64,000 nucleotides of DNA, taken from NCBI GenBank assembly GCA_002973635.1, contig CP027224.1:3358501-3422500 (forward strand), read 5' to 3'. This stretch comes from Lysinibacillus sp. B2A1. GTDB taxonomy: Bacteria > Bacillota > Bacilli > Bacillales_A > Planococcaceae. A program made the translations under genes and the position numbers. This document shows, in pieces, positions 1 to 64,000 of the stretch; positions within the stretch are counted from its first letter, which is position 1; each line of letters starts with the position of its first letter. Under the pieces are notes generated by a model. The model was given only the letters and a program-made list of their open reading frames with translations. It ran no database searches and was not told the origin of the DNA.

Positions 1-714
1 ACTTGCGTCAGCTACACAATGTGTAATTAAGAATCTAGAAATCACTAACTGATTTTGCTCAAAATCATCTTCTTTTAATACAAATCCATTTATATGAATG
101 CTTTTACCTTGATAGTTTAATAGATTATTATTAATGTCCTCATAATAAACGGAATATACATAATCCGTCATTTCAATAATTGGATTGCTGGCGAGCTGTT
201 GTTTCAACAAATCATATTCTTTTTTGGGCATCTCCTGTTTTTTTTCTAATAAGTTTGGATCAACAGGGTGTCCTTCAGTGGAATCATTCAGCATTGCTAT
301 GTCATCATCACCAGTAAGGGCTTGAGATTGATTAGTCATCATAATCGTGGCTCCTTTTTTTTCTGCAATCGAAGCATCTAAAACCTTGGTCGGTATGATT
401 AATCCAGTGACTATGGGAACGATAAGGATAAAATAAGACAAACCCTTTTTTATAGAAAGTGATGTATTTTCCTGATGATGTGAACAACATCCACATGTAG
501 CACGATATGAATTACTTTGTTTTGAAAAAGTAAAAACTCTTTTTAGCTGTACAACGAATAAAAATAAAAAAATAATCGCTACTATTTTACTCAATATATC
601 ATATTTTGGGTTTATTAATTTTGTTATGTTTCCCGTCATATGAAAACTGTAAATCATCGCAGAGAAAGCAAATAAAATGGCTGCTTTGACTGCTTGTTGG
701 AAGTGAAATCGCAT
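1..714 (-). CDS. TIGR03943/YcgQ-like membrane protein (C-terminus off the left edge)
   Basis: The reading frame is open from an ATG at 714 to the window edge (238 codons), so the C-terminus is missing. Two hydrophobic segments lie near residues 8-27 and 38-55, followed by a short Cys/His stretch (C-G-C-C-S-H-H), a third hydrophobic segment near 85-105 and a soluble domain. This architecture fits the TIGR03943 family (B. subtilis YcgQ), which partners a DUF318/YcgR permease. The permease gene ends 10 bp upstream in the same direction, and a GGGGG ribosome site precedes the ATG. With the Zur-like site upstream of the pair, a role in zinc or other divalent-metal handling is inferred; the transported substrate is not proven for the family. 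Confidence 0.8.
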   Translation of the reverse strand, partial: MRFHFQQAVKAAILFAFSAMIYSFHMTGNITKLINPKYDILSKIVAIIFLFLFVVQLKRVFTFSKQSNSYRATCGCCSHHQENTSLSIKKGLSYFILIVPIVTGLIIPTKVLDASIAEKKGATIMMTNQSQALTGDDDIAMLNDSTEGHPVDPNLLEKKQEMPKKEYDLLKQQLASNPIIEMTDYVYSVYYEDINNNLLNYQGKSIHINGFVLKEDDFEQNQLVISRFLITHCVADAS

Positions 715-724
715 AAATTTCCCC

Positions 725-1726
725 CTAAATATATGGTGCTGCCAGCCATAACAGAGTAAAAACAACAGCAAAGACTATGACTAATAACCATAATACAAAT
801 TTAATCCTAAATACGCCCAGCATCATAATGGTATTTTTAAAATCAATCATCGGTCCAAAAATTAAGAAGGCAAGAATAGCAGGTGAAGGGAAAATAGAAC
901 TAAATGAAGCTCCAATAAATGCATCAGCTTCAGAGCAAAGTGAGAGTATATAAGCTAGAGCCATCATAACAAATAGTGAAGATGATAGATCATTTCCAAT
1001 GTTAACTAGTGTCTTAGTTGATAGAAATGTTTGAACAAACGCAGCTAGAAAGGCACCAATGATTAAATATTTTCCCATATCAAAGAATTCGTCGATGGAA
1101 TGTGTTAACATATGGGAGCATTTTTTATTAAACGGTAATTTTTCTGTATGGGCATATGATTTGTTAATGTGAATACCTTGTTTAAATTGTGTTCCTTTAA
1201 AGGTAAAACTTATTATAAGAGCTATTATAATGGCAAAAAGAAATCCTAAAATCATTCGTAAACCTGCTATTTTCGTATCATTCCCAAATGCCATATAGGT
1301 AGAGACGATGACAATAGGGTTAATAAGTGGTCCAGTTAGCATAAAGCCCATTGCTGCATGAATAGGTACTCCTTTTGAGATTAGCCTTCTTACAATGGGA
1401 ACAATACCACATTCACATGCAGGAAATAATGCACCAACAATACAGCTCATAATAACAGCCATCAATTTATTTTTAGGAATCCATTTCTGTATATGATCCT
1501 CTGTGATAAATATTTGAATAAAGCCTGCGATAAGAACCCCAATTAACACAAAAGGTAGTGCTTCTATCAAAATACTTAAAAAGATTGTATTAAGATTTAA
1601 AAGGGAAGGACCGATAGCAAATATCAAAGGGATATTAGAATAGAAGGAAGGTGTTAGAAAAAGAGCTAAGATGAGCAAAAATAAAAACCAAAAATTCAAA
1701 AAGTATTTTATGACATAACGATTCAC
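725..1726 (-). CDS. YcgR-like permease (DUF318/ArsP superfamily)
   Basis: A 333-residue polytopic membrane protein with about eight hydrophobic segments. The family signature is visible around residues 100-145: P-A-C-E-C-G-I-V-P, followed by G-x-P-x-x-x-A-x-G-F-M-L-T-G-P-x-I-N-P. The start is GTG at 1726, with AGGAGG five bases upstream; the overlapping ATG at 1728 runs straight into a stop. The TIGR03943 partner follows after 10 bp, so the two form an operon. Homologues are annotated as putative permeases; some relatives (ArsP) export organoarsenicals, but the YcgR branch is usually paired with YcgQ and linked to zinc. A candidate Zur box lies about 55 bp upstream. Family membership is firm; metal transport is inference. 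Confidence 0.88.
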   Translation of the reverse strand: MNRYVIKYFLNFWFLFLLILALFLTPSFYSNIPLIFAIGPSLLNLNTIFLSILIEALPFVLIGVLIAGFIQIFITEDHIQKWIPKNKLMAVIMSCIVGALFPACECGIVPIVRRLISKGVPIHAAMGFMLTGPLINPIVIVSTYMAFGNDTKIAGLRMILGFLFAIIIALIISFTFKGTQFKQGIHINKSYAHTEKLPFNKKCSHMLTHSIDEFFDMGKYLIIGAFLAAFVQTFLSTKTLVNIGNDLSSSLFVMMALAYILSLCSEADAFIGASFSSIFPSPAILAFLIFGPMIDFKNTIMMLGVFRIKFVLWLLVIVFAVVFTLLWLAAPYI

Positions 1727-1774
1727 ATGTACCTCCTAAGTATATGTCTTCTAAAGATTAACTACTTTCTGTGA

Positions 1775-1791
1775 ACAGTAATGATTACGTT
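1775..1791. promoter_or_regulatory. Candidate Zur operator upstream of the ycgR-ycgQ-like operon
   Basis: The core G-T-A-A-T-g-A-T-T-A-C is a perfect 5-1-5 palindrome centred on 1783. It matches the centre of the Bacillus Zur consensus (TCGTAATNATTACGA) with weaker outer bases. It lies about 45-60 bp before the GTG start of the permease gene, where a repressor would block the promoter. The match is read from sequence; binding is not tested. Confidence 0.6.
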
Positions 1792-1837
1792 TTAAGGTAT
1801 GTACTATTCTTTTATATTATTACTAATGCTACAAAAA

Positions 1838-1872
1838 AGAGAATCACCGTAATTTTCCCAACGGTGATTCTT
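1838..1872 (-). terminator. Intrinsic terminator of the DJ-1-like gene
   Basis: An 11-bp perfect inverted repeat (AGAATCACCGT / ACGGTGATTCT) with a 10-nt loop lies just past the stop at 1886. On the minus strand it is followed by a T-rich tract (CTTTTTTGT). Confidence 0.8.
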
Positions 1873-1885
1873 AGGGGTCTTACTA

Positions 1886-2470
1886 TTATTTGAAGCCCAT
1901 TAAATCCTGTACTTTTTTGGTATTATCAATTGATGTTAGCATTTCAAGTAAGGTAAAAGCCACGTCGAAGGCAGTACCTGGATTGGATGATGTAATGATA
2001 TGTTCGTTTAGGACAATTCGCTCGTTGACAATGTCTGCACCGTAGGATTGGAGCTGTGCTAAACGTTTGCTTGTTGAATGATTATAGGTGGTAGCTTTTC
2101 GATTTTGTAGAATGCCACTATGACCTAAAATAAGAGAAGCTACACAAACCGTGGCAATTGGTTTTTTATGTTCATCAAAGTGACGGACAACTTCTTGGAA
2201 TTCTTCACTGAAGGCATCAGTATAAAAGCCCGCTTCCTCAAATCCACCAGGGATAGCGAGAGCATCAAAATCCACTAATGAAACTTCATGAAGTAATTTT
2301 TCTGGGGCTACGTTAAAATTCCATGTACATTGCAGTTGTGGATGCAAACCGACAGTCACTACTTCTGTTGACCCATCACCCTCCCATTTATTCCAACCAA
2401 GTACATCTGTAAAGACACTCGCTTCAACAGCCTCAAACCCATTTGCTAATAATAATAAAATTTTTTTCAT
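1886..2470 (-). CDS. DJ-1/PfpI (ThiJ) family protein
   Basis: A 194-residue protein of DJ-1/PfpI length. It has the family elbow with the nucleophile cysteine in A-T-V-C-V-A-S (near residue 110), and an A-I-P-G-G-F-E-E-A-G-F loop containing the conserved acidic residue. The N-terminal K-K-I-L-L-L-L-A-N-G-F-E-A-V-E-A is typical. Members act as glyoxalase III/deglycases, chaperones or hydrolases; nothing here chooses among these. The ATG at 2470 has AAAGGAGG upstream. The gene is divergent from the Lrp/AsnC gene with a 141-bp shared promoter region, so control by that regulator is plausible. A second, distinct DJ-1 homologue lies at 30313-30939. Confidence 0.88.
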   Translation of the reverse strand: MKKILLLLANGFEAVEASVFTDVLGWNKWEGDGSTEVVTVGLHPQLQCTWNFNVAPEKLLHEVSLVDFDALAIPGGFEEAGFYTDAFSEEFQEVVRHFDEHKKPIATVCVASLILGHSGILQNRKATTYNHSTSKRLAQLQSYGADIVNERIVLNEHIITSSNPGTAFDVAFTLLEMLTSIDNTKKVQDLMGFK

Positions 2471-2611
2471 GCTGATATTGCCTCCTTTTATATGTTTATT
2501 GTAGAGGACAAGGTTTCACAATAACAGAAGTTGTATAATGTAATTATAAGAATAAAGTTAATAATATAAGGAATTTTTTTAAATCTAATTAATATAAAAA
2601 GGTGGAAAACA

Positions 2612-3058
2612 ATGGATAAAATAGATACTGATATTTTATTGCAATTACAGCAAAATGCAAAAATTTCAATGAAGGAATTAGCGGCATCCGTTCATTTATC
2701 CTCGCCAGCTGTTATTGAGCGTGTTAAAAAGCTTGAAGAGCAAGGAATGATTGAAGGGTATAGTACAAAAGTAAATTTAAAAAAGTTGCAGCGTACGATT
2801 CAAGCTATTATTTTGTTTAAATCGATAGATTGTAAAAGTCTTTCAGATTTTTGCAATGCCCATCCAGATGTTTTGGAGTGTTATCGGGTAGCTGGGGAGA
2901 TTAGTTATATTGTAAAGCTTGCTACATATTCAGTGGAAACATTGGAGAGGTTTATTGATGAGGCAATGCCCTATGGAACGCCTTCAACTAATATTGTGCT
3001 ATCTTCAACGGAGAAGAAAGTCATAGCTCCATTTTTTAATGGAAATTTAGACAAATAA
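2612..3058 (+). CDS. Lrp/AsnC family transcriptional regulator
   Basis: 148 residues, the standard size of single-unit Lrp/AsnC proteins. An N-terminal winged helix-turn-helix (I-D-x-x-I-L-x-x-L-Q-x-N-A-K-I-S, then S-x-x-A-V-I-E-R-V-K-K-L-E at residues about 30-42) is followed by a C-terminal RAM ligand-binding domain, with a conserved V-x-E-C-Y-R-V-A-G-E-I-S-Y segment around 88-100. Lrp proteins form octamers and sense amino acids or related metabolites. The gene is divergent from the DJ-1-like gene, the likely target besides itself. The ATG has AAAGGTGG upstream. Immediately 3' lies a 21-bp repeat array rather than an obvious terminator. Confidence 0.92.
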   Translation: MDKIDTDILLQLQQNAKISMKELAASVHLSSPAVIERVKKLEEQGMIEGYSTKVNLKKLQRTIQAIILFKSIDCKSLSDFCNAHPDVLECYRVAGEISYIVKLATYSVETLERFIDEAMPYGTPSTNIVLSSTEKKVIAPFFNGNLDK

Positions 3059-3078
3059 GAATATAATATGGTCGAAAC

Positions 3079-3285
3079 TGAACAGGTGAAGAGAAAACCG
3101 CTCCAGTAGCCCAGGAAATTGCTCAGAAAAGAGAAAACTTGCTCGGGTAGCCCAAGAACCTGCTCAGGTAAGGGAAAAACCTGCTCGAGTAGCCAAGGAA
3201 ATTGCTCAGGAAAAGGGAAACCTGCTCGGGTGACTAAGGAAATTGCTCAGGTAACCGAGAAGACTGCGTAGGAACCAGTTGAAGT
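3079..3285 (+). repeat. Degenerate 21-bp tandem array, about 10 units (family A, copy 1)
   Basis: Units begin at about 3079, 3099, 3120, 3140, 3161, 3182, 3203, 3223, 3244 and 3265, giving spacings of 20 or 21 bp. The core is YGCTCRGGTAgCc followed by a purine-rich tail. Units alternate between a CGGGTAGCC-like and a CAGGTAAGG-like form, so there is also a 42-bp higher-order period. Read from GCT, the 21-bp units encode A-R-V-A-x-E-x alternating with A-Q-V-x-E-K-x, but the 20-bp units break the frame. It fills the gap between the Lrp gene and the ECF sigma operon. The same unit recurs at 11927-12115. Confidence 0.9.
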
Positions 3286-3383
3286 TGTGAATCATTCTGC
3301 CAGCTTTGTAGAGAAAAAATTTCAAAAAATGCAAACCTCTAGCTTGTGAGCACCGTTTAAAAGGGCAGAGAGGGGGAGAGAAG

Positions 3384-3902
3384 TTGCTTGAGATTTATGA
3401 ACTCGAAAAAATAATGGAAAAGCATACAGAAAGACTGATTCGACTGGCTTTTTATTATGTAAGAGATTTACAATGTGCAGAAGATATCGTTCAGGATGTA
3501 TTTATTAAATTTTATGAACAACAAGAAAACTACGAAGAACGTGGAGAATTGCGGGCATATTTATCAAAACTTGTCATCAATAAAAGTAAAGATTATTTAC
3601 GTAGCTGGACATACCGTAAAATTCAGGTTCAACAGAAAATTTTTGCGAAGCAAGCTGTGATAAGGAGGGACATACTTGTTCAGCAAGATGAACAAACGTT
3701 AATTGAAAATGCTATTTTAGCTCTACCATTAAAACAGCGTGAGGTTCTAATTTATTTTTATTTCGAAGAATTACCTGTTATGGAAATTGCCGAGCTATTA
3801 AGTATTCCGGAGAGCACAGTCAAAACAAGGCTTCGTCGTGGGAGAGAGCTATTAAAGCCAAAGCTACAGCATATTGAGTGGGAGGTGCTACTGCATGAGT
3901 AA
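3384..3902 (+). CDS. ECF-type RNA polymerase sigma factor
   Basis: 172 residues. Sigma region 2 (residues about 12-75) contains A-E-D-I-V-Q-D-V-F-I-K-F-Y, and region 4 (about 115-165) contains L-P-x-K-x-R-E-V-L-I-Y-F-Y-F-E-E-L and the helix-turn-helix I-P-E-S-T-V-K-T-R-L-R-R-G-R. No region 3 is present, as expected of an ECF sigma. The start is TTG at 3384 after a GGGGGAGAG ribosome site. It overlaps the anti-sigma gene by 8 bp, so translation is coupled. The motif S-W-T-Y-R-K between the domains is shared with the sigma at 51535-52068, suggesting they are paralogues. The inducing stress cannot be read from sequence. Confidence 0.9.
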   Translation: MLEIYELEKIMEKHTERLIRLAFYYVRDLQCAEDIVQDVFIKFYEQQENYEERGELRAYLSKLVINKSKDYLRSWTYRKIQVQQKIFAKQAVIRRDILVQQDEQTLIENAILALPLKQREVLIYFYFEELPVMEIAELLSIPESTVKTRLRRGRELLKPKLQHIEWEVLLHE

Positions 3903-4854
3903 ATTGAATGTGACAGTAATAAGGGATTTATCGGAAAGTAAAAAGAGGGTTATGGCAAATGTTGTGCAGCATATAGAACAGCGTGACAATATAAAAAGAG
4001 CTTGGCGATGGCAATATAGTTTAATAACCATTATTTTTACAGCATGTATAGGGTTGTTTTTCTATTCACAATTACAATTTGATAATAAGCTGCATTTATC
4101 TTCAAATGAGCTGCCAATTCTAGATGAAGAAGAAATATCCTTAAATTTGAATGTATATAATCCTCAAAGTGAACAATCTCGTAATGCTTTTTTTCAAACA
4201 ACGATAGAAATGGATGCTTATCACGCATATGCTTTAAGCAAGGGAATTGAAATAAATGAAGAACTAATAGACAAGAATAGAAGAATAAGTAAACGAGATT
4301 TCGAGAATCAATTAGAAGATGAACATTTTAATAATAGTCTTGCAAGTTTAGAGCTTACATTTGATGAGTATTTTGAAAAATATATCGAGCCTTTAAATAT
4401 TAAGGGAATCGCGCAAAACGAATTACTCAAAGATTATCAAAAGAGATATGAAAATTCCTTTCCACTACATGCTTATCTTGGTGTTAAAAAAGAGGCAATG
4501 GATTATCTTACTGCAAAATTTGTAGATAAAATTGACTATTTAAAGAAAAAATTTCAATTTTCAATGAATCCAAAAGATGCGTACGTATCTGACACAAAGT
4601 ATAAAACAGGCTATGTTGTAGCAATTGAAGAAGATCGTTTCTTGGTTGTTTCTGGGGAAGTAAAAGATTTAATTGGACATTTAACAAATGAAGAAATGAT
4701 TAATCAAAAAGAAAATGGCATTTGGTACCCTCTACATGAAGTAAAAGATAAACTTGCTGTAGGAAACATGGTAAGTGTTACCTATAGTATGCAAGAGCGT
4801 CTTGGCAAATATGGCTTTGTAGCTAATTTGGATGAAATTGAAATTGTGAAATAA
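3895..4854 (+). CDS. Membrane-bound anti-sigma factor (predicted)
   Basis: 319 residues from ATG 3895, chosen because GGGAGGTG lies 8 bases before it; an upstream TTG at 3874 lacks such a site. A cytoplasmic N-terminus of about 40 residues is followed by one membrane segment (roughly residues 42-62) and a large extracytoplasmic domain rich in K, E, D and N. That layout, and the 8-bp overlap with an ECF sigma gene, identify it as the cognate anti-sigma factor that holds the sigma at the membrane. No named anti-sigma domain or zinc-binding H-x3-C-x2-C motif is visible. The C-terminal part (about 240-319) has a predicted beta-rich character and might sense a ligand; this is inference. Confidence 0.72.
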   Translation: MSKLNVTVIRDLSESKKRVMANVVQHIEQRDNIKRAWRWQYSLITIIFTACIGLFFYSQLQFDNKLHLSSNELPILDEEEISLNLNVYNPQSEQSRNAFFQTTIEMDAYHAYALSKGIEINEELIDKNRRISKRDFENQLEDEHFNNSLASLELTFDEYFEKYIEPLNIKGIAQNELLKDYQKRYENSFPLHAYLGVKKEAMDYLTAKFVDKIDYLKKKFQFSMNPKDAYVSDTKYKTGYVVAIEEDRFLVVSGEVKDLIGHLTNEEMINQKENGIWYPLHEVKDKLAVGNMVSVTYSMQERLGKYGFVANLDEIEIVK

Positions 4855-4860
4855 TAGAAA

Positions 4861-4930
4861 AGCAGCTTATCCTAAATGATATGCCCCAATTCACAATGAG
4901 GGTCATTTTCATTTAGGATAAGCTGTTTTT
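4861..4930 (+). terminator. Terminator of the sigma/anti-sigma operon
   Basis: A 16-bp inverted repeat (AGCTTATCCTAAATGA and its complement, 4864-4879 and 4909-4924) is followed by TTTTT. The loop is about 29 nt. Confidence 0.8.
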
Positions 4931-4984
4931 GGTTTTAAATTAAGATACAATTATTGCAAGTAATTACAGCATTATTACATAAAA

Positions 4985-5215
4985 CAATCATGAGCTTTCT
5001 TCTCCCAACCCTGGCATGAAAATAAGTTCCTCCTGTCCATAATGGTAGTGACACAAACAGGATGTAAGACGCGGCTTTTTTTGGTGGCTTAGACCCTGGG
5101 CATAAAACTGTTTGAGTGAATTTGGTGTTCAACCCTTTGTTAGCTCCACTTGATAGTAGGATGACTACGTACAGAAAAATGCTTATTTTCAAATTCACTC
5201 ACTGTTTGTGATCTT
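4985..5215 (+). ncRNA. Candidate bridge RNA region of the IS110 element
   Basis: This non-coding block lies directly upstream of an IS110-group recombinase, where the bridge RNA of such elements is encoded. It carries a repeated motif (ACCCTGGCATgAAAA near 5008 and ACCCTGGGCATAAAA near 5093) and several G/C-rich short inverted segments in an otherwise AT-rich stretch, consistent with paired internal loops. An 87-codon minus-strand frame across it has no family resemblance. Target- and donor-binding loops were not resolved by eye. Confidence 0.42.
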
Positions 5216-5235
5216 TATTGTTTGGAGTGATTTTT

Positions 5236-6375
5236 ATGGAGGTATTTATTAAGAATTGTGCAGGCTTAGATGTGCATTCTGAGACAATTGTTGCTTGCGT
5301 TTTAAAAGGGAGACACGAAAACGAAGTATATCAAGAAATAGAAACTTTCCCTACGCTCACGAAAGATTTGTTTCGTCTATTGAAATGGTTAGAAAGCCAT
5401 GAAGTTACACATATTGCGATGGAGAGTACGGGTGTGTATTGGAAACCTGTATTTAATATTTTGGAGGACTTTTTTGATATTACACTTGCGAATGCCCAAC
5501 GAATCAAAAACGTTCCTGGCAGAAAAACAGACGTTTCAGATGCAGAATGGATTGCGAAGTTATTACGTCATGGCTTGATTGAAAAGAGTTTTGTTCCACC
5601 CGTGGAGATTCGAGAACTCAGAGATTTAACAAGACTTCGGAAAAAGTGGATTGGCCATTTAACTTCTGAAAAGAATCGCATTCAAAAAGTATTAGAAAGT
5701 TCAAATGTCAAACTAAGTACTGTGATTTCAGATGTATTTGGCGTATCCGGGCGTAAATTACTAAATCGATTAATTGAACAAGGTTATGTAGATGAAGCCG
5801 ATGTCAAAAAGAATATTCATGGAAGGTTAGCCCCTAAAAAACAATTGATTACCGATTCTTTATTTGGAACACTCAATGAACATCAAATATTTCTTATTCG
5901 CCAATCTTGGCGACACATTGAATATTTGGAGTCATTGGTTTTAGAAATTGAAGAACGGATTAATCAACTATTACAAAATTATCATGAAGAACTTCAATTA
6001 TTAATGACAATTCCAGGTATAAAAAAAGATACTGCCGCAGTTATCATTGCAGAAATTGGTGTAAACATGAATCAGTTTCCCACATCACAACACCTTGCTT
6101 CATGGGCAGGCGTATCTCCTGGTAATCATGAGAGTGCAGGAAAAAGAAAAAGTACGCGTTCTATTAAGGGAAATCCACACATTAAATCGGCCATGTGTGA
6201 GGCAGCTTGGGCAGTTTCAAGAAGTCGAAATCGTTGGTTAGCCAACAAATATTGGTCACTCGCAGCACGAAGAGGCAAGAAAAAAGCACTCGTTGCGATT
6301 TCGCATCGAATGCTTCGAATTATTTACTCCATGCTACTGAACAAGGAGCCATATAAAGAACCACAATTGGTTTAG
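5236..6375 (+). CDS. IS110 family transposase/recombinase (DEDD)
   Basis: 379 residues from ATG 5236 (TTGGAGTG ribosome site at 5221-5228). The N-terminal RuvC-like DEDD domain shows G-L-D-V-H-S (first Asp, near residue 10), M-E-S-T-G-V-Y-W (Glu, near 67), and R-K-T-D-V-S-D-A-E-W (Asp pair, near 101-104). The C-terminal transposase_20 domain shows I-P-G-I-K-x-D-T-A-A (near 263) and the serine motif A-G-V-S-P-G-N-H-E-S-A-G-K. These proteins work with an RNA encoded in the element to choose donor and target. The gene is intact, so the element may be active. Assignment to IS110 rather than IS1111 rests on the long 5' non-coding end. Confidence 0.93.
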   Translation: MEVFIKNCAGLDVHSETIVACVLKGRHENEVYQEIETFPTLTKDLFRLLKWLESHEVTHIAMESTGVYWKPVFNILEDFFDITLANAQRIKNVPGRKTDVSDAEWIAKLLRHGLIEKSFVPPVEIRELRDLTRLRKKWIGHLTSEKNRIQKVLESSNVKLSTVISDVFGVSGRKLLNRLIEQGYVDEADVKKNIHGRLAPKKQLITDSLFGTLNEHQIFLIRQSWRHIEYLESLVLEIEERINQLLQNYHEELQLLMTIPGIKKDTAAVIIAEIGVNMNQFPTSQHLASWAGVSPGNHESAGKRKSTRSIKGNPHIKSAMCEAAWAVSRSRNRWLANKYWSLAARRGKKKALVAISHRMLRIIYSMLLNKEPYKEPQLV

Positions 6376-6550
6376 TTTAACCAAAAACCAAAAGTAATAA
6401 ACCAAGATACCTTCCGACAGGTACCTTTGCTTTCTCATTGGCTTTTTTCGTTATTTATAGAATGACCTAGTCCACTTAATAATATTCAAAAAACAAAGAC
6501 ATTATTTATTTTCACAGAAAAAAAGAAAAAAGGGAGTGAAGGCTTTGTTT

Positions 6551-7207
6551 ATGCTTATGGATTTTGCAACCGCGTTTCTGTTAACTATTCCTCTATTATT
6601 TTTACATTTTAAGAGTAACTATATGAAGCATTGTAAATGGCAGTTTTTTTCTTCAATAGGGTTATTAAATTTTTTAACTATTTATTATGTGATATCCTTC
6701 GGTGACATCTTTTGGGTTGTGCTTATTTGGCAGTTGGTTTTTATTTGGTCAATCAGTATCGTTTATTATTGGTATTTGTCTAAACAGGATTATCACTCAG
6801 ATTATTATTGGGGTTTAAGAAAAAAACATTTCCTTTGGATAGGAACACTCACAATCATTAGTATCTTTATGGTGTTTATAGGTATGTATGGAGCCAATAC
6901 AAAAGTTATTGCCTTTCATCAGCAAGTAATGCAGGATTTTGAGAACAGCCCTAATCGCCAGCTGTATTTAATCGAACATACAATTAATCCAGCTACATTG
7001 CTAGATTTATCAGATCAAATAGAGAAGGTGAGAGGTGGACAAGTACGTGCATTAACCTTTCCTTGGCGAAGCAAGGTAATTGTGACGATAGGCAATAGGG
7101 AACAAAAGGAATTCACTTATGTAAGGTTATATGATGGATGGAAGCTAGACGGCATTTATCGAGAAAGTTATACTATGGATGTTGACAGGAGTACAGAGAA
7201 TGATTGA
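6551..7207 (+). CDS. Uncharacterised membrane protein
   Basis: About 218 residues from ATG 6551, preferred because AGGGAGTGA lies about 11 bases before it; GTG 6536 has the ribosome site almost on top of it. Four hydrophobic segments occur in the first 130 residues (near 5-20, 32-50, 55-75 and 95-115). A C-terminal soluble part of about 100 residues contains an R-G-G-Q-V-R-A-L-T-F-P-W segment. I do not recognise the family. It overlaps the next gene by 8 bp (ATGATTGA), and a third gene follows after 9 bp, so the three form an operon just downstream of the IS110 element, which may have displaced the original upstream context. Confidence 0.6.
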   Translation: MLMDFATAFLLTIPLLFLHFKSNYMKHCKWQFFSSIGLLNFLTIYYVISFGDIFWVVLIWQLVFIWSISIVYYWYLSKQDYHSDYYWGLRKKHFLWIGTLTIISIFMVFIGMYGANTKVIAFHQQVMQDFENSPNRQLYLIEHTINPATLLDLSDQIEKVRGGQVRALTFPWRSKVIVTIGNREQKEFTYVRLYDGWKLDGIYRESYTMDVDRSTEND

Positions 7208-7601
7208 TTATTTTGAACGGATCGTGCGCTTGACTGATTTGGAAGTCTGGTCAATCCGTATCGAGCAAATACGTTACTGCTTAGTCATTGAGGATGAAAG
7301 AAGAAAGGCGTCAATTGAGGAATTGGATTTGCTAGATGCTATTGATGAAGATGCTCAACGGACAAATTATATATCAGTTAGCATTTTTTCTGAAATCCAT
7401 GTAAAAGAGGAACATATAGAAGTTTTAGATGATTATTCAAAGCGCTTCACAGATCATTTAGCACTTGCTCATTGTAATGTAGTTGTGAAATTTTATTTGG
7501 AGCGACCAGAAATTGCAATAGATCGATTGTTGTTTCAAAAATATGGTTATAAATTAGCAGATATACCATTAGAAAAATTATGGCATTTGAATCAAGAATA
7601 A
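7200..7601 (+). CDS. Hypothetical protein, middle gene of a three-gene operon
   Basis: 133 residues from ATG 7200. This start was chosen over one at 7179 because ACAGGAGTA sits 6 bases upstream and because it gives the ATGATTGA overlap with the preceding stop. The protein is soluble and acidic (many E, D, I, L), without cysteine clusters or membrane segments. The C-terminal L-L-F-Q-K-Y-G-Y-K-L-A-D-I-P-L-E-K-L-W is amphipathic. I do not recognise a domain. Coupled translation to a membrane protein and proximity to a DUF2785 gene suggest a shared but unknown function. Confidence 0.55.
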   Translation: MIDYFERIVRLTDLEVWSIRIEQIRYCLVIEDERRKASIEELDLLDAIDEDAQRTNYISVSIFSEIHVKEEHIEVLDDYSKRFTDHLALAHCNVVVKFYLERPEIAIDRLLFQKYGYKLADIPLEKLWHLNQE

Positions 7602-7610
7602 GGAGAAAAC

Positions 7611-8444
7611 ATGATACTTTATGAAAATGAATTAAAAGGAATACTTAAGGACATAAAAAATGGCAGGAAAATAGAGCATCAAGAGGAGCAAGCCCAACTT
7701 ATAAAATCCATGATAATACATATTGGCTCATTAGATAGTGAGCTGAGGGATGAATTAATTTATGGAACATTTTATGAATGGATACTCGAAAAAAATCTTA
7801 TAAATCATACACTGTTAAAGGAGCTTTTGAATGAATGTATAAATCATTTATTATATAAGGGTATTGAAGAAAATGAATCAGATTTAGTGTTTACAAGATC
7901 ATTTACATCTCTCTTAATTGCACTTATTTTGAATAGGGATAATCAAGATGATTTTTTATCTGCTGAAATAATAGCTGAAGTAAAAGAGAAATTAGTAGCC
8001 TATTTATCAGAGGAAAGAGATGTCAGAGGATATGTACCGGTCAAAGGGTGGGCCCACAGTGTGGCACATATGGCTGATACAATAGATGAATTGGTGAAAA
8101 ATCCAAAATTAAATAGAATATTTTTTATCCAAATTGTCAATGCATTGTGGAGCACCATTATTTTTCAAGCAAACCATGCCTTTATTCACGATGAGGATGA
8201 AAGACTATTAGCTCCTATTTTTGCCATGCTTGAGTTGGGTTTACAAGAACGAGAAATTGTAAAATTATTACGACAATTACCAAATGATTTAACGGAAAGG
8301 CAGTCACAGCTTGATGAGCAGCATTACAGAATATTATTGTTTAATTGTAAAACATTTTTAAAAAGCTTTTATATCCAAACATGTAGTAAGCCTCAGCATA
8401 CAGTACTTCATAAAAGCATTGAGGCATGTCTAGAAGTATTATAA
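7611..8444 (+). CDS. DUF2785 family protein
   Basis: 277 residues, almost entirely predicted helical. The central segment G-Y-V-P-V-K-G-W-A-H-S-V-A-H-M-A-D (residues about 143-159) matches the signature I associate with DUF2785, a HEAT-like helical family of unknown function in Firmicutes. The ATG at 7611 has AAGGAGAAA upstream, 9 bp after the preceding stop. It is the last gene of a three-gene operon; downstream comes the promoter and T-box leader of ileS. No catalytic residues can be assigned beyond the conserved K-G-W-A-H-x-x-A-H. Confidence 0.7.
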   Translation: MILYENELKGILKDIKNGRKIEHQEEQAQLIKSMIIHIGSLDSELRDELIYGTFYEWILEKNLINHTLLKELLNECINHLLYKGIEENESDLVFTRSFTSLLIALILNRDNQDDFLSAEIIAEVKEKLVAYLSEERDVRGYVPVKGWAHSVAHMADTIDELVKNPKLNRIFFIQIVNALWSTIIFQANHAFIHDEDERLLAPIFAMLELGLQEREIVKLLRQLPNDLTERQSQLDEQHYRILLFNCKTFLKSFYIQTCSKPQHTVLHKSIEACLEVL

Positions 8445-8458
8445 GGATTTTGAAAATG

Positions 8459-8487
8459 TTGACAGACAAAAATTACTTTGTTAAGAT
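8459..8487 (+). promoter_or_regulatory. Sigma-A-type promoter for the ileS leader
   Basis: TTGACA at 8459-8464 and TAAGAT at 8482-8487 are separated by 17 bp. The start of transcription would fall just before stem I of the T-box. Confidence 0.65.
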
Positions 8488-8519
8488 GAATGACAATAAA
8501 AGCATACAAATTCGTTGAT

Positions 8520-8763
8520 GAGAAAGAGTAGTGTTTCATTTTGTTCTACAGAGAGCCGACATTTGTGGTGAAAGTCGGTGTGCAAGTGTTACATGAAAAT
8601 CCTCTCTGAGAAGATTAGCCGAATATAGTAGGTTAATCCGGGTGTCTACCGTTAAAAAGAACACGTATGATTGTACGTTGCTAAGTGCTATTGAATGATG
8701 TGTCAATAGAATTAGGGTGGTATTCGCGGTTAACCCCGTCCCTTACTTGGGACGGGGTTTTTT
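8520..8763 (+). promoter_or_regulatory. T-box riboswitch (isoleucine) controlling ileS
   Basis: The T-box sequence AGGGTGGTATTCGCGG (8714-8729) is followed by a terminator hairpin (ACCCCGTCCC / GGGACGGGGT) and a T-run ending near 8763. Stem I pairs CAGAGAG (about 8549) with CTCTCTG (about 8604), and includes the AGCCGAC / GTCGG element. The triplet ATC just before CTCTCTG is the likely specifier codon, which reads isoleucine and agrees with the downstream gene. Uncharged tRNA-Ile would favour the antiterminator and switch ileS on. Confidence 0.88.
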
Positions 8764-8804
8764 GTATGCCTTTTATACAAATGGATTGTATAGGAGGAAA
8801 TCAC

Positions 8805-11800
8805 ATGCAAGTGAAAAAGAAAATAGAAACAACTGTAGAAAGAGAATTACGAATTCGCACATTATGGGAGCAAGAAGGATCGTTCCAGGCAACTGTTGCA
8901 AATCGTTCTGGCCATAAGCCTTTTGTATTTTACGAAGGACCACCAACAGCGAATGGATTACCCCATGTGGGTCACGCATTTGGTAGAACGATTAAAGATG
9001 TCGTTGCTCGCTATAAAACCATGCAAGGCTATTTCGTGGAACGTAAAGCGGGATGGGATACACATGGTTTACCTGTAGAATTAGGGGTAGAAAAAAAGCT
9101 AGGTATCTCTGGGAAACACGAAATCGAGAAATATGGTGTTGAACAATTTATCAAGGAATGTAAAAGAAGTGTCTTTACCTATGAAAAAAAATGGCGCTCC
9201 TTTACAGAACAACTAGGCTATTGGATTGATATGGATGATCCCTATTTAACACTTAGTAATGAGTATATCGAATCCGTATGGCATATTTTAAGCCATGTGC
9301 ACAAGGAAAAGCTTTTATATAAAGGGCATCGTGTGTCACCATATTGCCCTAGCTGTCAAACATCATTAAGCTCTCACGAAGTGGCACAAGGCTATAAGGA
9401 TGTTAAGGATTTATCTGTAACAGCGATGTTTAAGCTTAAGGAGAAGGACGAATATTTTCTTGGCTGGACAACAACGCCATGGACTTTGCCTGCTAATGTT
9501 GCGTTGGCAATGAACCCAGAGCTTACGTATGTGCGTGTGAAGCAAGGCGAAAAAGTGTATATTCTAGCAAAAACACTTATCAACAAAGTTTTTACTGAAC
9601 CTGTGGAAGTGTTAAGTGAGCATTATGGTCGTGAATTTGAAGGCATATCCTACACTCCACCTTTTTCATACGTTACAGTTGAGAAAGGGCATATTGTTGT
9701 ACTAGCAGATTATGTGACAGAGCATAGTGGAACCGGCATCGTGCATATTGCACCTGCCTATGGAGAGGACGACTATAAAGCAGTTCAGCAAAATGGTCTG
9801 TCATTTGTCAACGTTGTGGATGGAAAAGGTTGTTATACAGAAGAGGTGCCAGAGCTAGTCGGTCAATTTGTCAAAGAATGTGATGTCGACATTATTAAAA
9901 TGCTTGCTAAAAAGGAGCTTTTATTTGATAAGGAAAAGTATGAGCATAGCTATCCTCATTGCTGGCGCTGTGATTCACCATTACTTTATTATGCAACAGA
10001 TAGCTGGTTTATCAAAATGTCAGCCTTAAAAGAAAAGCTTTTAGAAAATAATGAGCAGGTCACATGGTATCCAGAGCATATTAAACATGGCAGATTCGGA
10101 AATTTCTTAGAAAACTTAGTGGACTGGAATATTAGCCGTAATCGCTATTGGGGCACACCTCTTAATGTATGGATTTGTCAGGATTGTGGTCATGAAGAAG
10201 CACCAAATAGTATTCCTGCTTTAAAGAAATTAGCGAAGGGTACTTTACAGGATGTCGAGCTTCATAAGCCATATATCGACGAGATTATTTGTAGTTGTCC
10301 AAAATGTAAAGGTGAGATGGAACGTACACCAGAAGTAATTGATGTATGGTTTGATAGTGGTTCCATGCCATTTGCGCAGCAACATTATCCTTTTGGAGAC
10401 CTTGCTACTTTTAACAATCAATTTCCTGCTGATGTGGTCATCGAAGGCATTGACCAAACACGAGGCTTTTTCTATAGTTTATTAGCGGTTTCGACTTTAT
10501 TTACAGGAAAGGCACCATATAAAAAAGTACTTTCCTTAGGGCATGTTCTAGATGAACACGGACAGAAAATGTCGAAAAGTAAAGGAAATGCATTAGAGCC
10601 AGTTGAATTAATTGAACAATATGGAGCGGATGCTTTGCGATGGTCATTTTTAGTTGACAGTTCACCCTGGAATCCGAAACGTTTTTCAAAGAAAATTGTT
10701 ATGGACGCGAAATCAAAGCTTGTCGATACATTGGATAATACATTTAAATTTTATCAGTTGTACGCAGAGATCGATGGCTTTGAGTACAATGCAAATAATA
10801 CTGGCACACGTACAAATTTAGATCATTGGATATTGTCTCGTTTACATCATACAATTCAGCTTGTGACAAAATATATGGACGATTTTCAATTTACACAGGC
10901 AACACGAGAAATCGGAAGGCTTGTGGAAGAGCTAAGTAATTGGTATATCCGACGCTCACGTGCAAGATTTTGGGCCAATGGGCTGTCAGAGGACAAACGG
11001 GGAGCATTTAGTACACTATATGAGTTACTAACAACAATTTGTCAATTGTTAGCACCATTCACACCATTTATTGCGGAAGATTTGTATCGACAATTATATG
11101 GGGAAAGCGTGCATTTACAAGACTACCCAAAATATAATGAAGCACTTGTTAATGCGAGCCTCGAAAAAGAAATGCAATCTATTTTAACAATCGTAGAATT
11201 AGGGCGTAGCGTTCGTAATAGTCAAGGGATCAAGGTCAAGCAGCCATTAAGCGAAATCATTGTCTCTGTTGATGGAGTATTAACAGATTTTCAACCGTAT
11301 AGCGAGCTTGTGAAAGACGAATTAAATATAAAAGAATGTTTATGGACAAATGATTTTTCAGCATACGAAACGGTTCATTATAAACTGAACTTTAAAACAG
11401 CAGGGGCCATATTTGGAGCAAAAGTGAATAAAGTAAAAAATTACGTTATGAATTTAAATGATCAAGAAAAACGTGAATTACAGCAAACAGATGAGGTAAC
11501 ATTTACGATTGAAGGGGAACAGCTAACCTTGTTAAAGGAACATGTTTTAATGGAATCGATGGTAAAGGATCAATATATTATAGCCGAAGATGCCTCATGT
11601 CGAATCCTTATAAATGTTCACCTTACAGCAAGCTTACTAGAGGAAGGGCAAATAAGAGAATTAATTCGCACAATCCAAGATACACGTAAAAAATGGCAAC
11701 TACCAGTAGAGCAGTATGTTTCAATTTCAATAGCTGGAAATACTAAAGCAACGTCTATTATCCAGCAGCACGAAGCGTTATTAAAAGCAAATGTGTTGTT

Positions 11801-11897
11801 ACATGATATTGATTATGTGAGTGATGGTCATAGTGAACGCTATATTGAAACAGATATGTTTAATGAAAAGATCACCATTTATTTTAACAATCTTTAA
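8805..11897 (+). CDS. ileS: Isoleucyl-tRNA synthetase, type 2 (IleS2)
   Basis: 1030 residues from ATG 8805, which has TAGGAGGAAA upstream; frames starting at 8685 lie inside the T-box leader. The class I signature P-H-V-G-H is near residue 53-57, and K-M-S-K-S-K-G-N near 585-592. A large editing (CP1) domain lies between them, with [14 protein letters not shown] near 223. Metal-type cysteine pairs occur (C-P-S-C, C-W-R-C, C-Q-D-C, C-P-K-C). The length and the long C-terminal domain resemble eukaryotic-type IleS2 rather than the roughly 920-residue IleS1. IleS2 enzymes are known to resist mupirocin. Here the HxGH motif is canonical. Whether an ileS1 also exists cannot be seen in this window. 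Confidence 0.93.
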
Positions 11898-11926
11898 TTC
11901 ACAAGAAATTTAGCAACCCCCAAGTC

Positions 11927-12134
11927 CGCTCAGGTTGCTAGGAAAAGTGCTCTGATAACTCCGAAATCTGCTCAGGTAGCTAGGAGAAATGCTCAGGTAA
12001 GCTCAGAAACTGCTCAGGTCGTAAGAAAAAGTGCTCGGGTAACCTCAGAATCCGCTCAGGTCTTGAGAAAATATGCTCGGGTAACCCAAAAAAACGCTCA
12101 GGTAACCAAAATAGGAAATATCCTGAGCGTTTTT
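11927..12134 (+). repeat. Exact-period 21-bp tandem array, 9 units plus one inverted half-unit (family A, copy 2)
   Basis: Units start at 11927, 11948, 11969, 11990, 12011, 12032, 12053, 12074 and 12095, all exactly 21 bp apart. The consensus is YGCTCRGGTAaCyn followed by a variable GAAAn tail. In the frame that directly follows the ileS stop codon, there is no further stop until TAA at about 12151. This reads as repeated heptapeptides such as A-Q-V-A-R-K-S, A-Q-V-V-R-K-S and A-R-V-T-Q-K-N. No start codon or ribosome site of its own is seen before the repeats. The last unit pairs with CCTGAGCG at 12122-12129 to make a terminator. Confidence 0.93.
12088..12134. terminator. Terminator built from the last 21-bp repeat unit, between ileS and lysE-like gene
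   Basis: AAAAACGCTCAGG (12090-12102) pairs perfectly with CCTGAGCGTTTTT (12122-12134), a 13-bp stem with poly-A and poly-T flanks. It can therefore stop transcription from both converging genes. Confidence 0.8.
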
Positions 12135-12143
12135 ATGCCAAAA

Positions 12144-12746
12144 TTACAATAAACCATTCAGCAGATATAAAGCTGTAGCCCAGATAAAGATAGCAGAACA
12201 TTTATTAAAAATACTCATTATTTTCCCTGAGCTATCGATTTTTTTGAAAAAGGCTCCAGCAATGGTAAGACCAAAAAACCATATCCAAGAAATCAATACA
12301 CATGCAGCAGTAAACAATATTTGCTCCGTGTCACTATATTTTAAAGCACTTGTCCCAATTACACCAATTGTATCTAAAATGGCATGTGGATTTAAAAGTG
12401 AGACAGAGAGCGCAAATAAAATTTGTTTTTTCCTAGGAAGTGCTTCGCTATTATCAGCTGTGGTTGGGGTGGAGCGCCATATTGTATAGCCCATATAAAG
12501 TAAGAAAAGGATACCAACCGTCATTAAGGCAACTCGAAGCCACGCAAATTGCAATACGATAATAGACAAACCGAATACTGCAAGCAGAATCAGAAGCGTA
12601 TCACAAATTGCGGCTGTGATGCTCGCAGGAAAGGCTCGAACTAGATGTGGCTGTGTTGCACCCTGTGAAAAGACAAAGACATTTTGTACGCCTAATGGCA
12701 AAATAAGTCCAAATGCTAAAATCATTCCATGAATAAATGCTTCCAA
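12144..12746 (-). CDS. LysE/ArgO family amino-acid exporter
   Basis: 200 residues with five to six membrane segments. The N-terminal G-M-I-L-A-F-G-L-I-L-P-L-G-V-Q-N-V-F-V-F is the LysE/RhtB-type first helix with the conserved P-x-G-x-x-x signature. S-L-L-N-P-H-A-I-L-D-T near residue 113 is the second family motif. The start is TTG at 12746 after AGGAGGG. Members export basic amino acids or homoserine-type substrates. It is divergent from a MocR regulator at 12855, a common pairing in which the regulator controls the exporter, so the exporter's substrate probably relates to the amino acid or amine that binds the PLP domain. Confidence 0.88.
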   Translation of the reverse strand: MEAFIHGMILAFGLILPLGVQNVFVFSQGATQPHLVRAFPASITAAICDTLLILLAVFGLSIIVLQFAWLRVALMTVGILFLLYMGYTIWRSTPTTADNSEALPRKKQILFALSVSLLNPHAILDTIGVIGTSALKYSDTEQILFTAACVLISWIWFFGLTIAGAFFKKIDSSGKIMSIFNKCSAIFIWATALYLLNGLL

Positions 12747-12773
12747 TAAAATTCCCTCCTTTCACTAAACATT

Positions 12774-12834
12774 CTAGTTATGTTATAACTAAAAGAAAAC
12801 GACCAATTGGATGGTTTTTTTACCACCCAATTTT
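12774..12834. promoter_or_regulatory. Candidate operators in the lysE/mocR divergent region
   Basis: Two inverted repeats lie between the divergent genes: TAGTTA-n5-TAACTA near 12774-12790, and AATTGGnTGGT / ACCAnCCAATT near 12805-12832. MocR-type proteins bind repeats in such shared regions. The palindromes are visible; the binding protein is inferred. Confidence 0.45.
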
Positions 12835-12854
12835 AACTGTTTGAGGTGATATAA

Positions 12855-14309
12855 ATGAGCTGGCAGCCAATTAAACAAGGCGAAATGACGTTACAGCAGC
12901 AAATTATCCAATGGATTACAGGTCATATTGAGCGAGGTGATTGGGTAGCAGGAACAAAGCTACCAACACAAAGGCAGCTTGCCATGCAATTTGGAGTCAA
13001 TCGCAGTACCGTACAGCAGGCATTAGATGAATTGAAGGCAACTGGCATACTAAAAGCCAAGGTTGGCTCAGGTATTTATGTAGCTGATAATTCCTGGCAT
13101 TCGTTAATTACACAAACACAACCTAATTGGCAAAAGTTTATAGACACTAGTCTTCATAAGCCCAATTACCATACCATTCAATTAATCAATGAATATGAGC
13201 AGCGCGATGATGTCATTCGTTTGGGAACTGGAGAGCTTGCACCGAGTCTACTGCCAACAGCTGATATAGAAGCATCACTGAAGGAGCTTTCTTTGCAGCC
13301 GAAAGCGTTAGGCTATTCATCGCCTCAAGGTAATGACAGGCTACGAGCTGCAATTTGTGAATATGTGAAAAAAAGAGGCATCCATGTGCAGCCTCAAAAT
13401 ATTTGTATTGTTTCAGGCGCACTTCAGGCATTGCAGCTGATTGCTGTTGGATTGCTTGAGCAGGGCGCTATTGTGTTCCAGGACCAAACTTCTTATTTAA
13501 ATTCAGTGCATCCCTTTCAGTCGGTGGGTATGCAAATGATGGCTATCCATAGAGGTGAACAGCTTGCCCAAACATTGGCTCAACAAAAAAGAAAAAGACA
13601 GGCTGTGTTTTATGCTGTTCCTACGTTAAACAATCCAACTGGTGAGGTATGGACAATGCAAGAAAAAAGGCAACTTTACGAAGCGTGTAAAGCGTCTCGC
13701 ATTCCTATTATTGAAGATGACGTTTATCATGAATTGCTCTTTGAAGCGACAACACCTCCAATTAAATCAATGGATGATAGTGGGCAAGTCCTTTATATTG
13801 GAAGCGTCTCGAAAACCTTAAGCCCTGGACTTCGTATAGGCTGGCTAATTGGTCCAACGACAGTGATTGAACGATTAGCAGATATAAAGATGCAAACAGA
13901 TTACGGTTCAAGTGCCATCTCGCAGGAAATTGTCTTACATTGGCTGCAATCTGGTAAATATGAAAGACATATTGAAGACTTACGCCAAAAATTACAGCGA
14001 AGGGCACATTATGTAGAGACTATTTTAAAAGAAAAATTCAATGATTTGGCTGACTGGAGCAAGCCAAAGGGAGGCTTTTATATTTGGCTAAAGTTTTATA
14101 AGCCCATCGTTGATAAAGAGTTATTTACCAAGCTATTATACCGACAAGTTCTTATCAATCCTGGCTATATTTATGATCCACAGGATGCCCATCATATCAG
14201 ATTGTCCTATGCCTATGCTACCTATGAAGAATTACAGAGTGGCCTGGAAATATTACATGAATGTGTAGTAGCAGTGGTTGAAAAACGGAATGAAAAAACG
14301 CCATTTTGA
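12855..14309 (+). CDS. MocR-type regulator (GntR HTH fused to class I aminotransferase)
   Basis: 484 residues. The N-terminal GntR winged helix (residues about 12-80) shows L-P-T-Q-R-Q-L-A-x-x-F-G-V-N-R-S-T-V-Q-Q-A-L-D-E-L. A linker leads to a fold-type I aminotransferase-like domain (about 115-470), with V-S-G-A-L-Q-A-L-Q, N-N-P-T-G-E-V-W, and the PLP-binding lysine in I-G-S-V-S-K-T-L-S-P-G-L-R-I-G-W. MocR proteins use bound PLP or a PLP-substrate adduct to regulate transcription rather than to transaminate. The divergent LysE-type exporter is the probable target. The ATG at 12855 has TTTGAGGTG upstream. Confidence 0.92.
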   Translation: MSWQPIKQGEMTLQQQIIQWITGHIERGDWVAGTKLPTQRQLAMQFGVNRSTVQQALDELKATGILKAKVGSGIYVADNSWHSLITQTQPNWQKFIDTSLHKPNYHTIQLINEYEQRDDVIRLGTGELAPSLLPTADIEASLKELSLQPKALGYSSPQGNDRLRAAICEYVKKRGIHVQPQNICIVSGALQALQLIAVGLLEQGAIVFQDQTSYLNSVHPFQSVGMQMMAIHRGEQLAQTLAQQKRKRQAVFYAVPTLNNPTGEVWTMQEKRQLYEACKASRIPIIEDDVYHELLFEATTPPIKSMDDSGQVLYIGSVSKTLSPGLRIGWLIGPTTVIERLADIKMQTDYGSSAISQEIVLHWLQSGKYERHIEDLRQKLQRRAHYVETILKEKFNDLADWSKPKGGFYIWLKFYKPIVDKELFTKLLYRQVLINPGYIYDPQDAHHIRLSYAYATYEELQSGLEILHECVVAVVEKRNEKTPF

Positions 14310-14398
14310 AAAAAGATTCAAAAATCTTAGTGTGTTCTTTTATATTCTTACTAAAGAGATTTACGTTTAGTATTCAATTTAAAAGGAAATTGTTGAAG

Positions 14399-14437
14399 GC
14401 AGAGATATTGCAATAAATAACGTCTCTGCTTTTTTAT
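14399..14437 (+). terminator. Terminator after the MocR gene
   Basis: GCAGAGAT-n15-CGTCTCTGC followed by TTTTTT, about 90 bp past the stop codon. Confidence 0.7.
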
Positions 14438-14611
14438 TATTGTAAAATCATTTTTCCGGTATAGAAAAGTTGCGAAACAAGAAATAGAGTGTTACTATTA
14501 TCTCGATTTCAAGATAAAAGAATTCAAACCTTTTGCGCCATTTTGAAGGTGGGATATAGAAATGAGTTTTTAAATAGGTTCCTTACTTCAAATAAAAAGG
14601 AGGAAGAAGCA

Positions 14612-15154
14612 ATGGCAGAATTAATTATTGGCATCATTATTGGATCAACTCGTGAAGGGCGTGTAAGTCCATAGGTAGCACAATGGGTAAAGAAAATAGC
14701 AGATCAACGAGGAGATGCGAAATATACAGTAATTGATATTGCAGATTACAAATTACCTCTACTAGGTGAAGCGGAGCAAGATGCTTCAGGTGCACAAGCT
14801 TGGTCAGAAGCTATTGCCAAACAGGATGGATTTGTGTTCATCGTACAAGAATACAATCATTCCATTAAAGGCGCTTTAAAAAATGCATTAGATTATTTAC
14901 GTGAAGAGTGGAATAACAAAGCTGCAGGGATTGTATCCTTTGGCTCTGTAGGTGGTGCTCGTGCTGCAGAACATTTACGTGGCATTCTAGGAGAGCTTTT
15001 AATCGCAGATGTACGCGTTCACCCTGCATTATCACTATTCACAGATTATGAAAATGGTACAGACTTTAAACCAAAAGCTGTACAAACTGATTCAGTCAAT
15101 CAAATGTTAGACCAACTAATTCCGTGGTCTAAAGCGTTATATACAATTCGTTAA
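14612..15154 (+). pseudogene. NADPH-dependent FMN reductase family gene with an in-frame TAG
   Basis: From ATG 14612 (AAGGAGGAAGAAGC ribosome site) the frame reads M-A-E-L-I-I-G-I-I-I-G-S-T-R-E-G-R-V-S-P, then TAG at 14672-14674, then continues without shift to TAA at 15154. The whole is 181 codons, the normal size of flavodoxin-like NADPH-dependent FMN reductases. The G-S-T-R-x-x-R loop binds the FMN phosphate, and the later P-E-Y-N-H-S-type motif (Q-E-Y-N-H-S-I-K-G-A-L-K-N) is the flavin-ring loop. Family members usually have E, K or Q at the stop position, so one substitution explains it. It precedes bdhA by 40 bp. A fragment from ATG 14834 would lack the FMN-phosphate loop. Confidence 0.85.
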
Positions 15155-15194
15155 ATATCATGAGAAATGACAACAAAATTTGGAGGAATGAAAA

Positions 15195-16244
15195 ATGAAA
15201 GCAGCAGTATGGTATGGTCAAAAAGATATTCGAGTAGAAGAAAGAGAATTAAAACCATTAAAAGACAATGAAGTAACTGTTCGTGTAGCATGGGCAGGTA
15301 TTTGTGGTTCAGATTTACATGAATATCAAGAAGGGCCTGTTTTTGTACCAGTCGACGCACCAGATGCATTAACTGGCGAAATTGCTCCGATTACAATGGG
15401 TCATGAATTTGCAGGAGTCGTAGAAAAAGTAGGTCCTGCTGTTACAAAATACAAAGTAGGGGACCGTGTAGTCATTAACCCTACAATTACTCATGGAAAC
15501 AAACCAGAAGACATTGACAGCTATGATGGTTTTAGCTTTATCGGCTTACATGGTGATGGTGGTTTTACTAAATTTGCAAATGCGCCAGAGCATAATATTT
15601 ATAAATTACCAGATACATTAACGCTACAGGATGGTGCTTTAGTAGAGCCTACTGCTGTGGCTGTACAAGCAATTAAAGAAAGTGGTATGCAATTTGGTGA
15701 CACAGTGGCCATCTTTGGTGCTGGTCCAATCGGCTTATTAACAACAATTGCAGCAAAAGCAGCTGGCGCAAGCAAAATATTTGTCTTTGACTTATCAGAA
15801 ACACGTCTTGAAAAAGCGAAAGAGCTTGGGGCTACAGAAGTATTTAACTCTGGAAAAATCAATCCAGTGGACGCGGTAAAACAACATGCTCCAGATGGAG
15901 TCGATGTTACGTTTGAAGTTGCAGGTGTTGCACCAACGTTTAAATCATCCATTGATGTAACTCGTGCTCGTGGTACAGTTGTTATCGTATCCATTTTTGC
16001 TCATTCGATTGAGTGGAACCCAATGCAACTAACAAACACAGGTGTTAAAGTAACTTCAACTATTGCTTATACACCAACTTCATTCCAGCAAACAGTTGAT
16101 TTAATGGGTACTGGACAATTAAAACCACAAGGGATCATTACTTCTCAAATTGAACTAGATGATATCGTAGAAAAAGGATTTGAAGCATTAACAAATGACA
16201 AATCTCAAGCGAAAATTTTAGTTAAATTAAGTGGAGAAATGTAA
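15195..16244 (+). CDS. bdhA: (R,R)-2,3-butanediol dehydrogenase-type zinc alcohol dehydrogenase
   Basis: 349 residues of the medium-chain dehydrogenase family. Catalytic zinc ligands are visible in A-G-I-C-G-S-D-L-H-E-Y (Cys near 37) and T-M-G-H-E-F-A-G (His-Glu near 70). The Rossmann motif G-A-G-P-I-G-L-L lies near 177-184. The D-A-P-D-A-L-T-G insertion before the G-H-E motif is typical of butanediol dehydrogenases of the BdhA type, which interconvert acetoin and 2,3-butanediol with NAD(H). No structural-zinc four-cysteine loop is seen, also typical. The ATG has TTGGAGGAATG upstream. It follows the FMN reductase pseudogene by 40 bp and could once have been cotranscribed with it. Confidence 0.87.
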   Translation: MKAAVWYGQKDIRVEERELKPLKDNEVTVRVAWAGICGSDLHEYQEGPVFVPVDAPDALTGEIAPITMGHEFAGVVEKVGPAVTKYKVGDRVVINPTITHGNKPEDIDSYDGFSFIGLHGDGGFTKFANAPEHNIYKLPDTLTLQDGALVEPTAVAVQAIKESGMQFGDTVAIFGAGPIGLLTTIAAKAAGASKIFVFDLSETRLEKAKELGATEVFNSGKINPVDAVKQHAPDGVDVTFEVAGVAPTFKSSIDVTRARGTVVIVSIFAHSIEWNPMQLTNTGVKVTSTIAYTPTSFQQTVDLMGTGQLKPQGIITSQIELDDIVEKGFEALTNDKSQAKILVKLSGEM

Positions 16245-16279
16245 TTCATTTAATTTTGGTTTATGATATAAGCACAGCA

Positions 16280-16309
16280 AGAAGGTAGCCGTAAATAGGC
16301 TACCTTCTA
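16280..16309 (+). terminator. Hairpin after bdhA, identical to a second copy at 17026-17055
   Basis: AGAAGGTAGCC-gtaaat-AGGCTACCTTCT is a near-perfect 11-bp stem with a short loop 36 bp after bdhA. No strong T-run follows. The 30-bp unit recurs exactly at 17026-17055. Confidence 0.7.
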
Positions 16310-16364
16310 CATAGTGTTGAAAAACTAAATGGCCAAGGGACTCTTTGTGAATATTTAGTCAAAA

Positions 16365-16500
16365 TGAAGGTGATTTCCGTTCCAGGCTACTCGCTTTCCA
16401 GTGGGCGAGCGACGAGCCGCTTCCTGCGCTGACGCTCCGTGCAGGGTCTCGTCTGTCTCGCTATCCCACAGGAGTCGAGTAGCCTTACACTCCAATCAGC
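16365..16500 (-). repeat. GC-rich dispersed repeat, copy 1 (inverted relative to 16780-16950)
   Basis: This 135-bp block is far richer in G+C than its surroundings. Its reverse complement shares TGATTGGAGTGTA, GACTCCTnnGGGA, GAGACCCTG, AGCGGCTCrTCG and GGAACGGArATCA with the block at 16780-16950, in the same order. Similar GC-rich intergenic blocks are common, to my recollection, in Bacillaceae genomes. No protein is encoded. Confidence 0.75.
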
Positions 16501-16779
16501 AATAGTGTAGAACTTTAAATATTTTCTTCCCTCAAAAGTAAAGTAAGCCTGTTACATACCAGCATTAAATGGATAGAATAGTGGCACAATTCTATAGTGC
16601 TCATTTTAAATATAAAACTACTTTGTCACTTTACATAAAGCCACTATATTGCTGAAGCTGCTTTCCCATAGAAAAATGTTACCAAAGCTCCATTTTTTCG
16701 CAACATAGTGATGTCTAAGACTTCAATTTATTACTATAAATTTGTATGAAATACCAGAAGAAAATATACTATGAGCAGT

Positions 16780-16950
16780 GGTTGATTGGAGTGTAGACTG
16801 AGTGACTCCTCGGGGACTCAGCGTCACAGATGAGACCCTGGAGATCACAACGCGAGTGAAGCGGCTCATCGGACGCCCCCAGGAAGCTCTGCTCTGCGCG
16901 AAAGCGAAGCGTCAGCGGCAAAGCACTCAGTCGGAACGGAGATCAACCCC
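16780..16950 (+). repeat. GC-rich dispersed repeat, copy 2
   Basis: The inverted partner of 16365-16500. It also contains GCGCGAAAGCGAAGCGTCAG (about 16897), a sequence close to the repeated GCGAAAGCnAAGCGncAGC units at 46518-46605. An 80-codon frame across it (16802-17044) is an artefact of the GC-rich repeat. Confidence 0.75.
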
Positions 16951-17025
16951 TCGTTTTGAAAAAGGGCTATACTTTTTAATTTGTCACATTGATTTCATTG
17001 ACATAATAGTATTTCAACAACATGA

Positions 17026-17055
17026 AGAAGGTAGCCGTAAATAGGCTACCTTCTA
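17026..17055 (+). repeat. Second copy of the 30-bp bdhA terminator hairpin
   Basis: Identical over 30 bp to 16280-16309. The 746-bp interval between them holds the two inverted GC-rich repeats and AT-rich DNA without genes. The copy is followed by ATTATT and sits 40 bp before the esterase start. Confidence 0.85.
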
Positions 17056-17094
17056 TTATTATCGACAACTGTGAAGAAGGGTTCTGATAAAGTG

Positions 17095-17835
17095 ATGAAA
17101 ATACTCCCAGCTAAAGAAATTTACCTCAAAGGACATGAACATGCCATTTTACTTTTGCACTCATTTACAAGTCATACAAGAGATATGAAGAAAGTTGCAA
17201 CCGTGCTCCATGAAAAAGGTTACACATGCTATGTACCGCTCTATCGTGGACATGGTTATATTCCAGAGCAACTATTACAGTATAATGTAGACGACTGGTG
17301 GGACGATGTGGTGAACGCTCACCAATTTTTGATGAATGAAGGGTACCAAAGAATCTCTGTAATCGGATTATCAATTGGTGGTATTTTCACATTGAAACTT
17401 GCTCAATTAAAAAAATTAGAGCAAATCATTGTATTATCGGTACCCGTAGATAAGGGGCCAGAACAATTAAAGCAAAGAATCATCAACTATGCTTACAATT
17501 ATAAAAAAGTAGAGGGGAAACCAGAGCTCCAAATTTCTAATGAACTCGAAATTTTTAACGACATGCCGCTAGATTCTTTTATAGAATTTCAAAAATTTAT
17601 TAAAGCAACTATGCAACATCTGGATAAAATCTCAATACCTATCGCTATCTTCTATGGGGAACGAGATGATGATTTGTACGCGCAAAGTGCCGAAATTCTA
17701 TGCAGTAACGTCAATTCTGATGTAAAACGGATGAGAGGATTTGAAAAGTCTAAACATTTAATAACATTAGGAAAAGAACAAGATGAAATAAATAAGGAAA
17801 TAATAAATTTTCTAACGACGACTAATTTATACTAA
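17095..17835 (+). CDS. Est30-type carboxylesterase (alpha/beta hydrolase)
   Basis: 247 residues from ATG 17095, the length of Geobacillus Est30; GTG 17071 and GTG 17092 are alternatives, with GAAGAAGGG at 17073-17081 as ribosome site. The catalytic triad is readable: Ser in G-L-S-I-G-G (near 93), Asp in Y-G-E-R-D-D-D (near 191), and His in S-K-H-L-I-T-L (near 222). The oxyanion region H-S-F-T-S-H-T-R-D and P-L-Y-R-G-H-G also match Est30. These esterases hydrolyse short-chain carboxyl esters in the cytoplasm. Oddities are K-H-L-I-T-L in place of G-H-V-I-T-L, and H-S-F in place of H-G-F. The gene stands alone; a weak hairpin (GGGGGTTTT...AAACCCC, 17845-17877) follows. Confidence 0.87.
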   Translation: MKILPAKEIYLKGHEHAILLLHSFTSHTRDMKKVATVLHEKGYTCYVPLYRGHGYIPEQLLQYNVDDWWDDVVNAHQFLMNEGYQRISVIGLSIGGIFTLKLAQLKKLEQIIVLSVPVDKGPEQLKQRIINYAYNYKKVEGKPELQISNELEIFNDMPLDSFIEFQKFIKATMQHLDKISIPIAIFYGERDDDLYAQSAEILCSNVNSDVKRMRGFEKSKHLITLGKEQDEINKEIINFLTTTNLY

Positions 17836-17986
17836 TTCTAAATAGGGGGTTTTCTAAGTTCAATTAGATTAAACCCCGTTATACTTCCATACACCATTGT
17901 TAATTGTGGCTTTAAACGGTAACTGTGGGATCGGTTGTCATTTTTGTAGGGAAAGTTATTGACTATCAATAAAAATCATGATAAAA

Positions 17987-18029
17987 TTATCACGAATTAA
18001 AGATATTTTAATTCGTGATATTTTTTTTA
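17987..18029 (+). terminator. Strong intrinsic terminator
   Basis: ATCACGAATTAA / TTAATTCGTGAT (17989-18000 and 18008-18019) is a perfect 12-bp stem followed by eight T. It lies 150 bp after the esterase stop. Confidence 0.8.
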
Positions 18030-18201
18030 TACATATATTTTTGATGATTATCTCGGAATCGAAATATGAAATCTAAAACGTCGAAGAATGGCTTCTGAGT
18101 TTTGAGAACTCCTATAGGCTATAACTTATAAATAATATAATTTTAAGGCAAATCGATCTCAAAATTTACTCAGCATTTATGGATAGGAAAGATTTTATAT
18201 G

Positions 18202-18351
18202 TTAAAAATCATGATACATACGTGGATCATCTTGATTGACGGTTTTTTTCACCCGACGAAGTCCTAAAATATCGTGATAAAATTTATGATTTTCGTGTGC
18301 ATTCTTCGTAATCATTGAAATATAAGGGTGTCCAGGTGCTTCAATTTTTCC
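18202..18351 (-). pseudogene. N-terminal remnant of a glyoxalase-fold ring-cleaving dioxygenase (MhqO/MhqE-like)
   Basis: On the minus strand the frame reads G-H-P-Y-I-S-M-I-T-K-N-A-H-E-N-H-K-F-Y, then D-I-L-G-L-R-R-V-K-K-T-V-N-Q-D-D-P, then a stop at 18204-18202. This is the first beta-alpha-beta unit of the Bacillus ring-cleaving extradiol dioxygenases of the MhqO type, whose full length is about 310 residues. No start codon precedes it, and the rest of the gene is gone. Its 5' side runs directly into a GGDEF remnant on the other strand at about 18342. Confidence 0.7.
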
Positions 18352-18454
18352 TAAAGACGGAGATAATGTAAAAGTTTTAGTGGGGAAAGCAGATCAAGCT
18401 TTGTATGAAGCAAAGGAAAAGCGAGATAGTTTTGAGCTATTTACTGGATTATAA
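18342..18454 (+). pseudogene. C-terminal remnant of a GGDEF diguanylate cyclase
   Basis: The frame reads S-I-F-P-K-D-G-D-N-V-K-V-L, then G-K-A-D-Q-A-L-Y-E-A-K-E-K-R, and ends at TAA 18452-18454. F-P-x-D-G-x-x-x-x-x-L-x-x-x-A-D-x-A-L-Y-x-A-K is the hallmark end of a GGDEF domain. The catalytic G-G-D-E-F loop and everything before it are absent. Confidence 0.75.
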
Positions 18455-18499
18455 CCTACTAATTTAGGGTAATTAGAAGAAAAAGTGAGGGGAATGCTT

Positions 18500-18706
18500 A
18501 TGAGTTTTAAAGAGTACAGAGGAGAAAAAATTACAGTTTATTTTGATGGGGAAATTTGTCAGCATGCAGGTGAATGTGTAAAAGGATTACCTGAGGTTTT
18601 CAATGTAAAAGCAAGACCTTGGATTTCTCCTGGTCAAGCAGAAGTAAATAATGTAGTAGAAGTAATCAAAAGATGTCCAAGTGGTGCATTAAAATATAAA
18701 CGTTAA
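18500..18706 (+). CDS. YjdI-like small [4Fe-4S] ferredoxin-type protein
   Basis: 68 residues from ATG 18500, six bases after GAGGGGA; GTG 18485 and ATG 18494 are upstream alternatives without room for a ribosome site. Cysteines occur as I-C-Q-H-A-G-E-C (near 18-24) and R-C-P-S-G-A-L (near 58), the divergent mono-cluster pattern of the Fer4_19/YjdI family. A GNAT-type acetyltransferase gene follows after 16 bp, exactly as yjdI-yjdJ are paired in E. coli, so the two products probably act together. The function of the pair is not established; electron transfer or an iron-sulfur switch is inference. Confidence 0.82.
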   Translation: MSFKEYRGEKITVYFDGEICQHAGECVKGLPEVFNVKARPWISPGQAEVNNVVEVIKRCPSGALKYKR

Positions 18707-18722
18707 AAGGAGAACTATTTCA

Positions 18723-18992
18723 ATGGATATTAAACAGGGTACTCAGTCATTTTATATTGGGAACGAGGAAAATAGTGAAGCTGAGGTTCATTTTGTTCGT
18801 GTAGGAGAAACACGAATCATTTTAGATCATACACATGTTGCAGAACATTTAAGAGGTCAAAATGTAGGTCAGGAATTAGTAAAAGCAGCTGTGGAATATG
18901 CCAAAAAAGAAAAGTTACAAGTCATCCCATTATGTCCTTTTGCAAAAGCTGAGTTTGAAAAACATCCTGAATATCAAGATTTATTAGGATAG
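18723..18992 (+). CDS. YjdJ-like minimal GNAT acetyltransferase
   Basis: 89 residues, the compact GCN5-like form (COG2388). The acetyl-CoA pyrophosphate loop is visible as H-L-R-G-Q-N-V-G-Q-E-L-V (near 39-50), and the C-terminal signature is V-I-P-L-C-P-F-A-K-A-E-F-E-K-H-P-E-Y, which characterises this subfamily. The ATG at 18723 has AAAAGGAGAAC upstream. It follows the YjdI-like ferredoxin by 16 bp and is probably in the same transcript. Its substrate is unknown. A hairpin with a T-run (19081-19117) ends the unit. Confidence 0.85.
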   Translation: MDIKQGTQSFYIGNEENSEAEVHFVRVGETRIILDHTHVAEHLRGQNVGQELVKAAVEYAKKEKLQVIPLCPFAKAEFEKHPEYQDLLG

Positions 18993-19080
18993 CCATCCAT
19001 AACTTCGAAAAAGCGCATACAAAGGACAAACATTTGACCATCTGAAGAACTACGAAAAATTGAGTTCCTTGTTAATAATA

Positions 19081-19117
19081 AAATATCGCACCTCTATTCA
19101 GGGGTGGGATATTTTTT
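19081..19117 (+). terminator. Terminator after the yjdI-yjdJ-like pair
   Basis: AATATCGCACCTCT and GGGGTGGGATATT form an imperfect stem, followed by TTTTTT. It lies between convergent genes. Confidence 0.7.
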
Positions 19118-19126
19118 AGGAAATCT

Positions 19127-19696
19127 CTATTTAGAGATTGTATAATAATCCATTCCTTTAAAATCTAGATGTTCTTTAGGTGGGCTTGTTATGGAATATT
19201 GCTTAGTCATCCCGATTTTCTCTAAAATCCTTACCGAAGGAATATTTTGGGGAAATACCGTCGTCACTATTTCATCCAATCTTAAGGTAGAAAAACCATA
19301 ATCTAATAATGCTTTTGCCGCTTCAGTAGTAAGCCCTCTTCCTCTAAAATCTTTCTTGAGACCATAATAGATTTCAATTTTTGTAGAATCTAAATCATAG
19401 GGTCCAAGTCCACAAAAACCAATAAAGCAATTTGATTCTTTCAAAATAATACCAAGATTTAATTTATAAATTTTCTCCAGGGTATTTTTATTATTGCAAT
19501 CCATAGACCATTGTATTATTTCCCCGACTTCTTTTAGGGAAGGTGGGGCTTCAGGAATATAGTCGTAAAAATTTGGCTCTGATATTATAATAAACAAATC
19601 TTTAGTGTCTTCCAATCGATAAGGTCTAATAATGAGTCTTTCGGTTTCGATTAATAAATTCTTGAAAATAGTCTGATTTTTAATTTCGCTATTCAT
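19127..19696 (-). CDS. GNAT family N-acetyltransferase (RimJ/RimL-like)
   Basis: 189 residues from ATG 19696, chosen because AAAGGAG lies just upstream; the frame extends 40 codons further but without a ribosome site. The opening L-I-E-T-E-R-L-I-I-R-P-Y is the RimJ/RimL hallmark. The acetyl-CoA loop is D-F-R-G-R-G-L-T-T-E-A-A-K-A-L (near 123-137), and the late motif N-I-P-S-V-R-I-L-E-K-I-G-M is conserved in the family. Members acetylate ribosomal-protein N-termini, antibiotics or small amines; the target here cannot be deduced. It stands alone on its strand. Confidence 0.87.
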   Translation of the reverse strand: MNSEIKNQTIFKNLLIETERLIIRPYRLEDTKDLFIIISEPNFYDYIPEAPPSLKEVGEIIQWSMDCNNKNTLEKIYKLNLGIILKESNCFIGFCGLGPYDLDSTKIEIYYGLKKDFRGRGLTTEAAKALLDYGFSTLRLDEIVTTVFPQNIPSVRILEKIGMTKQYSITSPPKEHLDFKGMDYYTISK

Positions 19697-19885
19697 CTCA
19701 GTTCTCCTTTGTACAATTTCACACAGAAATAGATGCATACTTAAAATAACTATGTTTGTTAATATTGTCAAATTGTCGCCTTTAGAATTGATATTTCTTG
19801 TGCGTTTGATGCTCATAAAAAGAATAATCTAGATAAAGAACCCATACATTTTTAAATAACGATTTCTTTATGGAGAGGTGAATAA

Positions 19886-21069
19886 TTGGAGAATATGCCA
19901 GAGGGCTATTTTTATGTTCCACAGCCTATTCGAGATGATGGAGCGGGAGGGGTGGATAAAGGGCCAAGAGATATTATGAGAGATTTAGAAAACCCTGATA
20001 TGCTAGTCCCTCCAAAAACAGATGGTGGACTTATACCAAATCTAAAATTCTCTTTTTCTGATACGCATATGACCTTAAATAAGGGGGCTGGTCACGAGAA
20101 ATTACGGTGCGTGATTTGCCAATCGCCAAGACATTGGCAGGGGTTAATATGAGTTTGACACCTGGTGGCGTGCGTGAGCTGCATTGGCATCAACAAGCGG
20201 AATGGTCCTATATGCTTCTAGGTCATGCCCGTATTACAGCAGTGGATCAAGATGGCAGAAATTTTATTGCAGATGTTGGACCGGGGGATTTATGGTATTT
20301 TCCACCTGGAATTCCTCATTCGATACAGGGTCTTGAGGACGGCTGTGAATTTCTTCTAGTCTTTGATGATGGTAATTTTTCAGATTTAAATACATTTTCA
20401 ATATCTGATTGGTTTGCGCATACACCTAAAGATGTGCTGTCAGCTAATTTCGGAGTACCTATTAGCGCTTTTGACCATATTCCAACTGAACAAGTCTATA
20501 TTTATCAAGATAAAGTGCCGGGTCCTATCGAAACACAAAAGGTTCAATTTCCATATGGTAAAGTTCCTCAATGTTTCAAACATCGATTACTTTCACAAAC
20601 CCCCATTAAAACACCAGGTGGCAGTGTTAGAATTGTAGATTCCTCAAACTTTCCTATTTCCCAAAATATAGCGGCAGCGCTTGTAGAAATTGAACCAGGA
20701 GCAATGCGAGAATTACATTGGCACCCGAATAATGATGAATGGCAGTATTACCTACAAGGGAAGGGACGTATGACTGTATTTGCCGCTAATGGTACGGCTA
20801 GAACATTCGATTATCGTGCAGGAGATGTTGGTTATGTACCATTTGCCAACGGTCATTATATTGAGAATACAGGAACAGAAACATTATGGTTCCTCGAAAT
20901 GTTTAAAAGCAATCGTTTCCAGGATGTGTCGTTAAATCAATGGATGGCGTTGACTCCATCTGAGCTGGTGCAAAGCAACTTACATGTTGGTCAGGAGCTT
21001 CTCAAGGTATTGAGAAAGGAAAAATGGCCAGTTGTAAAATATCCTGGATTTTCTTATTATCCAAGGTAA
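19886..21069 (+). pseudogene. Bicupin oxalate decarboxylase (OxdC/OxdD type), one-base frameshift
   Basis: Two overlapping frames, 19886-20152 and 20107-21069, are the two parts of one oxalate decarboxylase. Restoring one G in the G5 run at 20083-20087 gives 394 residues, against about 385-392 in B. subtilis OxdC/OxdD. Both manganese cupins are intact: [11 protein letters not shown] in the first and [12 protein letters not shown] in the second, each with the later G-x-P-H or G-H-Y histidine. The enzyme converts oxalate to formate and CO2. The start is TTG 19886 after GGAGAGGTG. As read, translation would stop about 90 codons in. See the findings for the possibility of a sequencing error. Confidence 0.88.
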
Positions 21070-21079
21070 ATCTATAGAA

Positions 21080-21122
21080 AAGCAGGTGAAGAAAGAAAAT
21101 TCTTTCATACCTGCTTGTTTTT
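21080..21122. terminator. Terminator shared by the convergent oxdC-like and MFS genes
   Basis: AAGCAGGT and ACCTGCTT flank a second inner hairpin (GAAAGAAAATTCTTTC), with TTTTT following. Confidence 0.75.
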
Positions 21123-22272
21123 AGTATCGATATTTGTTTCGAGTCACAAGCAAAATAGCGATAGCTGGAACCGTACAAATCAGCATTGCTCCAAAGGATA
21201 GTCCAGGAGAAATTTCGTATAAATAACCGCCTAAAAATGTAAGGATGGCTGTACTTAATCCCATTGCTAAGGCAGAATAAAGTCCTTGTGCATTTGGGAT
21301 CTGTTCCTTCGGTAATGCTTTAGTCAAATAACCAATAAAGGCAAAATGTGCAAGGGCAAACGATAATGCGTGTAAGGTTTGTGATGCGATAAATACCCAA
21401 ACATTAGGAAAAAGATAAATAAGTAACCAACGTAAGGAAGAACCACTTGCTGCTAAAAGCAATAAAGAGGATGAGCGCCATTTTGTAAATAACGTATCTG
21501 CCTTCATAAAGTATAAAATTTCACAAATAACCGCTATGTTTATAATCATCCCCATATAGAACGAATCGACATGTAAATCACCTAAATAAATATAACCGTA
21601 GCTGTAGTATGAAGCATGTGCACCTTGTAATAGGATGACGATGAATAAAACAATAGGGAATCCTTTAATTGTCCAAAGTGTTTTCATCGACAGCGATTTT
21701 GCTCGTTGTTCTTTTGTTGGTATCACAAGTAATTCTTTTGGTGTCGCTAGTTGCTGCATCAACAGCATACCGATAAGTCCAAGAACCATACTCCAAAAGA
21801 TAATATCTTTGCCAAATACACCTGTTAGCATACTAATAATTAACACCGCAATTACAAAGCCGAAAGATCCATATGAACGACTTTTACCATAGTGAACATT
21901 TCCATGTTGGACTAATGTAGCGGCACTACTTTCAACGGCGGGTAGAAGAGCAGGGTAAAAAATGCTAAATAAAATAGTAACAATTAAAAGCATACTAAAG
22001 CTTGTGCTCGGTAAGTAAAGGAATGTTGTTATAAGTGCGCCTGTCGCAAGAATTGTAATAAGTCGTTTATTGTGTACATACTTAGCAAGAGTTGGGAAGA
22101 AAAACAGGTTTGAAGTAGCACGAGCTAATAAACCACAGCCCATCACAACACTTGCCTGTGAAACAGTTAGATGCTTAACATCTACGAGCCATCCTGTCCA
22201 ATAAGGCAAGAAAATACCCCAAGTAATAAAAAATGCAAAGAAATTCTGAGAAAGCCATCGTTGATTATTCAT
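21121..22272 (-). CDS. MFS transporter (MFS_1_like / HcaT-type)
   Basis: 383 residues with about twelve membrane segments and no signal peptide. The N-terminus N-F-F-A-F-F-I-T-W-G-I-F-L-P-Y-W and the G-K-S-R-S-Y-G-S-F-G-F loop (near 128-138) resemble the MFS_1_like group, which includes 3-phenylpropionate and LacY-like permeases. The substrate is not known. The ATG at 22272 has GGAGGTACGG upstream. It is divergent, over 96 bp, from a Crp/Fnr-type regulator with a Crp-like box between them, so the regulator probably controls it. Related MFS genes in Bacilli are often called nucleoside or sugar permeases without proof. Confidence 0.82.
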   Translation of the reverse strand: MNNQRWLSQNFFAFFITWGIFLPYWTGWLVDVKHLTVSQASVVMGCGLLARATSNLFFFPTLAKYVHNKRLITILATGALITTFLYLPSTSFSMLLIVTILFSIFYPALLPAVESSAATLVQHGNVHYGKSRSYGSFGFVIAVLIISMLTGVFGKDIIFWSMVLGLIGMLLMQQLATPKELLVIPTKEQRAKSLSMKTLWTIKGFPIVLFIVILLQGAHASYYSYGYIYLGDLHVDSFYMGMIINIAVICEILYFMKADTLFTKWRSSSLLLLAASGSSLRWLLIYLFPNVWVFIASQTLHALSFALAHFAFIGYLTKALPKEQIPNAQGLYSALAMGLSTAILTFLGGYLYEISPGLSFGAMLICTVPAIAILLVTRNKYRY

Positions 22273-22330
22273 AAATTTACCGTACCTCCATTAACTATGT
22301 TGAATAATAGCATGTTCATCGGTACAATAA

Positions 22331-22346
22331 TGTGAGATATCTCATA
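22331..22346. promoter_or_regulatory. Crp/Fnr-type operator in the divergent region
   Basis: TGTGA-GATATC-TCATA matches the Crp/Fnr-family pattern TGTGA-N6-TCACA at 9 of 10 defined bases. Its core TGAGATATCTCA is a perfect 12-bp palindrome. It lies 22 bp before the start of the adjacent Crp/Fnr-type gene, in position for autoregulation and for control of the MFS gene. Confidence 0.6.
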
Positions 22347-22368
22347 TATTATAGGAGAGAGTAAAAAA

Positions 22369-23031
22369 ATGCATATACTGACAGCTAATGAGCGCATACA
22401 TTATCTAGAAAAATACCCGATTCATGATTTCTTTTCATTTGATATTTATCCTTATCTTGAAGTATGTCAATTTGACAAAGGAGAATGGATTTTTAAAGAA
22501 GGATCTTTTCCAGATACGCTTTATTACATGGTGGAGGGGAAAGCAAAGCTATATATGACCCATAAAAATGGGAAGGTTTCTCTTATTGAATATTTAGAGG
22601 CACCACGTTTTATGGGGGAAATTGAGCTGCTAAATGAAGCAAGATATACTAAAGGAATTCAAACGGTAACAAAAACAATTTGCTTCTCTATTACACAGGC
22701 ATGTAAAGAAAAACTCCTGGCTGATGCTCTTTTTTTACGAAGACTCTGCGTGTTTTTAGGTGAGAAGGCGACAAATATAACAGCTAAATATACACAAAAT
22801 CTGGCATATCCATTTGAAAATCGCTTAGCTGCCTTTATTCAGCTATCCGCAGATCAAGGTATCTATAAAGAAAGGCATACAGAAATCAGTGAATATTTGG
22901 GTGTTTCCTATCGGCACCTATTATATGTTTTGGCTCAATTTTGTGATGAAAAGATTCTAGAAAAGAAAAAGAATGGTTATCATATTATTGATGAGGAACA
23001 TCTTCACCAATTGGCCCAGGAAATTCAGTAA
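22369..23031 (+). CDS. Crp/Fnr family regulator (YeiL-like)
   Basis: 220 residues. The N-terminal cyclic-nucleotide-binding-type beta barrel (residues about 25-135) shows F-K-E-G-S-F-P-D-T-L-Y-Y-M-V-E-G-K-A-K-L-Y and F-M-G-E-I-E-L-L. The C-terminal winged helix (about 150-210) shows T-E-I-S-E-Y-L-G-V-S-Y-R-H-L-L-Y-V-L. The order and spacing resemble E. coli YeiL and Bacillus homologues. The arginine expected to bind cAMP phosphate is not obvious, and there is no Fnr-type N-terminal cysteine cluster, so the effector is unknown. ATAGGAGAGAG precedes the ATG. A Crp-like palindrome sits directly upstream. Confidence 0.87.
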   Translation: MHILTANERIHYLEKYPIHDFFSFDIYPYLEVCQFDKGEWIFKEGSFPDTLYYMVEGKAKLYMTHKNGKVSLIEYLEAPRFMGEIELLNEARYTKGIQTVTKTICFSITQACKEKLLADALFLRRLCVFLGEKATNITAKYTQNLAYPFENRLAAFIQLSADQGIYKERHTEISEYLGVSYRHLLYVLAQFCDEKILEKKKNGYHIIDEEHLHQLAQEIQ

Positions 23032-23159
23032 TTCTATATTTAAAGAGCTATTACCACCAATTGATAAATTTTTAAAAAAATAAAAAGGCAACAGTTAATA
23101 CCCTTTAATTTTGCAATCTTTTTCTATATTTCCTTACAGCAGGTATATATCTAAGTTGT

Positions 23160-23368
23160 TAGTGGTTCGTAAAATAAAAATTACAGCACATAATGAGGCC
23201 ATTGAAATGTTAACTATTATGAAGGATAGTGAAAATGTTAGCAAAGTGATTGAGGAAATAGCAGCGGTAACTGAGCAAGTGGCGGCTTCAGCGGTGCATC
23301 TTCAGACAGTGACGAAGAGTATGCATTAGCTTGCAGTAACCGCTGATAAATTTGAGGAAATTAATTAG
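23160..23368 (+). pseudogene. C-terminal remnant of a methyl-accepting chemotaxis protein
   Basis: The frame reads V-I-E-E-I-A-A-V-T-E-Q-V-A-A-S-A, then L-Q-T-V-T-K-S-M-H, TAG at 23327-23329, then L-A-V-T-A-D-K-F-E-E-I-N and TAG. V-T-E-Q-V-A-A-S is the methylation-helix signature of Bacillus chemoreceptors, and the end matches their C-termini. The sensor, HAMP and signalling tip are missing, and the TAG replaces what is probably a Gln codon. This is a decayed fragment; the intact receptor at 27937 is a different gene. Confidence 0.7.
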
Positions 23369-23407
23369 ATTTTATCAGCTAAGATCTGAAAATGAATTTA
23401 ACAGACT

Positions 23408-23725
23408 TCAAATAAAGAGGTCAAGCTTATTATATTCACTTTTTTTAACCAGCCAGCGAGCAATTTCCTTGCCGCTGCAATAAAAGCTAACTTCATTGAT
23501 TCTTTGTTTTTGTGGGGTAATGTTAAAGGTTTTTTCCATAACGTCAAAAGGAATAATGCCTGTACAATAATGCGTGTAGGGTGAAAATGGCTTATGCTTT
23601 ATCACAGCGGAAGTTAAAATTGTAGTATCATATTCTTTTCCAGATTTCTGTGCATTTTGGAATGGACAAGCAAGTAATGCTCCTTGTTCCCATGGTGTAC
23701 TTGGTGAGTAACAATTACTTTTCAT
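23408..23725 (-). CDS. Hypothetical protein
   Basis: 105 residues from the ATG at 23725, with AAGGGGG about 8 bases upstream. I recognise no family. It begins S-N-C-Y-S-P-S-T-P-W-E-Q-G-A-L-L-A-C-P and has four cysteines in total, no membrane segment, and a basic C-terminus. It has a good ribosome site and lies alone between the chemoreceptor remnant and ddh, so it is probably real, but no function can be proposed. Confidence 0.55.
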   Translation of the reverse strand: MKSNCYSPSTPWEQGALLACPFQNAQKSGKEYDTTILTSAVIKHKPFSPYTHYCTGIIPFDVMEKTFNITPQKQRINEVSFYCSGKEIARWLVKKSEYNKLDLFI

Positions 23726-24009
23726 TCATCATGCCCCCTTTTGTCGTTAGTTTTATTGTACAAGATACCTGTCTTAAAAAGTCTTTATTTACAAGGCTTT
23801 AACGAAAACTTAAAGCTTAGTAACATGAAGTAGTAATTTGTAACCGTATTCATGCCGTTGACCGATGAAAATCATAGAAAAATGATATAATTTCTCGATA
23901 AAAAACAGATACTCAAACTATTGTGAATTTTTCTAACACAAAGTATTATTGTAAGTAGATTTAACGTGAAGTTTTTCACATAGTCACGTAATCGTGAGGA
24001 GGAATTTTG

Positions 24010-24990
24010 ATGAGTGCAATTCGAGTAGGTATTGTAGGATATGGAAATTTAGGACGCGGGGTGGAATACGCTATTTCACAAAATCCAGATATGGAATTAG
24101 TAGCGGTATTCACTCGTCGTGACCCTTCAACAGTAAACGTTGCAAGTAATGCAAAAGTGTATGTAGTGGATGATGCTGAAAAATTCCAAAATGACATTGA
24201 TGTAATGATTTTATGTGGAGGCTCTGCAACAGATTTACCAGAGCAAGGTCCACACTTTGCACAATGGTTTAATACAATTGATAGCTTTGATACACATGCG
24301 AAAATTCCTGAATTTTTTGAAGCAGTAGATGCGGCAGCACAACAATCTGGTAAAGTTTCAGTCATTTCAGTTGGTTGGGATCCGGGTTTATTCTCATTAA
24401 ATCGTGTACTTGGTGAGGCTGTACTTCCAGTAGGTACAACATATACATTCTGGGGAGATGGCTTAAGCCAAGGACATTCAGATGCTGTACGTCGTATCGA
24501 AGGTGTAAAAAATGCTGTACAATACACATTACCAATTAAAGATGCTGTAGAGCGCGTTCGTAATGGTGAAAATCCTGAGCTGACAACACGTGAAAAACAT
24601 GCCCGTGAATGCTGGGTTGTACTTGAGGAAGGTGCGGATGCAGCAAAAATTGAACAAGAAATTGTGACTATGCCAAACTATTTCGATGAATATAATACAA
24701 CAGTTAATTTCATTTCTGAAGAAGAATTTAAAGCAAACCATACTGGTATGCCACACGGTGGTTTTGTAATCCGCAGCGGTGAAAGTGGCGCAAATGATAA
24801 ACAAATTCTTGAATTCTCATTAAAACTTGAAAGTAATCCAAACTTCACGTCTAGTGTACTAGTAGCCTACGCGCGTGCAGCATATCGTTTAAGCCAAGCT
24901 GGCGACAAAGGTGCGAAAACTGTATTCGATATTCCATTCGGTCTGTTATCACCTAAAACAGCTGCTGAATTACGTAAAGAGCTTTTATAA
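24010..24990 (+). CDS. ddh: meso-Diaminopimelate D-dehydrogenase
   Basis: 326 residues from ATG 24010, six bases after GAGGAGGAA. The NADP-binding Rossmann motif G-I-V-G-Y-G-N-L-G-R-G is at residues 7-17, followed by F-T-R-R near 34-37. The substrate region shows G-G-S-A-T-D-L-P-E-Q-G-P, W-D-P-G-L-F-S-L-N-R and W-G-D-G-L-S-Q-G-H-S-D-A. Ddh (EC 1.4.1.16) reductively aminates tetrahydrodipicolinate to meso-DAP in one step, bypassing the acyl branches of lysine synthesis. From memory the sequence is nearly identical to the L. sphaericus enzyme. It is monocistronic, with a strong terminator at 25002-25037. Confidence 0.97.
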   Translation: MSAIRVGIVGYGNLGRGVEYAISQNPDMELVAVFTRRDPSTVNVASNAKVYVVDDAEKFQNDIDVMILCGGSATDLPEQGPHFAQWFNTIDSFDTHAKIPEFFEAVDAAAQQSGKVSVISVGWDPGLFSLNRVLGEAVLPVGTTYTFWGDGLSQGHSDAVRRIEGVKNAVQYTLPIKDAVERVRNGENPELTTREKHARECWVVLEEGADAAKIEQEIVTMPNYFDEYNTTVNFISEEEFKANHTGMPHGGFVIRSGESGANDKQILEFSLKLESNPNFTSSVLVAYARAAYRLSQAGDKGAKTVFDIPFGLLSPKTAAELRKELL

Positions 24991-25001
24991 TTTTTGTTTA
25001 T

Positions 25002-25037
25002 AACCTCGATTATCGGTAGTGAGATAATCGAGGTTTA
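25002..25037 (+). terminator. Terminator of ddh
   Basis: AACCTCGATTATC / GATAATCGAGGTT (25002-25014 and 25023-25035) is a perfect 13-bp stem followed by TATTTTA. Confidence 0.88.
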
Positions 25038-25049
25038 TTTTACTGTAAA

Positions 25050-25163
25050 ATGAAAGTGGTGGATAGAATCAATGAACTGATGGATAGAAAAGCTAAAGAG
25101 ATGGATAGAACTATTAAACTGATGGATAGAATCTCTCCTTCGTTTAGTCTAACGATTTTTTGA
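25050..25163 (+). repeat. 21-bp tandem array, four units (family B), encoding an M-D-R heptad micro-ORF
   Basis: TGGATAGAA recurs at exactly 25060, 25081, 25102 and 25123. The tails vary (TCAATGAACTGA, AAGCTAAAGAGA, CTATTAAACTGA). From ATG 25050 the array reads M-K-V-V-D-R-I-N-E-L-M-D-R-K, then A-K-E-M-D-R-T-I-K-L-M-D-R, and on to TGA at 25163: 37 codons with M-D-R every seven residues. The nearest purine-rich site (CGAGG, 25029-25033) is part of the ddh terminator and too far away, so translation is doubtful. Promoter and function are unknown. Confidence 0.8.
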
Positions 25164-25218
25164 AAAATTGGGTATAGATGATATATTAGTGGAAACAACA
25201 TTTTTTGGAGGAACAACT

Positions 25219-26037
25219 ATGCCATTTTGCCAGGTAAGTAAGGCTAATATTTACTATGAAATGATTGGAGAGGGAAAGCCAATCGTTATGCTTCATGGAT
25301 TTTCACCAGATCATGGATTAATGGAGGGGTGCATGGAGCCCGTTTTTGTCAAAAGAGCAGGCTGGAAACGAATCTATATTGACCTTCCAGGAATGGGGGA
25401 GACGACAGGCTATGAAGAAATTAATAACTCTGATGAGATGTTAAAGGCTGTAGTTGAGGTAATCCATTCCTTAATTCCAAATGAACCCTATCTTTTAGTA
25501 GGGGAATCCTATGGTGGTTATTTAGTTCGAGGCATTATGAGGGATTATCAAGAAGAAATATTAGGGGCTGCATTTATTTGTCCGTTGATTATTCCAGAAA
25601 AACAAAGAAGAACAGTGCCAGAACAAAGTATTATTCTGTCCGATAAAGAATTTATTTCAACATTGACGAAGCAGGAGCTAGAAGATTATAGCTCCTATCT
25701 AGTTGTTTTAGATGAACACCATTGTACCCGATACATGAATGAAGTAGTAGCAGGACAAGAAAAAGCTGACGTCAATTTTTTGGAAAAGATTCAGCAAAAC
25801 TATAGTTTTTCCTTTCCTGTTGATGAAATGCTATTTGAAAAACCATGCTTATTTTTGCTGGGTAAACAGGATTCTATGGTTGGATATAAGGATGCGTTTG
25901 ATATTATTGAAAAGTTCCCAAGAGCAAGCTTCACGATTTTAGATAAGGCTGGTCATAACTTGCAAATCGAACAAGCGAATTTGTTTAATAGCCTTATGGG
26001 TGAATGGTTAGATAGAGTAGAGGAATTTACCGATTAA
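25219..26037 (+). CDS. Alpha/beta hydrolase
   Basis: 272 residues from ATG 25219, which follows TTTGGAGGAACAACT; the frame is open to 25168 but without another ribosome site. Elements of the fold are readable: the oxyanion strand V-M-L-H-G-F-S-P-D, the nucleophile elbow V-G-E-S-Y-G-G-Y-L (Ser near 98), the acid region L-L-G-K-Q-D-S-M-V-G, and the catalytic His in K-A-G-H-N-L-Q-I-E. The family covers esterases, peptidases and haloalkane dehalogenases; nothing narrows it. The gene is monocistronic. A long hairpin at 26047-26090 separates it from the convergent anti-sigma gene. Confidence 0.87.
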   Translation: MPFCQVSKANIYYEMIGEGKPIVMLHGFSPDHGLMEGCMEPVFVKRAGWKRIYIDLPGMGETTGYEEINNSDEMLKAVVEVIHSLIPNEPYLLVGESYGGYLVRGIMRDYQEEILGAAFICPLIIPEKQRRTVPEQSIILSDKEFISTLTKQELEDYSSYLVVLDEHHCTRYMNEVVAGQEKADVNFLEKIQQNYSFSFPVDEMLFEKPCLFLLGKQDSMVGYKDAFDIIEKFPRASFTILDKAGHNLQIEQANLFNSLMGEWLDRVEEFTD

Positions 26038-26046
26038 CAATGGATT

Positions 26047-26090
26047 CCTTTGAATTTATTGACGAATTACGCACGCAATAAATTCAAAGG
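26047..26090. terminator. Hairpin between convergent hydrolase and anti-sigma genes
   Basis: CCTTTGAATTTATT / AATAAATTCAAAGG is a perfect 14-bp stem with a 16-nt loop. Neither side has a clear T-run, so termination may be weak. Confidence 0.5.
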
Positions 26091-26105
26091 ATTCGTTCCT
26101 ATATC

Positions 26106-26681
26106 TCACTTCTCATTAGAGTCTATCTCAATTTTTATTGTCTCCAGTCTTTCTTTCGTAATATTTCCTTCTTTATCCATTGTATGAACGATTGGTGTGA
26201 TGTAAATTGAGGATGCATTAGCCTGAAAATTATTTAATATAACTTTACCATTTGAGTAATGATCAGTTATTTTATTTGTCGTTGTTTCGGATGTGTCATA
26301 ATAATGATTGTCAAAATTATCAACAATGTCTAAAGTTATGAATTCAGTAGCAAAATCTAAATCACAGCTAAAGTAAATAGATGCTGTATTTTCTGAAATT
26401 GAAATACGATTAAAAATAAATTCATGCTGTTTTGAAAATAGTTTTTCAGATAAAGTTACATCCTTAATTGGTAATATAGAGGCCATTGATGAAAAATTCA
26501 CTAAGCTAGCTGAACAAATTCCAATGGCAAGAATGGAGGCAATGGTCCATTTACGAATTTTCTTTCGCCTGAATTGCTTCTGTAAAACGGTGTTTAAAAC
26601 CTTTTGCTTCTCATTTTTTGAAACCGCTACTGGCGTTATATCATCTATATCCAACTGTAAAAAGATTTTTTCTTTATTCAT
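26106..26681 (-). CDS. Predicted anti-sigma factor
   Basis: 191 residues from ATG 26681, which overlaps the sigma stop codon (ATGA) and has CAGGAGTGTTGG upstream. A charged N-terminus of about 45 residues with R-R-K-K-I-R-K is followed by a single membrane segment (W-T-I-A-S-I-L-A-I-G-I-C-S-A-S-L-V, near 45-62) and an extracytoplasmic beta-rich domain of about 125 residues. No named anti-sigma domain is recognised; the role is assigned from its coupling to the ECF sigma and its topology. It is unlike the other two anti-sigma candidates in the window in length and sequence. Confidence 0.72.
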   Translation of the reverse strand: MNKEKIFLQLDIDDITPVAVSKNEKQKVLNTVLQKQFRRKKIRKWTIASILAIGICSASLVNFSSMASILPIKDVTLSEKLFSKQHEFIFNRISISENTASIYFSCDLDFATEFITLDIVDNFDNHYYDTSETTTNKITDHYSNGKVILNNFQANASSIYITPIVHTMDKEGNITKERLETIKIEIDSNEK

Positions 26682-27229
26682 GTCCAACACTCCTGTAATT
26701 TAGGATTTTTAGCAAGCTTTTTCTTTCCTCGATATAAGCGATTCTCCACTGCAGATTTTGAAATATGTAGAATTTCTGCTATCTCGTTATTTGTATATTC
26801 AAGGTAATACCTCATTAAAAATAGTTCTCTATCTAAATCAGGTAGATGCATAATTTCAAGAAGTAATTGCTCTTTCGCATACATTTTATCAAACTGTTGT
26901 TCAATATTATCTGGTGCGATAAGAGGAGGAATATTTTCCATAGGTAATGCTGCTAGTTGCTTTTGCTGTTTTCTGTAAAGATCAATCGCTTTATATTTAG
27001 TAATCATGCCTATCCATCTTTTAAAATCCACTTCCTCCCCAATAAAATAATTACTTTTTTGCCAAATAAGTAGGAATACGTCATTTACACATTCCTCAAC
27101 TAACATATAATCTGATGGTTTTTCTAAAATTTTTAGAGTAATTGCCTTTACAAATCCTAAATAGTGATCAACAACATATTTCAATGCTTTTTCATCATGT
27201 CGTTGAAGACGTTGGATAAAATCATTCAT
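26678..27229 (-). CDS. ECF-type RNA polymerase sigma factor
   Basis: 183 residues from ATG 27229, after AAGGAGTG; the frame extends upstream without a ribosome site. Region 2 shows V-E-E-C-V-N-D-V-F-L-L-I-W, followed by F-K-R-W-I-G-M-I-T-K-Y-K-A-I-D-L-Y-R-K. Region 4 shows L-P-D-L-D-R-E-L-F-L-M-R-Y-Y and the helix-turn-helix H-I-S-K-S-A-V-E-N-R-L-Y-R-G-K-K-K-L. It is cotranscribed with the downstream anti-sigma gene through a 4-bp overlap. It belongs to a different branch from the sigma factors at 3384 and 51535, which share S-W-T-Y-R-K; here the inter-domain region reads Y-R-K-Q-Q-K-Q-L. Confidence 0.9.
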   Translation of the reverse strand: MNDFIQRLQRHDEKALKYVVDHYLGFVKAITLKILEKPSDYMLVEECVNDVFLLIWQKSNYFIGEEVDFKRWIGMITKYKAIDLYRKQQKQLAALPMENIPPLIAPDNIEQQFDKMYAKEQLLLEIMHLPDLDRELFLMRYYLEYTNNEIAEILHISKSAVENRLYRGKKKLAKNPKLQECWT

Positions 27230-27608
27230 TTTTTCACTCCTTATGATCGTTATACATACTATAACGAAAATTTTGTGGAACACTCGCGCAAAAATGGAAA
27301 ATTTTCTTTGTATATATCTAGTTTTTTGTCAATCTTAAGCTAAATAAAAATGTCAAAGCGTTGATTTGAACAACATTTTGGCATTTTATGTGTTTTATAG
27401 GAACAGCCCAAACATCTTGAAATCGGAATTTTCCGTTATTTTGGTATTAATGGGCTAACAGTGACTTAACGTGGATTTTTTGCTTATTGTTTACTAATGG
27501 AGATTTACTTATATAGATGAGGGACTATTTTTTATCTTCAACAAATCAAACTTCTAATATAGTTCTGTTATTCATATCTTTATATTATGAGTTTCTTTTC
27601 TTACTATA

Positions 27609-27840
27609 TTATCTAAAAACAACTCTTCCAAATAAATACCCTATTCCAACTCCTAAACTAGCAGTAAATACTTGAAAGCCTGGTTTAAAAAGCATGCCAA
27701 AAATTACACCTATAGCACAACCAAAAATCATCCCTAATGATATTAAACAATCTATTAAATTATTAGTATCACTAGATTTGCCACAACTTCCTTCAATAAA
27801 AAACCGTTCATATTTGTAAAATATATTAATTTATTGATAA
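27609..27840 (-). pseudogene. Remnant of a small glycine-rich membrane protein
   Basis: An open minus-strand frame ends at 27609 and reads I-E-G-S-C-G-K-S-S-D-T-N-N-L-I-D-C, then G-M-I-F-G-C-A-I-G-V-I-F-G-M-L-F, then G-F-Q-V-F-T-A-S-L-G-V-G-I-G-Y-L-F-G-R. The G-x3-G-x3-G spacing looks like a glycine zipper with two membrane helices. No ATG, GTG or TTG with a ribosome site precedes the full frame; a 40-residue product could only start at the internal ATG 27731. It is therefore probably a decayed gene. The rest of the gap 27290-27936 is AT-rich and shows no other gene. Confidence 0.4.
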
Positions 27841-27936
27841 TGTATTGAAACTATTATTAGAATCATGTTTAATTAACGTGATTTACATTTTATACATATT
27901 ATTCCTACGAGCTATTTAAGAAAGGAGAGAGAGATT

Positions 27937-29631
27937 TTGCGCACATTTAAAATTAGTACAAAATTTAATTTGCTTTTAGTGGTGGTCATTATATGTTTAA
28001 GCATTATGATTGGCATTGTTTCCTATGTACAAGTGAAGGATATTATGCGTAATAATTTCGAGCAAAGTATAACGCATATTTCAAAGGTTGGTTATTTGCT
28101 GCTTGAAGAACGATTTAAGGGAGACTGGGCAATAAAAGATGGAGAGCTTTATAAAGGCAATGCGAAAATAGTTGACCAAGTGGACTTTGTAGATGAGGTG
28201 GGAGAAAGCATCGAAGGCGGTGTGACGATTTTTCAAGGAACCAAAGGGCTGATTACTAATTTACAGCTTAATGGTGATCGCTTAGTTGGCAAGGATGCTG
28301 ACCCGAAAGTTATTGAAGAGGTAATGAAGAAAGGCAATACATTTATAGGTGAAGCTGATGTTGTTGGGACAAAATATTTAACACTCTATGCACCCATAAA
28401 AGATGCTAATGGAGACATTATTGGGATGTGGTTTGTTGGTGAGACGATAGATGAGGTTCAACAAATTATTTTTGCATTTATCGGCAAGCTGTTTATTGTC
28501 ATGTTTATTGGAGCAGCCATTGCAACTTTGGGTAGTTTCCTTTTCACAAGAGCATTTGTAAGACCACTTCAGGAAATGAACCGTCAACTTCGAGATATTG
28601 CAGAAGGGGAAGGGGATTTAACAAAACAGCTACAAATTAGTTCAAAGGATGAAGCAGGTGAGCTTGCACAATCCTTTAATAAAATGCTGGCAAGTTTAAA
28701 GAGCCTAATGCAACAGATTGCCCACACATCTCATCAGGTTGATTTGTCCTCTGATAATTTAACGTCTCAATCAGATCAATCAGCAGAAATGACGAGAGCA
28801 TTAGCCTCAACCCTACAAGATTTAGCACAAGGCTCTAGAACGACATTACATACCACAGCGGAGAGCTTAACGGCCATGCAGGAAATGGCGATTGGTATTC
28901 AGCAAGTGGCTGAAACCGCTTCAACAGTGTCAGATGCTGCTGATGTAATGGGGCAAGAGGCATCGCAAGGAAATGATTCCTTGAATCGTGTGATGTCGCA
29001 AATGACAATTATAAATGATTCATCTGATCATGTAGAGAAACAGGTGCGGATATTAGGTGAACAGTCACAACAAATAGGCAATATTGTAGATGTGATAACT
29101 AGTATTGCAGATCAAACGAACTTACTTGCTTTAAATGCTGCGATTGAAGCAGCACGGGCAGGGGAACAAGGAAAGGGCTTTGCCGTAGTAGCAGACGAGG
29201 TACGAAAATTAGCAGAGCAATCGAAGCAATCAGCAGACCAAATTGCGGTCCTTATACAATCGATTCAACACGATACTACCAATGTGATTACAGCTATTTC
29301 GAGTAATACGAAGGAAACTGCTGCAGGTATGGAAGTTGTTGATGAAACAAAAGAGGCCTTCCAAAAAATTATGCAGTCCATAGAAGGAGTAAGTTCACAG
29401 CTTCATGACATTTCTGCGGTGACAGAGCAGATGTCAGCAAGTATAGAAGAAGTGACCGCTTCCACAGAGGAAATGGCTCGTATTGCTAGTAGTGCAACAG
29501 ATAGTTCTGAACATGTAACAGTCACTGCTAAGGAGCAATTAGCCTCGATAGAACATATGGCTTCTACAGCTAAGGAAATGGCTCAGCAGGCAGATGAGCT
29601 TCAGGGCTTATTAAAGAAATTTCATTACTAA
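27937..29631 (+). CDS. Methyl-accepting chemotaxis protein with a single Cache sensor
   Basis: 564 residues from TTG 27937, after AAAGGAGAGAGA. The membrane helix near 12-32 is followed by an extracellular single-Cache-type domain (about 35-185; [23 protein letters not shown]), a second membrane helix (about 188-210) and a HAMP domain (about 212-265, with R-P-L-Q-E-M). The cytoplasmic four-helix signalling domain includes the strictly conserved tip [19 protein letters not shown]. Methylation helices flank the tip. The ligand is unknown; small organic acids are common for this sensor type. It is monocistronic with its own terminator. Confidence 0.93.
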
Positions 29632-29657
29632 GGCTAAGCAACAGATGTAAGGTTAAG

Positions 29658-29706
29658 AAAAAGCACCTGACACCTCTAAATTTTATAGAGGGTTAGGTGC
29701 TTTTTC
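29658..29706 (+). terminator. Terminator of the chemoreceptor gene
   Basis: AAAAGCACCT-n-CCTCTA / TAGAGG-n-AGGTGCTTTTTCTTT is an extended hairpin followed by a T-run. Confidence 0.85.
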
Positions 29707-29897
29707 TTTGTATTGAAATACGCTCTAAAATATTATCAAGTACAATTAAGCAATGGACAGCCTATTACTTTAAAAAAAGTACAGTTAATGCAGGTGAAAT
29801 TCCAGCAGCATTACACAATCTGTAAACCAACTTTATGAATACTTGTGGAGCTATATATCAACATTAGTGTTTTGCTTATAACGGCTGTACAAATAGA

Positions 29898-29927
29898 AAC
29901 GCTAGCATAGTCGTAGCGTTATTTTTA
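29898..29927 (+). terminator. Short hairpin with T-run upstream of the zinc-ribbon gene
   Basis: AACGCT-n11-AGCGTT followed by ATTTTTATT. The stretch 29707-29992 shows no gene, only this hairpin. Confidence 0.5.
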
Positions 29928-29992
29928 TTGTCTAAATCAGCAGGGAAATCCTTCCTTTAGTCGAATTGGGTAAGATGAAAGGAGTGAATTTT

Positions 29993-30172
29993 ATGGCAAA
30001 GCCAAAGTGTCCTGAATGTAAAATTGAGGGATTAGAACACATAGTATCTGAAGATAGTACTGAAGAATCAGAAGATGGACAACCATGGTTTAATATTGCT
30101 TATTGTAATAACTGTGGGCATGTATATGGTATTTTTAACAAATATTCGCTTAATCCTTTTGATTTTGACTAA
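29993..30172 (+). CDS. Small zinc-ribbon protein
   Basis: 59 residues from ATG 29993, which has AAAGGAGTGAA upstream; an earlier frame start at 29966 has no such site. Two cysteine pairs, K-C-P-E-C-K and Y-C-N-N-C-G-H, about 37 residues apart, form a rubredoxin-like zinc ribbon. The stretch between them is acidic (E-D-S-T-E-E-S-E-D-G). The end is S-L-N-P-F-D-F-D. Conserved proteins of this kind in Bacillus have no assigned function. It has its own terminator at 30238-30277. Confidence 0.75.
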   Translation: MAKPKCPECKIEGLEHIVSEDSTEESEDGQPWFNIAYCNNCGHVYGIFNKYSLNPFDFD

Positions 30173-30237
30173 TTTAAAGTGAAAAAATGCTTAATTTCTC
30201 AAATTTCTATATGAACAAATAAATTATTATCAAACGA

Positions 30238-30277
30238 AAAACTTTACTGACAGTGGATGTCAGTGAAGTTTTTTTAT
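30238..30277 (+). terminator. Terminator of the zinc-ribbon gene
   Basis: AAAACTTTACTGACA / TGTCAGTGAAGTTTTTTT with a 5-nt loop and a seven-T run. Confidence 0.85.
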
Positions 30278-30312
30278 AATAGGATTTATTAATTAGAAAG
30301 GAAGTGTCTATT

Positions 30313-30939
30313 ATGAATGCAAAGGTGTATCTTTATGTATTTGATACAATGTCAGACTGGGAGATAGGCTATTTAATTGCTGAACTTAACTCAGGAAGGT
30401 ATTTTATAAAGGAACTAGCACCTTTAGAGGTGATTACAGTAGGTCTTCATAAAAATGCTGTTACAACAATGGGAGGATTAAAAATAATACCTAGTGTTTC
30501 TATTGATGAGTGTATTTTAACAAGTTCGGATGTTTTTGTACTTCCTGGAGGAAATACTTGGATGGATTCAATTCATGATCCTATTTTGAAAAAGGTATCT
30601 AAATATTTAAGGGAAGAAATTATTGTTGCTGCAATTTGTGGTGCAACAGTGAGATTGGCAAACGAGGGGTTACTAGATTCTAAAAGACACACAAGTAATC
30701 ATCTAGAATATTTGAAAATGGTTTGTCCTAATTATAGTGGAGAAAAATATTATGAAATGGAACCGGCTGTAACTGATGGTAATTTAATTACTGCATCAGG
30801 AATAGCTCCTTTGGAATTTACAATGCATGTATTGAAATTGCTTGGTGTATTTGCACCTGAAACATTACATGCATGGTTCAAGCTGTATCAGACGCAAGAA
30901 CCAAAATACTTTTTTGATTTAATGAATTCTATTGAATAG
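30313..30939 (+). CDS. DJ-1/PfpI family protein (YoaZ-like)
   Basis: 208 residues from ATG 30313, with AAAGGAAGTG upstream; the GTG at 30304 overlaps that site. The nucleophile elbow is A-A-I-C-G-A-T-V-R-L-A (Cys near 108), preceded by V-L-P-G-G-N-T-W. The N-terminus V-Y-L-Y-V-F-D-T-M-S-D-W-E resembles B. subtilis YoaZ, an intracellular-protease-like protein. It differs from the DJ-1 protein at 1886 in the motif around the cysteine. A vestige with a GGGAGG site and a signal-peptide-like frame but no start codon lies just after it (30945-31022). Confidence 0.85.
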   Translation: MNAKVYLYVFDTMSDWEIGYLIAELNSGRYFIKELAPLEVITVGLHKNAVTTMGGLKIIPSVSIDECILTSSDVFVLPGGNTWMDSIHDPILKKVSKYLREEIIVAAICGATVRLANEGLLDSKRHTSNHLEYLKMVCPNYSGEKYYEMEPAVTDGNLITASGIAPLEFTMHVLKLLGVFAPETLHAWFKLYQTQEPKYFFDLMNSIE

Positions 30940-31066
30940 AAAATGGGAGGAATATTATTAAAAGAATAAAAGCGATAATCTTCATCTTGCTAGCATTTAT
31001 TTTTTCACAAAGGTTCCCATAATGGATACATATCAGTAAAATAGAGTAGGTTAGGGGGACTTTATT

Positions 31067-31330
31067 TTGAAAGATCAACGATTTAAAGTTGCGCATCGAG
31101 AGGCGCTTATTGGTGTCGTGCTTGTCATCGTCAATTTTGCGATTTGGTTTGGCTTTGCCTATGGACTAGGTTCTGGTGATCCGACAAGCTATACCTATGT
31201 TTTCGGTTTCCCTGCGTGGTTTTTCTATAGCTGTATCGCAGGGACAGGCTTTATGATACTTCTCATTTGGCTTGTCATGAAACTTTTCTTCAAAGAGGTA
31301 CCGTTTGAGGATGAGGAGGTGGATCGATAA
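31067..31330 (+). CDS. yhdT: YhdT/DUF997 small membrane subunit next to PanF
   Basis: 87 residues from TTG 31067 (TTAGGGGGAC upstream), with two membrane helices (near 14-34 and 52-74) and an acidic C-terminus. R-E-A-L-I-G-V-V-L-V-I-V-N-F and Y-V-F-G-F-P-A-W-F-F-Y-S-C match the DUF997/YhdT family, which is encoded beside panF in enterobacteria and Bacilli. The stop codon overlaps the panF ATG (TAATG). By analogy with other small partners of solute:sodium symporters it may help assembly or activity; this has not been shown here. Confidence 0.87.
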   Translation: MKDQRFKVAHREALIGVVLVIVNFAIWFGFAYGLGSGDPTSYTYVFGFPAWFFYSCIAGTGFMILLIWLVMKLFFKEVPFEDEEVDR

Positions 31331-32775
31331 TGCATTGGCAAGTTATTTTTCCACTGTTATTATTTTTAGTCATTATCTTTGGTATTGGTGTCTGGGCTAA
31401 TAAGCATGTACGTTCCTCCAATTCATTTTTACAGGAGTACTTTCTTGGTGGTCGTGAAATGGGAGGCTTCCTCTTAGCTATGACCATGATAGCTACGTAT
31501 GGTAGTGCAAGTAGTTTTATTGGTGGTCCAGGTGTTGCTTACACGAAAGGTCTAGGTTGGGTGTTATTAGCAATGGCACAGCTTCCGGCAGGCTATTTTG
31601 TGCTTATGATATTAGGGAAGAAATTTGCCATTCTTGCAAGACGTTATCATGCCATTACTTTAATTGATTTTTTACGAGAGCGCTATAAAAGTCATGTGAT
31701 TGTCATCTTATCCGCAATTAGTATTATTGTCTTTTTATTTTCTGCCATGATGGCCCAATGGGTAGGTGGCGCACGTCTTATTGAATCATTAACAGGCTTA
31801 AACTACACAGCAGCACTCTTTATTTTTGCTATTTCTGTATTAGTGTATGTCATTATCGGTGGTTTTCGTGCTGTTGCATTAACAGATACTGTGCAGGGCT
31901 CTATTATGGTCATTGGAACGATAATATTATTAATTGGGACAATTATCGCAGGTGGAGGCATCGATCAAATTATGGCATCCCTTGTCGCGGAAAACCCGAA
32001 TTTTGTCTCTCCATTTGGAGCAGAGGGAGAGTTAACACCATTATATGTTTCTACATTTTGGATTTTGATTGGGGTTGGCGTTGTGGGGCTTCCACAAATC
32101 GCAGTTCGTGCTATGAGCTATAAGGATTCTAAGAGCATGCATTTAGCGATTATCATTGGTACTATTGCCATTGGAACAATCATGTTTGGGATGCATTTAA
32201 TTGGTGTCTTAGCTCGTCCAGTTTTACCAGGAATTGAGATTGGGGATAAGGTAATGCCGCTACTGACATTAAAGGTTTTACCGCCATTTTTAGCAGGTGT
32301 AGTCTTAGCCGCACCAATGGCCGCCACAATGTCAACAGTCAACGCATTATTGATGCTTGTAAGCTCTACTGTAGTGAAGGATATTTATCTAAATTATATA
32401 AAACCAACAGCTAATGATACAGAAATTAAGCGGGCTAGCTTTATTGTCACGACTGTTATAGGTTTAGCCGTTATCGTTTTTGCTGTGAATCCACCAGATT
32501 TATTAGTGTGGCTGAATTTATTTGCCTTTGGTGGACTTGAGGCAGTCTTTATTTGGACCGTTGTATTAGGGCTATATTGGAAGAAGGCTAATAAGTACGG
32601 TGCTATTGCGTCAATGTTTTCAGGCATGATCTTGTATATTGTTATTGATCGTTTTTACCCGTCCATCTTCGGAATGCATACCGTGACTATCCCGATTGTC
32701 GCTTCTTTATTTATCTTTGTAATTGTAAGTTTATTAACAAGCCATAAATTTAAGGAAGATAAGTTATTTATTTAA
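31330..32775 (+). CDS. panF: Sodium/pantothenate symporter
   Basis: 481 residues with about thirteen membrane helices of the solute:sodium symporter family. The segment Y-F-L-G-G-R-E-M-G-G-F-L-L-A-M-T-M (near 37-53) and S-S-F-I-G-G-P-G-V-A-Y-T-K-G-L-G-W are PanF hallmarks. A-P-M-A-A-T-M-S-T-V-N-A (near 326) is the SSS core. It imports pantothenate for coenzyme A synthesis. It is translationally coupled to the yhdT-type gene by the TAATG overlap. A perfect hairpin (32780-32813) ends the operon and serves the convergent TSUP gene as well. Confidence 0.93.
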   Translation: MHWQVIFPLLLFLVIIFGIGVWANKHVRSSNSFLQEYFLGGREMGGFLLAMTMIATYGSASSFIGGPGVAYTKGLGWVLLAMAQLPAGYFVLMILGKKFAILARRYHAITLIDFLRERYKSHVIVILSAISIIVFLFSAMMAQWVGGARLIESLTGLNYTAALFIFAISVLVYVIIGGFRAVALTDTVQGSIMVIGTIILLIGTIIAGGGIDQIMASLVAENPNFVSPFGAEGELTPLYVSTFWILIGVGVVGLPQIAVRAMSYKDSKSMHLAIIIGTIAIGTIMFGMHLIGVLARPVLPGIEIGDKVMPLLTLKVLPPFLAGVVLAAPMAATMSTVNALLMLVSSTVVKDIYLNYIKPTANDTEIKRASFIVTTVIGLAVIVFAVNPPDLLVWLNLFAFGGLEAVFIWTVVLGLYWKKANKYGAIASMFSGMILYIVIDRFYPSIFGMHTVTIPIVASLFIFVIVSLLTSHKFKEDKLFI

Positions 32776-32779
32776 CTAG

Positions 32780-32813
32780 AAAAATGCCGTGAAATTTCGT
32801 TCACGGCATTTTT
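32780..32813. terminator. Bidirectional terminator between panF and the TSUP gene
   Basis: AAAAATGCCGTGA / TCACGGCATTTTT is a perfect 13-bp stem with poly-A and poly-T flanks and an 8-nt loop. Confidence 0.9.
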
Positions 32814-32821
32814 CATGTCTA

Positions 32822-33592
32822 TTAATGAGCAAAGTAATCATATGCATTTTTTGTTAATAATGTTATGGTCACAATAATAAACAAAACACGCACAAAACCG
32901 CTACCTTTTTTAATGGCTACACGTGAACCTACCATCGCACCAGCAATTTGAGCGATGCCCATTATGAAACCATAGGCAAAATGAACATGTCCTAAGTAGA
33001 CGAACATTAAAAGACCCGCAAAATTACTTGCTAAATTTAAAAACTTTGCATTTCCTGCAGCCTTTAAAAAATCAAAGCCAACAAGTAAAAAGCTAAAGAT
33101 TAAGAATGATCCAGTACCTGGACCAAGAAACCCATCATAAAACCCAATACTAAATAGCAAAAACATAAATAAAGCCAAGTGTAAAGGAGATAATGTTTTA
33201 ACAGCAGATACAGAGCCCCAATCCTTTTTAAAAATCGTATAAACTGCTACTCCTGCTAGCATTATGAGCATGATTGGTTTGAGTAGCGAGGGATTGATTA
33301 AATGTACAGTCCATGCGCCAAATAACGATCCAACAAAGGCTAGTGGAAAGTATTTTATGACAGAACGAATGTCTAACTGTCCTGAACGATAAAAGGAAAT
33401 CGTAGAGGTTAAAGAACCCATAGTACCCGCTAACTTATTGGTTGCAACGGCTGCTGCAGGATTTAAACCCGCAAACAAAAGAGCAGGTAATGAGATTAAG
33501 CCACCACCACCAACCACAGAGTCTACAAAGGCTGCGAGAAACCCAAACGCAATCAATAAAATTACTACATTTACATCTACTTCAAAAAGCAT
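32822..33592 (-). CDS. TSUP family (TauE/SafE) anion exporter
   Basis: 256 residues with seven to eight membrane helices. The two internal repeats characteristic of TSUP are visible: V-D-S-V-V-G-G-G-G-L-I-S-L-P near residue 24, with N-P-x-x-A-V-A-T-N-K following, and F-Y-D-G-F-L-G-P-G-T-G-S-F-L near 151. Family members move sulfite, sulfoacetate, taurine-derived or other organic anions. The start codon is ATG 33592 with GAGGTGTC upstream. It is divergent from a TrmB-like regulator, 124 bp away, which could control it. Confidence 0.88.
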   Translation of the reverse strand: MLFEVDVNVVILLIAFGFLAAFVDSVVGGGGLISLPALLFAGLNPAAAVATNKLAGTMGSLTSTISFYRSGQLDIRSVIKYFPLAFVGSLFGAWTVHLINPSLLKPIMLIMLAGVAVYTIFKKDWGSVSAVKTLSPLHLALFMFLLFSIGFYDGFLGPGTGSFLIFSFLLVGFDFLKAAGNAKFLNLASNFAGLLMFVYLGHVHFAYGFIMGIAQIAGAMVGSRVAIKKGSGFVRVLFIIVTITLLTKNAYDYFAH

Positions 33593-33716
33593 GTTGACAC
33601 CTCATTAGATAGTTACTACTGAAATAGTAACTAATTTTTATTTCGCTGTAAAGACTATTTTTTCATTAGCTTCTATTCATCAAATTATTCTATAATAAAG
33701 GAAATGGAGGGATTGG

Positions 33717-34498
33717 ATGGATGAATTACTCGCCCAATTAAAAGAGCTAGGATTTACAGAATATGAAGCAAAGGCCTATACGGCACTTGTCCAAAAGAGC
33801 CATATTAGTGCTTATCAGGTCAGCAAAAACTCTGGTATTCCTCGAGCAAGAGTTTATGACATACTGGATGTGCTCGTTGAAAAAGGATTAGTGCTGAAAG
33901 AGGAGGCTGCTGATCAAACAACTTATTCTTCCATTCCTGTTGCTATGTTTTTACAGCAAATTCAACAGCGCTGGCAATCGAATTTTACGTCAATTAGTGA
34001 CCAATTAGAAAAATTAGAAACTAAGGAGCAGGAAGCGGAGCCTAAAGTGTTAATGCTAAAAGGGAAGGAGACAATTATTAATTACTGTCAGTCATTATTA
34101 AAGAAAGCGGAGAAAAAGGTACTTCTTTCTATGTGGGAAGAGATGTATGAAGCATTGAGAGAGGATATTTTATTGGTGGCTGAACAAGTTCCTGTTCACG
34201 GTATTACACTATATGTGCATGAACCTGTGTCATCCATCGATATGCATCGAATGACATATTATACGAAAAATCTTCTACACCGCACTGGTTTATCTTGTCT
34301 ATAGATGGTCAAGAGATGATTTATGGACATTCTCCTTCAAATCTTGAAACCGCTTTTATTACGAATGATCCGGTTCACATTTGTTTATTAGAAGATTATA
34401 TATGGCATGATGTCCTTATTAATCGTCTACTAAGACGAGATGATCATGAGCTTGAGGAATGGATTACTAAAGAACGTAAAGCATTTTTTGTAGAGTAG
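33717..34498 (+). pseudogene. TrmB family transcriptional regulator with a one-base frameshift
   Basis: The frame from ATG 33717 (AATGGAGGGATTGG upstream) encodes the TrmB winged helix: L-K-E-L-G-F-T-E-Y-E-A-K-A-Y, then S-G-I-P-R-A-R-V-Y-D-I-L-D-V-L. A coiled coil and most of the effector domain follow. After T-K-N at 34266-34270 (an A5 run) it slips; adding one A gives T-K-K-S-S-T-P-H-W-F-I-L-S-I-D-G-Q-E and continues to 34498, 260 residues in total, the normal size. Without it the protein ends at 34304 with its C-terminal 65 residues lost, but the DNA-binding part intact. The divergent TSUP exporter is the likely target. Confidence 0.85.
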
Positions 34499-34504
34499 AA
34501 AATA

Positions 34505-34550
34505 AAGAATCTGCTTGCCTTTGTAATACTTAAGAGGCAAGCAGATTCTT
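34505..34550. terminator. Bidirectional terminator
   Basis: AAGAATCTGCTTGCCT / AGGCAAGCAGATTCTT is a perfect 16-bp stem with T-runs on both strands. It serves the TrmB-like and GIY-YIG genes. Confidence 0.9.
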
Positions 34551-34552
34551 TT

Positions 34553-34933
34553 TTAATAAAATACTTTATCAACATTATATTTAGAGCGGAAAACATTAAT
34601 GGCATACGTTTCGTAAATTTCACGTTCCATTGGATCCTCTATTTCATAAACTTCAATTTTGAAAATTTCTTGACGATGATTTTTCATAGGTGATACATTG
34701 TCTTCAAAATGCTTTTTTATACGCTGACGAATTTTACGCGCTTTACCGACAAATAAAAGCTCATTTTTCTCATTGTAAAATAAGAAAATGCCACCTTTGT
34801 CTCGTGTGATTTTATGGAAGTCAATAAAACCATGGTATGGTGTAATTGGTACATCACCAGGCTTTAAATCTTGCTCACGCTGGCGAATCACTAAATCTGG
34901 TTTAGGAAATTCAATTTTAATCAAGCTATTCAC
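34553..34933 (-). CDS. GIY-YIG nuclease-like protein
   Basis: 126 residues from GTG 34933, after AGAGAGGAAC. The GIY-YIG fold is recognisable at residues about 46-80: G-G-I-F-L-F-Y-N, then L-L-F-V-G-K-A-R-K-I-R-Q-R-I-K-K-H-F, corresponding to the UvrC N-terminal type. The Glu metal ligand is probably in D-P-M-E-R-E-I-Y-E (near 100), followed by the N-V-F-R-S-K-Y-N end. The first motif is G-I-F rather than G-I-Y, so catalysis is uncertain. Small free-standing proteins of this kind occur across Bacilli with unknown roles, presumably in DNA processing. Confidence 0.8.
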   Translation of the reverse strand: MNSLIKIEFPKPDLVIRQREQDLKPGDVPITPYHGFIDFHKITRDKGGIFLFYNEKNELLFVGKARKIRQRIKKHFEDNVSPMKNHRQEIFKIEVYEIEDPMEREIYETYAINVFRSKYNVDKVFY

Positions 34934-35072
34934 GTTCCTCTCTGTTACTAAAGGTATATGGTAACATAATTACAGCATGTTTACCATAAAATTTCATATG
35001 TTATTATGATGATTAGTGTTCATCAAAATTTAGCTAAACATGCATAGTAATGACAAAATATTCTATGTTTTA

Positions 35073-35101
35073 TTGATATTCTTAATAGTTCATGTTACAA
35101 T
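35073..35101 (+). promoter_or_regulatory. Sigma-A-type promoter for the metA leader
   Basis: TTGATA (35073-35078) and TACAAT (35096-35101) are separated by 17 bp and placed about 18 bp before the SAM aptamer. Confidence 0.65.
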
Positions 35102-35119
35102 TCATTTTAATTAAATAAT

Positions 35120-35226
35120 CTTATCAAGAGAAGCTGAGGGATTTGGCCCGATGACGCTTCAGCAACCTCTAACAAATGTTAGAAAGGTGCTAATTCCAGC
35201 AAAGGTTTGTTCCTTTGAGAGATAAG
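35120..35226 (+). promoter_or_regulatory. SAM-I (S-box) riboswitch upstream of metA
   Basis: P1 pairs CTTATC (35120-35125) with GATAAG (35221-35226). The conserved core is present: CAAGAGAAGCTGAGGGA, then GGCCCGATGA, CTTCAGCAACC, and AAAGGTGCTAATTCCAGCA. When S-adenosylmethionine binds, the downstream terminator forms and metA is shut off. Confidence 0.96.
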
Positions 35227-35238
35227 AGTGAACGTGGT

Positions 35239-35285
35239 AAATCCCTTCTCATTCTATCTCGCATGGAATGAGGGGGATTTTTTAA
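35239..35285 (+). terminator. Regulated terminator of the SAM riboswitch
   Basis: AAATCCCTTCTCATTC / GGAATGAGGGGGATTT followed by TTTTAATTT. This is the expression platform of the S-box leader. Confidence 0.88.
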
Positions 35286-35344
35286 TTTCATAAAAAGTGT
35301 CATTGTAAACATTAAGAGTGAATTAAAAGAGAGGGGAATGCAAG

Positions 35345-36279
35345 ATGCCAATTAATATTCCAAAAAACTTACCAGCTGGAGAACATTTACGAGAGGAAAA
35401 AATCTTCGTGATGGAAGAGGATCGTGCGAAAACACAACAAATTCGTCCATTAAATATATTGATTTTCAACTTAATGCCTGAAAAAGAGAAAACAGAGCTT
35501 CAGTTACTGCGCTTACTAGGGAATACGCCACTGCAAGTCAATATTACATTTTTAAATACAGCAACACATGAATCAAAAAATGTTAGTAAATCACATTTAC
35601 AGTTATTTTACACGACATTCCAACAAATTCGTCATCGCCGCTTTGATGGAATGATTATTACAGGTGCTCCTGTTGAGAAAATGGCTTTTGAAGAAGTGAA
35701 TTACTGGCAGGAAATCTCACAAATTATGGATTGGTCTAAGAAAAATGTGACATCGATTCTACATATATGTTGGGGGCACAGGCTGCCTTATATCATCATT
35801 ATGGGATCGGGAAGGTTGAACTTCCAGCAAAATGCTCTGGTGTTTACTCGCATGTTATTACAGATTTAACAGTGGACTTAGTGCGAGGTTTTAGTGATTT
35901 ATTTACTGCACCACATTCTCGTTATACATCTGTTTCTATAGATGAAGTACGCAATCATCCTGATTTACGTTTACTATCCTATTCAGAGGATGCAGGTGTA
36001 TTTATTGTGCAGTCCAAGGATAATAAAAACATTATGATTACAGGTCATCTTGAATATGATGCGACAACTTTAGCAGATGAATATAGCCGAGATGTTTCAA
36101 AAGGGTTAGACATTGCTGTGCCAGTGAACTATTTCCCAAATGACGACCCAGCACAAGAGCCGATTAATACATGGCGTGCCCATACCCATTTGTTATTCTC
36201 AAACTGGCTGAATTACTATGTTTATCAAGAAACACCATATGAATGGGATTTCGTTGATGAAATTGAATATCATATTTAA
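35345..36279 (+). pseudogene. metA: Homoserine O-acyltransferase MetA with a one-base frameshift
   Basis: Two overlapping frames, 35345-35869 and 35767-36279, make up one MetA. One extra G in the G5 run at 35772-35776 turns C-W-G-H-R into [13 protein letters not shown] and gives 311 residues. The N-terminus [11 protein letters not shown] and [14 protein letters not shown] are hallmarks. The catalytic Cys is in H-I-C-W-G, directly at the lesion, and the His/Glu of the triad are in T-G-H-L-E-Y-D. MetA activates homoserine (acetyl or succinyl donor) in methionine synthesis. GAGAGGGGAATGCAAG precedes the ATG. A SAM riboswitch controls it, which argues that the gene is in use. Confidence 0.92.
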
Positions 36280-36280
36280 A

Positions 36281-36475
36281 TCAATTATGCCTCGACATAA
36301 TTGAGTCCGGAATCGGCTTTGTGCTTACACAAAGAACTCCTTTCCGATTCCGTGACATCCGCCGGAGGCTTTAACTTCTTTTAGCGGTTGTTTGGACACC
36401 CGTTGAAAAGTAGCTTAAATTCGCATTCATCTCACCACCTTTAGAGGCGGGAGACTTCTGCTGAAAGAAGTTAAA
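36281..36475 (-). repeat. Highly structured 195-bp dispersed element
   Basis: Three nested or adjacent inverted repeats fill the gap between metA and its apparent terminator: TCAATTATG...CATAATTGA (36281-36304), GGAATCGG...CTTTGTG-n4-CACAAAG...CCGATTCC (36308-36351), and TTAACTTCTTT...AAAGAAGTTAA (36371-36474). No protein is encoded. The anchors CCTCTAAAGGTGnnGAGATG (minus strand of 36424-36447) and GGCnTAATTGATTTA (36277-36291) recur in the same order at 46628-46691. It resembles a small non-autonomous mobile element or a structured RNA. Confidence 0.7.
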
Positions 36476-36486
36476 TTTAAACCCGC

Positions 36487-36532
36487 AAAAAGCCCAATGT
36501 CTCCACTTATTAGTGAGAGAGGTTGGGCTTTT
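36487..36532 (+). terminator. Terminator downstream of metA
   Basis: AAAAGCCCAA / TTGGGCTTTT with an inner CTCC...GAGAGAG segment. The structured element at 36281-36475 separates it from the metA stop codon. Confidence 0.8.
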
Positions 36533-36627
36533 AGCTATTTCACTTATTGTTCACAAATACTGCCATTTTTCCCTTTGATAATTTCTAAAAAGTTGAATCT
36601 ACTTCATATGTGGTATATTATTTTATC

Positions 36628-36651
36628 AAATGATAGATTTAACTATCATTT
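36628..36651. promoter_or_regulatory. Palindromic operator before the P450 gene
   Basis: AAATGATAG-n6-CTATCATTT has perfect 9-bp arms, 25 bp before the P450 start and overlapping the likely promoter. It is the probable site of the TetR-type repressor encoded after the P450 gene. A perfect second copy before that regulator was not found, only the partial match ACTATCTA at 39962. Confidence 0.6.
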
Positions 36652-36675
36652 TTAATTTACTGAAAGAAGGGATTC

Positions 36676-39600
36676 ATGATGATAAGTGTAGAGGATGTTC
36701 CAAAACCAAAAACATTTGGTCCACTTGGCCATTTGCCTTTAATCGATAAAGAGCAGCCAACATTATCACTTTGTAAGCTTGCAGAAGAGTATGGGCCGAT
36801 ATATCGATTAGAAATACCAGGTTATACTAGCCTGGTAATATCTGGTCATGATTTGGTAGCTGATGTTTGTGATGTTTCTCGTTTTGATAAGCAGATATAT
36901 AGTGAGTTAGAAAATGTTCGTGCTTTTGGTGGTGATGGCCTGTTTACAAGCAGAACAACTGAGCCGAATTGGCAAAAAGCGCATAACATCCTACTTCCCA
37001 CATTTAGTAAACAAGCTATGAAAGATTATCATTCGATGATGACGGATATTGCCACACAGCTGATACAAAAATGGGAACGCTTAAATCCGATGGAGGAAAT
37101 TGAAGTCCCGGAAGATATGACGCGATTAACACTAGACACAATTGGTTTATGTGGCTTCAATTATCGCTTTAATAGCTTTTATAGAGAAACACATAGCCCC
37201 TTTATTATGAGTATGGTTCGTGCTTTAAATGAAGCTATGCTAAAAAGTTCCCGATTAAAGATACAAAATCTGATGATGGTTGGCACTAGGCGTCAATTTA
37301 ACGAAGATATCGAAATAATGTTTACATTAGTAGATAAAATTATTGAGGAGCGAAAGGCAAGAGGTGCACAGGAGGAAATTGATTTATTAGGCCGCATGTT
37401 AAATGTAAAAGATCCAGACACAGGAGAAACACTAAGCGATGAAAATATTCGCTATCAAATCATTACATTTTTGATAGCTGGGCATGAAACAACAAGTGGA
37501 TTGCTATCCTTTGCCCTCTATTTTTTAATCAAACATCCTGAAGTATTAGAGAAGGCTTATGTAGAAGTTGATCAGATCTTGACTGAGGAAACACCAACAT
37601 ATGAACAAATAGGACAGCTAAAGTACATTCGTCTAATTTTAAATGAATCATTACGATTATGGCCGACAGCACCTGGCTTTGAGCTTTATGCAAAAGAGGA
37701 TACTGTCATTGGCGACAAGTACTTGATTAAAAAAGGTGACAATATAAGTGTCCTTCTGCCACAGCTTCATCGTGATAAAAATGCATGGGGTGAAAATGCG
37801 GAACAATTTTATCCAGAGCGCTTTGAAGATACTCAGAATGTTCCTACACATGCATTTAAACCGTTTGGAAATGGTCAGCGTGCCTGTATCGGCATGCAAT
37901 TTGCCCTTCATGAAGCAACATTGGTATTAGGAATGATTCTACAGCGTTTTGAATTAATCGATTATGACAATTATCAATTAAAAATACAGCAAACTCTAAC
38001 GATAAAGCCAGGTGATTTTAAAATTCGAGTAAAGCAGCGTAATCGAGTAATTAACCAAAAAACAACAGTAGCACCTCAGCGACAAGAAAAAATGCATCCT
38101 TTACCAAAACCAAATGTAGAGAATGCAAAAATGTCTTTGCTAGTCCTCTATGGTTCTGATTTAGGAACTACTGAAAGAATTGCCAAACAGTTAGCAGATG
38201 AAGCTGTTCTGTATGGTATTCGGAGTAAAGTCGCTACGCTAGATGAGTATGCTGGAAAATTACCTAAAGAGGGCGCTGTACTAATTGTTTGCTCTTCTTA
38301 TAATGGTCATCCCCCAAGAAATGCTCGAAAGTTTCTCTCATGGCTAGAGAATAGTAATGCGAATAGCTTACAAGGAGTAAACTATGCTGTATTCGGCTGT
38401 GGAGATCGAAATTGGCATTATACGTATCAAAAAGTACCTAGAACAATAGATGAACAGCTTGCCATTAAAGGGGCTACAAGAATTTTGCTACATGGGGAAG
38501 CGGACGTAAGTGCAGATTTTGAAAAGCAATTGGAGAACTGGCGAGAACAACTGTGGCAGACTATGGAAGAGACATTTGATTTAACTATAGATGATGATGT
38601 GTTGCAGGAACAAACTAAATTGTCTATTCAAGTTGTAAAAGGCTTAGCAACGGTACCACTTGCCTTAAAACACGGTGCCCGTTATGCATCGATTATAAAA
38701 AATGAAGAGCTTCAATCAGCCAATAGTGAACGGAGTACACGTCATATTGAAATTGCATTGCCAAAGGGGCTTAGCTATCAGGAGGGGGATCATCTTGGCG
38801 TGATACCCAAAAATAGCAGCAAGCTCATCCATCGAGTTCTTCGTCGATTTAAATTGAATGCCAATGATCAGCTACTCATTTCGTCTAATGGAAATGGGTC
38901 GCATCTTCCTACAGATTATCCGGTTAGCTTATACGAGGTGCTTGCTACTAGTGTTGAATTACAGGAGACAGCTAGTCGTATACAAATACGAGAGCTAGCC
39001 GCGTATACAGAGTGTCCACCACATAAACGTGAATTAGAGCAATTATTACAGGAAGATATTTATAGGGAGCAGGTATTAAAAAAACGATTATCTATGCTAG
39101 AGCTTCTTGAAATATATGAAGCCAGTGAATTACCTTTTGAAAAATTTATTGCTTTACTACCGGCATTAAAGGCTAGATATTACTCCATATCTAGTTCACC
39201 AATGGTAAATCCTGAACGCTTAAGCATTACAGTAGGAGTCTTGCAGGAACCAGCTTGGTGTGGGCGAGGGGACTATTATGGGGTGGCGTCAAATTATTTG
39301 GCACAGTGTCAACCAGGTGAATCGTTAGTGATGTTTTTACGTTCAGCTGATTCAGGATTCCAGCTGCCAGAGGATGCAGCTACATCGATCATAATGGTTG
39401 GACCAGGAACTGGTATAGCACCATTTAGAGGCTTTTTACAGGCTCGTGCTGCGATGAAACAGCGAGGAATTGCACTTGGGCAAGCACATCTTTTCTTCGG
39501 CTGTAGAAATGATGCTGATTTTATTTATCGTGAGGAGCTTGAGCAGTTTGAAAAGGATGGGATTGTGACACTTCATACAGCATTTTCCCGTAAAGATGGA

Positions 39601-39849
39601 ATACAGAAAGCTTATGTGCAGCAAGTAATGGAGCCTTATTCCTCAAATATTATCGAAATGTTAAATAATAATGGACGATTATATGTTTGTGGAGATGGTA
39701 ATCATATGGCACCAGCTGTAGAAGCTATGCTGCAGCATGCCTATCAATTTGAAAAAGGGGTAGAGGAGATTGAGGCAAAAAACTGGCTAGAGCAGCATCA
39801 GTATAGAGGAAACTATGTGAAGGATGTCTGGGTGCAGAATGGGCAATGA
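36676..39849 (+). CDS. Self-sufficient cytochrome P450/NADPH-P450 reductase (CYP102A type)
   Basis: 1057 residues, a fusion of a fatty-acid hydroxylase P450 and a diflavin reductase as in P450 BM3. The heme domain (about 1-455) shows the I-helix [10 protein letters not shown], the E-x-x-R motif N-E-S-L-R-L-W-P, and the heme-Cys loop [10 protein letters not shown] (Cys near 403). A linker leads to the FMN domain ([10 protein letters not shown], near 495) and the FAD/NADPH domain ([26 protein letters not shown]). It would hydroxylate medium- to long-chain fatty acids near the omega end. GAAAGAAGGGA precedes the ATG pair. A TetR regulator follows, 153 bp downstream. Confidence 0.95.
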
Positions 39850-40002
39850 CTTTCTTTGTAGTGCAAAATGTTTTATTTCCTTGTAAGAAAAGCCTTGCTG
39901 ATAGGCAAGGAGGTTGAATTCCAGTGTGCTGTATTCTACAATTGTATCAATTGGTAGTAAACACTATCTAGTATTCACCTTATTTTTGGAAAGAAGTGAA
40001 GC

Positions 40003-40560
40003 ATGATGAAAAATGCAAAAGAGGCTAGGCTTCATGCTATATTAGATGCAGCTACAGAGCTCCTCGTCGAAAAGCCGACAGCCTCCTTAACTGACATCGC
40101 TAACTATGCTGGTATTGGTATCGCAACTTTACATCGTTATATTGAAAGCAGGGAACAATTGATGTTGCAATTAGGCTTTAGAGCTGTTCAGGTTGTCAAT
40201 GATACCATGAACGAAATACCAGTGGATGAAGAGAAGCTGGAATCCTATATCCCAAAGCTTATTGAGGCTTTAATTCCGTTAGGAGATAAAATTTATTTTC
40301 TTGCCCATGAATGCTCCGTAAATTACAGTTCAGAATTATTGGCTGCTGAAGATCAGCTGAAGGAGCCTATTAGACAGACAATTATCCAATTACAGAACCA
40401 AGGTTTTTTACGTCAGGATATGAGTAGTGAATGGATGCTTAATGTCTTATATTCACTCCTATTTACTATGTGGCAGCAGGTGCAGGAAGGGAATATTGCT
40501 AAAAACTCAGCTGCACTGTTAATTGTAGAAACGTTATTCAACGGCATAAAAGCGAAATAA
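40003..40560 (+). CDS. TetR family transcriptional regulator
   Basis: 185 residues. The N-terminal helix-turn-helix (about 10-55) reads I-L-D-A-A-T-E-L-L-V-E-K-P-T, then L-T-D-I-A-N-Y-A-G-I-G-I-A-T-L-H-R-Y-I-E-S-R-E-Q-L. The C-terminal domain is helical and variable as usual. The ATG at 40003 follows GGAAAGAAGTGAAGC. It lies in the same direction behind the CYP102-type gene. In B. megaterium the TetR-type BM3R1 represses P450 BM3 and is induced by fatty acids, but that gene lies upstream. A similar repressor role is likely here, acting through the palindrome at 36628. Confidence 0.88.
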   Translation: MMKNAKEARLHAILDAATELLVEKPTASLTDIANYAGIGIATLHRYIESREQLMLQLGFRAVQVVNDTMNEIPVDEEKLESYIPKLIEALIPLGDKIYFLAHECSVNYSSELLAAEDQLKEPIRQTIIQLQNQGFLRQDMSSEWMLNVLYSLLFTMWQQVQEGNIAKNSAALLIVETLFNGIKAK

Positions 40561-40565
40561 ATGAT

Positions 40566-40603
40566 AAAATGATGACCTGACAGTTTATAAGGTCATCATT
40601 TTT
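40566..40603. terminator. Bidirectional terminator between the TetR gene and the ger operon
   Basis: AAAATGATGACCT / AGGTCATCATTTTTT with poly-A and poly-T flanks. Confidence 0.88.
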
Positions 40604-41919
40604 TAATATTCATTTTTATCTTGATCAGATTTTACATCATCTTCATTTTTAGTCTGTGGCTTACTATCATTTTGACTTTCTAGTTCAAGTTTATTTTCAT
40701 TTTGTTCCTCATTTTTAGAATTGCTTTGGTTATCACTCTCTGAAGCATTATTACTTTTATTCTCACTATCGTTCTGTGCGTGATTCTTGCTCGTTGTTTG
40801 AATTTCATTGCTATTTTCACCTTGTGAATGCCCATCTATTTTGCGGAACATCGCAACGATTAGTAAGGTTAACGGCAAAATAACTGTGAATATAGCCGAG
40901 AATATGGGCCAAATTTCATTGTTGTAGACATTAGAATGAACGATATTAGGATGCACAATTTGAGAAAGACCAATCATTAATAAACCAAGTGGAAAAATAA
41001 GTGGACGATGATCCTGTATCTTACATATCTGCGCTATACCAATGACTGAGGCGTAAAAATACATAAACGTTCGAATATAAATGGATATAATCCACATGCC
41101 TGCCATAATAATTTCAATACGCTGTAAAAAATTACCGATAGAAATTCTTTGCGCCAATGCGTAGCTAGGAAAGGTACGAGAAGCGGTATTAGAGGGACCT
41201 AGTACAAGAATACATAAGGTAATTAGAATAATTAAGACAATACCACCGATAATCGCCCCAATGTAAAATCCTTTTTGTGCAGACTTTTGGACATTAACAG
41301 CAGATGGGAAAAGCATTAGCAGTACAACTAGTGGAAAAGAAAAAATACTCATAAATCGAATAATACTATATAAAAAGGATTTTTTAGATGTTTCCAAGAT
41401 TGGCTGTACATTATCGAAGCTAATCTGAGGTGCTATACAAACTGCAAAGATGATAAAAATTAGGATAAAAATAGGAAATAGAATCTCTGCAGAACGAGCA
41501 AATACCTCAATACCGAGAAAAGCAGCATACACAATGATGATACTAAACAGCAATGCAAATGCCATAGTTGGGGTTTCTGGCATCACTTCTGTTTTCATGA
41601 AAATACCAATAAAATATAATAGTTCACCTGAGGAAAGAAAGGTAAGAATTATAAAGCCGACCGCTGTAAATTTTCCAAAAATGCGCCCTAATATTTTTTC
41701 ATTTGCCTCAATGAATGTAAGGTCAGGTGTACGTTTTCCTAAAGAGATATATAGCTTTATTAAGAGAAAGCTTATTGCGACTCCGATGATTGCTGCAATC
41801 CAAGCATCTTGCTTTGCGGCACTTGCTATAGTGGCTGGAATAATTAATATGGCTGTTCCAATGGAAAAAAGAAGGGTGATGATCATAAATTGTCTTGAAC
41901 TAATAATTTCTTTTTCCAT
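40603..41919 (-). CDS. Spore germinant receptor B subunit (GerAB-type) with a long polar tail
   Basis: 438 residues from ATG 41919 (AAGGGGTTGCTCAT upstream; TTG 41928 overlaps that site). About ten membrane helices in the first 360 residues match the GerAB/spore permease family, an APC-superfamily relative that binds the germinant. After the last helix, residues about 362-438 form a tail of almost only N, S, E, K, Q and D. GerAB proteins normally stop soon after the last helix, so the tail is unusual. It is the last gene of an A-C-D-B operon in the inner spore membrane. Confidence 0.9.
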   Translation of the reverse strand: MEKEIISSRQFMIITLLFSIGTAILIIPATIASAAKQDAWIAAIIGVAISFLLIKLYISLGKRTPDLTFIEANEKILGRIFGKFTAVGFIILTFLSSGELLYFIGIFMKTEVMPETPTMAFALLFSIIIVYAAFLGIEVFARSAEILFPIFILIFIIFAVCIAPQISFDNVQPILETSKKSFLYSIIRFMSIFSFPLVVLLMLFPSAVNVQKSAQKGFYIGAIIGGIVLIILITLCILVLGPSNTASRTFPSYALAQRISIGNFLQRIEIIMAGMWIISIYIRTFMYFYASVIGIAQICKIQDHRPLIFPLGLLMIGLSQIVHPNIVHSNVYNNEIWPIFSAIFTVILPLTLLIVAMFRKIDGHSQGENSNEIQTTSKNHAQNDSENKSNNASESDNQSNSKNEEQNENKLELESQNDSKPQTKNEDDVKSDQDKNEY

Positions 41920-41936
41920 TATGAGCAACCCCTTTT

Positions 41937-42170
41937 TTATTTTGTAAGTGAAACAATTAGATCTTTAATAGGTGAAAAAATAAAAGTGATCAAGTCAAGT
42001 GGACTTGGAATCTGAAGCTTTAAAACGACACCAATATTTAATGCAGTAGCAAGTAATAAAATAATTGAAAAAATAACAATCGTCTTCGTTTCTTTTTGTT
42101 TTTTTAATTTTGGGATAAAAGCAAAGGCAATTATGGACGAAATAACAAGGATAAATAGCGTCATCACCAT
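41937..42170 (-). CDS. Small D-type subunit of the germinant receptor
   Basis: 77 residues with two membrane helices (near 2-18 and 30-52), separated by a short K-K-Q-K-E-T-K loop. It sits between the C- and B-subunit genes, with 4 bp to the C gene and 17 bp to the B gene, and has its own GAGGAGTGAG ribosome site. Small two-helix D proteins occur in many Bacillus germinant receptor operons (for example GerKD and GerUD) and modulate germination rate. Assignment rests on size, topology and position, since D subunits are poorly conserved. Confidence 0.72.
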   Translation of the reverse strand: MVMTLFILVISSIIAFAFIPKLKKQKETKTIVIFSIILLLATALNIGVVLKLQIPSPLDLITFIFSPIKDLIVSLTK

Positions 42171-42174
42171 GGTC

Positions 42175-43377
42175 TCACTCCTCCTTTTTGGATTTGTGCA
42201 ATAATGAATTTTGCATCGTTCCTAATCCCTGTGTATTAACATGTACTTCAACGTTAATAGGAAGCTCAGGGAAAATTGTCTCCCAGTCATTTTTTATTTT
42301 TTTCCACTGTTTAGCATCTGATCGATGGAGTACTTCGCTAAAACCGAAAACATCTACTTGATAATTTTGCTGAACTGTTCTGATTGTATTTTCAACATGT
42401 TGTTTAATCATTTTCTCCGTTTTTTTATTTATATATTTAATGGATTTATTGTTAGAAAGCTTCATATCACACTCAACTTCTCCAACATTTTGCTCTACGT
42501 CAATATGCACATTTATATGGGGGGAGCCCTTTTTAAAATTACCTTTTATTTTGGTGGTTGATTTGGTAATTTCGGTGGATAGAGTACCTCCATTTGTGCA
42601 AGCAATAATTTCAATGGTGCTACCTATTTTGTCATTAATATAGCTAAGTCCTCTACTTTCATTTTCTGTTAAAAGTCCGATATATTTATCTTTTTTAAAG
42701 ACAGCCAAGCCTACATACTTTAACAGTACTGGAGTTTTTACTCTTTTGACATTTGTCTGATCCATACCTAATTTTGGATCACCATGTATTTCAATAGCTG
42801 ACAGGATTGCACTTTTTTCATTGTTGTTTAAAGTATTGACTAAATCATCGATATTGATGGAAATGGTGGAGCCCCAAACTTTTTCTGATACTCTCAAAGA
42901 ATTTAGCATTTTGTTAGCTGGTACTTTTTCAATTGGCGTTAACACACTTAAAACGTCCTTAGCAGTTGCCTCATGAGACATGATGACATCAAAATCATTG
43001 CGGAATTCATGATCTCTGGAAATTAAATCTAATGCTTCGTTTATTCCCTCTTTCGCTAATTCCTCACCGATAACAACTATCCGAAGATGAGAAAAATAGG
43101 GTTTCCTAGCTGCTAAAGTTGTCATTTTTCGAACAGCTTCAAAAATGGTTTCTCCTGTTGCATGATAGGTAATGACAGGGGTACGTCCAGTAGATGGCTG
43201 TCTAGTAGAAATTTCACTAGGATCTACTACTTGAATCGATAATTCATATTGATCATCAACCTTATCTACCCCTAATGCAACGACAATTGCTAACTCGTTC
43301 AATTCACGCTTACTCCAGCAACCACTTAGTAGCAAAGGGAGGATCAGTAGGAAACAAATTAGGCTGGATTTTGACAT
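42175..43377 (-). CDS. Spore germinant receptor C subunit (Ger(x)C lipoprotein)
   Basis: 400 residues with a lipoprotein signal: K-S-S-L-I-C-F-L-L-I-L-P-L-L-L-S-G-C-W, lipid-modified on the Cys near 20. W-S-K-R-E-L-N-E-L-A-I-V-V-A-L-G-V-D is the classic Ger(x)C start. The rest is the three-domain soluble part, anchored at the outer face of the inner spore membrane. The ATG at 43377 has CGAGGAATGACAC upstream, 21 bp after the A-subunit gene. It is required for receptor assembly in characterised systems. The end is K-S-K-K-E-E. Confidence 0.92.
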   Translation of the reverse strand: MSKSSLICFLLILPLLLSGCWSKRELNELAIVVALGVDKVDDQYELSIQVVDPSEISTRQPSTGRTPVITYHATGETIFEAVRKMTTLAARKPYFSHLRIVVIGEELAKEGINEALDLISRDHEFRNDFDVIMSHEATAKDVLSVLTPIEKVPANKMLNSLRVSEKVWGSTISINIDDLVNTLNNNEKSAILSAIEIHGDPKLGMDQTNVKRVKTPVLLKYVGLAVFKKDKYIGLLTENESRGLSYINDKIGSTIEIIACTNGGTLSTEITKSTTKIKGNFKKGSPHINVHIDVEQNVGEVECDMKLSNNKSIKYINKKTEKMIKQHVENTIRTVQQNYQVDVFGFSEVLHRSDAKQWKKIKNDWETIFPELPINVEVHVNTQGLGTMQNSLLHKSKKEE

Positions 43378-43398
43378 GTGTCATTCCTCGTTTACACA

Positions 43399-44955
43399 TT
43401 AATTTGAATTTCTTTTTTTCGTATCTAAATATTTATGGCCTCTAACGTTATTTTTTTGACTAACTAAACGTGGTCTGGTCAATAAATCTCTACGTGGTAG
43501 TAAGATTAAAGCATCTTTCTGATCCTTTATAATTAATGGAGCAAATGGACTGAAATAGGGTACACCAAAAGATCGAATGCTACATAGGTGTAGGATAATT
43601 ATCATTATTCCAAACATAACACCAAATAAACCTAGCATGGCTGCAACAATCATTAATGGAAAGCGTAGAACTCGAATAGTATTCGATAAGCCATAGGCAG
43701 GGAATAGAAAGCTACAAATCGCTGTTAATGCTACAATTATAACCATTACAGCTGATACAATACCTGCTTCAACGGCGGCCTGGCCAATGACTAAGGTTCC
43801 TACAATGGATACAGCAGGTCCAATAGTTCTTGGCATACGAAGACCCGCTTCTCGTAATACTTCAAAGGCAATCTCCATAATAAGTGCTTCAACTACTGCG
43901 GGAAAGGGAACACCTTCTCGCTGTGAAGCAATACTAATAAGCATAGCAGTTGGAAGCATTTCCTGATGAAAGGTAGTGATGGCAACATAGAGTGACGGTG
44001 CCACCAACGCAAGACTTATTCCTAAAAATCTTAATAAACGAATTAGGGAACTGATGATCCAATTTTGATAGTAATCCTCGGCAGATTGTAAAAAGGATGT
44101 AAATAAAGCGGGTACTACCAATACAAAGGGTGTACCATCCACTAAAATAGCAATTTTCCCGTCTAACAATTCTCCAGCAATAACATCAGGTCGTTCAGAA
44201 TTATAGATTGTTGGAAACATTGTGAATTTAGAATCTTGAATAAAATCTTCGATATAGCCACTTTCTAATATGGCATCAGTATTAATACGATCAATACGAG
44301 CTAGAACCTCTGCCACTATTTTGTCATTAGCAATGCCATTTAAATACATAACGGCTACATCTGTTTGCGTTACCTCTCCAACCACACGAGATTTTATCCA
44401 AAGATTAGGACTTTTAATTTTTCGTCGGATAAGGGCTGTGTTTGTGCGTAATGTTTCCGTAAAGGATTCCCTTGGTCCTCTAATCACAGATTCTGTTGAC
44501 GGCTCTGTAACCTCTCGATCTTTAGCACCCTTTGTACTTGTCACGATCCCAGTGGTACATCCATTTAATAAAATGACCGTATTGCCATTCAAAATAGCCG
44601 TATACAGTGCGGTGAAATGAGAAAGATTATTGGTATCACCGACTGTCAAACAAGATTCTCTTATAAATTGATGAATAGTTTCTATATCTGTATCTGAGCC
44701 ATTTTCTTCAACCTTATCGAGCATAAGCTTATCAATAACCGTATCCGAAATGGTTGTTCTATCAGATAAGCCATCCATATAAATAATTGCGATTGAGTGC
44801 TTGTCAGCTTTTCCAATGGTAATTTCTCGTATAACCAGGTCATTACTATTTCCAAGTGTGTTTCTAATCACTTTCATATTGTTCGAAAGGGAATGATATA
44901 GGAGTTCGCTGTTGGAATTTTGTCGGGAGGCATCTGAACTTTTTGAAACGGACAT
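43399..44955 (-). CDS. Spore germinant receptor A subunit (GerAA type)
   Basis: 518 residues. A cytoplasmic N-terminal domain of about 290 residues (with I-A-I-I-Y-M-D-G-L-S and V-A-V-M-Y-L-N-G-I-A) is followed by a GerA membrane domain with about five helices. Hallmarks are L-L-D-G-K-I-A-I-L-V-D-G-T-P-F, P-S-L-Y-V-A-I-T-T-F-H, and R-E-G-V-P-F-P-A-V-V-E-A-L-I-M-E. Oligomeric A subunits form an ion channel in recent structural models. The ATG at 44955 has TTGGAGGAGGAAAG upstream. It heads the A-C-D-B operon, which would be expressed in the forespore; no sigma-G promoter was assigned with confidence. Confidence 0.94.
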   Translation of the reverse strand: MSVSKSSDASRQNSNSELLYHSLSNNMKVIRNTLGNSNDLVIREITIGKADKHSIAIIYMDGLSDRTTISDTVIDKLMLDKVEENGSDTDIETIHQFIRESCLTVGDTNNLSHFTALYTAILNGNTVILLNGCTTGIVTSTKGAKDREVTEPSTESVIRGPRESFTETLRTNTALIRRKIKSPNLWIKSRVVGEVTQTDVAVMYLNGIANDKIVAEVLARIDRINTDAILESGYIEDFIQDSKFTMFPTIYNSERPDVIAGELLDGKIAILVDGTPFVLVVPALFTSFLQSAEDYYQNWIISSLIRLLRFLGISLALVAPSLYVAITTFHQEMLPTAMLISIASQREGVPFPAVVEALIMEIAFEVLREAGLRMPRTIGPAVSIVGTLVIGQAAVEAGIVSAVMVIIVALTAICSFLFPAYGLSNTIRVLRFPLMIVAAMLGLFGVMFGIMIIILHLCSIRSFGVPYFSPFAPLIIKDQKDALILLPRRDLLTRPRLVSQKNNVRGHKYLDTKKRNSN

Positions 44956-45057
44956 TTTCTTTCCTCCTCCAAGTATGCATTCAATACCTATAGAATGGAC
45001 AAATTTCAGGAAAGATAAACAAAGATAGGAATTTATTCTATTTAGTTTCTGGCAAAT

Positions 45058-45107
45058 GAAAAAGCCATGTTCCCTTCGTAAAAACGAAAGGAAACACGGC
45101 TTTATTT
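45058..45107 (-). terminator. Terminator downstream of the HesB-like gene
   Basis: AAAGCCATGTTCCCTTCGT / ACGAAAGGAAACACGGCTTT has one mismatch and lies at the stop of the plsY-HesB operon. Confidence 0.8.
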
Positions 45108-45392
45108 ACGATAGTCATATTTTAATTCATCGTTTGTAGCATCAATATCTACATGTAGATTGTGGCTATTAAAAAACCATAAATCTTTTTCATCAATATA
45201 ATAGGTAACCCCATCAATCTCTGTTTTGACACCAATCTCGATTGGTTCCTCACGAGTCATACCAAGAGAAAAGCCTTCATGAAATGGACTGGAACCTCCG
45301 TATCTTGCATAAAAACGAATGGTATCGCCTGTTTCTACTTCCATTTCTCGTTTAAACCAATGCAGGGCTTCCTCTGTTAGTGCAATATTCAT
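45102..45392 (-). CDS. YneR-type HesB-like protein
   Basis: 96 residues of the HesB/YadR/YfhF fold. It has L-T-E-E-A-L-H-W-F-K-R-E-M, then F-Y-A-R-Y-G-G-S-S-P-F-H-E-G-F-S-L-G and Y-Y-I-D-E-K-D-L-W-F-F. None of the three cysteines that bind iron-sulfur clusters in IscA/SufA is present, as in other YneR proteins, so a cluster-carrier role is doubtful. The gene follows plsY by 19 bp on the same strand, the yneS-yneR order of B. subtilis. AGAGAGGAGC precedes the ATG at 45392. Confidence 0.87.
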   Translation of the reverse strand: MNIALTEEALHWFKREMEVETGDTIRFYARYGGSSPFHEGFSLGMTREEPIEIGVKTEIDGVTYYIDEKDLWFFNSHNLHVDIDATNDELKYDYRK

Positions 45393-45411
45393 TAGAATGC
45401 TCCTCTCTTTA

Positions 45412-46014
45412 TTACAGCCATTTCACCTTTGGCTCAGTCCCATTTTTAATGCGGCCAATGTTTGCCCGGTGACGATAAATAATAAAGGTGAATAAACACG
45501 CGACTAAAATGCTTAACGCAAAATCACCTGTAACAAAATAATAAACGATAGAATAAATAAGTGCTACTAAAGCGGCAATCATGGAAGTTAAACTTACAAT
45601 CTTTGTGACTTTTAACGTTACAATAAACGTAATAAAAAGTAAGACAAATAAAGGCCATGTATATCCTAAGAGGACACCAGCTGATGTTGCTACAGCTTTT
45701 CCTCCACGGAAGTTTGCAAATATAGGGAACATATGACCAATAACCGCTATAAGTCCAAGAATTAATGAGTGTATGGAGACTTCAGAAAATATCGGCAGCG
45801 CTACTAGCAATACGGCCGCTGTCCCTTTTAGGACATCCATAATGGTTACGACAATTCCTGCTTTTTTTCCTAAGATACGGAAGGTATTCGTGGCACCCAA
45901 ATTACCACTACCATGTTCACGAATATCTGTTTTATAAAAAATTTTGCCTATCCATAATCCAGAAGGTATAGAGCCAATTAGATAAGCACATAAAATAATA
46001 AGTCCATTTAACAT
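45412..46014 (-). CDS. plsY: Acyl-phosphate:glycerol-3-phosphate acyltransferase PlsY
   Basis: 200 residues with five to six membrane helices. The conserved loops are readable: [33 protein letters not shown], and [18 protein letters not shown]. PlsY transfers the acyl group of acyl-phosphate to glycerol-3-phosphate, the first step of membrane phospholipid synthesis. The ATG at 46014 has AAAGGAGTCC upstream. It is divergent from parE-parC, the conserved arrangement in Bacillus, although here an 873-bp repeat-laden gap separates the two operons. Confidence 0.95.
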
Positions 46015-46449
46015 AGTTGGACTCCTTTCATTGGTAATTCATCACTTGGTACTAATAGTTTGTAACAAGTATTTTACACTTTTTCTTGATAATCTACAAT
46101 GTCATGAAGGAGATTTCATGACGTTCCTTGAATTCAATACAAAAGAGAACCAAAAGAGAACTATTTTTTCAAGGGTTTCGATATGTATATTGTGCTAAGG
46201 TTAGGCTATTTGACACGAGCATCCCATTATCAAGACAATCCTTTTCTAAAAATATAGGTAAAATGGCAATTTTGTCAATCATCCTTTCCTTTGGTAGAAT
46301 AGAAGTCTATCTTAAATTTCATGGAAATGCTAGTATGAATCTTCAGTCAGGCAGAAGATCCCATTTTGTTGTTAATCTACATATCCGCCATTATAAGAGC
46401 GGTTATTGAATGCTTCTGCATGAAGAATTGAATACCTTCACGAGTTATC

Positions 46450-46700
46450 TTTGTTTTAGCTGAAAGTTTATAATCGGTTATTAGTCATTAGGTGTTTTAT
46501 CTTGATTAAGCAAATCTTTACTGTGCGAAAGCAAAGCGACAGCAACAGATCTTTATTGTGCGAAAACGGTAGCGGCAGCACCAATATTGTGTACCGAAAG
46601 CGAAGCGTTAGGTACACAATACTTCCACCTCTAAAGGTGACGAGATGAATGTGTTTTCCTAACGCAATTACGCTAGGGCGTAATTGATTTATGCAACAAA
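46450..46700 (+). repeat. Repeat-rich intergenic block upstream of parE
   Basis: Three degenerate copies of a GnGAAAnCnnAGCGnCAGCA unit occur at about 46525, 46560 and 46595, the last inside a hairpin GTGTACC...GGTACAC. They are followed by CCTCTAAAGGTGACGAGATG (46628-46647) and TAGGGCGTAATTGATTTA (46674-46691), both shared in order with the element at 36281-36475. The wider gap 46015-46887 shows no convincing gene; a 93-codon frame at 46128-46409 has no family resemblance or ribosome site. Confidence 0.65.
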
Positions 46701-46887
46701 AGCTCACGTCCTTGCGTCAAGGGAATATGACAGCTTATGACAATGCAGATGATTACTTTTAAAAATAAGGAAGCTGTGGAGAATTAAAAATTTATTGGGC
46801 CTGTCGCTAGCTATTGACAGGAAATGCTATTATTATTAGGAAGAGAAGATAAATAGAACATGCGTTTGTTTTTTGGAGGGGAATTTT

Positions 46888-48864
46888 TTGACGAATAAGC
46901 AGTCACCAAGCGTCTATAATGATGACGCTATACAAGTATTAGAAGGATTAGAAGCGGTACGAAAGAGACCCGGCATGTATATCGGTTCTACAGATGGTCG
47001 TGGACTTCATCACCTCGTGTATGAAATCGTGGATAATGCGGTGGATGAAGCATTGGCTGGCTTTGGTTCACATATTATTGTCAAGATTCATAAAGATCAA
47101 AGTATTAGCGTGCGAGATTTCGGTCGAGGAATGCCAACTGGTATGCATAAGATGGGGAAGCCAACACCTGAAATTATTTTTACGGTTTTACATGCTGGCG
47201 GTAAATTTGGACAAGGCGGCTATAAAACAAGTGGTGGTTTACATGGCGTAGGTTCTTCTGTCGTTAATGCGTTATCAACATTTTTAGAAGTTACAATACA
47301 CCGCGACGGTAAGAAATACTGCCAACGCTTTGAAAATGGTGGTCATCCAGCCACGACGCTTGAAGAAATCGGCAGTACGAAACAAACAGGTACGCTAGTC
47401 CATTTTCTACCTGATGACAAGATTTTTTCTGTTACAAAATTCAATTATGATACACTTGCAGAACGTTTACGCGAGTCGGCATTTTTATTGAAGGGCTTAA
47501 AAATTGAGTTAATCGATGAACGCGAGGAAGGCAAAGGTGATGTGTTCTTTTATGAGAACGGCATTGAAGCTTTCGTTGCGTATTTGAATGAGGAGAAAGA
47601 CGTTCTTCATCCCGTCAAATATGTAGAAGGGATTCAGGATGATATTGAAGTAGAATTTGCGTTCCAGTATAACGATGGCTATTCAGAAACAATTCTGTCC
47701 TTTGTTAACAATGTTCGTACACGTGATGGTGGCACACATGAAACAGGTGCAAAAGCAGCATTAACACGTGTGTTTAATGAATACGCAAGAAAAATTGGTC
47801 TGTTAAAAGATAAAGATAAAAACCTTGAAGGAACAGATATTCGAGAGGGACTGGCAGCAATTGTGTCTGTACGTATTCCTGAGCATTTACTACAATTTGA
47901 GGGGCAGACAAAAGGCAAGCTAGGGACGAGTGAGGCTCGTTCTGCCGTAGATAGTGTGGTTTCTGAGCAAATTTTATATGTACTTGAGGAAAATGCCGAG
48001 CTATCTGCATCACTTGTGCGTAAAGCTATTCGAGCACAGCAAGTTCGTGAAGCGGCTCGTAAAGCACGTGAAGATGCACGTAATGGTAAGAAAAATAAGA
48101 AGGCCAGTACCATTCTTTCTGGTAAATTAACGCCCGCACAATCTCGCAATGCTGCGAAAAACGAGCTGTATTTAGTCGAAGGTGATTCTGCTGGGGGCTC
48201 CGCAAAGCAAGGGCGAGATCGCACATTCCAAGCCATATTACCATTGCGAGGTAAAGTCATTAATACAGAAAAGGCTAAGCTACAGGAAATCATGAAAAAT
48301 GAGGAAATTTCAACAATTATTCATGCTATTGGTGCAGGGGTGGGCACAGATTTTTCTGTTGAGGATTCAGCCTACGATAAAGTCGTTATTATGACCGATG
48401 CCGATACAGATGGTGCACATATTCAAGTTTTGCTACTAACATTTTTCTATCGTTATATGCGTCCATTAATTGAAGCAGGCAAGGTCTTTATTGCCTTACC
48501 ACCCTTGTATAAAATTTCAAGGGGTACTGGTAAAAAAGAAGTGATTGAATATGCTTGGACTGAAAATGATTTGCAAAAGGCCATCAAAAAAGTTGGAAAG
48601 GGTTACATATTGCAGCGCTATAAAGGTCTTGGTGAGATGAATGCAGACCAGCTGTGGGATACGACGATGAACCCTGAAACACGTACGTTAATTCGTGTAA
48701 CGATAGAGGATGGTGCACGAGCTGAAAGACGTGTCACAACATTAATGGGCGATAAAGTTGAACCACGTCGTAAATGGATCGAAGCCAATGTAAACTTCGG
48801 TATGGAGGATGATTCAAATATTTTAGACAATGAATTCATCCAACAAGAGGAGGACCAAGCATGA
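46888..48864 (+). CDS. parE: DNA topoisomerase IV subunit B
   Basis: 658 residues from TTG 46888, after TTGGAGGGGAA; an in-frame TTG at 46873 is inside that site. The GHKL ATPase domain shows [17 protein letters not shown] and [14 protein letters not shown]. The Toprim domain shows [18 protein letters not shown] and D-A-D-T-D-G-A-H. With ParC it decatenates daughter chromosomes. The Q-K-G-L-G-E-M type segment ([14 protein letters not shown]) is conserved. It overlaps parC by 4 bp (ATGA). Confidence 0.97.
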
Positions 48865-51299
48865 GTAGTACGGAAAAGTTTCAAGATTTACCTTTAGAAG
48901 AAGTGATGGGTGACCGTTTTGGTCGCTATAGTAAATATATTATTCAAGACCGCGCGTTGCCTGATGCACGTGACGGTCTTAAGCCTGTGCAGCGTCGTAT
49001 TTTATATGCGATGTTTTCTGAGGGGAATACACATGATAAACCATTTCGTAAATCCGCTAAAACGGTCGGAAATGTAATTGGTAACTATCATCCTCATGGT
49101 GATAGCTCAGTTTATGAAGCGATGGTGCGTATGAGTCAAGATTGGAAAGCGCGTCATATGCTGATTGAAATGCATGGAAATAACGGCTCTGTTGATGGAG
49201 ATCCACCAGCAGCGATGCGTTATACAGAAGCAAGGCTATCAGCTATTGCTGCAGAGATGCTACGTGATATTGGCAAGAAAACGGTTGAATTCGTGCCAAA
49301 CTTTGATGATCAGGATATGGAGCCAACCGTGTTACCAGCACGCTTCCCAAATTTACTGGTGAATGGCTCGACAGGTATTTCAGCTGGCTATGCAACGGAT
49401 ATTCCTCCTCATGCACTTGATGAAGTACTGGACGGTGTTCTAATGCGCTTAGAAAAGCCTCATGCAACAGTTGATGAGTTGATGACAGTTATTAAAGGTC
49501 CAGATTTCCCAACAGGTGGCATTATTCAAGGTGTTGATGGCATTAAAAAAGCTTATGAAACAGGTCGTGGTAAAATCATTGTTCGTGCACAAGCTACTGT
49601 GGAACCGATTAAAGGTGGTAAAGAGCAAATTGTCATTACGGAATTGCCATATGATGTTAATAAAGCAAATCTTGTGAAAAAAATAGATGAACAACGCGTT
49701 GATAAGCGTCTAGAAGGTATTTCGGAAATTCGCGATGAATCGGACCGTACAGGCTTACGTGTGGTCATTGAGCTGAAAAAAGATGTACCAGGGCAAGGGA
49801 TTTTAAATTATTTATTTAAAACAACGGATTTACAAGTAGCTTATAATTTTAATATGATTGCCATTCATAATCGTCGTCCAACGATGATGACCTTGCCTTT
49901 ATTACTTGATGCGTATATTGCCCATCAAAAAGAAGTTGTTACAAACCGTTCGATCTATGATTTACAAAAGGCTAAGGATCGTTCGCATATCGTTGACGGC
50001 TTAATTAAGGCATTGTCCATTTTAGATGAAGTGATTGCCACGATTCGTTCTTCTAATGATAAAAAAGATGCGAAACTAAATTTACAAACAAAGTTTGACT
50101 TTACAGAGGTGCAATCAGAGGCAATCGTTAGCTTGCAATTATACCGTTTAACGAACACAGACATTACAGAGCTTCGCCAAGAACAGGATGAATTAAATAA
50201 ATTGATTGCCAAGCTAGAAGGCATTCTTAATAGTGAGGCAAAGCTTATTCGCGTCATAAAACAGGAGTTACTTGATATTAAAAAACGTTTTACAGAGCCA
50301 CGTCGTTCGAAAATTGAACAAGAAATTGAAGAAATTAAAATTACATTAGATGTTCTTGTACCAAGTGAAGAGGTTGTTGTGACTGTAACAAAGGATGGTT
50401 ATATTAAACGTACTTCTACACGTTCCCATGCAGCCTCAAATGGTCAGGATATTGCAATGAAGGATTCAGATTATTTATTATATGAAGAAACCTTAAATAC
50501 ACAACATCATCTCCTGCTGTTCACAAATCGAGGCAATTATATTTATCAGCCTGTACATGAGCTGCCAGATATTCGCTGGAAGGATCTCGGCCAGCATATA
50601 TCGAGTATTGTGCCGACAGGAGAGGATGAATCCATTATTGCGGTCTATGGCTTCGACACATTTGAACAAGCGAATATCTATATTTTAACGGCTACGAAAG
50701 ATGGACAAATTAAACGCTCTTCTTTGACAGATTATGCTGTTACTCGTTATTCAAAGCCGATAAAAACGATGAATGTTAAAGCTGGCGATGAAATGATATT
50801 TGCAGATTTCGTTACGGATGACACTGAATTATTATTAACAACGGATACAGCCTATGCTATCCGTTTCCCAATCGAGGAGTTACCAGTAACAGGCGTGAAA
50901 ACAGGCGGTGTTAAAGGGATTACCTTAAAAGATGGGGAAGCACTTGTTGGTGTCAATGTTTTACAGCCAAATGACACAGAATATGTTGTTATTGTAACGC
51001 AGCGAGGTGCTGTGAAGAAAATGAATGTAGCTGAAGTTGAGATGGCGAGTCGTGCGAAACGGGGCTTAAAGGTTTTAACTGAATTAAAGGCAAACCCTCA
51101 TCGTATCGTTACAGTAGTCAAGGCGACAGATGAGGAGCATGTTATCATTGAAACTGAAAAAGGTGTGCAAGAGGTCGTAGCTGTTCATGCACTAACCCGT
51201 TCAGATCGCCATTCAAATGGCTCGTTCAAGGTAGATATTGCAACTGACGGACAAATTTCACATGTATTAATCGCAAAAAAAGAACAAAACCCAAGCTAG
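48861..51299 (+). CDS. parC: DNA topoisomerase IV subunit A
   Basis: 812 residues. The breakage-reunion domain carries [27 protein letters not shown] (quinolone-determining region), and the catalytic Tyr in [10 protein letters not shown] near 121. A helical coiled region follows, then a C-terminal beta-pinwheel of about 300 residues. The quinolone-determining residues read Ser and Glu at the usual G-D-S-S-V-Y-E positions, the susceptible form. GAGGAGGACC precedes the ATG at 48861, within the end of parE. A strong terminator follows. Confidence 0.97.
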
Positions 51300-51332
51300 A
51301 TTAAAGCCTGTTCTCTTTATGAGAAAGACACT

Positions 51333-51379
51333 AAAAAAGTCGATTTGCCACAAAAATGTGATGCAAATTGACTTTTTTT
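51333..51379 (+). terminator. Terminator of parE-parC
   Basis: AAAAAAGTCGATTTGC / GCAAATTGACTTTTTTT, a 16-bp stem with one mismatch, a 14-nt loop and a T7 run. Confidence 0.9.
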
Positions 51380-51534
51380 AGTTTTTAAAGTGCCATTCAT
51401 TATGAGTGCTGCGTTTTTTATTATTATTCAGCACCAACTAAATAATGCTATTAATACAAAATTAATGAAAAGATGAAACCAACAAGCATTATGCCTTGTC
51501 TAACTTATACAAATTGATGAAGGGAGGGAATTGC

Positions 51535-52068
51535 TTGGAGAAACAACAAAGAGATATACATTTACGGGAGGTTATGGATTTATACGGTCATTACTTACTT
51601 CGACTAGCTTATACATATGTAAAAAATAAAGAAAGGGCAGAGGATATTATGCAGGAAGTATTCATCCGCTATTACATTCATATGGAGCAATTTGAAGGGC
51701 GTTCTAGTGTCAAAACTTACTTATACCGTATGGTCGTCAACGAGTGTCACAATTACTTTAAGAGCTGGACATATCGGAAAACAGAGTTAACTAATCTTTT
51801 TAAAAAGCAGGAAGCCTCTACTTCAGTGGAATCTCAAATTTTAAAGCAGGAGGAAATGGATGTTATTGCTCACAGCATTACTACATTAGAAACGAAATAT
51901 CGAGAGGTCCTTTGGCTTTATTACTATGATGAACTATCTATCACCGATATCGCATCCATTTTACAATGTTCAGTCAATACAGTGAAAACAAGGCTAGCAA
52001 GAGGGAGAAAACGAGTAGGCATCCAATTAGAAAAGGAGGGAATTTATAATGGAAATGAATTTACGTAA
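51535..52068 (+). CDS. ECF-type RNA polymerase sigma factor
   Basis: 177 residues from TTG 51535, after AAGGGAGGG; the frame continues upstream without a ribosome site. Region 2 has A-E-D-I-M-Q-E-V-F-I-R-Y-Y, and region 4 has Y-R-E-V-L-W-L-Y-Y-Y-D-E-L-S-I-T-D-I-A followed by C-S-V-N-T-V-K-T-R-L-A-R-G-R. It shares F-K-S-W-T-Y-R-K with the sigma at 3384 (L-R-S-W-T-Y-R-K) and is probably its paralogue. It overlaps the downstream anti-sigma gene by 20 bp. Confidence 0.92.
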   Translation: MEKQQRDIHLREVMDLYGHYLLRLAYTYVKNKERAEDIMQEVFIRYYIHMEQFEGRSSVKTYLYRMVVNECHNYFKSWTYRKTELTNLFKKQEASTSVESQILKQEEMDVIAHSITTLETKYREVLWLYYYDELSITDIASILQCSVNTVKTRLARGRKRVGIQLEKEGIYNGNEFT

Positions 52069-53245
52069 GCGATTAAAGACTACTATACCAGATCAATTAG
52101 CATTAACTCCTCAAAAAAAAGAAGAGATTTTAGAGGCTGCTCATGTTAGATTTGAGCAACAGCAAACTCCTGTAAAAAAACATGTGTGGAAGCCCGTAGC
52201 AGTAGGATTTTCAGCTTTAGCACTTACGGCATTACTAAGTTATCCATTTATAGATGAAATAAAGGAACAATTGACGATTTCGCAAATAAGTGAACAATAC
52301 TATGAAGAAATTAGTATTCCTGGTCGAACTGCTAATACATTATCTACAGCTATCTTTGATGATGCAACGAACTCCTTTTATTATTACGAGGGTAATACCA
52401 TTTATTCCTATTCACTCGATACACATATTGAAAAAGCGGAAGTAACAAGTACAAGTGAATTTCCTATTTCAAAAATGTTAGTAAATGAAGATTGGCTTGT
52501 TTGGATGGCTGATGATAGGAATTCTGTGTTTGTAAAAAATAGAGAAACATTAGAGGTCAAAGGCTTTTCTACGGATACTTTTATGGATTTAGAAGATGAT
52601 ACACTACTGACAGAAATGTCTGATACCAGAACAGGTCATACCATTTATAGCTTAACAAATCTGCGTACAAATGAGGTAAAACAATTTAAACAGTCCTTTG
52701 ATAATAGTGCAGTAAGTCAGCCAATTTATCAGGACAATCAGTTGCTCCTACCAAGAGCCTTTAAAAAAGATGGAGTAGAAACGGTAAGCTTTACGCTCTA
52801 TGATGTTGGAACGGAAAAAGAAAAACAATATGATTTACCTTTTAAAGGCATACATGACGTGGCACTTACTGACCATAAAATCTATGCCTCCTTTAGAACT
52901 GAAGATAGCTTAGAGACAGGATATGTTGATTTAATAGATGGCTCCTATCATAAACTTGATGGTAAAAAAGCCCTTACTTTAACAGCCTATCAAAATAATG
53001 TTGCTTTATACGAATGGATACCGAAGGAGGAAAAATATCGCTTTAGATCCTACCAAGTCAAAGAAGATGGTTCATTAACACCACTTTACGCCTTTAAAGA
53101 TGTTTCATTAGCTCTTTTAATACCACGTTATACAAAGGAAGGGACATTACAGGTATTTGGGATAAATGAAAAGTATCTCACGGAGGATGGATTTCATGAA
53201 GCAAAAGATGATGCAATTAAATTATTTTTACAGCGTTTTCATTAA
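52049..53245 (+). CDS. Membrane-anchored anti-sigma/regulatory protein with a large outer domain
   Basis: 398 residues from ATG 52049, after AAAAGGAGGGAATT, overlapping the sigma gene. A cytoplasmic segment of about 46 residues is followed by one membrane helix (W-K-P-V-A-V-G-F-S-A-L-A-L-T-A-L-L, near 46-64). An extracytoplasmic domain of about 330 residues has repeating beta-strand and acidic turn patterns (Y-Y-Y-E-G-N-T-I-Y-S-Y, W-L-V-W-M-A-D-D), like a beta-propeller of the TolB/WD type. Position and topology indicate the anti-sigma of the ECF pair; the outer domain may sense the signal. No peptidase-cleavage site was identified. Confidence 0.72.
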   Translation: MEMNLRKRLKTTIPDQLALTPQKKEEILEAAHVRFEQQQTPVKKHVWKPVAVGFSALALTALLSYPFIDEIKEQLTISQISEQYYEEISIPGRTANTLSTAIFDDATNSFYYYEGNTIYSYSLDTHIEKAEVTSTSEFPISKMLVNEDWLVWMADDRNSVFVKNRETLEVKGFSTDTFMDLEDDTLLTEMSDTRTGHTIYSLTNLRTNEVKQFKQSFDNSAVSQPIYQDNQLLLPRAFKKDGVETVSFTLYDVGTEKEKQYDLPFKGIHDVALTDHKIYASFRTEDSLETGYVDLIDGSYHKLDGKKALTLTAYQNNVALYEWIPKEEKYRFRSYQVKEDGSLTPLYAFKDVSLALLIPRYTKEGTLQVFGINEKYLTEDGFHEAKDDAIKLFLQRFH

Positions 53246-53253
53246 ATAGAGCC

Positions 53254-53283
53254 TTGTTATTTACAGTGAGATATGGGTATAAT
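53254..53283 (+). promoter_or_regulatory. Sigma-A-type promoter for the thiamine operon
   Basis: TTGTTA (53254-53259) and TATAAT (53278-53283) with 18-bp spacing, about 28 bp before the TPP aptamer. Confidence 0.65.
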
Positions 53284-53310
53284 AATCAACGAAAAGTTCA
53301 TATGGAAAGA

Positions 53311-53402
53311 ATGTAGGGGAGCTGGTAGTTGCCAGCTGAGATTGTGTCCGTTAGACGCTGACCCTTTGAACCTGATTTGGCTCGTACCAGCGTAGGGAAC
53401 AT
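53311..53402 (+). promoter_or_regulatory. TPP riboswitch (THI box)
   Basis: The aptamer core is complete: GGGGAGCT, GCCAGCTGAGA, GACCCTTTGAACCTGAT, and CTCGTACCAGCGTAGGGAA. The outer stem pairs ATGT with ACAT. A terminator hairpin at 53440-53470 forms the expression platform, so thiamine pyrophosphate switches the downstream transport operon off. Confidence 0.96.
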
Positions 53403-53439
53403 CTATTCAAAAAAAGTAAGTTTTTGATATTGATTGCAC

Positions 53440-53470
53440 AACGTCTGGGAGGAATCCTAGGCGTTTTTTT
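53440..53470 (+). terminator. Regulated terminator of the TPP riboswitch
   Basis: AACGTCTGGGA-ggaa-TCCTAGGCGTT followed by TTTTT. Confidence 0.85.
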
Positions 53471-53574
53471 GTTTTATATACACATCTTGGGTGTAGATAG
53501 ACTGTGAATACGCTTTCTTCTGGTAGAACATTCCTTTATGAACACTTTCACACTACTTACTGGGAGGATTCAGC

Positions 53575-54573
53575 ATGAAAAAATGGTTATTGGTTCTTAT
53601 GGCTGCCCTTTTAACATTAGCGGGCTGTAGCGAAAAAAAGGATACCAACAAGGATGAGCATGCATTAAAAAAGGTGTCCGTTGTACTCGATTGGACGCCA
53701 AATACAAATCATACAGGGATATATGTTGCTAAGAAATTAGGTTATTTTGAAGAGCAGGGCTTGGATGTTGATATTTTACAACCTGGTGACGCAGGAGCGG
53801 ATCAGCTCGTGGCATCTGGCAAGGCACAGTTTGGTGTAAGCTATCAGGAGGGAATTACACAGGCTCGTGTACAGGGGGTACCTCTAGTATCGATTGCGGC
53901 GATTATTCAGCATAATACTTCTGGCTTTGCCTCAATTGCCTCTAAAGGCATTACATCACCGAAGGAATTTGAAGGGAAAACATATGGTGGCTGGGGAGCT
54001 CCACTTGAACAGGCTGTTCTACAGTCATTAATGCAAACTGAAAATGCAGATATTAATAAATTAGATATTATTAATGCTGGCGATATAGATTTCTTTACAA
54101 TGATGAAAAAAGATATTGATTTTGCATGGATTTACTATGCTTGGACTGGAATTGAAGCTGAGCTTCGTGGTGAAAAGCTCAACATGCTGTATTTAACAGA
54201 TTATAGTGACCAACTGGATTATTATACACCTGTTCTTGCTACGAATGAAAAAATGATTCAGGATGATCCAAAGACAGTTGAAGCATTTGTCGCTGCCGTG
54301 GCAAAGGGCTATGAATATGCGATCAGTAATCCAAGTGAGGCGGCAGATGTTTTACTTGAGGCAGTACCTGATTTAGATAAAGAGCTTGTGCATAAAAGTC
54401 AGGAGTGGCTAGCAGATAAGTATCAGGATGACGCTGCTCAATGGGGCGAGCAAAAGCTAACTGTCTGGGAAAACTATGCGAAGTGGATGACTAGCAACAA
54501 CGTTTTAGAGGGCGAATTTAAGGCAGAACAAGCATTTACGAACGACTTTTTACCAAAAAAGGAGACGAAGTAA
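53575..54573 (+). CDS. thiY: Thiamine-precursor ABC transporter substrate-binding lipoprotein (ThiY type)
   Basis: 332 residues with a lipoprotein signal ending L-T-L-A-G-C-S (Cys 18). The NMT1/THI5-like periplasmic-binding fold opens with V-V-L-D-W-T-P-N-T-N-H-T-G-I-Y-V-A, and continues with G-Y-F-E-E-Q-G-L-D-V-D-I-L-Q-P-G. It closely resembles ThiY, which binds the pyrimidine precursor N-formyl-4-amino-5-aminomethyl-2-methylpyrimidine. The TPP riboswitch upstream confirms the thiamine link. ACTGGGAGGATTC precedes the ATG. It is the first gene of a five-gene operon. Confidence 0.9.
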   Translation: MKKWLLVLMAALLTLAGCSEKKDTNKDEHALKKVSVVLDWTPNTNHTGIYVAKKLGYFEEQGLDVDILQPGDAGADQLVASGKAQFGVSYQEGITQARVQGVPLVSIAAIIQHNTSGFASIASKGITSPKEFEGKTYGGWGAPLEQAVLQSLMQTENADINKLDIINAGDIDFFTMMKKDIDFAWIYYAWTGIEAELRGEKLNMLYLTDYSDQLDYYTPVLATNEKMIQDDPKTVEAFVAAVAKGYEYAISNPSEAADVLLEAVPDLDKELVHKSQEWLADKYQDDAAQWGEQKLTVWENYAKWMTSNNVLEGEFKAEQAFTNDFLPKKETK

Positions 54574-54574
54574 C

Positions 54575-54865
54575 ATGGCAAACTCATTAATCAGTGTACA
54601 AATTATCCCGAAAACAGAAAAATATGAAGATGTTATTCCATTTGTTGATGCGGCCATTGCTATTATTGATGCGTCAGGCGTGAAATATGAGGTGCACCCT
54701 TTAGAAACGACAATGGAGGGCGAGCTGACAACGTTGTTAGAAATCATTGAACGGATGAATGAAAAGATGATAGAGCTTGGGGCCATCAATGTTATTACAC
54801 AAGTGAAAATTTTATATCAGCCATCTGGTATTACAATGGGAACGTTAACGGAGAAATACAAGTGA
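54575..54865 (+). CDS. Thiamine-binding protein (MTH1187/YkoF-like fold)
   Basis: 96 residues. I-S-V-Q-I-I-P-K-T at the start, Y-E-V-H-P-L-E-T-T-M-E-G-E near 38-50, and a C-terminal beta strand match the thiamine-binding DUF77/MTH1187 family. One copy is half of YkoF, which binds thiamine or hydroxymethylpyrimidine. It sits between the substrate-binding and permease genes with spacings of 1 bp and a 1-bp overlap, so it is made with the transporter. It may capture the imported ligand in the cytoplasm. GGAGACGAAGTAAC precedes the ATG. Confidence 0.87.
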   Translation: MANSLISVQIIPKTEKYEDVIPFVDAAIAIIDASGVKYEVHPLETTMEGELTTLLEIIERMNEKMIELGAINVITQVKILYQPSGITMGTLTEKYK

Positions 54866-55635
54866 TGAAGCAGGCAATACAAAAGGGAAGGACGATAATT
54901 TTTATCGCCTTCCTCTTATTCATATGGGAGCTAATTGTGCGTTTGGCAGATATCCCACATTGGTTATTGCCAGCACCAATTGCTATTTTGGCAGAAGGTT
55001 TACAATCGTATGAAACATTTATGCCTCATGCCTTCGCAACAGTGAAGTTAGCTTTACTGGGACTTACTATTGGCATATGTTGTGGACTAGCGGTTGCTGT
55101 GCTCCTGCATCGTTTTTCATTTATTCGAGAACTATTTTATCCCATTCTTATTATGTCACAAAACATTCCTATACTTGTTCTAGCACCGTTATTAATTATT
55201 TGGTTTGGCTTTGGTTTATTACCTAAACTTATCATTATTTGTCTTGTATGCTTTTTTCCCATTGTTATTGCTGCAATGGATGGCTTCCGTCAAACCTCAT
55301 CGGAATTGAAGCATTATTTTGAGATGATTGGGGCAACAAAGGCACAAACCTTTTGGAAGCTTGAATGGCCATATGCATACCCGTCTATTTTTTCAGGCAT
55401 TAAAATTGCCGCTACCTACAGCGTTATGGGGGCTGTTATTGCTGAGTGGTTAGGTGCCAAAAAGGGGATAGGGGTATATATGACATTGGCACAATCATCA
55501 TTTCGTACAGATCGTGTGTTTGTGGCCATTTTTGCTATTGTCTGTTTAAGTTTAGTATTATTTAGCGCTATTCAACTGCTAGAAAAGCTTATTGTGAAGG
55601 GGAGAGGATTCCATGCTAAGCGTTCAAAATATTGA
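54865..55635 (+). CDS. thiX: Thiamine-precursor ABC transporter permease (ThiX type)
   Basis: 256 residues from ATG 54865 (ACGGAGAAA upstream), with six membrane helices. The BPD_transp_1 cytoplasmic loop E-M-I-G-A-T-K-A-Q-T-F-W-K-L-E-W-P (near 155-171) docks the ATPase. It belongs to the SsuC/TauC/ThiX group that works with NMT1-type binding proteins. Its start overlaps the previous stop (TGATG), and its end overlaps the ATPase gene by 23 bp. It forms the transmembrane dimer of the ThiXYZ importer. Confidence 0.92.
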   Translation: MKQAIQKGRTIIFIAFLLFIWELIVRLADIPHWLLPAPIAILAEGLQSYETFMPHAFATVKLALLGLTIGICCGLAVAVLLHRFSFIRELFYPILIMSQNIPILVLAPLLIIWFGFGLLPKLIIICLVCFFPIVIAAMDGFRQTSSELKHYFEMIGATKAQTFWKLEWPYAYPSIFSGIKIAATYSVMGAVIAEWLGAKKGIGVYMTLAQSSFRTDRVFVAIFAIVCLSLVLFSAIQLLEKLIVKGRGFHAKRSKY

Positions 55636-56362
55636 TAAATCCTTTGATACTCTTCAGGTCATTCGAAATTTATCCTTTGAGGTGAAGGACGGTGAATTTG
55701 TGGCAATTATTGGTCCGTCTGGTAGCGGGAAAAGTACGCTCTTTCAATTAATTGGAGGTGTTTCTTCGATTGATAAGGGAGCCATTTTATTAAACGGTGC
55801 AGATATACAGCAAAAAAGAGGAACGATTGGCTATATGCCTCAGCAGCCATGCTTACTACCATGGAGAACTATTTTAGAAAATGTCACAATTGTAGAGGAG
55901 CTTCAGCAAAAGCCGAATATAGAACTTGCAAAGGAGTGGTTAGCGAAAGTGGGTCTCGCTTCATTTGTTAATGCCTATCCAAGTGAGCTATCTGGTGGTA
56001 TGCAGCAGCGAGTGTCCTTTATTCGTGCAATTGTTAGTAACAAGCCTATATTATGCTTAGATGAGCCATTTTCTGCGTTAGATGAGTTTACAAGATTAGA
56101 AATGCAAGCTTGGCTATTATCCATTTGGGAAAAATATCGAAAATCTATTTTATTTGTAACTCATAGTATTGAGGAAGCGCTATTTTTGGCAGATCGGATT
56201 ATTGTACTATCGAAACGACCAGCAACAATTAAACAAGAAATAATTGTTCCTTTTGTACGGCCACGACAAGAGGAGATTCGTCATTCTGAGACATTTACAG
56301 CATTAAAGCAACAATTATTTACGTTTTTAAAAGAAGAAAAGGATGATGTCTATGTTGATTGA
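55613..56362 (+). CDS. thiZ: Thiamine-precursor ABC transporter ATPase (ThiZ type)
   Basis: 249 residues with a full set of ABC motifs: Walker A G-P-S-G-S-G-K-S-T, Q-loop M-P-Q-Q-P-C-L-L-P-W-R, signature L-S-G-G-M-Q-Q-R, Walker B L-C-L-D-E-P-F-S-A-L-D, and switch His in F-V-T-H-S-I-E-E-A. The L-L-P-W-R segment after the Q-loop is typical of the nitrate/taurine/thiamine-precursor group. GGGGAGAGGATTCC precedes the ATG inside the permease gene. Two ATPase copies would power the ThiX dimer. Confidence 0.93.
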   Translation: MLSVQNIDKSFDTLQVIRNLSFEVKDGEFVAIIGPSGSGKSTLFQLIGGVSSIDKGAILLNGADIQQKRGTIGYMPQQPCLLPWRTILENVTIVEELQQKPNIELAKEWLAKVGLASFVNAYPSELSGGMQQRVSFIRAIVSNKPILCLDEPFSALDEFTRLEMQAWLLSIWEKYRKSILFVTHSIEEALFLADRIIVLSKRPATIKQEIIVPFVRPRQEEIRHSETFTALKQQLFTFLKEEKDDVYVD

Positions 56363-57104
56363 TGCCCATATTCATTTGGATCAGTATCAGGAAAACGAGA
56401 TACCTGCTTTACTTGAGAAAGCTGAATATGTTATTGCTGTCAGTATGAATCTTGCATCCTGTGAAAAAACGTGGATGCTGTCGAAAACTTATAAAAATGT
56501 CAAGGCTGCATTTGGCTTTCATCCTGAGCAAGCCTTACCTAGTAAAATGGAAATGGATGCTTTGTTTGATTGGATACGCCAACATGCACATGAAATGATA
56601 GCAATAGGTGAAGTAGGTTTGCCATATTATTTAAAACAAGAAAAGAATATTGATTATCGACCTTATACAGAATTGTTGGAAAGTTTTATTTTGCTGGCAA
56701 AGGAAATAGATAAACCAATTATTTTACATGCGGTTTATGAGGATGCAGCTCTTGCTTGTGATTTGCTTGAAAGACATCAAGTAACGAAAGTACATTTCCA
56801 TTGGTTCAAGGGAGATGAGATAGTGGTCGAACGCATGATTCAGAATGGCTATTTTATTTCTGTTACGCCTGATTGTACGTATGAAGAGGAGATTCAACAG
56901 CTCATTACAAAATATCCAATCGAACTAATCATGGTGGAAACGGATGGGCCTTGGCCATTTGAAGGTCCCTTTGACAATAAACGTACATCTCCCTGGATGA
57001 TGAATCATTCTGTAGAGGTCATTGCATCAATAAAGGGGTTATCAACACAGGAAGCGGCAAAAATAATTACACAAAATACAAAATCATTTTACAATCTAAA
57101 ATAA
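56352..57104 (+). CDS. TatD-family metal-dependent hydrolase in the thiamine operon
   Basis: 250 residues from ATG 56352; upstream ATGs at 56343 and 56346 overlap the AAAAGGA site. The TIM-barrel metallohydrolase shows D-A-H-I-H-L-D (metal His pair), F-G-F-H-P-E-Q, I-G-E-V-G-L-P, I-L-H-A-V-Y-E and V-E-T-D-G-P-W-P-F. TatD proteins are deoxyribonucleases or amidohydrolase-like enzymes. Its place as the last gene of a TPP-regulated transporter, overlapping thiZ by 11 bp, suggests instead a hydrolase acting on an imported thiamine precursor or breakdown product. That is inference, but the V-G-L-P-Y-Y-L variation from classic TatD (V-G-L-D-Y) agrees with a divergent substrate. Confidence 0.85.
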   Translation: MLIDAHIHLDQYQENEIPALLEKAEYVIAVSMNLASCEKTWMLSKTYKNVKAAFGFHPEQALPSKMEMDALFDWIRQHAHEMIAIGEVGLPYYLKQEKNIDYRPYTELLESFILLAKEIDKPIILHAVYEDAALACDLLERHQVTKVHFHWFKGDEIVVERMIQNGYFISVTPDCTYEEEIQQLITKYPIELIMVETDGPWPFEGPFDNKRTSPWMMNHSVEVIASIKGLSTQEAAKIITQNTKSFYNLK

Positions 57105-57106
57105 AT

Positions 57107-57151
57107 AAAAAAGCAGTGTATAGTATCTATTCATCTATACGCTGCTTTTTG
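57107..57151. terminator. Bidirectional terminator between the thiamine operon and the small basic protein gene
   Basis: AAAAAAGCAGTGTATAG / CTATACGCTGCTTTTTG, a 15-bp stem with one mismatch, overlapping the end of the convergent 57127-57303 gene. Confidence 0.8.
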
Positions 57152-57303
57152 TATTTTGTAAAGTTTCTTTCTATTGTTTCTTGCTTTGACTTTGTGACAC
57201 GTTCATGCGTACTAAAAGGGGAGGCTTGACGATCGATTTCAACATCTTTTCCTTTTGTACGCTTTAGATGCATACGTTTCTTTTTGGCTTTTGATTGTGA
57301 CAT
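57127..57303 (-). CDS. Small conserved basic protein
   Basis: 58 residues from ATG 57303 (TATTGGAGGTAATACT upstream; the upstream frame start at 57330 lacks a site). The protein is strongly basic at its N-terminus (S-K-A-K-K-K-R-M-H-L-K-R-T-K-G-K-D) and hydrophilic throughout, without membrane segments. I do not recognise a named family; small Lys/Arg-rich proteins like this are common in Bacillaceae, some of them spore or nucleic-acid-binding proteins. The good ribosome site and dedicated terminator support a real gene. Confidence 0.65.
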   Translation of the reverse strand: MSQSKAKKKRMHLKRTKGKDVEIDRQASPFSTHERVTKSKQETIERNFTKYKKQRIDE

Positions 57304-57361
57304 AGTATTACCTCCAATACTTATTATCAATATAATACTGAATAGAACAGAAAATGTAAAA

Positions 57362-57386
57362 CCTCGTAAGTAATTTACTTACGAGG
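57362..57386 (-). terminator. Hairpin downstream of the disrupted symporter gene
   Basis: CCTCGTAAGTAA / TTACTTACGAGG, a 12-bp perfect stem with a single-base loop, followed on the minus strand by TTTTAC. Confidence 0.7.
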
Positions 57387-57400
57387 CAATTATCATATTA

Positions 57401-58576
57401 TTAGTGAGATACGTCTTGAACTGAAATACCTGTGTTTGCTTTAACATCCACTTCGCGATATTTCTTTTCATCATTTTCTTTAGAAAGTAATGTTCCAATG
57501 AAACCACCAAGGAAACCAAGTGGTACCGAAATTAATGCTGGATTTGTTAACATAATTAACGGCTCACCTACGAAAATCGCTTTTCCTTCAACTGGATTCC
57601 AGATGTTTGGTGATACCGCAACAAGTGCTAATGCAGAGATTAAACCTGTTAACATTGCCGTTACAGCACCAGCTGTATTAAAGCGTTTCCAATAGATTGT
57701 ATAAATGATTACTGGTAGGTTAGCAGAACCTGCAATACAAAATGCAAGTGATACTAAGAACGCTACGTTTAATGTTTGTGCACCAAGTGCTAAAAGGATA
57801 GAAACAACAGAAATTGTAATAGAACCGATACGAGCTGCAAGTACTTGCTCTTTTTCTGTAATTTGACCTTTTTTAATGATTTGTCCATAAATATCGTGAG
57901 AAAGGGCAGACGCACCAGAAAGTACAAGACCCGCTACTACGGCTAAGATTGTTGCGAAAGCTACCGCACAAACGAATGAGAATAGAATGTCGCCACCAAG
58001 TGCTTCTGCCAGAAGTGGGGCAGCCATGTTACCAGCAGCATTTGCTGCAATAATTTTTTCAGAACCTACGAATGCCGCAGCACCGAAACCTAAGAAAATT
58101 GTAAGAACGTAGAAGAGACCTACAATCCAAGTAGCCCAAATTACTGAAGAACGAGCTGTTTTCGCATCTTTTACTGTGAAGAAACGCATTAAGATATGTG
58201 GAAGACCAGCAGTACCTAATACTAATGCGATAAGCATAGAGATTGTATCAATACCATTTGTATACTTAAGACCTGGATTTAAGTATGCTACACCATGCTC
58301 AGTTTCTGTTGCCATTTGCGAGAACATTGTTGAAATACTGAAACCAAATTCTTTTAATACTAAGAAAGAAATAATGATAGTTCCTAACATTAATAGGCAA
58401 GCTTTAATGATTTGTACCCAAGATGTAGCTGTCATACCACCAAATAGTACGTAAGTTGTCATCATGATACCTACAAGTAGTACCGCCATCCAGTAATCAA
58501 TTCCTAGAAGTAATTGAATAAGTGCACCTGCACCAACTAACTGTGCAATCATATAGAACAATACAATTGTAATTGT
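57401..58576 (-). pseudogene. Solute:sodium symporter (ActP/YwcA-like), C-terminal part cut off by an IS1182-type element
   Basis: This is the distal part of a symporter whose start lies at 60511. The frame reads T-I-T-I-V-L-F-Y-M-I-A-Q-L-V-G-A-G-A-L-I and ends K-A-N-T-G-I-S-V-Q-D-V-S-H. Removing the 1552-bp element and one copy of the 14-bp duplication joins it in frame to 60143-60511, giving 514 residues, very like the intact paralogue at 61327 (517 residues). A truncated product could start at the ATG at 58579, whose first bases belong to the element, but would lack the first 4-5 helices. Acetate or another small monocarboxylate is the likely substrate of the intact family. Confidence 0.92.
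58563..58576. repeat. Target-site duplication, left copy
   Basis: ACAATTGTAATTGT, identical to 60129-60142 and directly outside the element end. It contains the palindrome ACAATTGT. Confidence 0.9.
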
Positions 58577-60128
58577 CATAGTGTTGAAATAAGATTATGT
58601 CAATGAAAATGCCACAAATTTTTTATGGCATTTTTATGATTCTATTTGTTTTTTTAAACAGATTCTTCTATAATTTCATGTGTTAGGTGTAGACCAATTT
58701 GCTTGAGTGAGCGGAGTTTGGTCCACTTTTTCAAGTTTTGTATGATGGCTGTCATCAAAACTTGTCTTTTTACTTTTTGGACTCCACGGTAACGCGCATA
58801 GCGTAAACCGTGGAGTTCTTTACTATGTGCGAAGCTAAGTTCGACAGTGGCTGGACGTACAGAACGAAGGATTTTCCCCCGATAGGACAAGCGTTGCCCT
58901 CGTAATTGATTATAAATTTCTTGGTGAATCGAAATTCGTAACACACGGTCTTCGTTTTCCCTTTTTACAAAAGGGCAGAATTGACAACTTCCTTTTGGTG
59001 GTTTGAATTCGTGATAGCCCTGTCGATTCGTTGTTTTATAATAAAATGGTACACCACATGGACAGGCATAGAGATCCTCATTCACCTGTTTAAACTGATA
59101 ACGGCGACAATTCGGGTGGTCCTTCGTTGCGAATCGTCGATAAGACATATAAACGAAGAATTTCCTTTCAAACAATCTTCGGGCAAGAGGGGCATTGTAA
59201 TAACCTGAGTCGAGCGCTATTTCCTTCGCGTATTGCCCAAATAATTGCTTTAATTGATCCACTTGTCCTACTAATTTACGATGCCCTGGTACATTCGCAG
59301 CTGTGACATCTGTCGCAATAATAAAGTTATGTAACGAATCCACAATACGGTGCTCAAAATACGCAAAGCGCCCACGTTCATCATGTTTAACAGACAAACG
59401 TGCTTCCGGATCCACAGGGCTACTATTTGTTCGCTTTTCTTCTACCTTTGGCTCTTTTGTCATAAGAAATTTCTTCCCATGACGCGCACGGTGTTCATTA
59501 ATAAGCGTTAAATCATCCTCTTTTTCTTCTATGATTTTCTCTTCAATCTGTACGTTACGCACCCGTTTATTGGCATTCGCTTTTAATTCCGTTTCATCTG
59601 CCACCCATGTTTCGTTCGCAATAAATCCTTCATCGTGAATGAAAAGAAGACAATGTTGAAAAAGTTCCTCCCAAAACGTCACACCCTGCAGACGTTGCGA
59701 AAGAAACTTAGAGATGGTTGAGTGATCTGGAATTTTTTCTGTAGGAGAAATGCCTAAAAACCAGCGATACGTTGCGTGTTGCTTCACTTGCTTACACGTA
59801 AAACGAACTGAACGAAAGCCTTCTAAATACTGAATCAATAAGATTTTCACCAACATGATGGGATCTTTTGTTGGGCGACCAATACTGTATGGATAAAAAA
59901 CTTCCAATTGTTTCGATACAAAATTCCAGTCCATCACTTGATCCATCTTCACTAACTGATGCGAAGGGTCGTACATCATCTCGTAGAATTTTCGATTCTC
60001 TTCAATCTCTCTTCTGGAGTATGTAACGTACATAAAAAATCCCCTCATTTCACTTATTTCATTAATGAGAGAATTTTATTGGAATGTTCACATTTTGTCT
60101 ATAGACGATTTTGTTTTTCAACAGAATG
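58577..60128 (-). mobile_element. IS1182-type insertion sequence, 1552 bp, complete
   Basis: Terminal inverted repeats are CATAGTGTTGAAA at the left and TTTCAACAGAATG at the right (11 of 13 paired). The element is flanked by a 14-bp direct duplication and carries one intact transposase gene on the minus strand. Both ends are set by sequence: the symporter frame is restored exactly when the element and one duplication copy are removed. Confidence 0.93.
58654..60033 (-). CDS. IS1182 family transposase
   Basis: 459 residues from ATG 60033, after GAGGGGAT; the ATG at 60048 overlaps that site. The N-terminal DUF772 domain shows Y-S-I-G-R-P-T-K-D-P-I-M-L-V-K-I-L-L-I-Q-Y-L and I-P-D-H-S-T-I-S-K-F. 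The DDE nuclease shows W-V-A-D-E-T (first Asp), A-L-D-S-G-Y-Y-N (second) and a later Glu in the S-F-A-H-S-K-E region. A C-P-C-G...C-Q-F-C cysteine block sits between, as in this family. The gene is uninterrupted, so the element may still move. Confidence 0.93.
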   Translation of the reverse strand: MYVTYSRREIEENRKFYEMMYDPSHQLVKMDQVMDWNFVSKQLEVFYPYSIGRPTKDPIMLVKILLIQYLEGFRSVRFTCKQVKQHATYRWFLGISPTEKIPDHSTISKFLSQRLQGVTFWEELFQHCLLFIHDEGFIANETWVADETELKANANKRVRNVQIEEKIIEEKEDDLTLINEHRARHGKKFLMTKEPKVEEKRTNSSPVDPEARLSVKHDERGRFAYFEHRIVDSLHNFIIATDVTAANVPGHRKLVGQVDQLKQLFGQYAKEIALDSGYYNAPLARRLFERKFFVYMSYRRFATKDHPNCRRYQFKQVNEDLYACPCGVPFYYKTTNRQGYHEFKPPKGSCQFCPFVKRENEDRVLRISIHQEIYNQLRGQRLSYRGKILRSVRPATVELSFAHSKELHGLRYARYRGVQKVKRQVLMTAIIQNLKKWTKLRSLKQIGLHLTHEIIEESV

Positions 60129-60142
60129 ACAATTGTAATTGT
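60129..60142. repeat. Target-site duplication, right copy
   Basis: ACAATTGTAATTGT, identical to 58563-58576. It lies inside the symporter reading frame (T-I-T-I-V). Confidence 0.9.
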
Positions 60143-60511
60143 ACTTAATGCTGCTGTACCACGAACTTTTGAACTGTTAAAACGTGCTGTAATCATGTCT
60201 GCTAAAGTAAATTTACCAAGGTTACGTAGTGGTTCAGCTACGATGTAAAGTACCACTAAGTAGGCTACTAAGTATCCAATAGAGAAGAAGAATCCATCAA
60301 ACCCAAATAGTGCAACGGCACCAGCGATACCTAGGAACGATGCTGCTGATAAGTAGTCACCAGCGATAGCTAGTCCATTTTGCCAACCAGTTAAACCACC
60401 GCCTGCTGTGTAGAAATCACTTGCAGAAGAAGTACGTTTAGATGCCCACCATGTAATAACTAATGTAAGACCTACAATTGCTACGAAGAAAAATATTGCA
60501 GTAAAGCTCAT
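60129..60511 (-). pseudogene. Solute:sodium symporter (ActP/YwcA-like), N-terminal part upstream of the IS
   Basis: The proximal 127 codons of the disrupted symporter. They include [18 protein letters not shown] and [15 protein letters not shown], the SSS start motifs, and [11 protein letters not shown]. The frame continues into the element and stops at 60062. The ATG at 60511 overlaps the last codons of the DUF485 gene (stop at 60508), so the two were translationally coupled. GGAGGTGGCCGCCG precedes the ATG. A membrane-inserted fragment could still be made. Confidence 0.92.
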
Positions 60512-60846
60512 CGGCGGCCACCTCCGTTTTCATATTCTGTGATAATTGCTTTTGCTTCTCTATCATAGCTGTTTGCTTTAGCTACATATAAATGACATAA
60601 ACTCCATGTCATAATGAATAATCCTGCTGCATAAACCCACACCCAAGTGATTTCCCCAAATGCCTTTTGGTGTAGAATTGTCGTGTACGAAGTAAGAATA
60701 GGTAGTAACATATATGCTGCTAAAAAGACTACAGTCATAGTCCAAAGAAATGAATTCTTTCTTCGTACAAGTGATTTAAACGATTCTTGATTTGCAATTG
60801 CATCATAGTCAATCACGACGCCTTTGTTTGCTTGATTGTTCGCCAT
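60508..60846 (-). CDS. DUF485 membrane protein (partner of the disrupted symporter)
   Basis: 112 residues from ATG 60846, after GGGGA; the ATG at 60852 is too close to that site. Two membrane helices (near 35-55 and 70-92) flank the family core [13 protein letters not shown] and [18 protein letters not shown]485 proteins (YjcH, YwcB) are encoded next to ActP-type symporters. This one remains intact while its partner is cut by the IS. It is a paralogue of the protein at 62881-63216. Confidence 0.88.
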
Positions 60847-61237
60847 TAACATTCCCCATTTTGTGTTTATTTTTACTGCTTCAAGACTTGATTTTGCTAG
60901 TTAAGTGAATTCACATCTTCATTTTATGAGACAGTTCACTAAATTGCAATACATTTCAGAAAAATTATGTAAAAAAAATTTTTAGAAAAATAGTCTTGGA
61001 AGAGAAAATATATGACAAAGCCTAGAAATATAGGGGTTTTGGAAAATTCAGATAAATATACAAAACGAGGACAAATCTAGATTTCGGGGCATAAAATAAG
61101 GTTAAAAATTGAAAATAAAAATATTTTTTCCATAAAAAATAAACACTATTTACCTAGTGAAAATTGGGTTTTTTCTGTTTTTTGGAAATAGAATAGTATT
61201 GTTCAATAAGTAAATTGGTAAAATTTTTATAATAAAA

Positions 61238-61275
61238 AAGTAAAAAACTCGACTAAAAAATCGAGTTTTTTACTT
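61238..61275 (-). terminator. Terminator of the intact symporter operon
   Basis: AAGTAAAAAACTCGA / TCGAGTTTTTTACTT is a perfect 15-bp stem with an 8-nt loop and T-runs on both strands. The rest of the gap 60853-61326 is very AT-rich, with no gene. Confidence 0.88.
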
Positions 61276-61326
61276 AAATTGTTAGTGTTGTAGAACAGAA
61301 AATTTGAGTTTATAAAGCCCTAAAGA

Positions 61327-62880
61327 TTAATGTGAAATATCAGAAACCGATACACCTGTATTTGCTTTAACACGAATTTCTTTGTAAATACGATCTGCTT
61401 CTGCCTGTGGTACTTTGCTAGAGGATAGAATAGATCCTAAATAACCAGCGATAAAGCCAAGTGGGATTGTAATAATTGCTGGCACTGCTAGAGGCACAAT
61501 AGGGTTACCAACAAAGATTGCTGCTCCTTCAACAGGACTCCATACATTAGGTCCCATTGCACCTAACACTAAACATGATACTAAACCTGTTACCATTGCT
61601 GAAACGGCACCTGTTGAATTGAATTTTTTCCAATAAATTGTGTAAAGAATAACAGGTAGATTTGCTGAAGCACCGATACAAAATGCAAAGGAAACTAAGA
61701 ACGATACGTTTAGGTTTTGCGCAAATAGAGCAAGAATAATTGACACAATAGCAATTGAGATGGAGCCAGTACGAGCTGCAAGTACCTGTTGCTTTTCTGT
61801 TAATTTACCACCTTTAATAATTTCGCCATAAATATCATGAGAAATCGCAGAAGCTCCTGTTAAAACTAAGCCAGAAACAACGGCTAAAATAGTGGCAAAT
61901 GCTACTGCACCAATAAATGCCATCAGCACATCACCGCCCAAGTAGTGAGCAAGCAGTGGAGCAGCCGTGTTACCTGCTTTACTTTCAGCAAGAATATTAT
62001 CTAAACCTACAAAATTTAATGCACCAAAGCCTAAGAAAATAGTTAATGAGAAGAAAATAGCTGTAATCCAAGTAGTCCATGAAATAGAAGAACGGGCAGT
62101 TTTAGCATCTTTAACAGTAAAGAAGCGCATTAAGATATGTGGTAAACCAGATGTACCTAAAACAAGTGCCATCATCATAGAAACAGAATCAACCGTACTT
62201 GTATATTTAATCCCTGGTACAAGGAATTTTTCACCGTGATTAACAGCGATTGTATCAAACATCTTCATAAGAGAGAAATCAAATTTAGCTAATACTAGAG
62301 TAGCTAATAAACCTGTCCCAAATAATAGAAGACTTGCTTTAATGATTTGAACCCAAGATGTAGCAGTCATACCGCCAAACAATACGTAAGTTGTCATCAT
62401 TACACCTACGATTAACACAGCAATCCAATATTCAATTCCGAATAATAGTTTAATAAGAGCACCTGCACCTACTAATTGAGCGATCATATAAAGAATAACG
62501 ATAATAATTGTTCCTGAAGCAGCAACTCCACGGATACGTTTTTCATTAAAACGTGCAGTCAGCATATCAGCTAATGTATAACGACCTAAATTACGCATTG
62601 GTTCTGCAATTACATATAAAAGAACTAAGTTAGCTACTACATAACCAACAGAGAAGAAAAAGCCATCAAAACCTGTTAAAGCGATTGCACCAGATACACC
62701 TAGAAATGCGGCTGCAGATAAATAGTCACCTGCGATTGCAAAGCCATTTTGCCAGCCTTTAAGACCTCCCCCAGCTGTATAAAAATCCGCTGCAGAAGAC
62801 GTGCGCTTTGCTGCGATATAGGTAACAACAAGTGTCAAACCAACGATTGCTAAAAAGAAACCAACAGATACCAAGTTCAT
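61327..62880 (-). CDS. Solute:sodium symporter (ActP/YwcA-like), intact copy
   Basis: 517 residues with about thirteen membrane helices. It shows [38 protein letters not shown], and V-T-A-type SSS core motifs, and ends V-K-A-N-T-G-V-S-V-S-D-I-S-H. E. coli ActP (acetate/glycolate permease) and B. subtilis YwcA are the nearest named relatives. It follows a DUF485 gene directly (stop and start adjacent at 62880/62881), as in the disrupted copy at 57401-60511. The substrate is probably acetate or a related short monocarboxylate. Confidence 0.92.
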   Translation of the reverse strand: MNLVSVGFFLAIVGLTLVVTYIAAKRTSSAADFYTAGGGLKGWQNGFAIAGDYLSAAAFLGVSGAIALTGFDGFFFSVGYVVANLVLLYVIAEPMRNLGRYTLADMLTARFNEKRIRGVAASGTIIIVILYMIAQLVGAGALIKLLFGIEYWIAVLIVGVMMTTYVLFGGMTATSWVQIIKASLLLFGTGLLATLVLAKFDFSLMKMFDTIAVNHGEKFLVPGIKYTSTVDSVSMMMALVLGTSGLPHILMRFFTVKDAKTARSSISWTTWITAIFFSLTIFLGFGALNFVGLDNILAESKAGNTAAPLLAHYLGGDVLMAFIGAVAFATILAVVSGLVLTGASAISHDIYGEIIKGGKLTEKQQVLAARTGSISIAIVSIILALFAQNLNVSFLVSFAFCIGASANLPVILYTIYWKKFNSTGAVSAMVTGLVSCLVLGAMGPNVWSPVEGAAIFVGNPIVPLAVPAIITIPLGFIAGYLGSILSSSKVPQAEADRIYKEIRVKANTGVSVSDISH

Positions 62881-63216
62881 TTATTTTCCACCTTTCGCAT
62901 GATATTCTGCTAGCACAGCTGCTGCAGCTTTATCGAATGAAGAAGCTTTTTTTACATATACTGTACAAAGTACGATTGTCATAATGAATAATCCTGCTGA
63001 ATAAACCCATACACCTGTAATATTTCCGATGAATTTTTGTTGTAGTACAGGCTGGAAAGCAAGGATTGGCAGCAAGATATAAAGAATTAAAAATACTGCT
63101 GTAATCGAGAAAAGGAAGGTATTTTTCTTTTTCACGAAGTTGTTGAACGATTCCATAGCTTCAATTGCACTATAATCAACTGATTCTACATTTTTGTTAC
63201 CAGAAATGTTTGCCAT
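62881..63216 (-). CDS. DUF485 membrane protein (partner of the intact symporter)
   Basis: 111 residues from ATG 63216, after TAGGGGGAATAATA; the frame runs 24 codons further upstream without a ribosome site. Two membrane helices and the K-K-K-N-T-F-L-F-S and V-W-V-Y-S-A-G-L-F-I-M-T motifs mark DUF485. It parallels the protein at 60508-60846 over the whole length. It directly precedes the symporter gene and is probably a small partner subunit. Confidence 0.88.
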   Translation of the reverse strand: MANISGNKNVESVDYSAIEAMESFNNFVKKKNTFLFSITAVFLILYILLPILAFQPVLQQKFIGNITGVWVYSAGLFIMTIVLCTVYVKKASSFDKAAAAVLAEYHAKGGK

Positions 63217-63805
63217 TATTATTCCCCCTAAAGTGTTATATTTCTGTTTTAAACGACATATTTCTTTTTCAATCGCCGTTATATTCACTTATTTTATGAG
63301 GTATATTCCTATAATGCAATACTAAATTTTGAGTTTTTATAATTTTTAGTCTCTTTGTGTTTGTGGAAATAACATAGAAATAATAAGGATTTAATAGAAT
63401 TATTCCGTATGAAAGAGAACCGAATTACCTATTAGAATAATATTATTGAAATAGTTTGGTGATAATAATTCTGAATGTAGGAGAATATTTAAACACAAAA
63501 GAGAATTTTAATGAATTTATTATTGTGCTATCAAATAATGGAAGATTTAAAAAAGCATAAAAACTTTGTTATATAACAATTATCTGATGTCTTGGGAAAT
63601 AACCAAAATAGTAAAAAACAGCTTTAAAAAAAATTTGAAAAAGCGAGAATTATTTGGAATATACAGGATATTTATATGGCAAAATCATACAATATACAAA
63701 GATTAGACATATAAAATAGTAAGGTTAAGACCATAATCTTGTATTTCAAGGTTAGAATTTATACAATAAAAAATAGTGGTAAATTGAAGGGAAGTGGGCA
63801 AATTA
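63217..63805. other. AT-rich intergenic region without recognisable genes
   Basis: This gap holds the divergent promoters of the DUF485-symporter operon and the SCO1-like gene. No open frame with a ribosome site, strong hairpin or known leader motif was seen in it. Confidence 0.6.
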
Positions 63806-64000
63806 ATGAAAAAGAAAAGTACAATGCTTGTATTGATACTAGCATTAAGTAGCATTTTAGCTGCTTGCGGTAGCTATAAATTTGAGCCAGAAATGAATAT
63901 AGAGGTACAGGATTTTTCGGTAACAAATCAACACAATGAAAAGGTTAATCTAGAGAATTTTAAAGACAAGCCATGGCTGGCGATGTTTATTTTTACAAAC
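63806..64000 (+). CDS. SCO1/SenC family lipoprotein (3' end off the window)
   Basis: The first 65 codons from ATG 63806 (GAAGGGAAGTGGGC upstream). A lipoprotein signal reads L-I-L-A-L-S-S-I-L-A-A-C-G, with the modified Cys near 21. After it, V-Q-D-F-S-V-T-N-Q-H-N-E-K-V-N-L-E-N-F and K-P-W-L-A-M-F-I-F-T-N match the start of the SCO1/YpmQ thioredoxin-like domain. The C-x3-C copper-binding motif that should follow is beyond the window edge. SCO1 proteins deliver copper to the CuA site of cytochrome c oxidase. Confidence 0.82.
   Translation, partial: MKKKSTMLVLILALSSILAACGSYKFEPEMNIEVQDFSVTNQHNEKVNLENFKDKPWLAMFIFTN

What the first reader, a model, noticed from the sequence alone, without database searches (positions are those of the whole stretch)
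11927..12134. A 21-bp array after ileS reads as nine heptapeptides in the frame of the ileS stop codon
Nine units are spaced exactly 21 bp apart, with no insertion or deletion over 168 bp even though the bases vary. In one frame this gives A-Q/R-V-x-x-K/E-S/N heptads with no stop until about 12151. That frame is the one that continues directly after the ileS stop at 11895-11897. Exact period and an open frame despite base drift suggest selection for a heptad peptide or for two-turn DNA phasing, not a plain slippage repeat. The last unit also forms the terminator stem. No start codon is visible, so translation would need readthrough or a cryptic start.
Basis: partly seen in the sequence, partly recalled or inferred. 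Interest (0 to 1): 0.72.

Follow-up and report, generated by a model that had tools for sequence, protein, structure and literature searches.

The report
Two-turn-spaced DNA repeat arrays after genes
The repeat after this gene is not a hidden peptide but one of some two dozen short-repeat arrays, stepped at two turns of the DNA helix, that stand between genes along the chromosome in some soil bacteria and look like landing strips for a protein not yet identified.

Summary
In detail: nine 21-bp units at 11928-12116 lie in an open frame after ileS, and the last unit is the 5' arm of a strong terminator. The peptide reading fails: 18 of 33 arrays in the sampled own-genome regions break frame, and in-frame stops match expectation in two of three genomes. 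The array belongs to a dispersed family (core GCTCRGGT, A-rich stretch, 13-bp spacer): a second copy lies at 3074-3254, and 21 genome sites have three exact cores. The paired core occurs in 12 of 32 genus genomes, 0 of 29 sampled outside, and in Pontibacillus marinus. Neighbouring units share the core, but their spacers differ as much as spacers of different sites. Sites are inherited vertically, mostly lie 3' of leading-strand genes, and carry the core in the leading direction (47 of 48 three-core sites, three genomes). Folding is not selected. An IS3-family element sits in arrays in 10 of 11 resolved copies. Best reading: selected, helically phased DNA sites for an unidentified protein, acting as a boundary at gene ends (that role is inference). 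Neutral minisatellite is the main rival. Six literature searches found no description.

The parts
11928..12116 (+). Array of nine 21-bp units, core GCTCRGGT (second unit degenerate), spacers variable, in the 3' untranslated region of ileS
   Evidence: Sequence read directly; TRF periods 21/42/84
12095..12134 (+). Intrinsic terminator; 5' arm is the last array unit, 3' arm CCTGAGCG 12122-12129, T-run 12130-12134
   Evidence: Fold -20.2 kcal/mol, z -8.1; a terminator with the stem GCTCAGG/CCTGAGC and no array in 9 of 23 genus genomes with this ileS
3074..3254 (+). Second array of the same family, after an AsnC/Lrp-type regulator gene and before a sigma-70-family gene; contains an off-period step
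   Evidence: TRF, sequence, spacing histogram, Pfam of neighbours
8805..11897 (+). ileS, isoleucyl-tRNA synthetase, co-directional gene 30 bp upstream of the array
   Evidence: ORF, Pfam tRNA-synt_1 and Anticodon_1; the start at 8805 is my choice of ATG inside the listed ORF 8685-11897
12144..12746 (-). LysE-type transporter gene, convergent neighbour
   Evidence: ORF, Pfam PF01810

Best explanation
A dispersed family of DNA-level site arrays. SHOWN: the same asymmetric motif (A-rich stretch, one free base, a pyrimidine, GCTCRGGT, then often A) recurs mostly every 21 bp at some 20 to 30 sites in array-rich genomes, between genes, mostly just 3' of leading-strand genes. The core stays constant while neighbouring spacers are as different as spacers of different sites, and sites are inherited vertically. 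Fold energy is not selected. INFERRED: an unidentified sequence-specific protein binds each core, copies on the same face of the helix because 21 bp is two turns, giving a polar, bent nucleoprotein stretch. It most likely acts as a boundary at gene ends, by roadblocking read-through or constraining supercoils. Where the protein is lost, all arrays of the genome would decay together. The confidence below is for DNA-level, selected, phased binding sites; for the boundary role alone I would give about 0.25.
For: Core vs spacer: adjacent units mismatch 0.12-0.19 in the core and 0.66-0.70 in spacer columns 9-15 in G000, G001 and G006; units drawn from different sites mismatch 0.68-0.71 in those columns, so neighbours are hardly closer than strangers; of interior phase positions, 36 of 350, 12 of 197 and 2 of 123 fail the core at <=1 mismatch. 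Spacer columns 10-13 carry 0.08-0.26 bits. Phase: 21 bp in 109/137, 128/140 and 134/138 steps in own, other Lysinibacillus and P. marinus loci. Vertical inheritance: over 15 sites matched by eye (ileS not among them), G000 spacers are closer to the orthologous G001 site in 15, rank 1 in 14; 3 of 300 locus pairs within G000 share a spacer at <=1 mismatch. No RNA/ssDNA structure: mean z 0.02 (RNA) and 0.10 (DNA) over 55 arrays. Placement: left neighbour leading in 28 of 31 array gaps vs 212 of 329 array-free gaps (Fisher p 0.0025); divergent gaps 2 of 31 vs 78 of 329, p 0.024. Polarity 20 of 21, 16 of 16 and 11 of 11 three-core sites in G000, G001, G006 (direction from GC skew). Bend model: 84 deg/126 bp, 68 spacer-shuffled, 52 random genome, 36 and 50 with spacing 23 and 26, n=21, no significance test. 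Presence: 17-566 pairs at <=2 mismatches in 12 genomes, 0-8 in the other 20; reversed control 0-6. Same core in P. marinus.
Against: No binding protein was found. Arrays were found by their core, so sites with decayed cores are missed and core conservation is overstated to some degree. Polarity is largely explained by gene orientation: 540 of 726 ORFs are leading, and 27 of about 28 sites has P 0.003 under that null. Lagging-oriented arrays exist: two in G000, one in G001, several P. marinus loci and 2 of 16 other Lysinibacillus loci by local skew (L126, L134), a few in G014. About 10% of steps at own loci are 20 bp. Units two apart are alike (spacer mismatch 0.18-0.26), so duplication does shape the arrays. 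Twenty of 32 genus genomes do without them. The bend values rest on wedge parameters recalled from memory.
Confidence: 0.57

Rival explanations
1. Neutral or selfish minisatellite: an old dispersed repeat, kept in intergenic DNA that tolerates it, with the core preserved by the copying process rather than by a function.
For: 42-bp homogenisation within arrays, copy number differs between orthologous sites, 20 of 32 genus genomes lack it, a decayed single unit in G028 at one site and fragments at ileS.
Against: Copying would carry spacers with cores, yet neighbouring spacers are about as far apart as those of different sites while cores are not; sites rarely share spacers (3 of 300 pairs); the same core and period occur in another genus.
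Confidence: 0.25
2. Chromosome-polarity marks read by a motor or fork barrier (KOPS/SRS-like or Ter-like): arrays would tell DNA translocases or forks which way the terminus lies.
For: 47 of 48 three-core sites in three genomes are leading-oriented; none of them lies within 0.46 Mb of a contig end, the origin side by GC skew in G000 and G006; if a fifth of the chromosome is barred, 0 of 28 sites has P about 0.001-0.002.
Against: Orientation follows gene orientation; lagging arrays exist; G014 has array pairs at 5.19 of 5.29 Mb; the core is unlike the KOPS and SRS words as I recall them; only some species have arrays.
Confidence: 0.1
3. RNA-level 3' UTR element, grown from the ascending arm of the ileS terminator and acting on termination or mRNA ends.
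For: In 9 of 23 genus genomes ileS ends in a compact terminator with the stem GCTCAGG/CCTGAGC; by position 14 of the 21 such pairs in the genus lie just after ileS; in G000, at ileS and at one further site, the array lies between stop codon and terminator.
Against: At least 11 of 33 arrays lie beyond a terminator; no excess folding; the pair is hardly commoner in the genus than its reversed control, 21 against 18; the second site's terminator has another stem.
Confidence: 0.05
4. Translated heptad peptide reached by readthrough of the ileS stop.
For: Open frame of 84 codons in phase with ileS; G006 arrays have slightly fewer stops than expected, P 0.015.
Against: Frame breaks, stops, no third-position excess between neighbours; no conserved phase at the orthologous site.
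Confidence: 0.01
5. REP-like element spread by a Y1 (RAYT-type) transposase, or an imprint of a type IIL restriction enzyme that cuts about 21 bp away.
For: Dispersed, intergenic, IS-targeted like REP; cut distances of type IIL enzymes, as I recall them, fit the period.
Against: No hairpin selection; Y1 matches do not follow arrays: in 8 of 12 array genomes and 13 of 20 array-less ones; MmeI-type methylase in 1 of 12 array genomes, weakly, and 3 of 20 others.
Confidence: 0.02

Closest known systems
REP/BIME extragenic repeats and their target-specific IS (IS1397, ISKpn1, ISPpu9)
   Same: Dispersed, intergenic, and used as a specific target by IS elements, some of the IS3 family (passages of PMC1525189 seen)
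   Different: Units are head-to-tail direct repeats with 21-bp phase; folding not selected; no matching Y1 transposase pattern
Plasmid iterons (Rep-binding repeats of about 20-22 bp; recalled)
   Same: Direct repeats two helical turns apart with conserved core and free spacer
   Different: Tens of chromosomal sites; the window array finds no match in 72,556 plasmid records at E 1e-5
rDNA Sal-box / TTF-I or Reb1 terminators (recalled)
   Same: Head-to-tail protein boxes just 3' of genes, polar
   Different: Bacterial, at many different genes; no protein known; roadblock untested
KOPS/SRS (FtsK/SpoIIIE) and Ter/Tus sites (recalled)
   Same: Asymmetric word oriented by replichore, not found near the contig ends in three genomes
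   Different: Clustered phased arrays, different word, lagging copies exist, 20 of 32 genus genomes lack them

Membership tests
REP/BIME | Palindromic unit able to form a hairpin | tested here: not met
   Mean fold z 0.02 RNA, 0.10 DNA over 55 arrays against spacer shuffles
REP/BIME | Associated Y1 (RAYT) transposase in bearing genomes | tested here: not met
   No match in 4 of 12 array genomes (G003, G014, G022, G024); in G001 and G006 only short matches, 3 of 4 with stops; matches in 13 of 20 array-less genomes
REP/BIME | Dispersed in intergenic regions, target of specific IS | tested here: met
   10 of 11 resolved IS copies (of 13 matches) lie inside arrays
Iteron array | Direct repeats at two-turn spacing with conserved core | tested here: met
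Iteron array | Cognate Rep protein and replication origin beside the array | tested here: inconclusive
   Neighbours of the two window arrays are ileS, LysE, AsnC-type and sigma-70-type genes; neighbours of other arrays were not searched against families
KOPS/SRS-like polarity mark | Consistent orientation toward the terminus | tested here: inconclusive
   47 of 48 three-core sites leading, but gene orientation explains much and lagging arrays exist
KOPS/SRS-like polarity mark | Recognised by a translocase gamma domain | not tested
   No search made
Coding heptad repeat | Frame maintained, stops avoided, third-position bias | tested here: not met
   only G006 shows a mild stop deficit (P 0.015)
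Protein-roadblock terminator (Sal-box type) | Bound protein stops RNA polymerase | not testable with these tools
   Needs binding and transcript-end data

The most novel reading that the evidence does not exclude
Some Bacillales carry an undescribed chromosome-wide boundary system: a dedicated DNA-binding protein loads on two-turn-phased arrays placed at the ends of leading-strand genes away from the origin and forms polar filaments that separate transcription units or orient chromosome processes; the system is gained and lost as a whole.
Probability: 0.28. Interest if true: 0.85.

Novelty: new variant of a known kind. Interest (0 to 1): 0.62.

Why it matters
The best-known dispersed bacterial repeats, REP sequences, are palindromes. 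A family of non-palindromic arrays held near two helical turns, with a fixed core and free spacers, is a direct lead to an unknown DNA-binding protein with tens of chromosomal sites. Related species with and without arrays make the question testable by comparing gene content, and an insertion element that aims at the arrays marks them independently.

Tried and rejected
Coding heptads: rejected. A first stop-codon null (35 stops against 50.3) shuffled columns across the two alternating unit types and suggested selection; with the same-parity null the effect vanished in G000 and G001, but G006 kept P 0.015. Hairpins in RNA or ssDNA: rejected. Type IIL restriction imprint: MmeI-type methylase in 4 of 32 genomes, of which only G006 has arrays. 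RAYT: rejected. Terminator-arm origin of the whole family: GCTCAGG...CCTGAGC pairs number 21 in the 32 genus genomes against 18 for the reversed control; by position 14 lie just after ileS, and a second site has another stem, so at most a local story; which state is ancestral at ileS is open (tree). Strict A/G alternation of position 5: 15 of 24 sites in G000, 39 of 66 over the six Lysinibacillus groups, so not beyond what dimer duplication would give. Virus carriage: 22 stretches in viral contigs, read, look by eye like simple tandem repeats. Phage and plasmid records: no match of the window array at E 1e-5. A TRF hit near the origin is, by eye, a tRNA pair. Exclusion from the origin side: held in three genomes, not in G014. 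Literature: six searches of open-licence PubMed Central papers listed no description of this repeat; only listings and abstract starts were seen, plus passages of PMC1525189.

Full report
CHECK. The nine units at 11928-12116, their 21-bp step, the open frame to 12150-12152 and the terminator made with the last unit are all in the sequence. A second array of the same unit lies at 3074-3254.

EXTENT. Two exact cores 13 bases apart occur 168 times in the 5.51-Mb genome and 0 times in the reversed control. Three exact cores occur 100 times, at 21 sites by my grouping. The pair is found in 12 of 61 genomes: 12 of 32 of the genus and 0 of 29 outside it. The triple is found in 1 of 398 genomes sampled from the class, the window's own; four others of the genus in that sample have none. 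With two mismatches allowed, the 12 genomes hold 17 to 566 pairs and the other 20 hold 0 to 8; the reversed control gives 0 to 6.

ANATOMY. Consensus in own genome (25 sites, 246 distinct units): GCTC R GGT a nnnn rr aa AA n Y. Adjacent units: core mismatch 0.191, 0.150 and 0.121 in G000, G001 and G006; spacer columns 9-15 0.703, 0.656 and 0.703. Units two apart: 0.258, 0.252 and 0.175 in the spacer. Units taken from different sites of one genome mismatch 0.703, 0.708 and 0.678 in the same columns. So these arrays are built of 42-bp pairs whose two spacers are about as unlike as those of different sites while both cores are kept. The P. marinus arrays are plain 21-bp repeats (lag-1 spacer mismatch 0.20). 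Cores are 21 bp apart in most steps, with 20 bp the commonest single-unit exception at own loci. A dinucleotide wedge model predicts more bending than shuffled or re-spaced versions, without a significance test. Fold energies show no excess structure.

PLACEMENT. In the sampled own-genome regions 31 gaps between ORFs hold arrays: 19 tandem leading, 9 convergent, 2 divergent, 1 tandem lagging, against 174, 38, 78 and 39 of 329 array-free gaps of at least 100 bp (simple ORF calls of 100 aa or more). At least 11 of 33 arrays begin, by eye, within 90 bp after a terminator; at ileS and at a dehydrogenase site they begin after the stop codon and before the terminator. Three-core sites carry the core in the leading direction in 20 of 21 (G000), 16 of 16 (G001) and 11 of 11 (G006). 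GC skew changes sign between 3.42 and 3.50 Mb in G000, between 2.70 and 2.79 Mb in G001 and between 2.8 and 2.89 Mb in G006, on the samples taken. Against a polarity code: two G000 arrays and others are lagging, often with pyrimidine-rich spacers, and orientation largely follows genes.

HISTORY. Many of the same sites hold arrays in G000, G001 and G006, matched by flanking ORF lengths. G000 spacers are nearer to the orthologous G001 site than to other sites in 15 of 15 comparisons, rank 1 in 14; within G000 3 of 300 locus pairs share a spacer. At ileS, 10 of 23 genomes have an array of at least 3 cores, 9 have a compact terminator with stem GCTCAGG, 3 have remnants and 1 has neither. At the second site 9 of 29 genomes have at least 2 cores (one of them about 1 kb further on) and one, G028, has a single unit. 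On the ileS tree the array label needs 3 changes, against 7.9 for shuffled labels.

THE INSERTION ELEMENT. A 1385-bp IS3-family element (HTH_Tnp_1 and rve domains) has 13 matches, all in 4 array-bearing genomes of the 32: G000 7, G001 3, G006 2, G015 1, the last only 74% identical. Eleven could be read at both ends; 10 lie inside arrays and one (L350) does not. In 8 of the 10 a 3-4-bp duplication stands one base or so before GCTC; the copies in L341 and L339 do not fit that. REP sequences are targets of IS elements in a similar manner, IS1397 and ISKpn1 being IS3-family examples (PMC1525189, passages seen).

MECHANISM. A sequence-specific factor that needs the core, tolerates any spacer and reads one face of the helix explains the constant core, the phase, the vertical sites and the genome-wide presence or lack; the boundary role at gene ends is inferred from placement alone. 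A neutral repeat explains the duplications but not why neighbouring spacers are at random distance and cores are not. Because arrays were found by their core, some of the core's constancy is ascertainment; of interior phase positions 36 of 350, 12 of 197 and 2 of 123 fail the core at one mismatch.

NOVELTY. No paper describing this repeat was listed in searches, which cover open-licence PubMed Central papers only. It is filed as a new variant of dispersed extragenic repeats; it fails REP membership on palindrome and transposase.

Noticed in passing
window 3074-3254: Second array of the same family, between an AsnC/Lrp-type regulator and a sigma-70-family gene; by flanking ORF lengths its site in G006 (L250) also holds an array.
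   Followed up: yes
L338:1504-2888; also L342, L345, L347-L350: IS3-family element that sits inside the arrays in 10 of 11 resolved copies, mostly at the same phase of the unit.
   Followed up: yes
L203 near 2657348, L211 near 4910725 and 4919003, L176 near 529287, L177 near 581952 (genome coordinates): Another dispersed tandem repeat of 34-36 bp, units with variants of TGTGCGAAAGCGAAGCGACAGC.
   Followed up: no
window 25053-25133: 21-bp tandem repeat AAACTGATGGATAGAATCAAT, 3.9 copies, without the core.
   Followed up: no
window 8506-8746: T-box leader upstream of ileS; 23 of 32 genus genomes have this ileS at E<=1e-60.
   Followed up: partly
window 5218-6375: IS110-family transposase gene between the two arrays.
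   Followed up: no
G014, G006, G024, G025: Units with core GATCRGGT alternate with GCTCRGGT in several species.
   Followed up: no
L070, L078, L080, L107, L122: Treponema MAG Iy174_bin62 has near-identical 21-bp repeats GCTCAGGTTGTCGACAACGCG on several contigs; probably unrelated.
   Followed up: no
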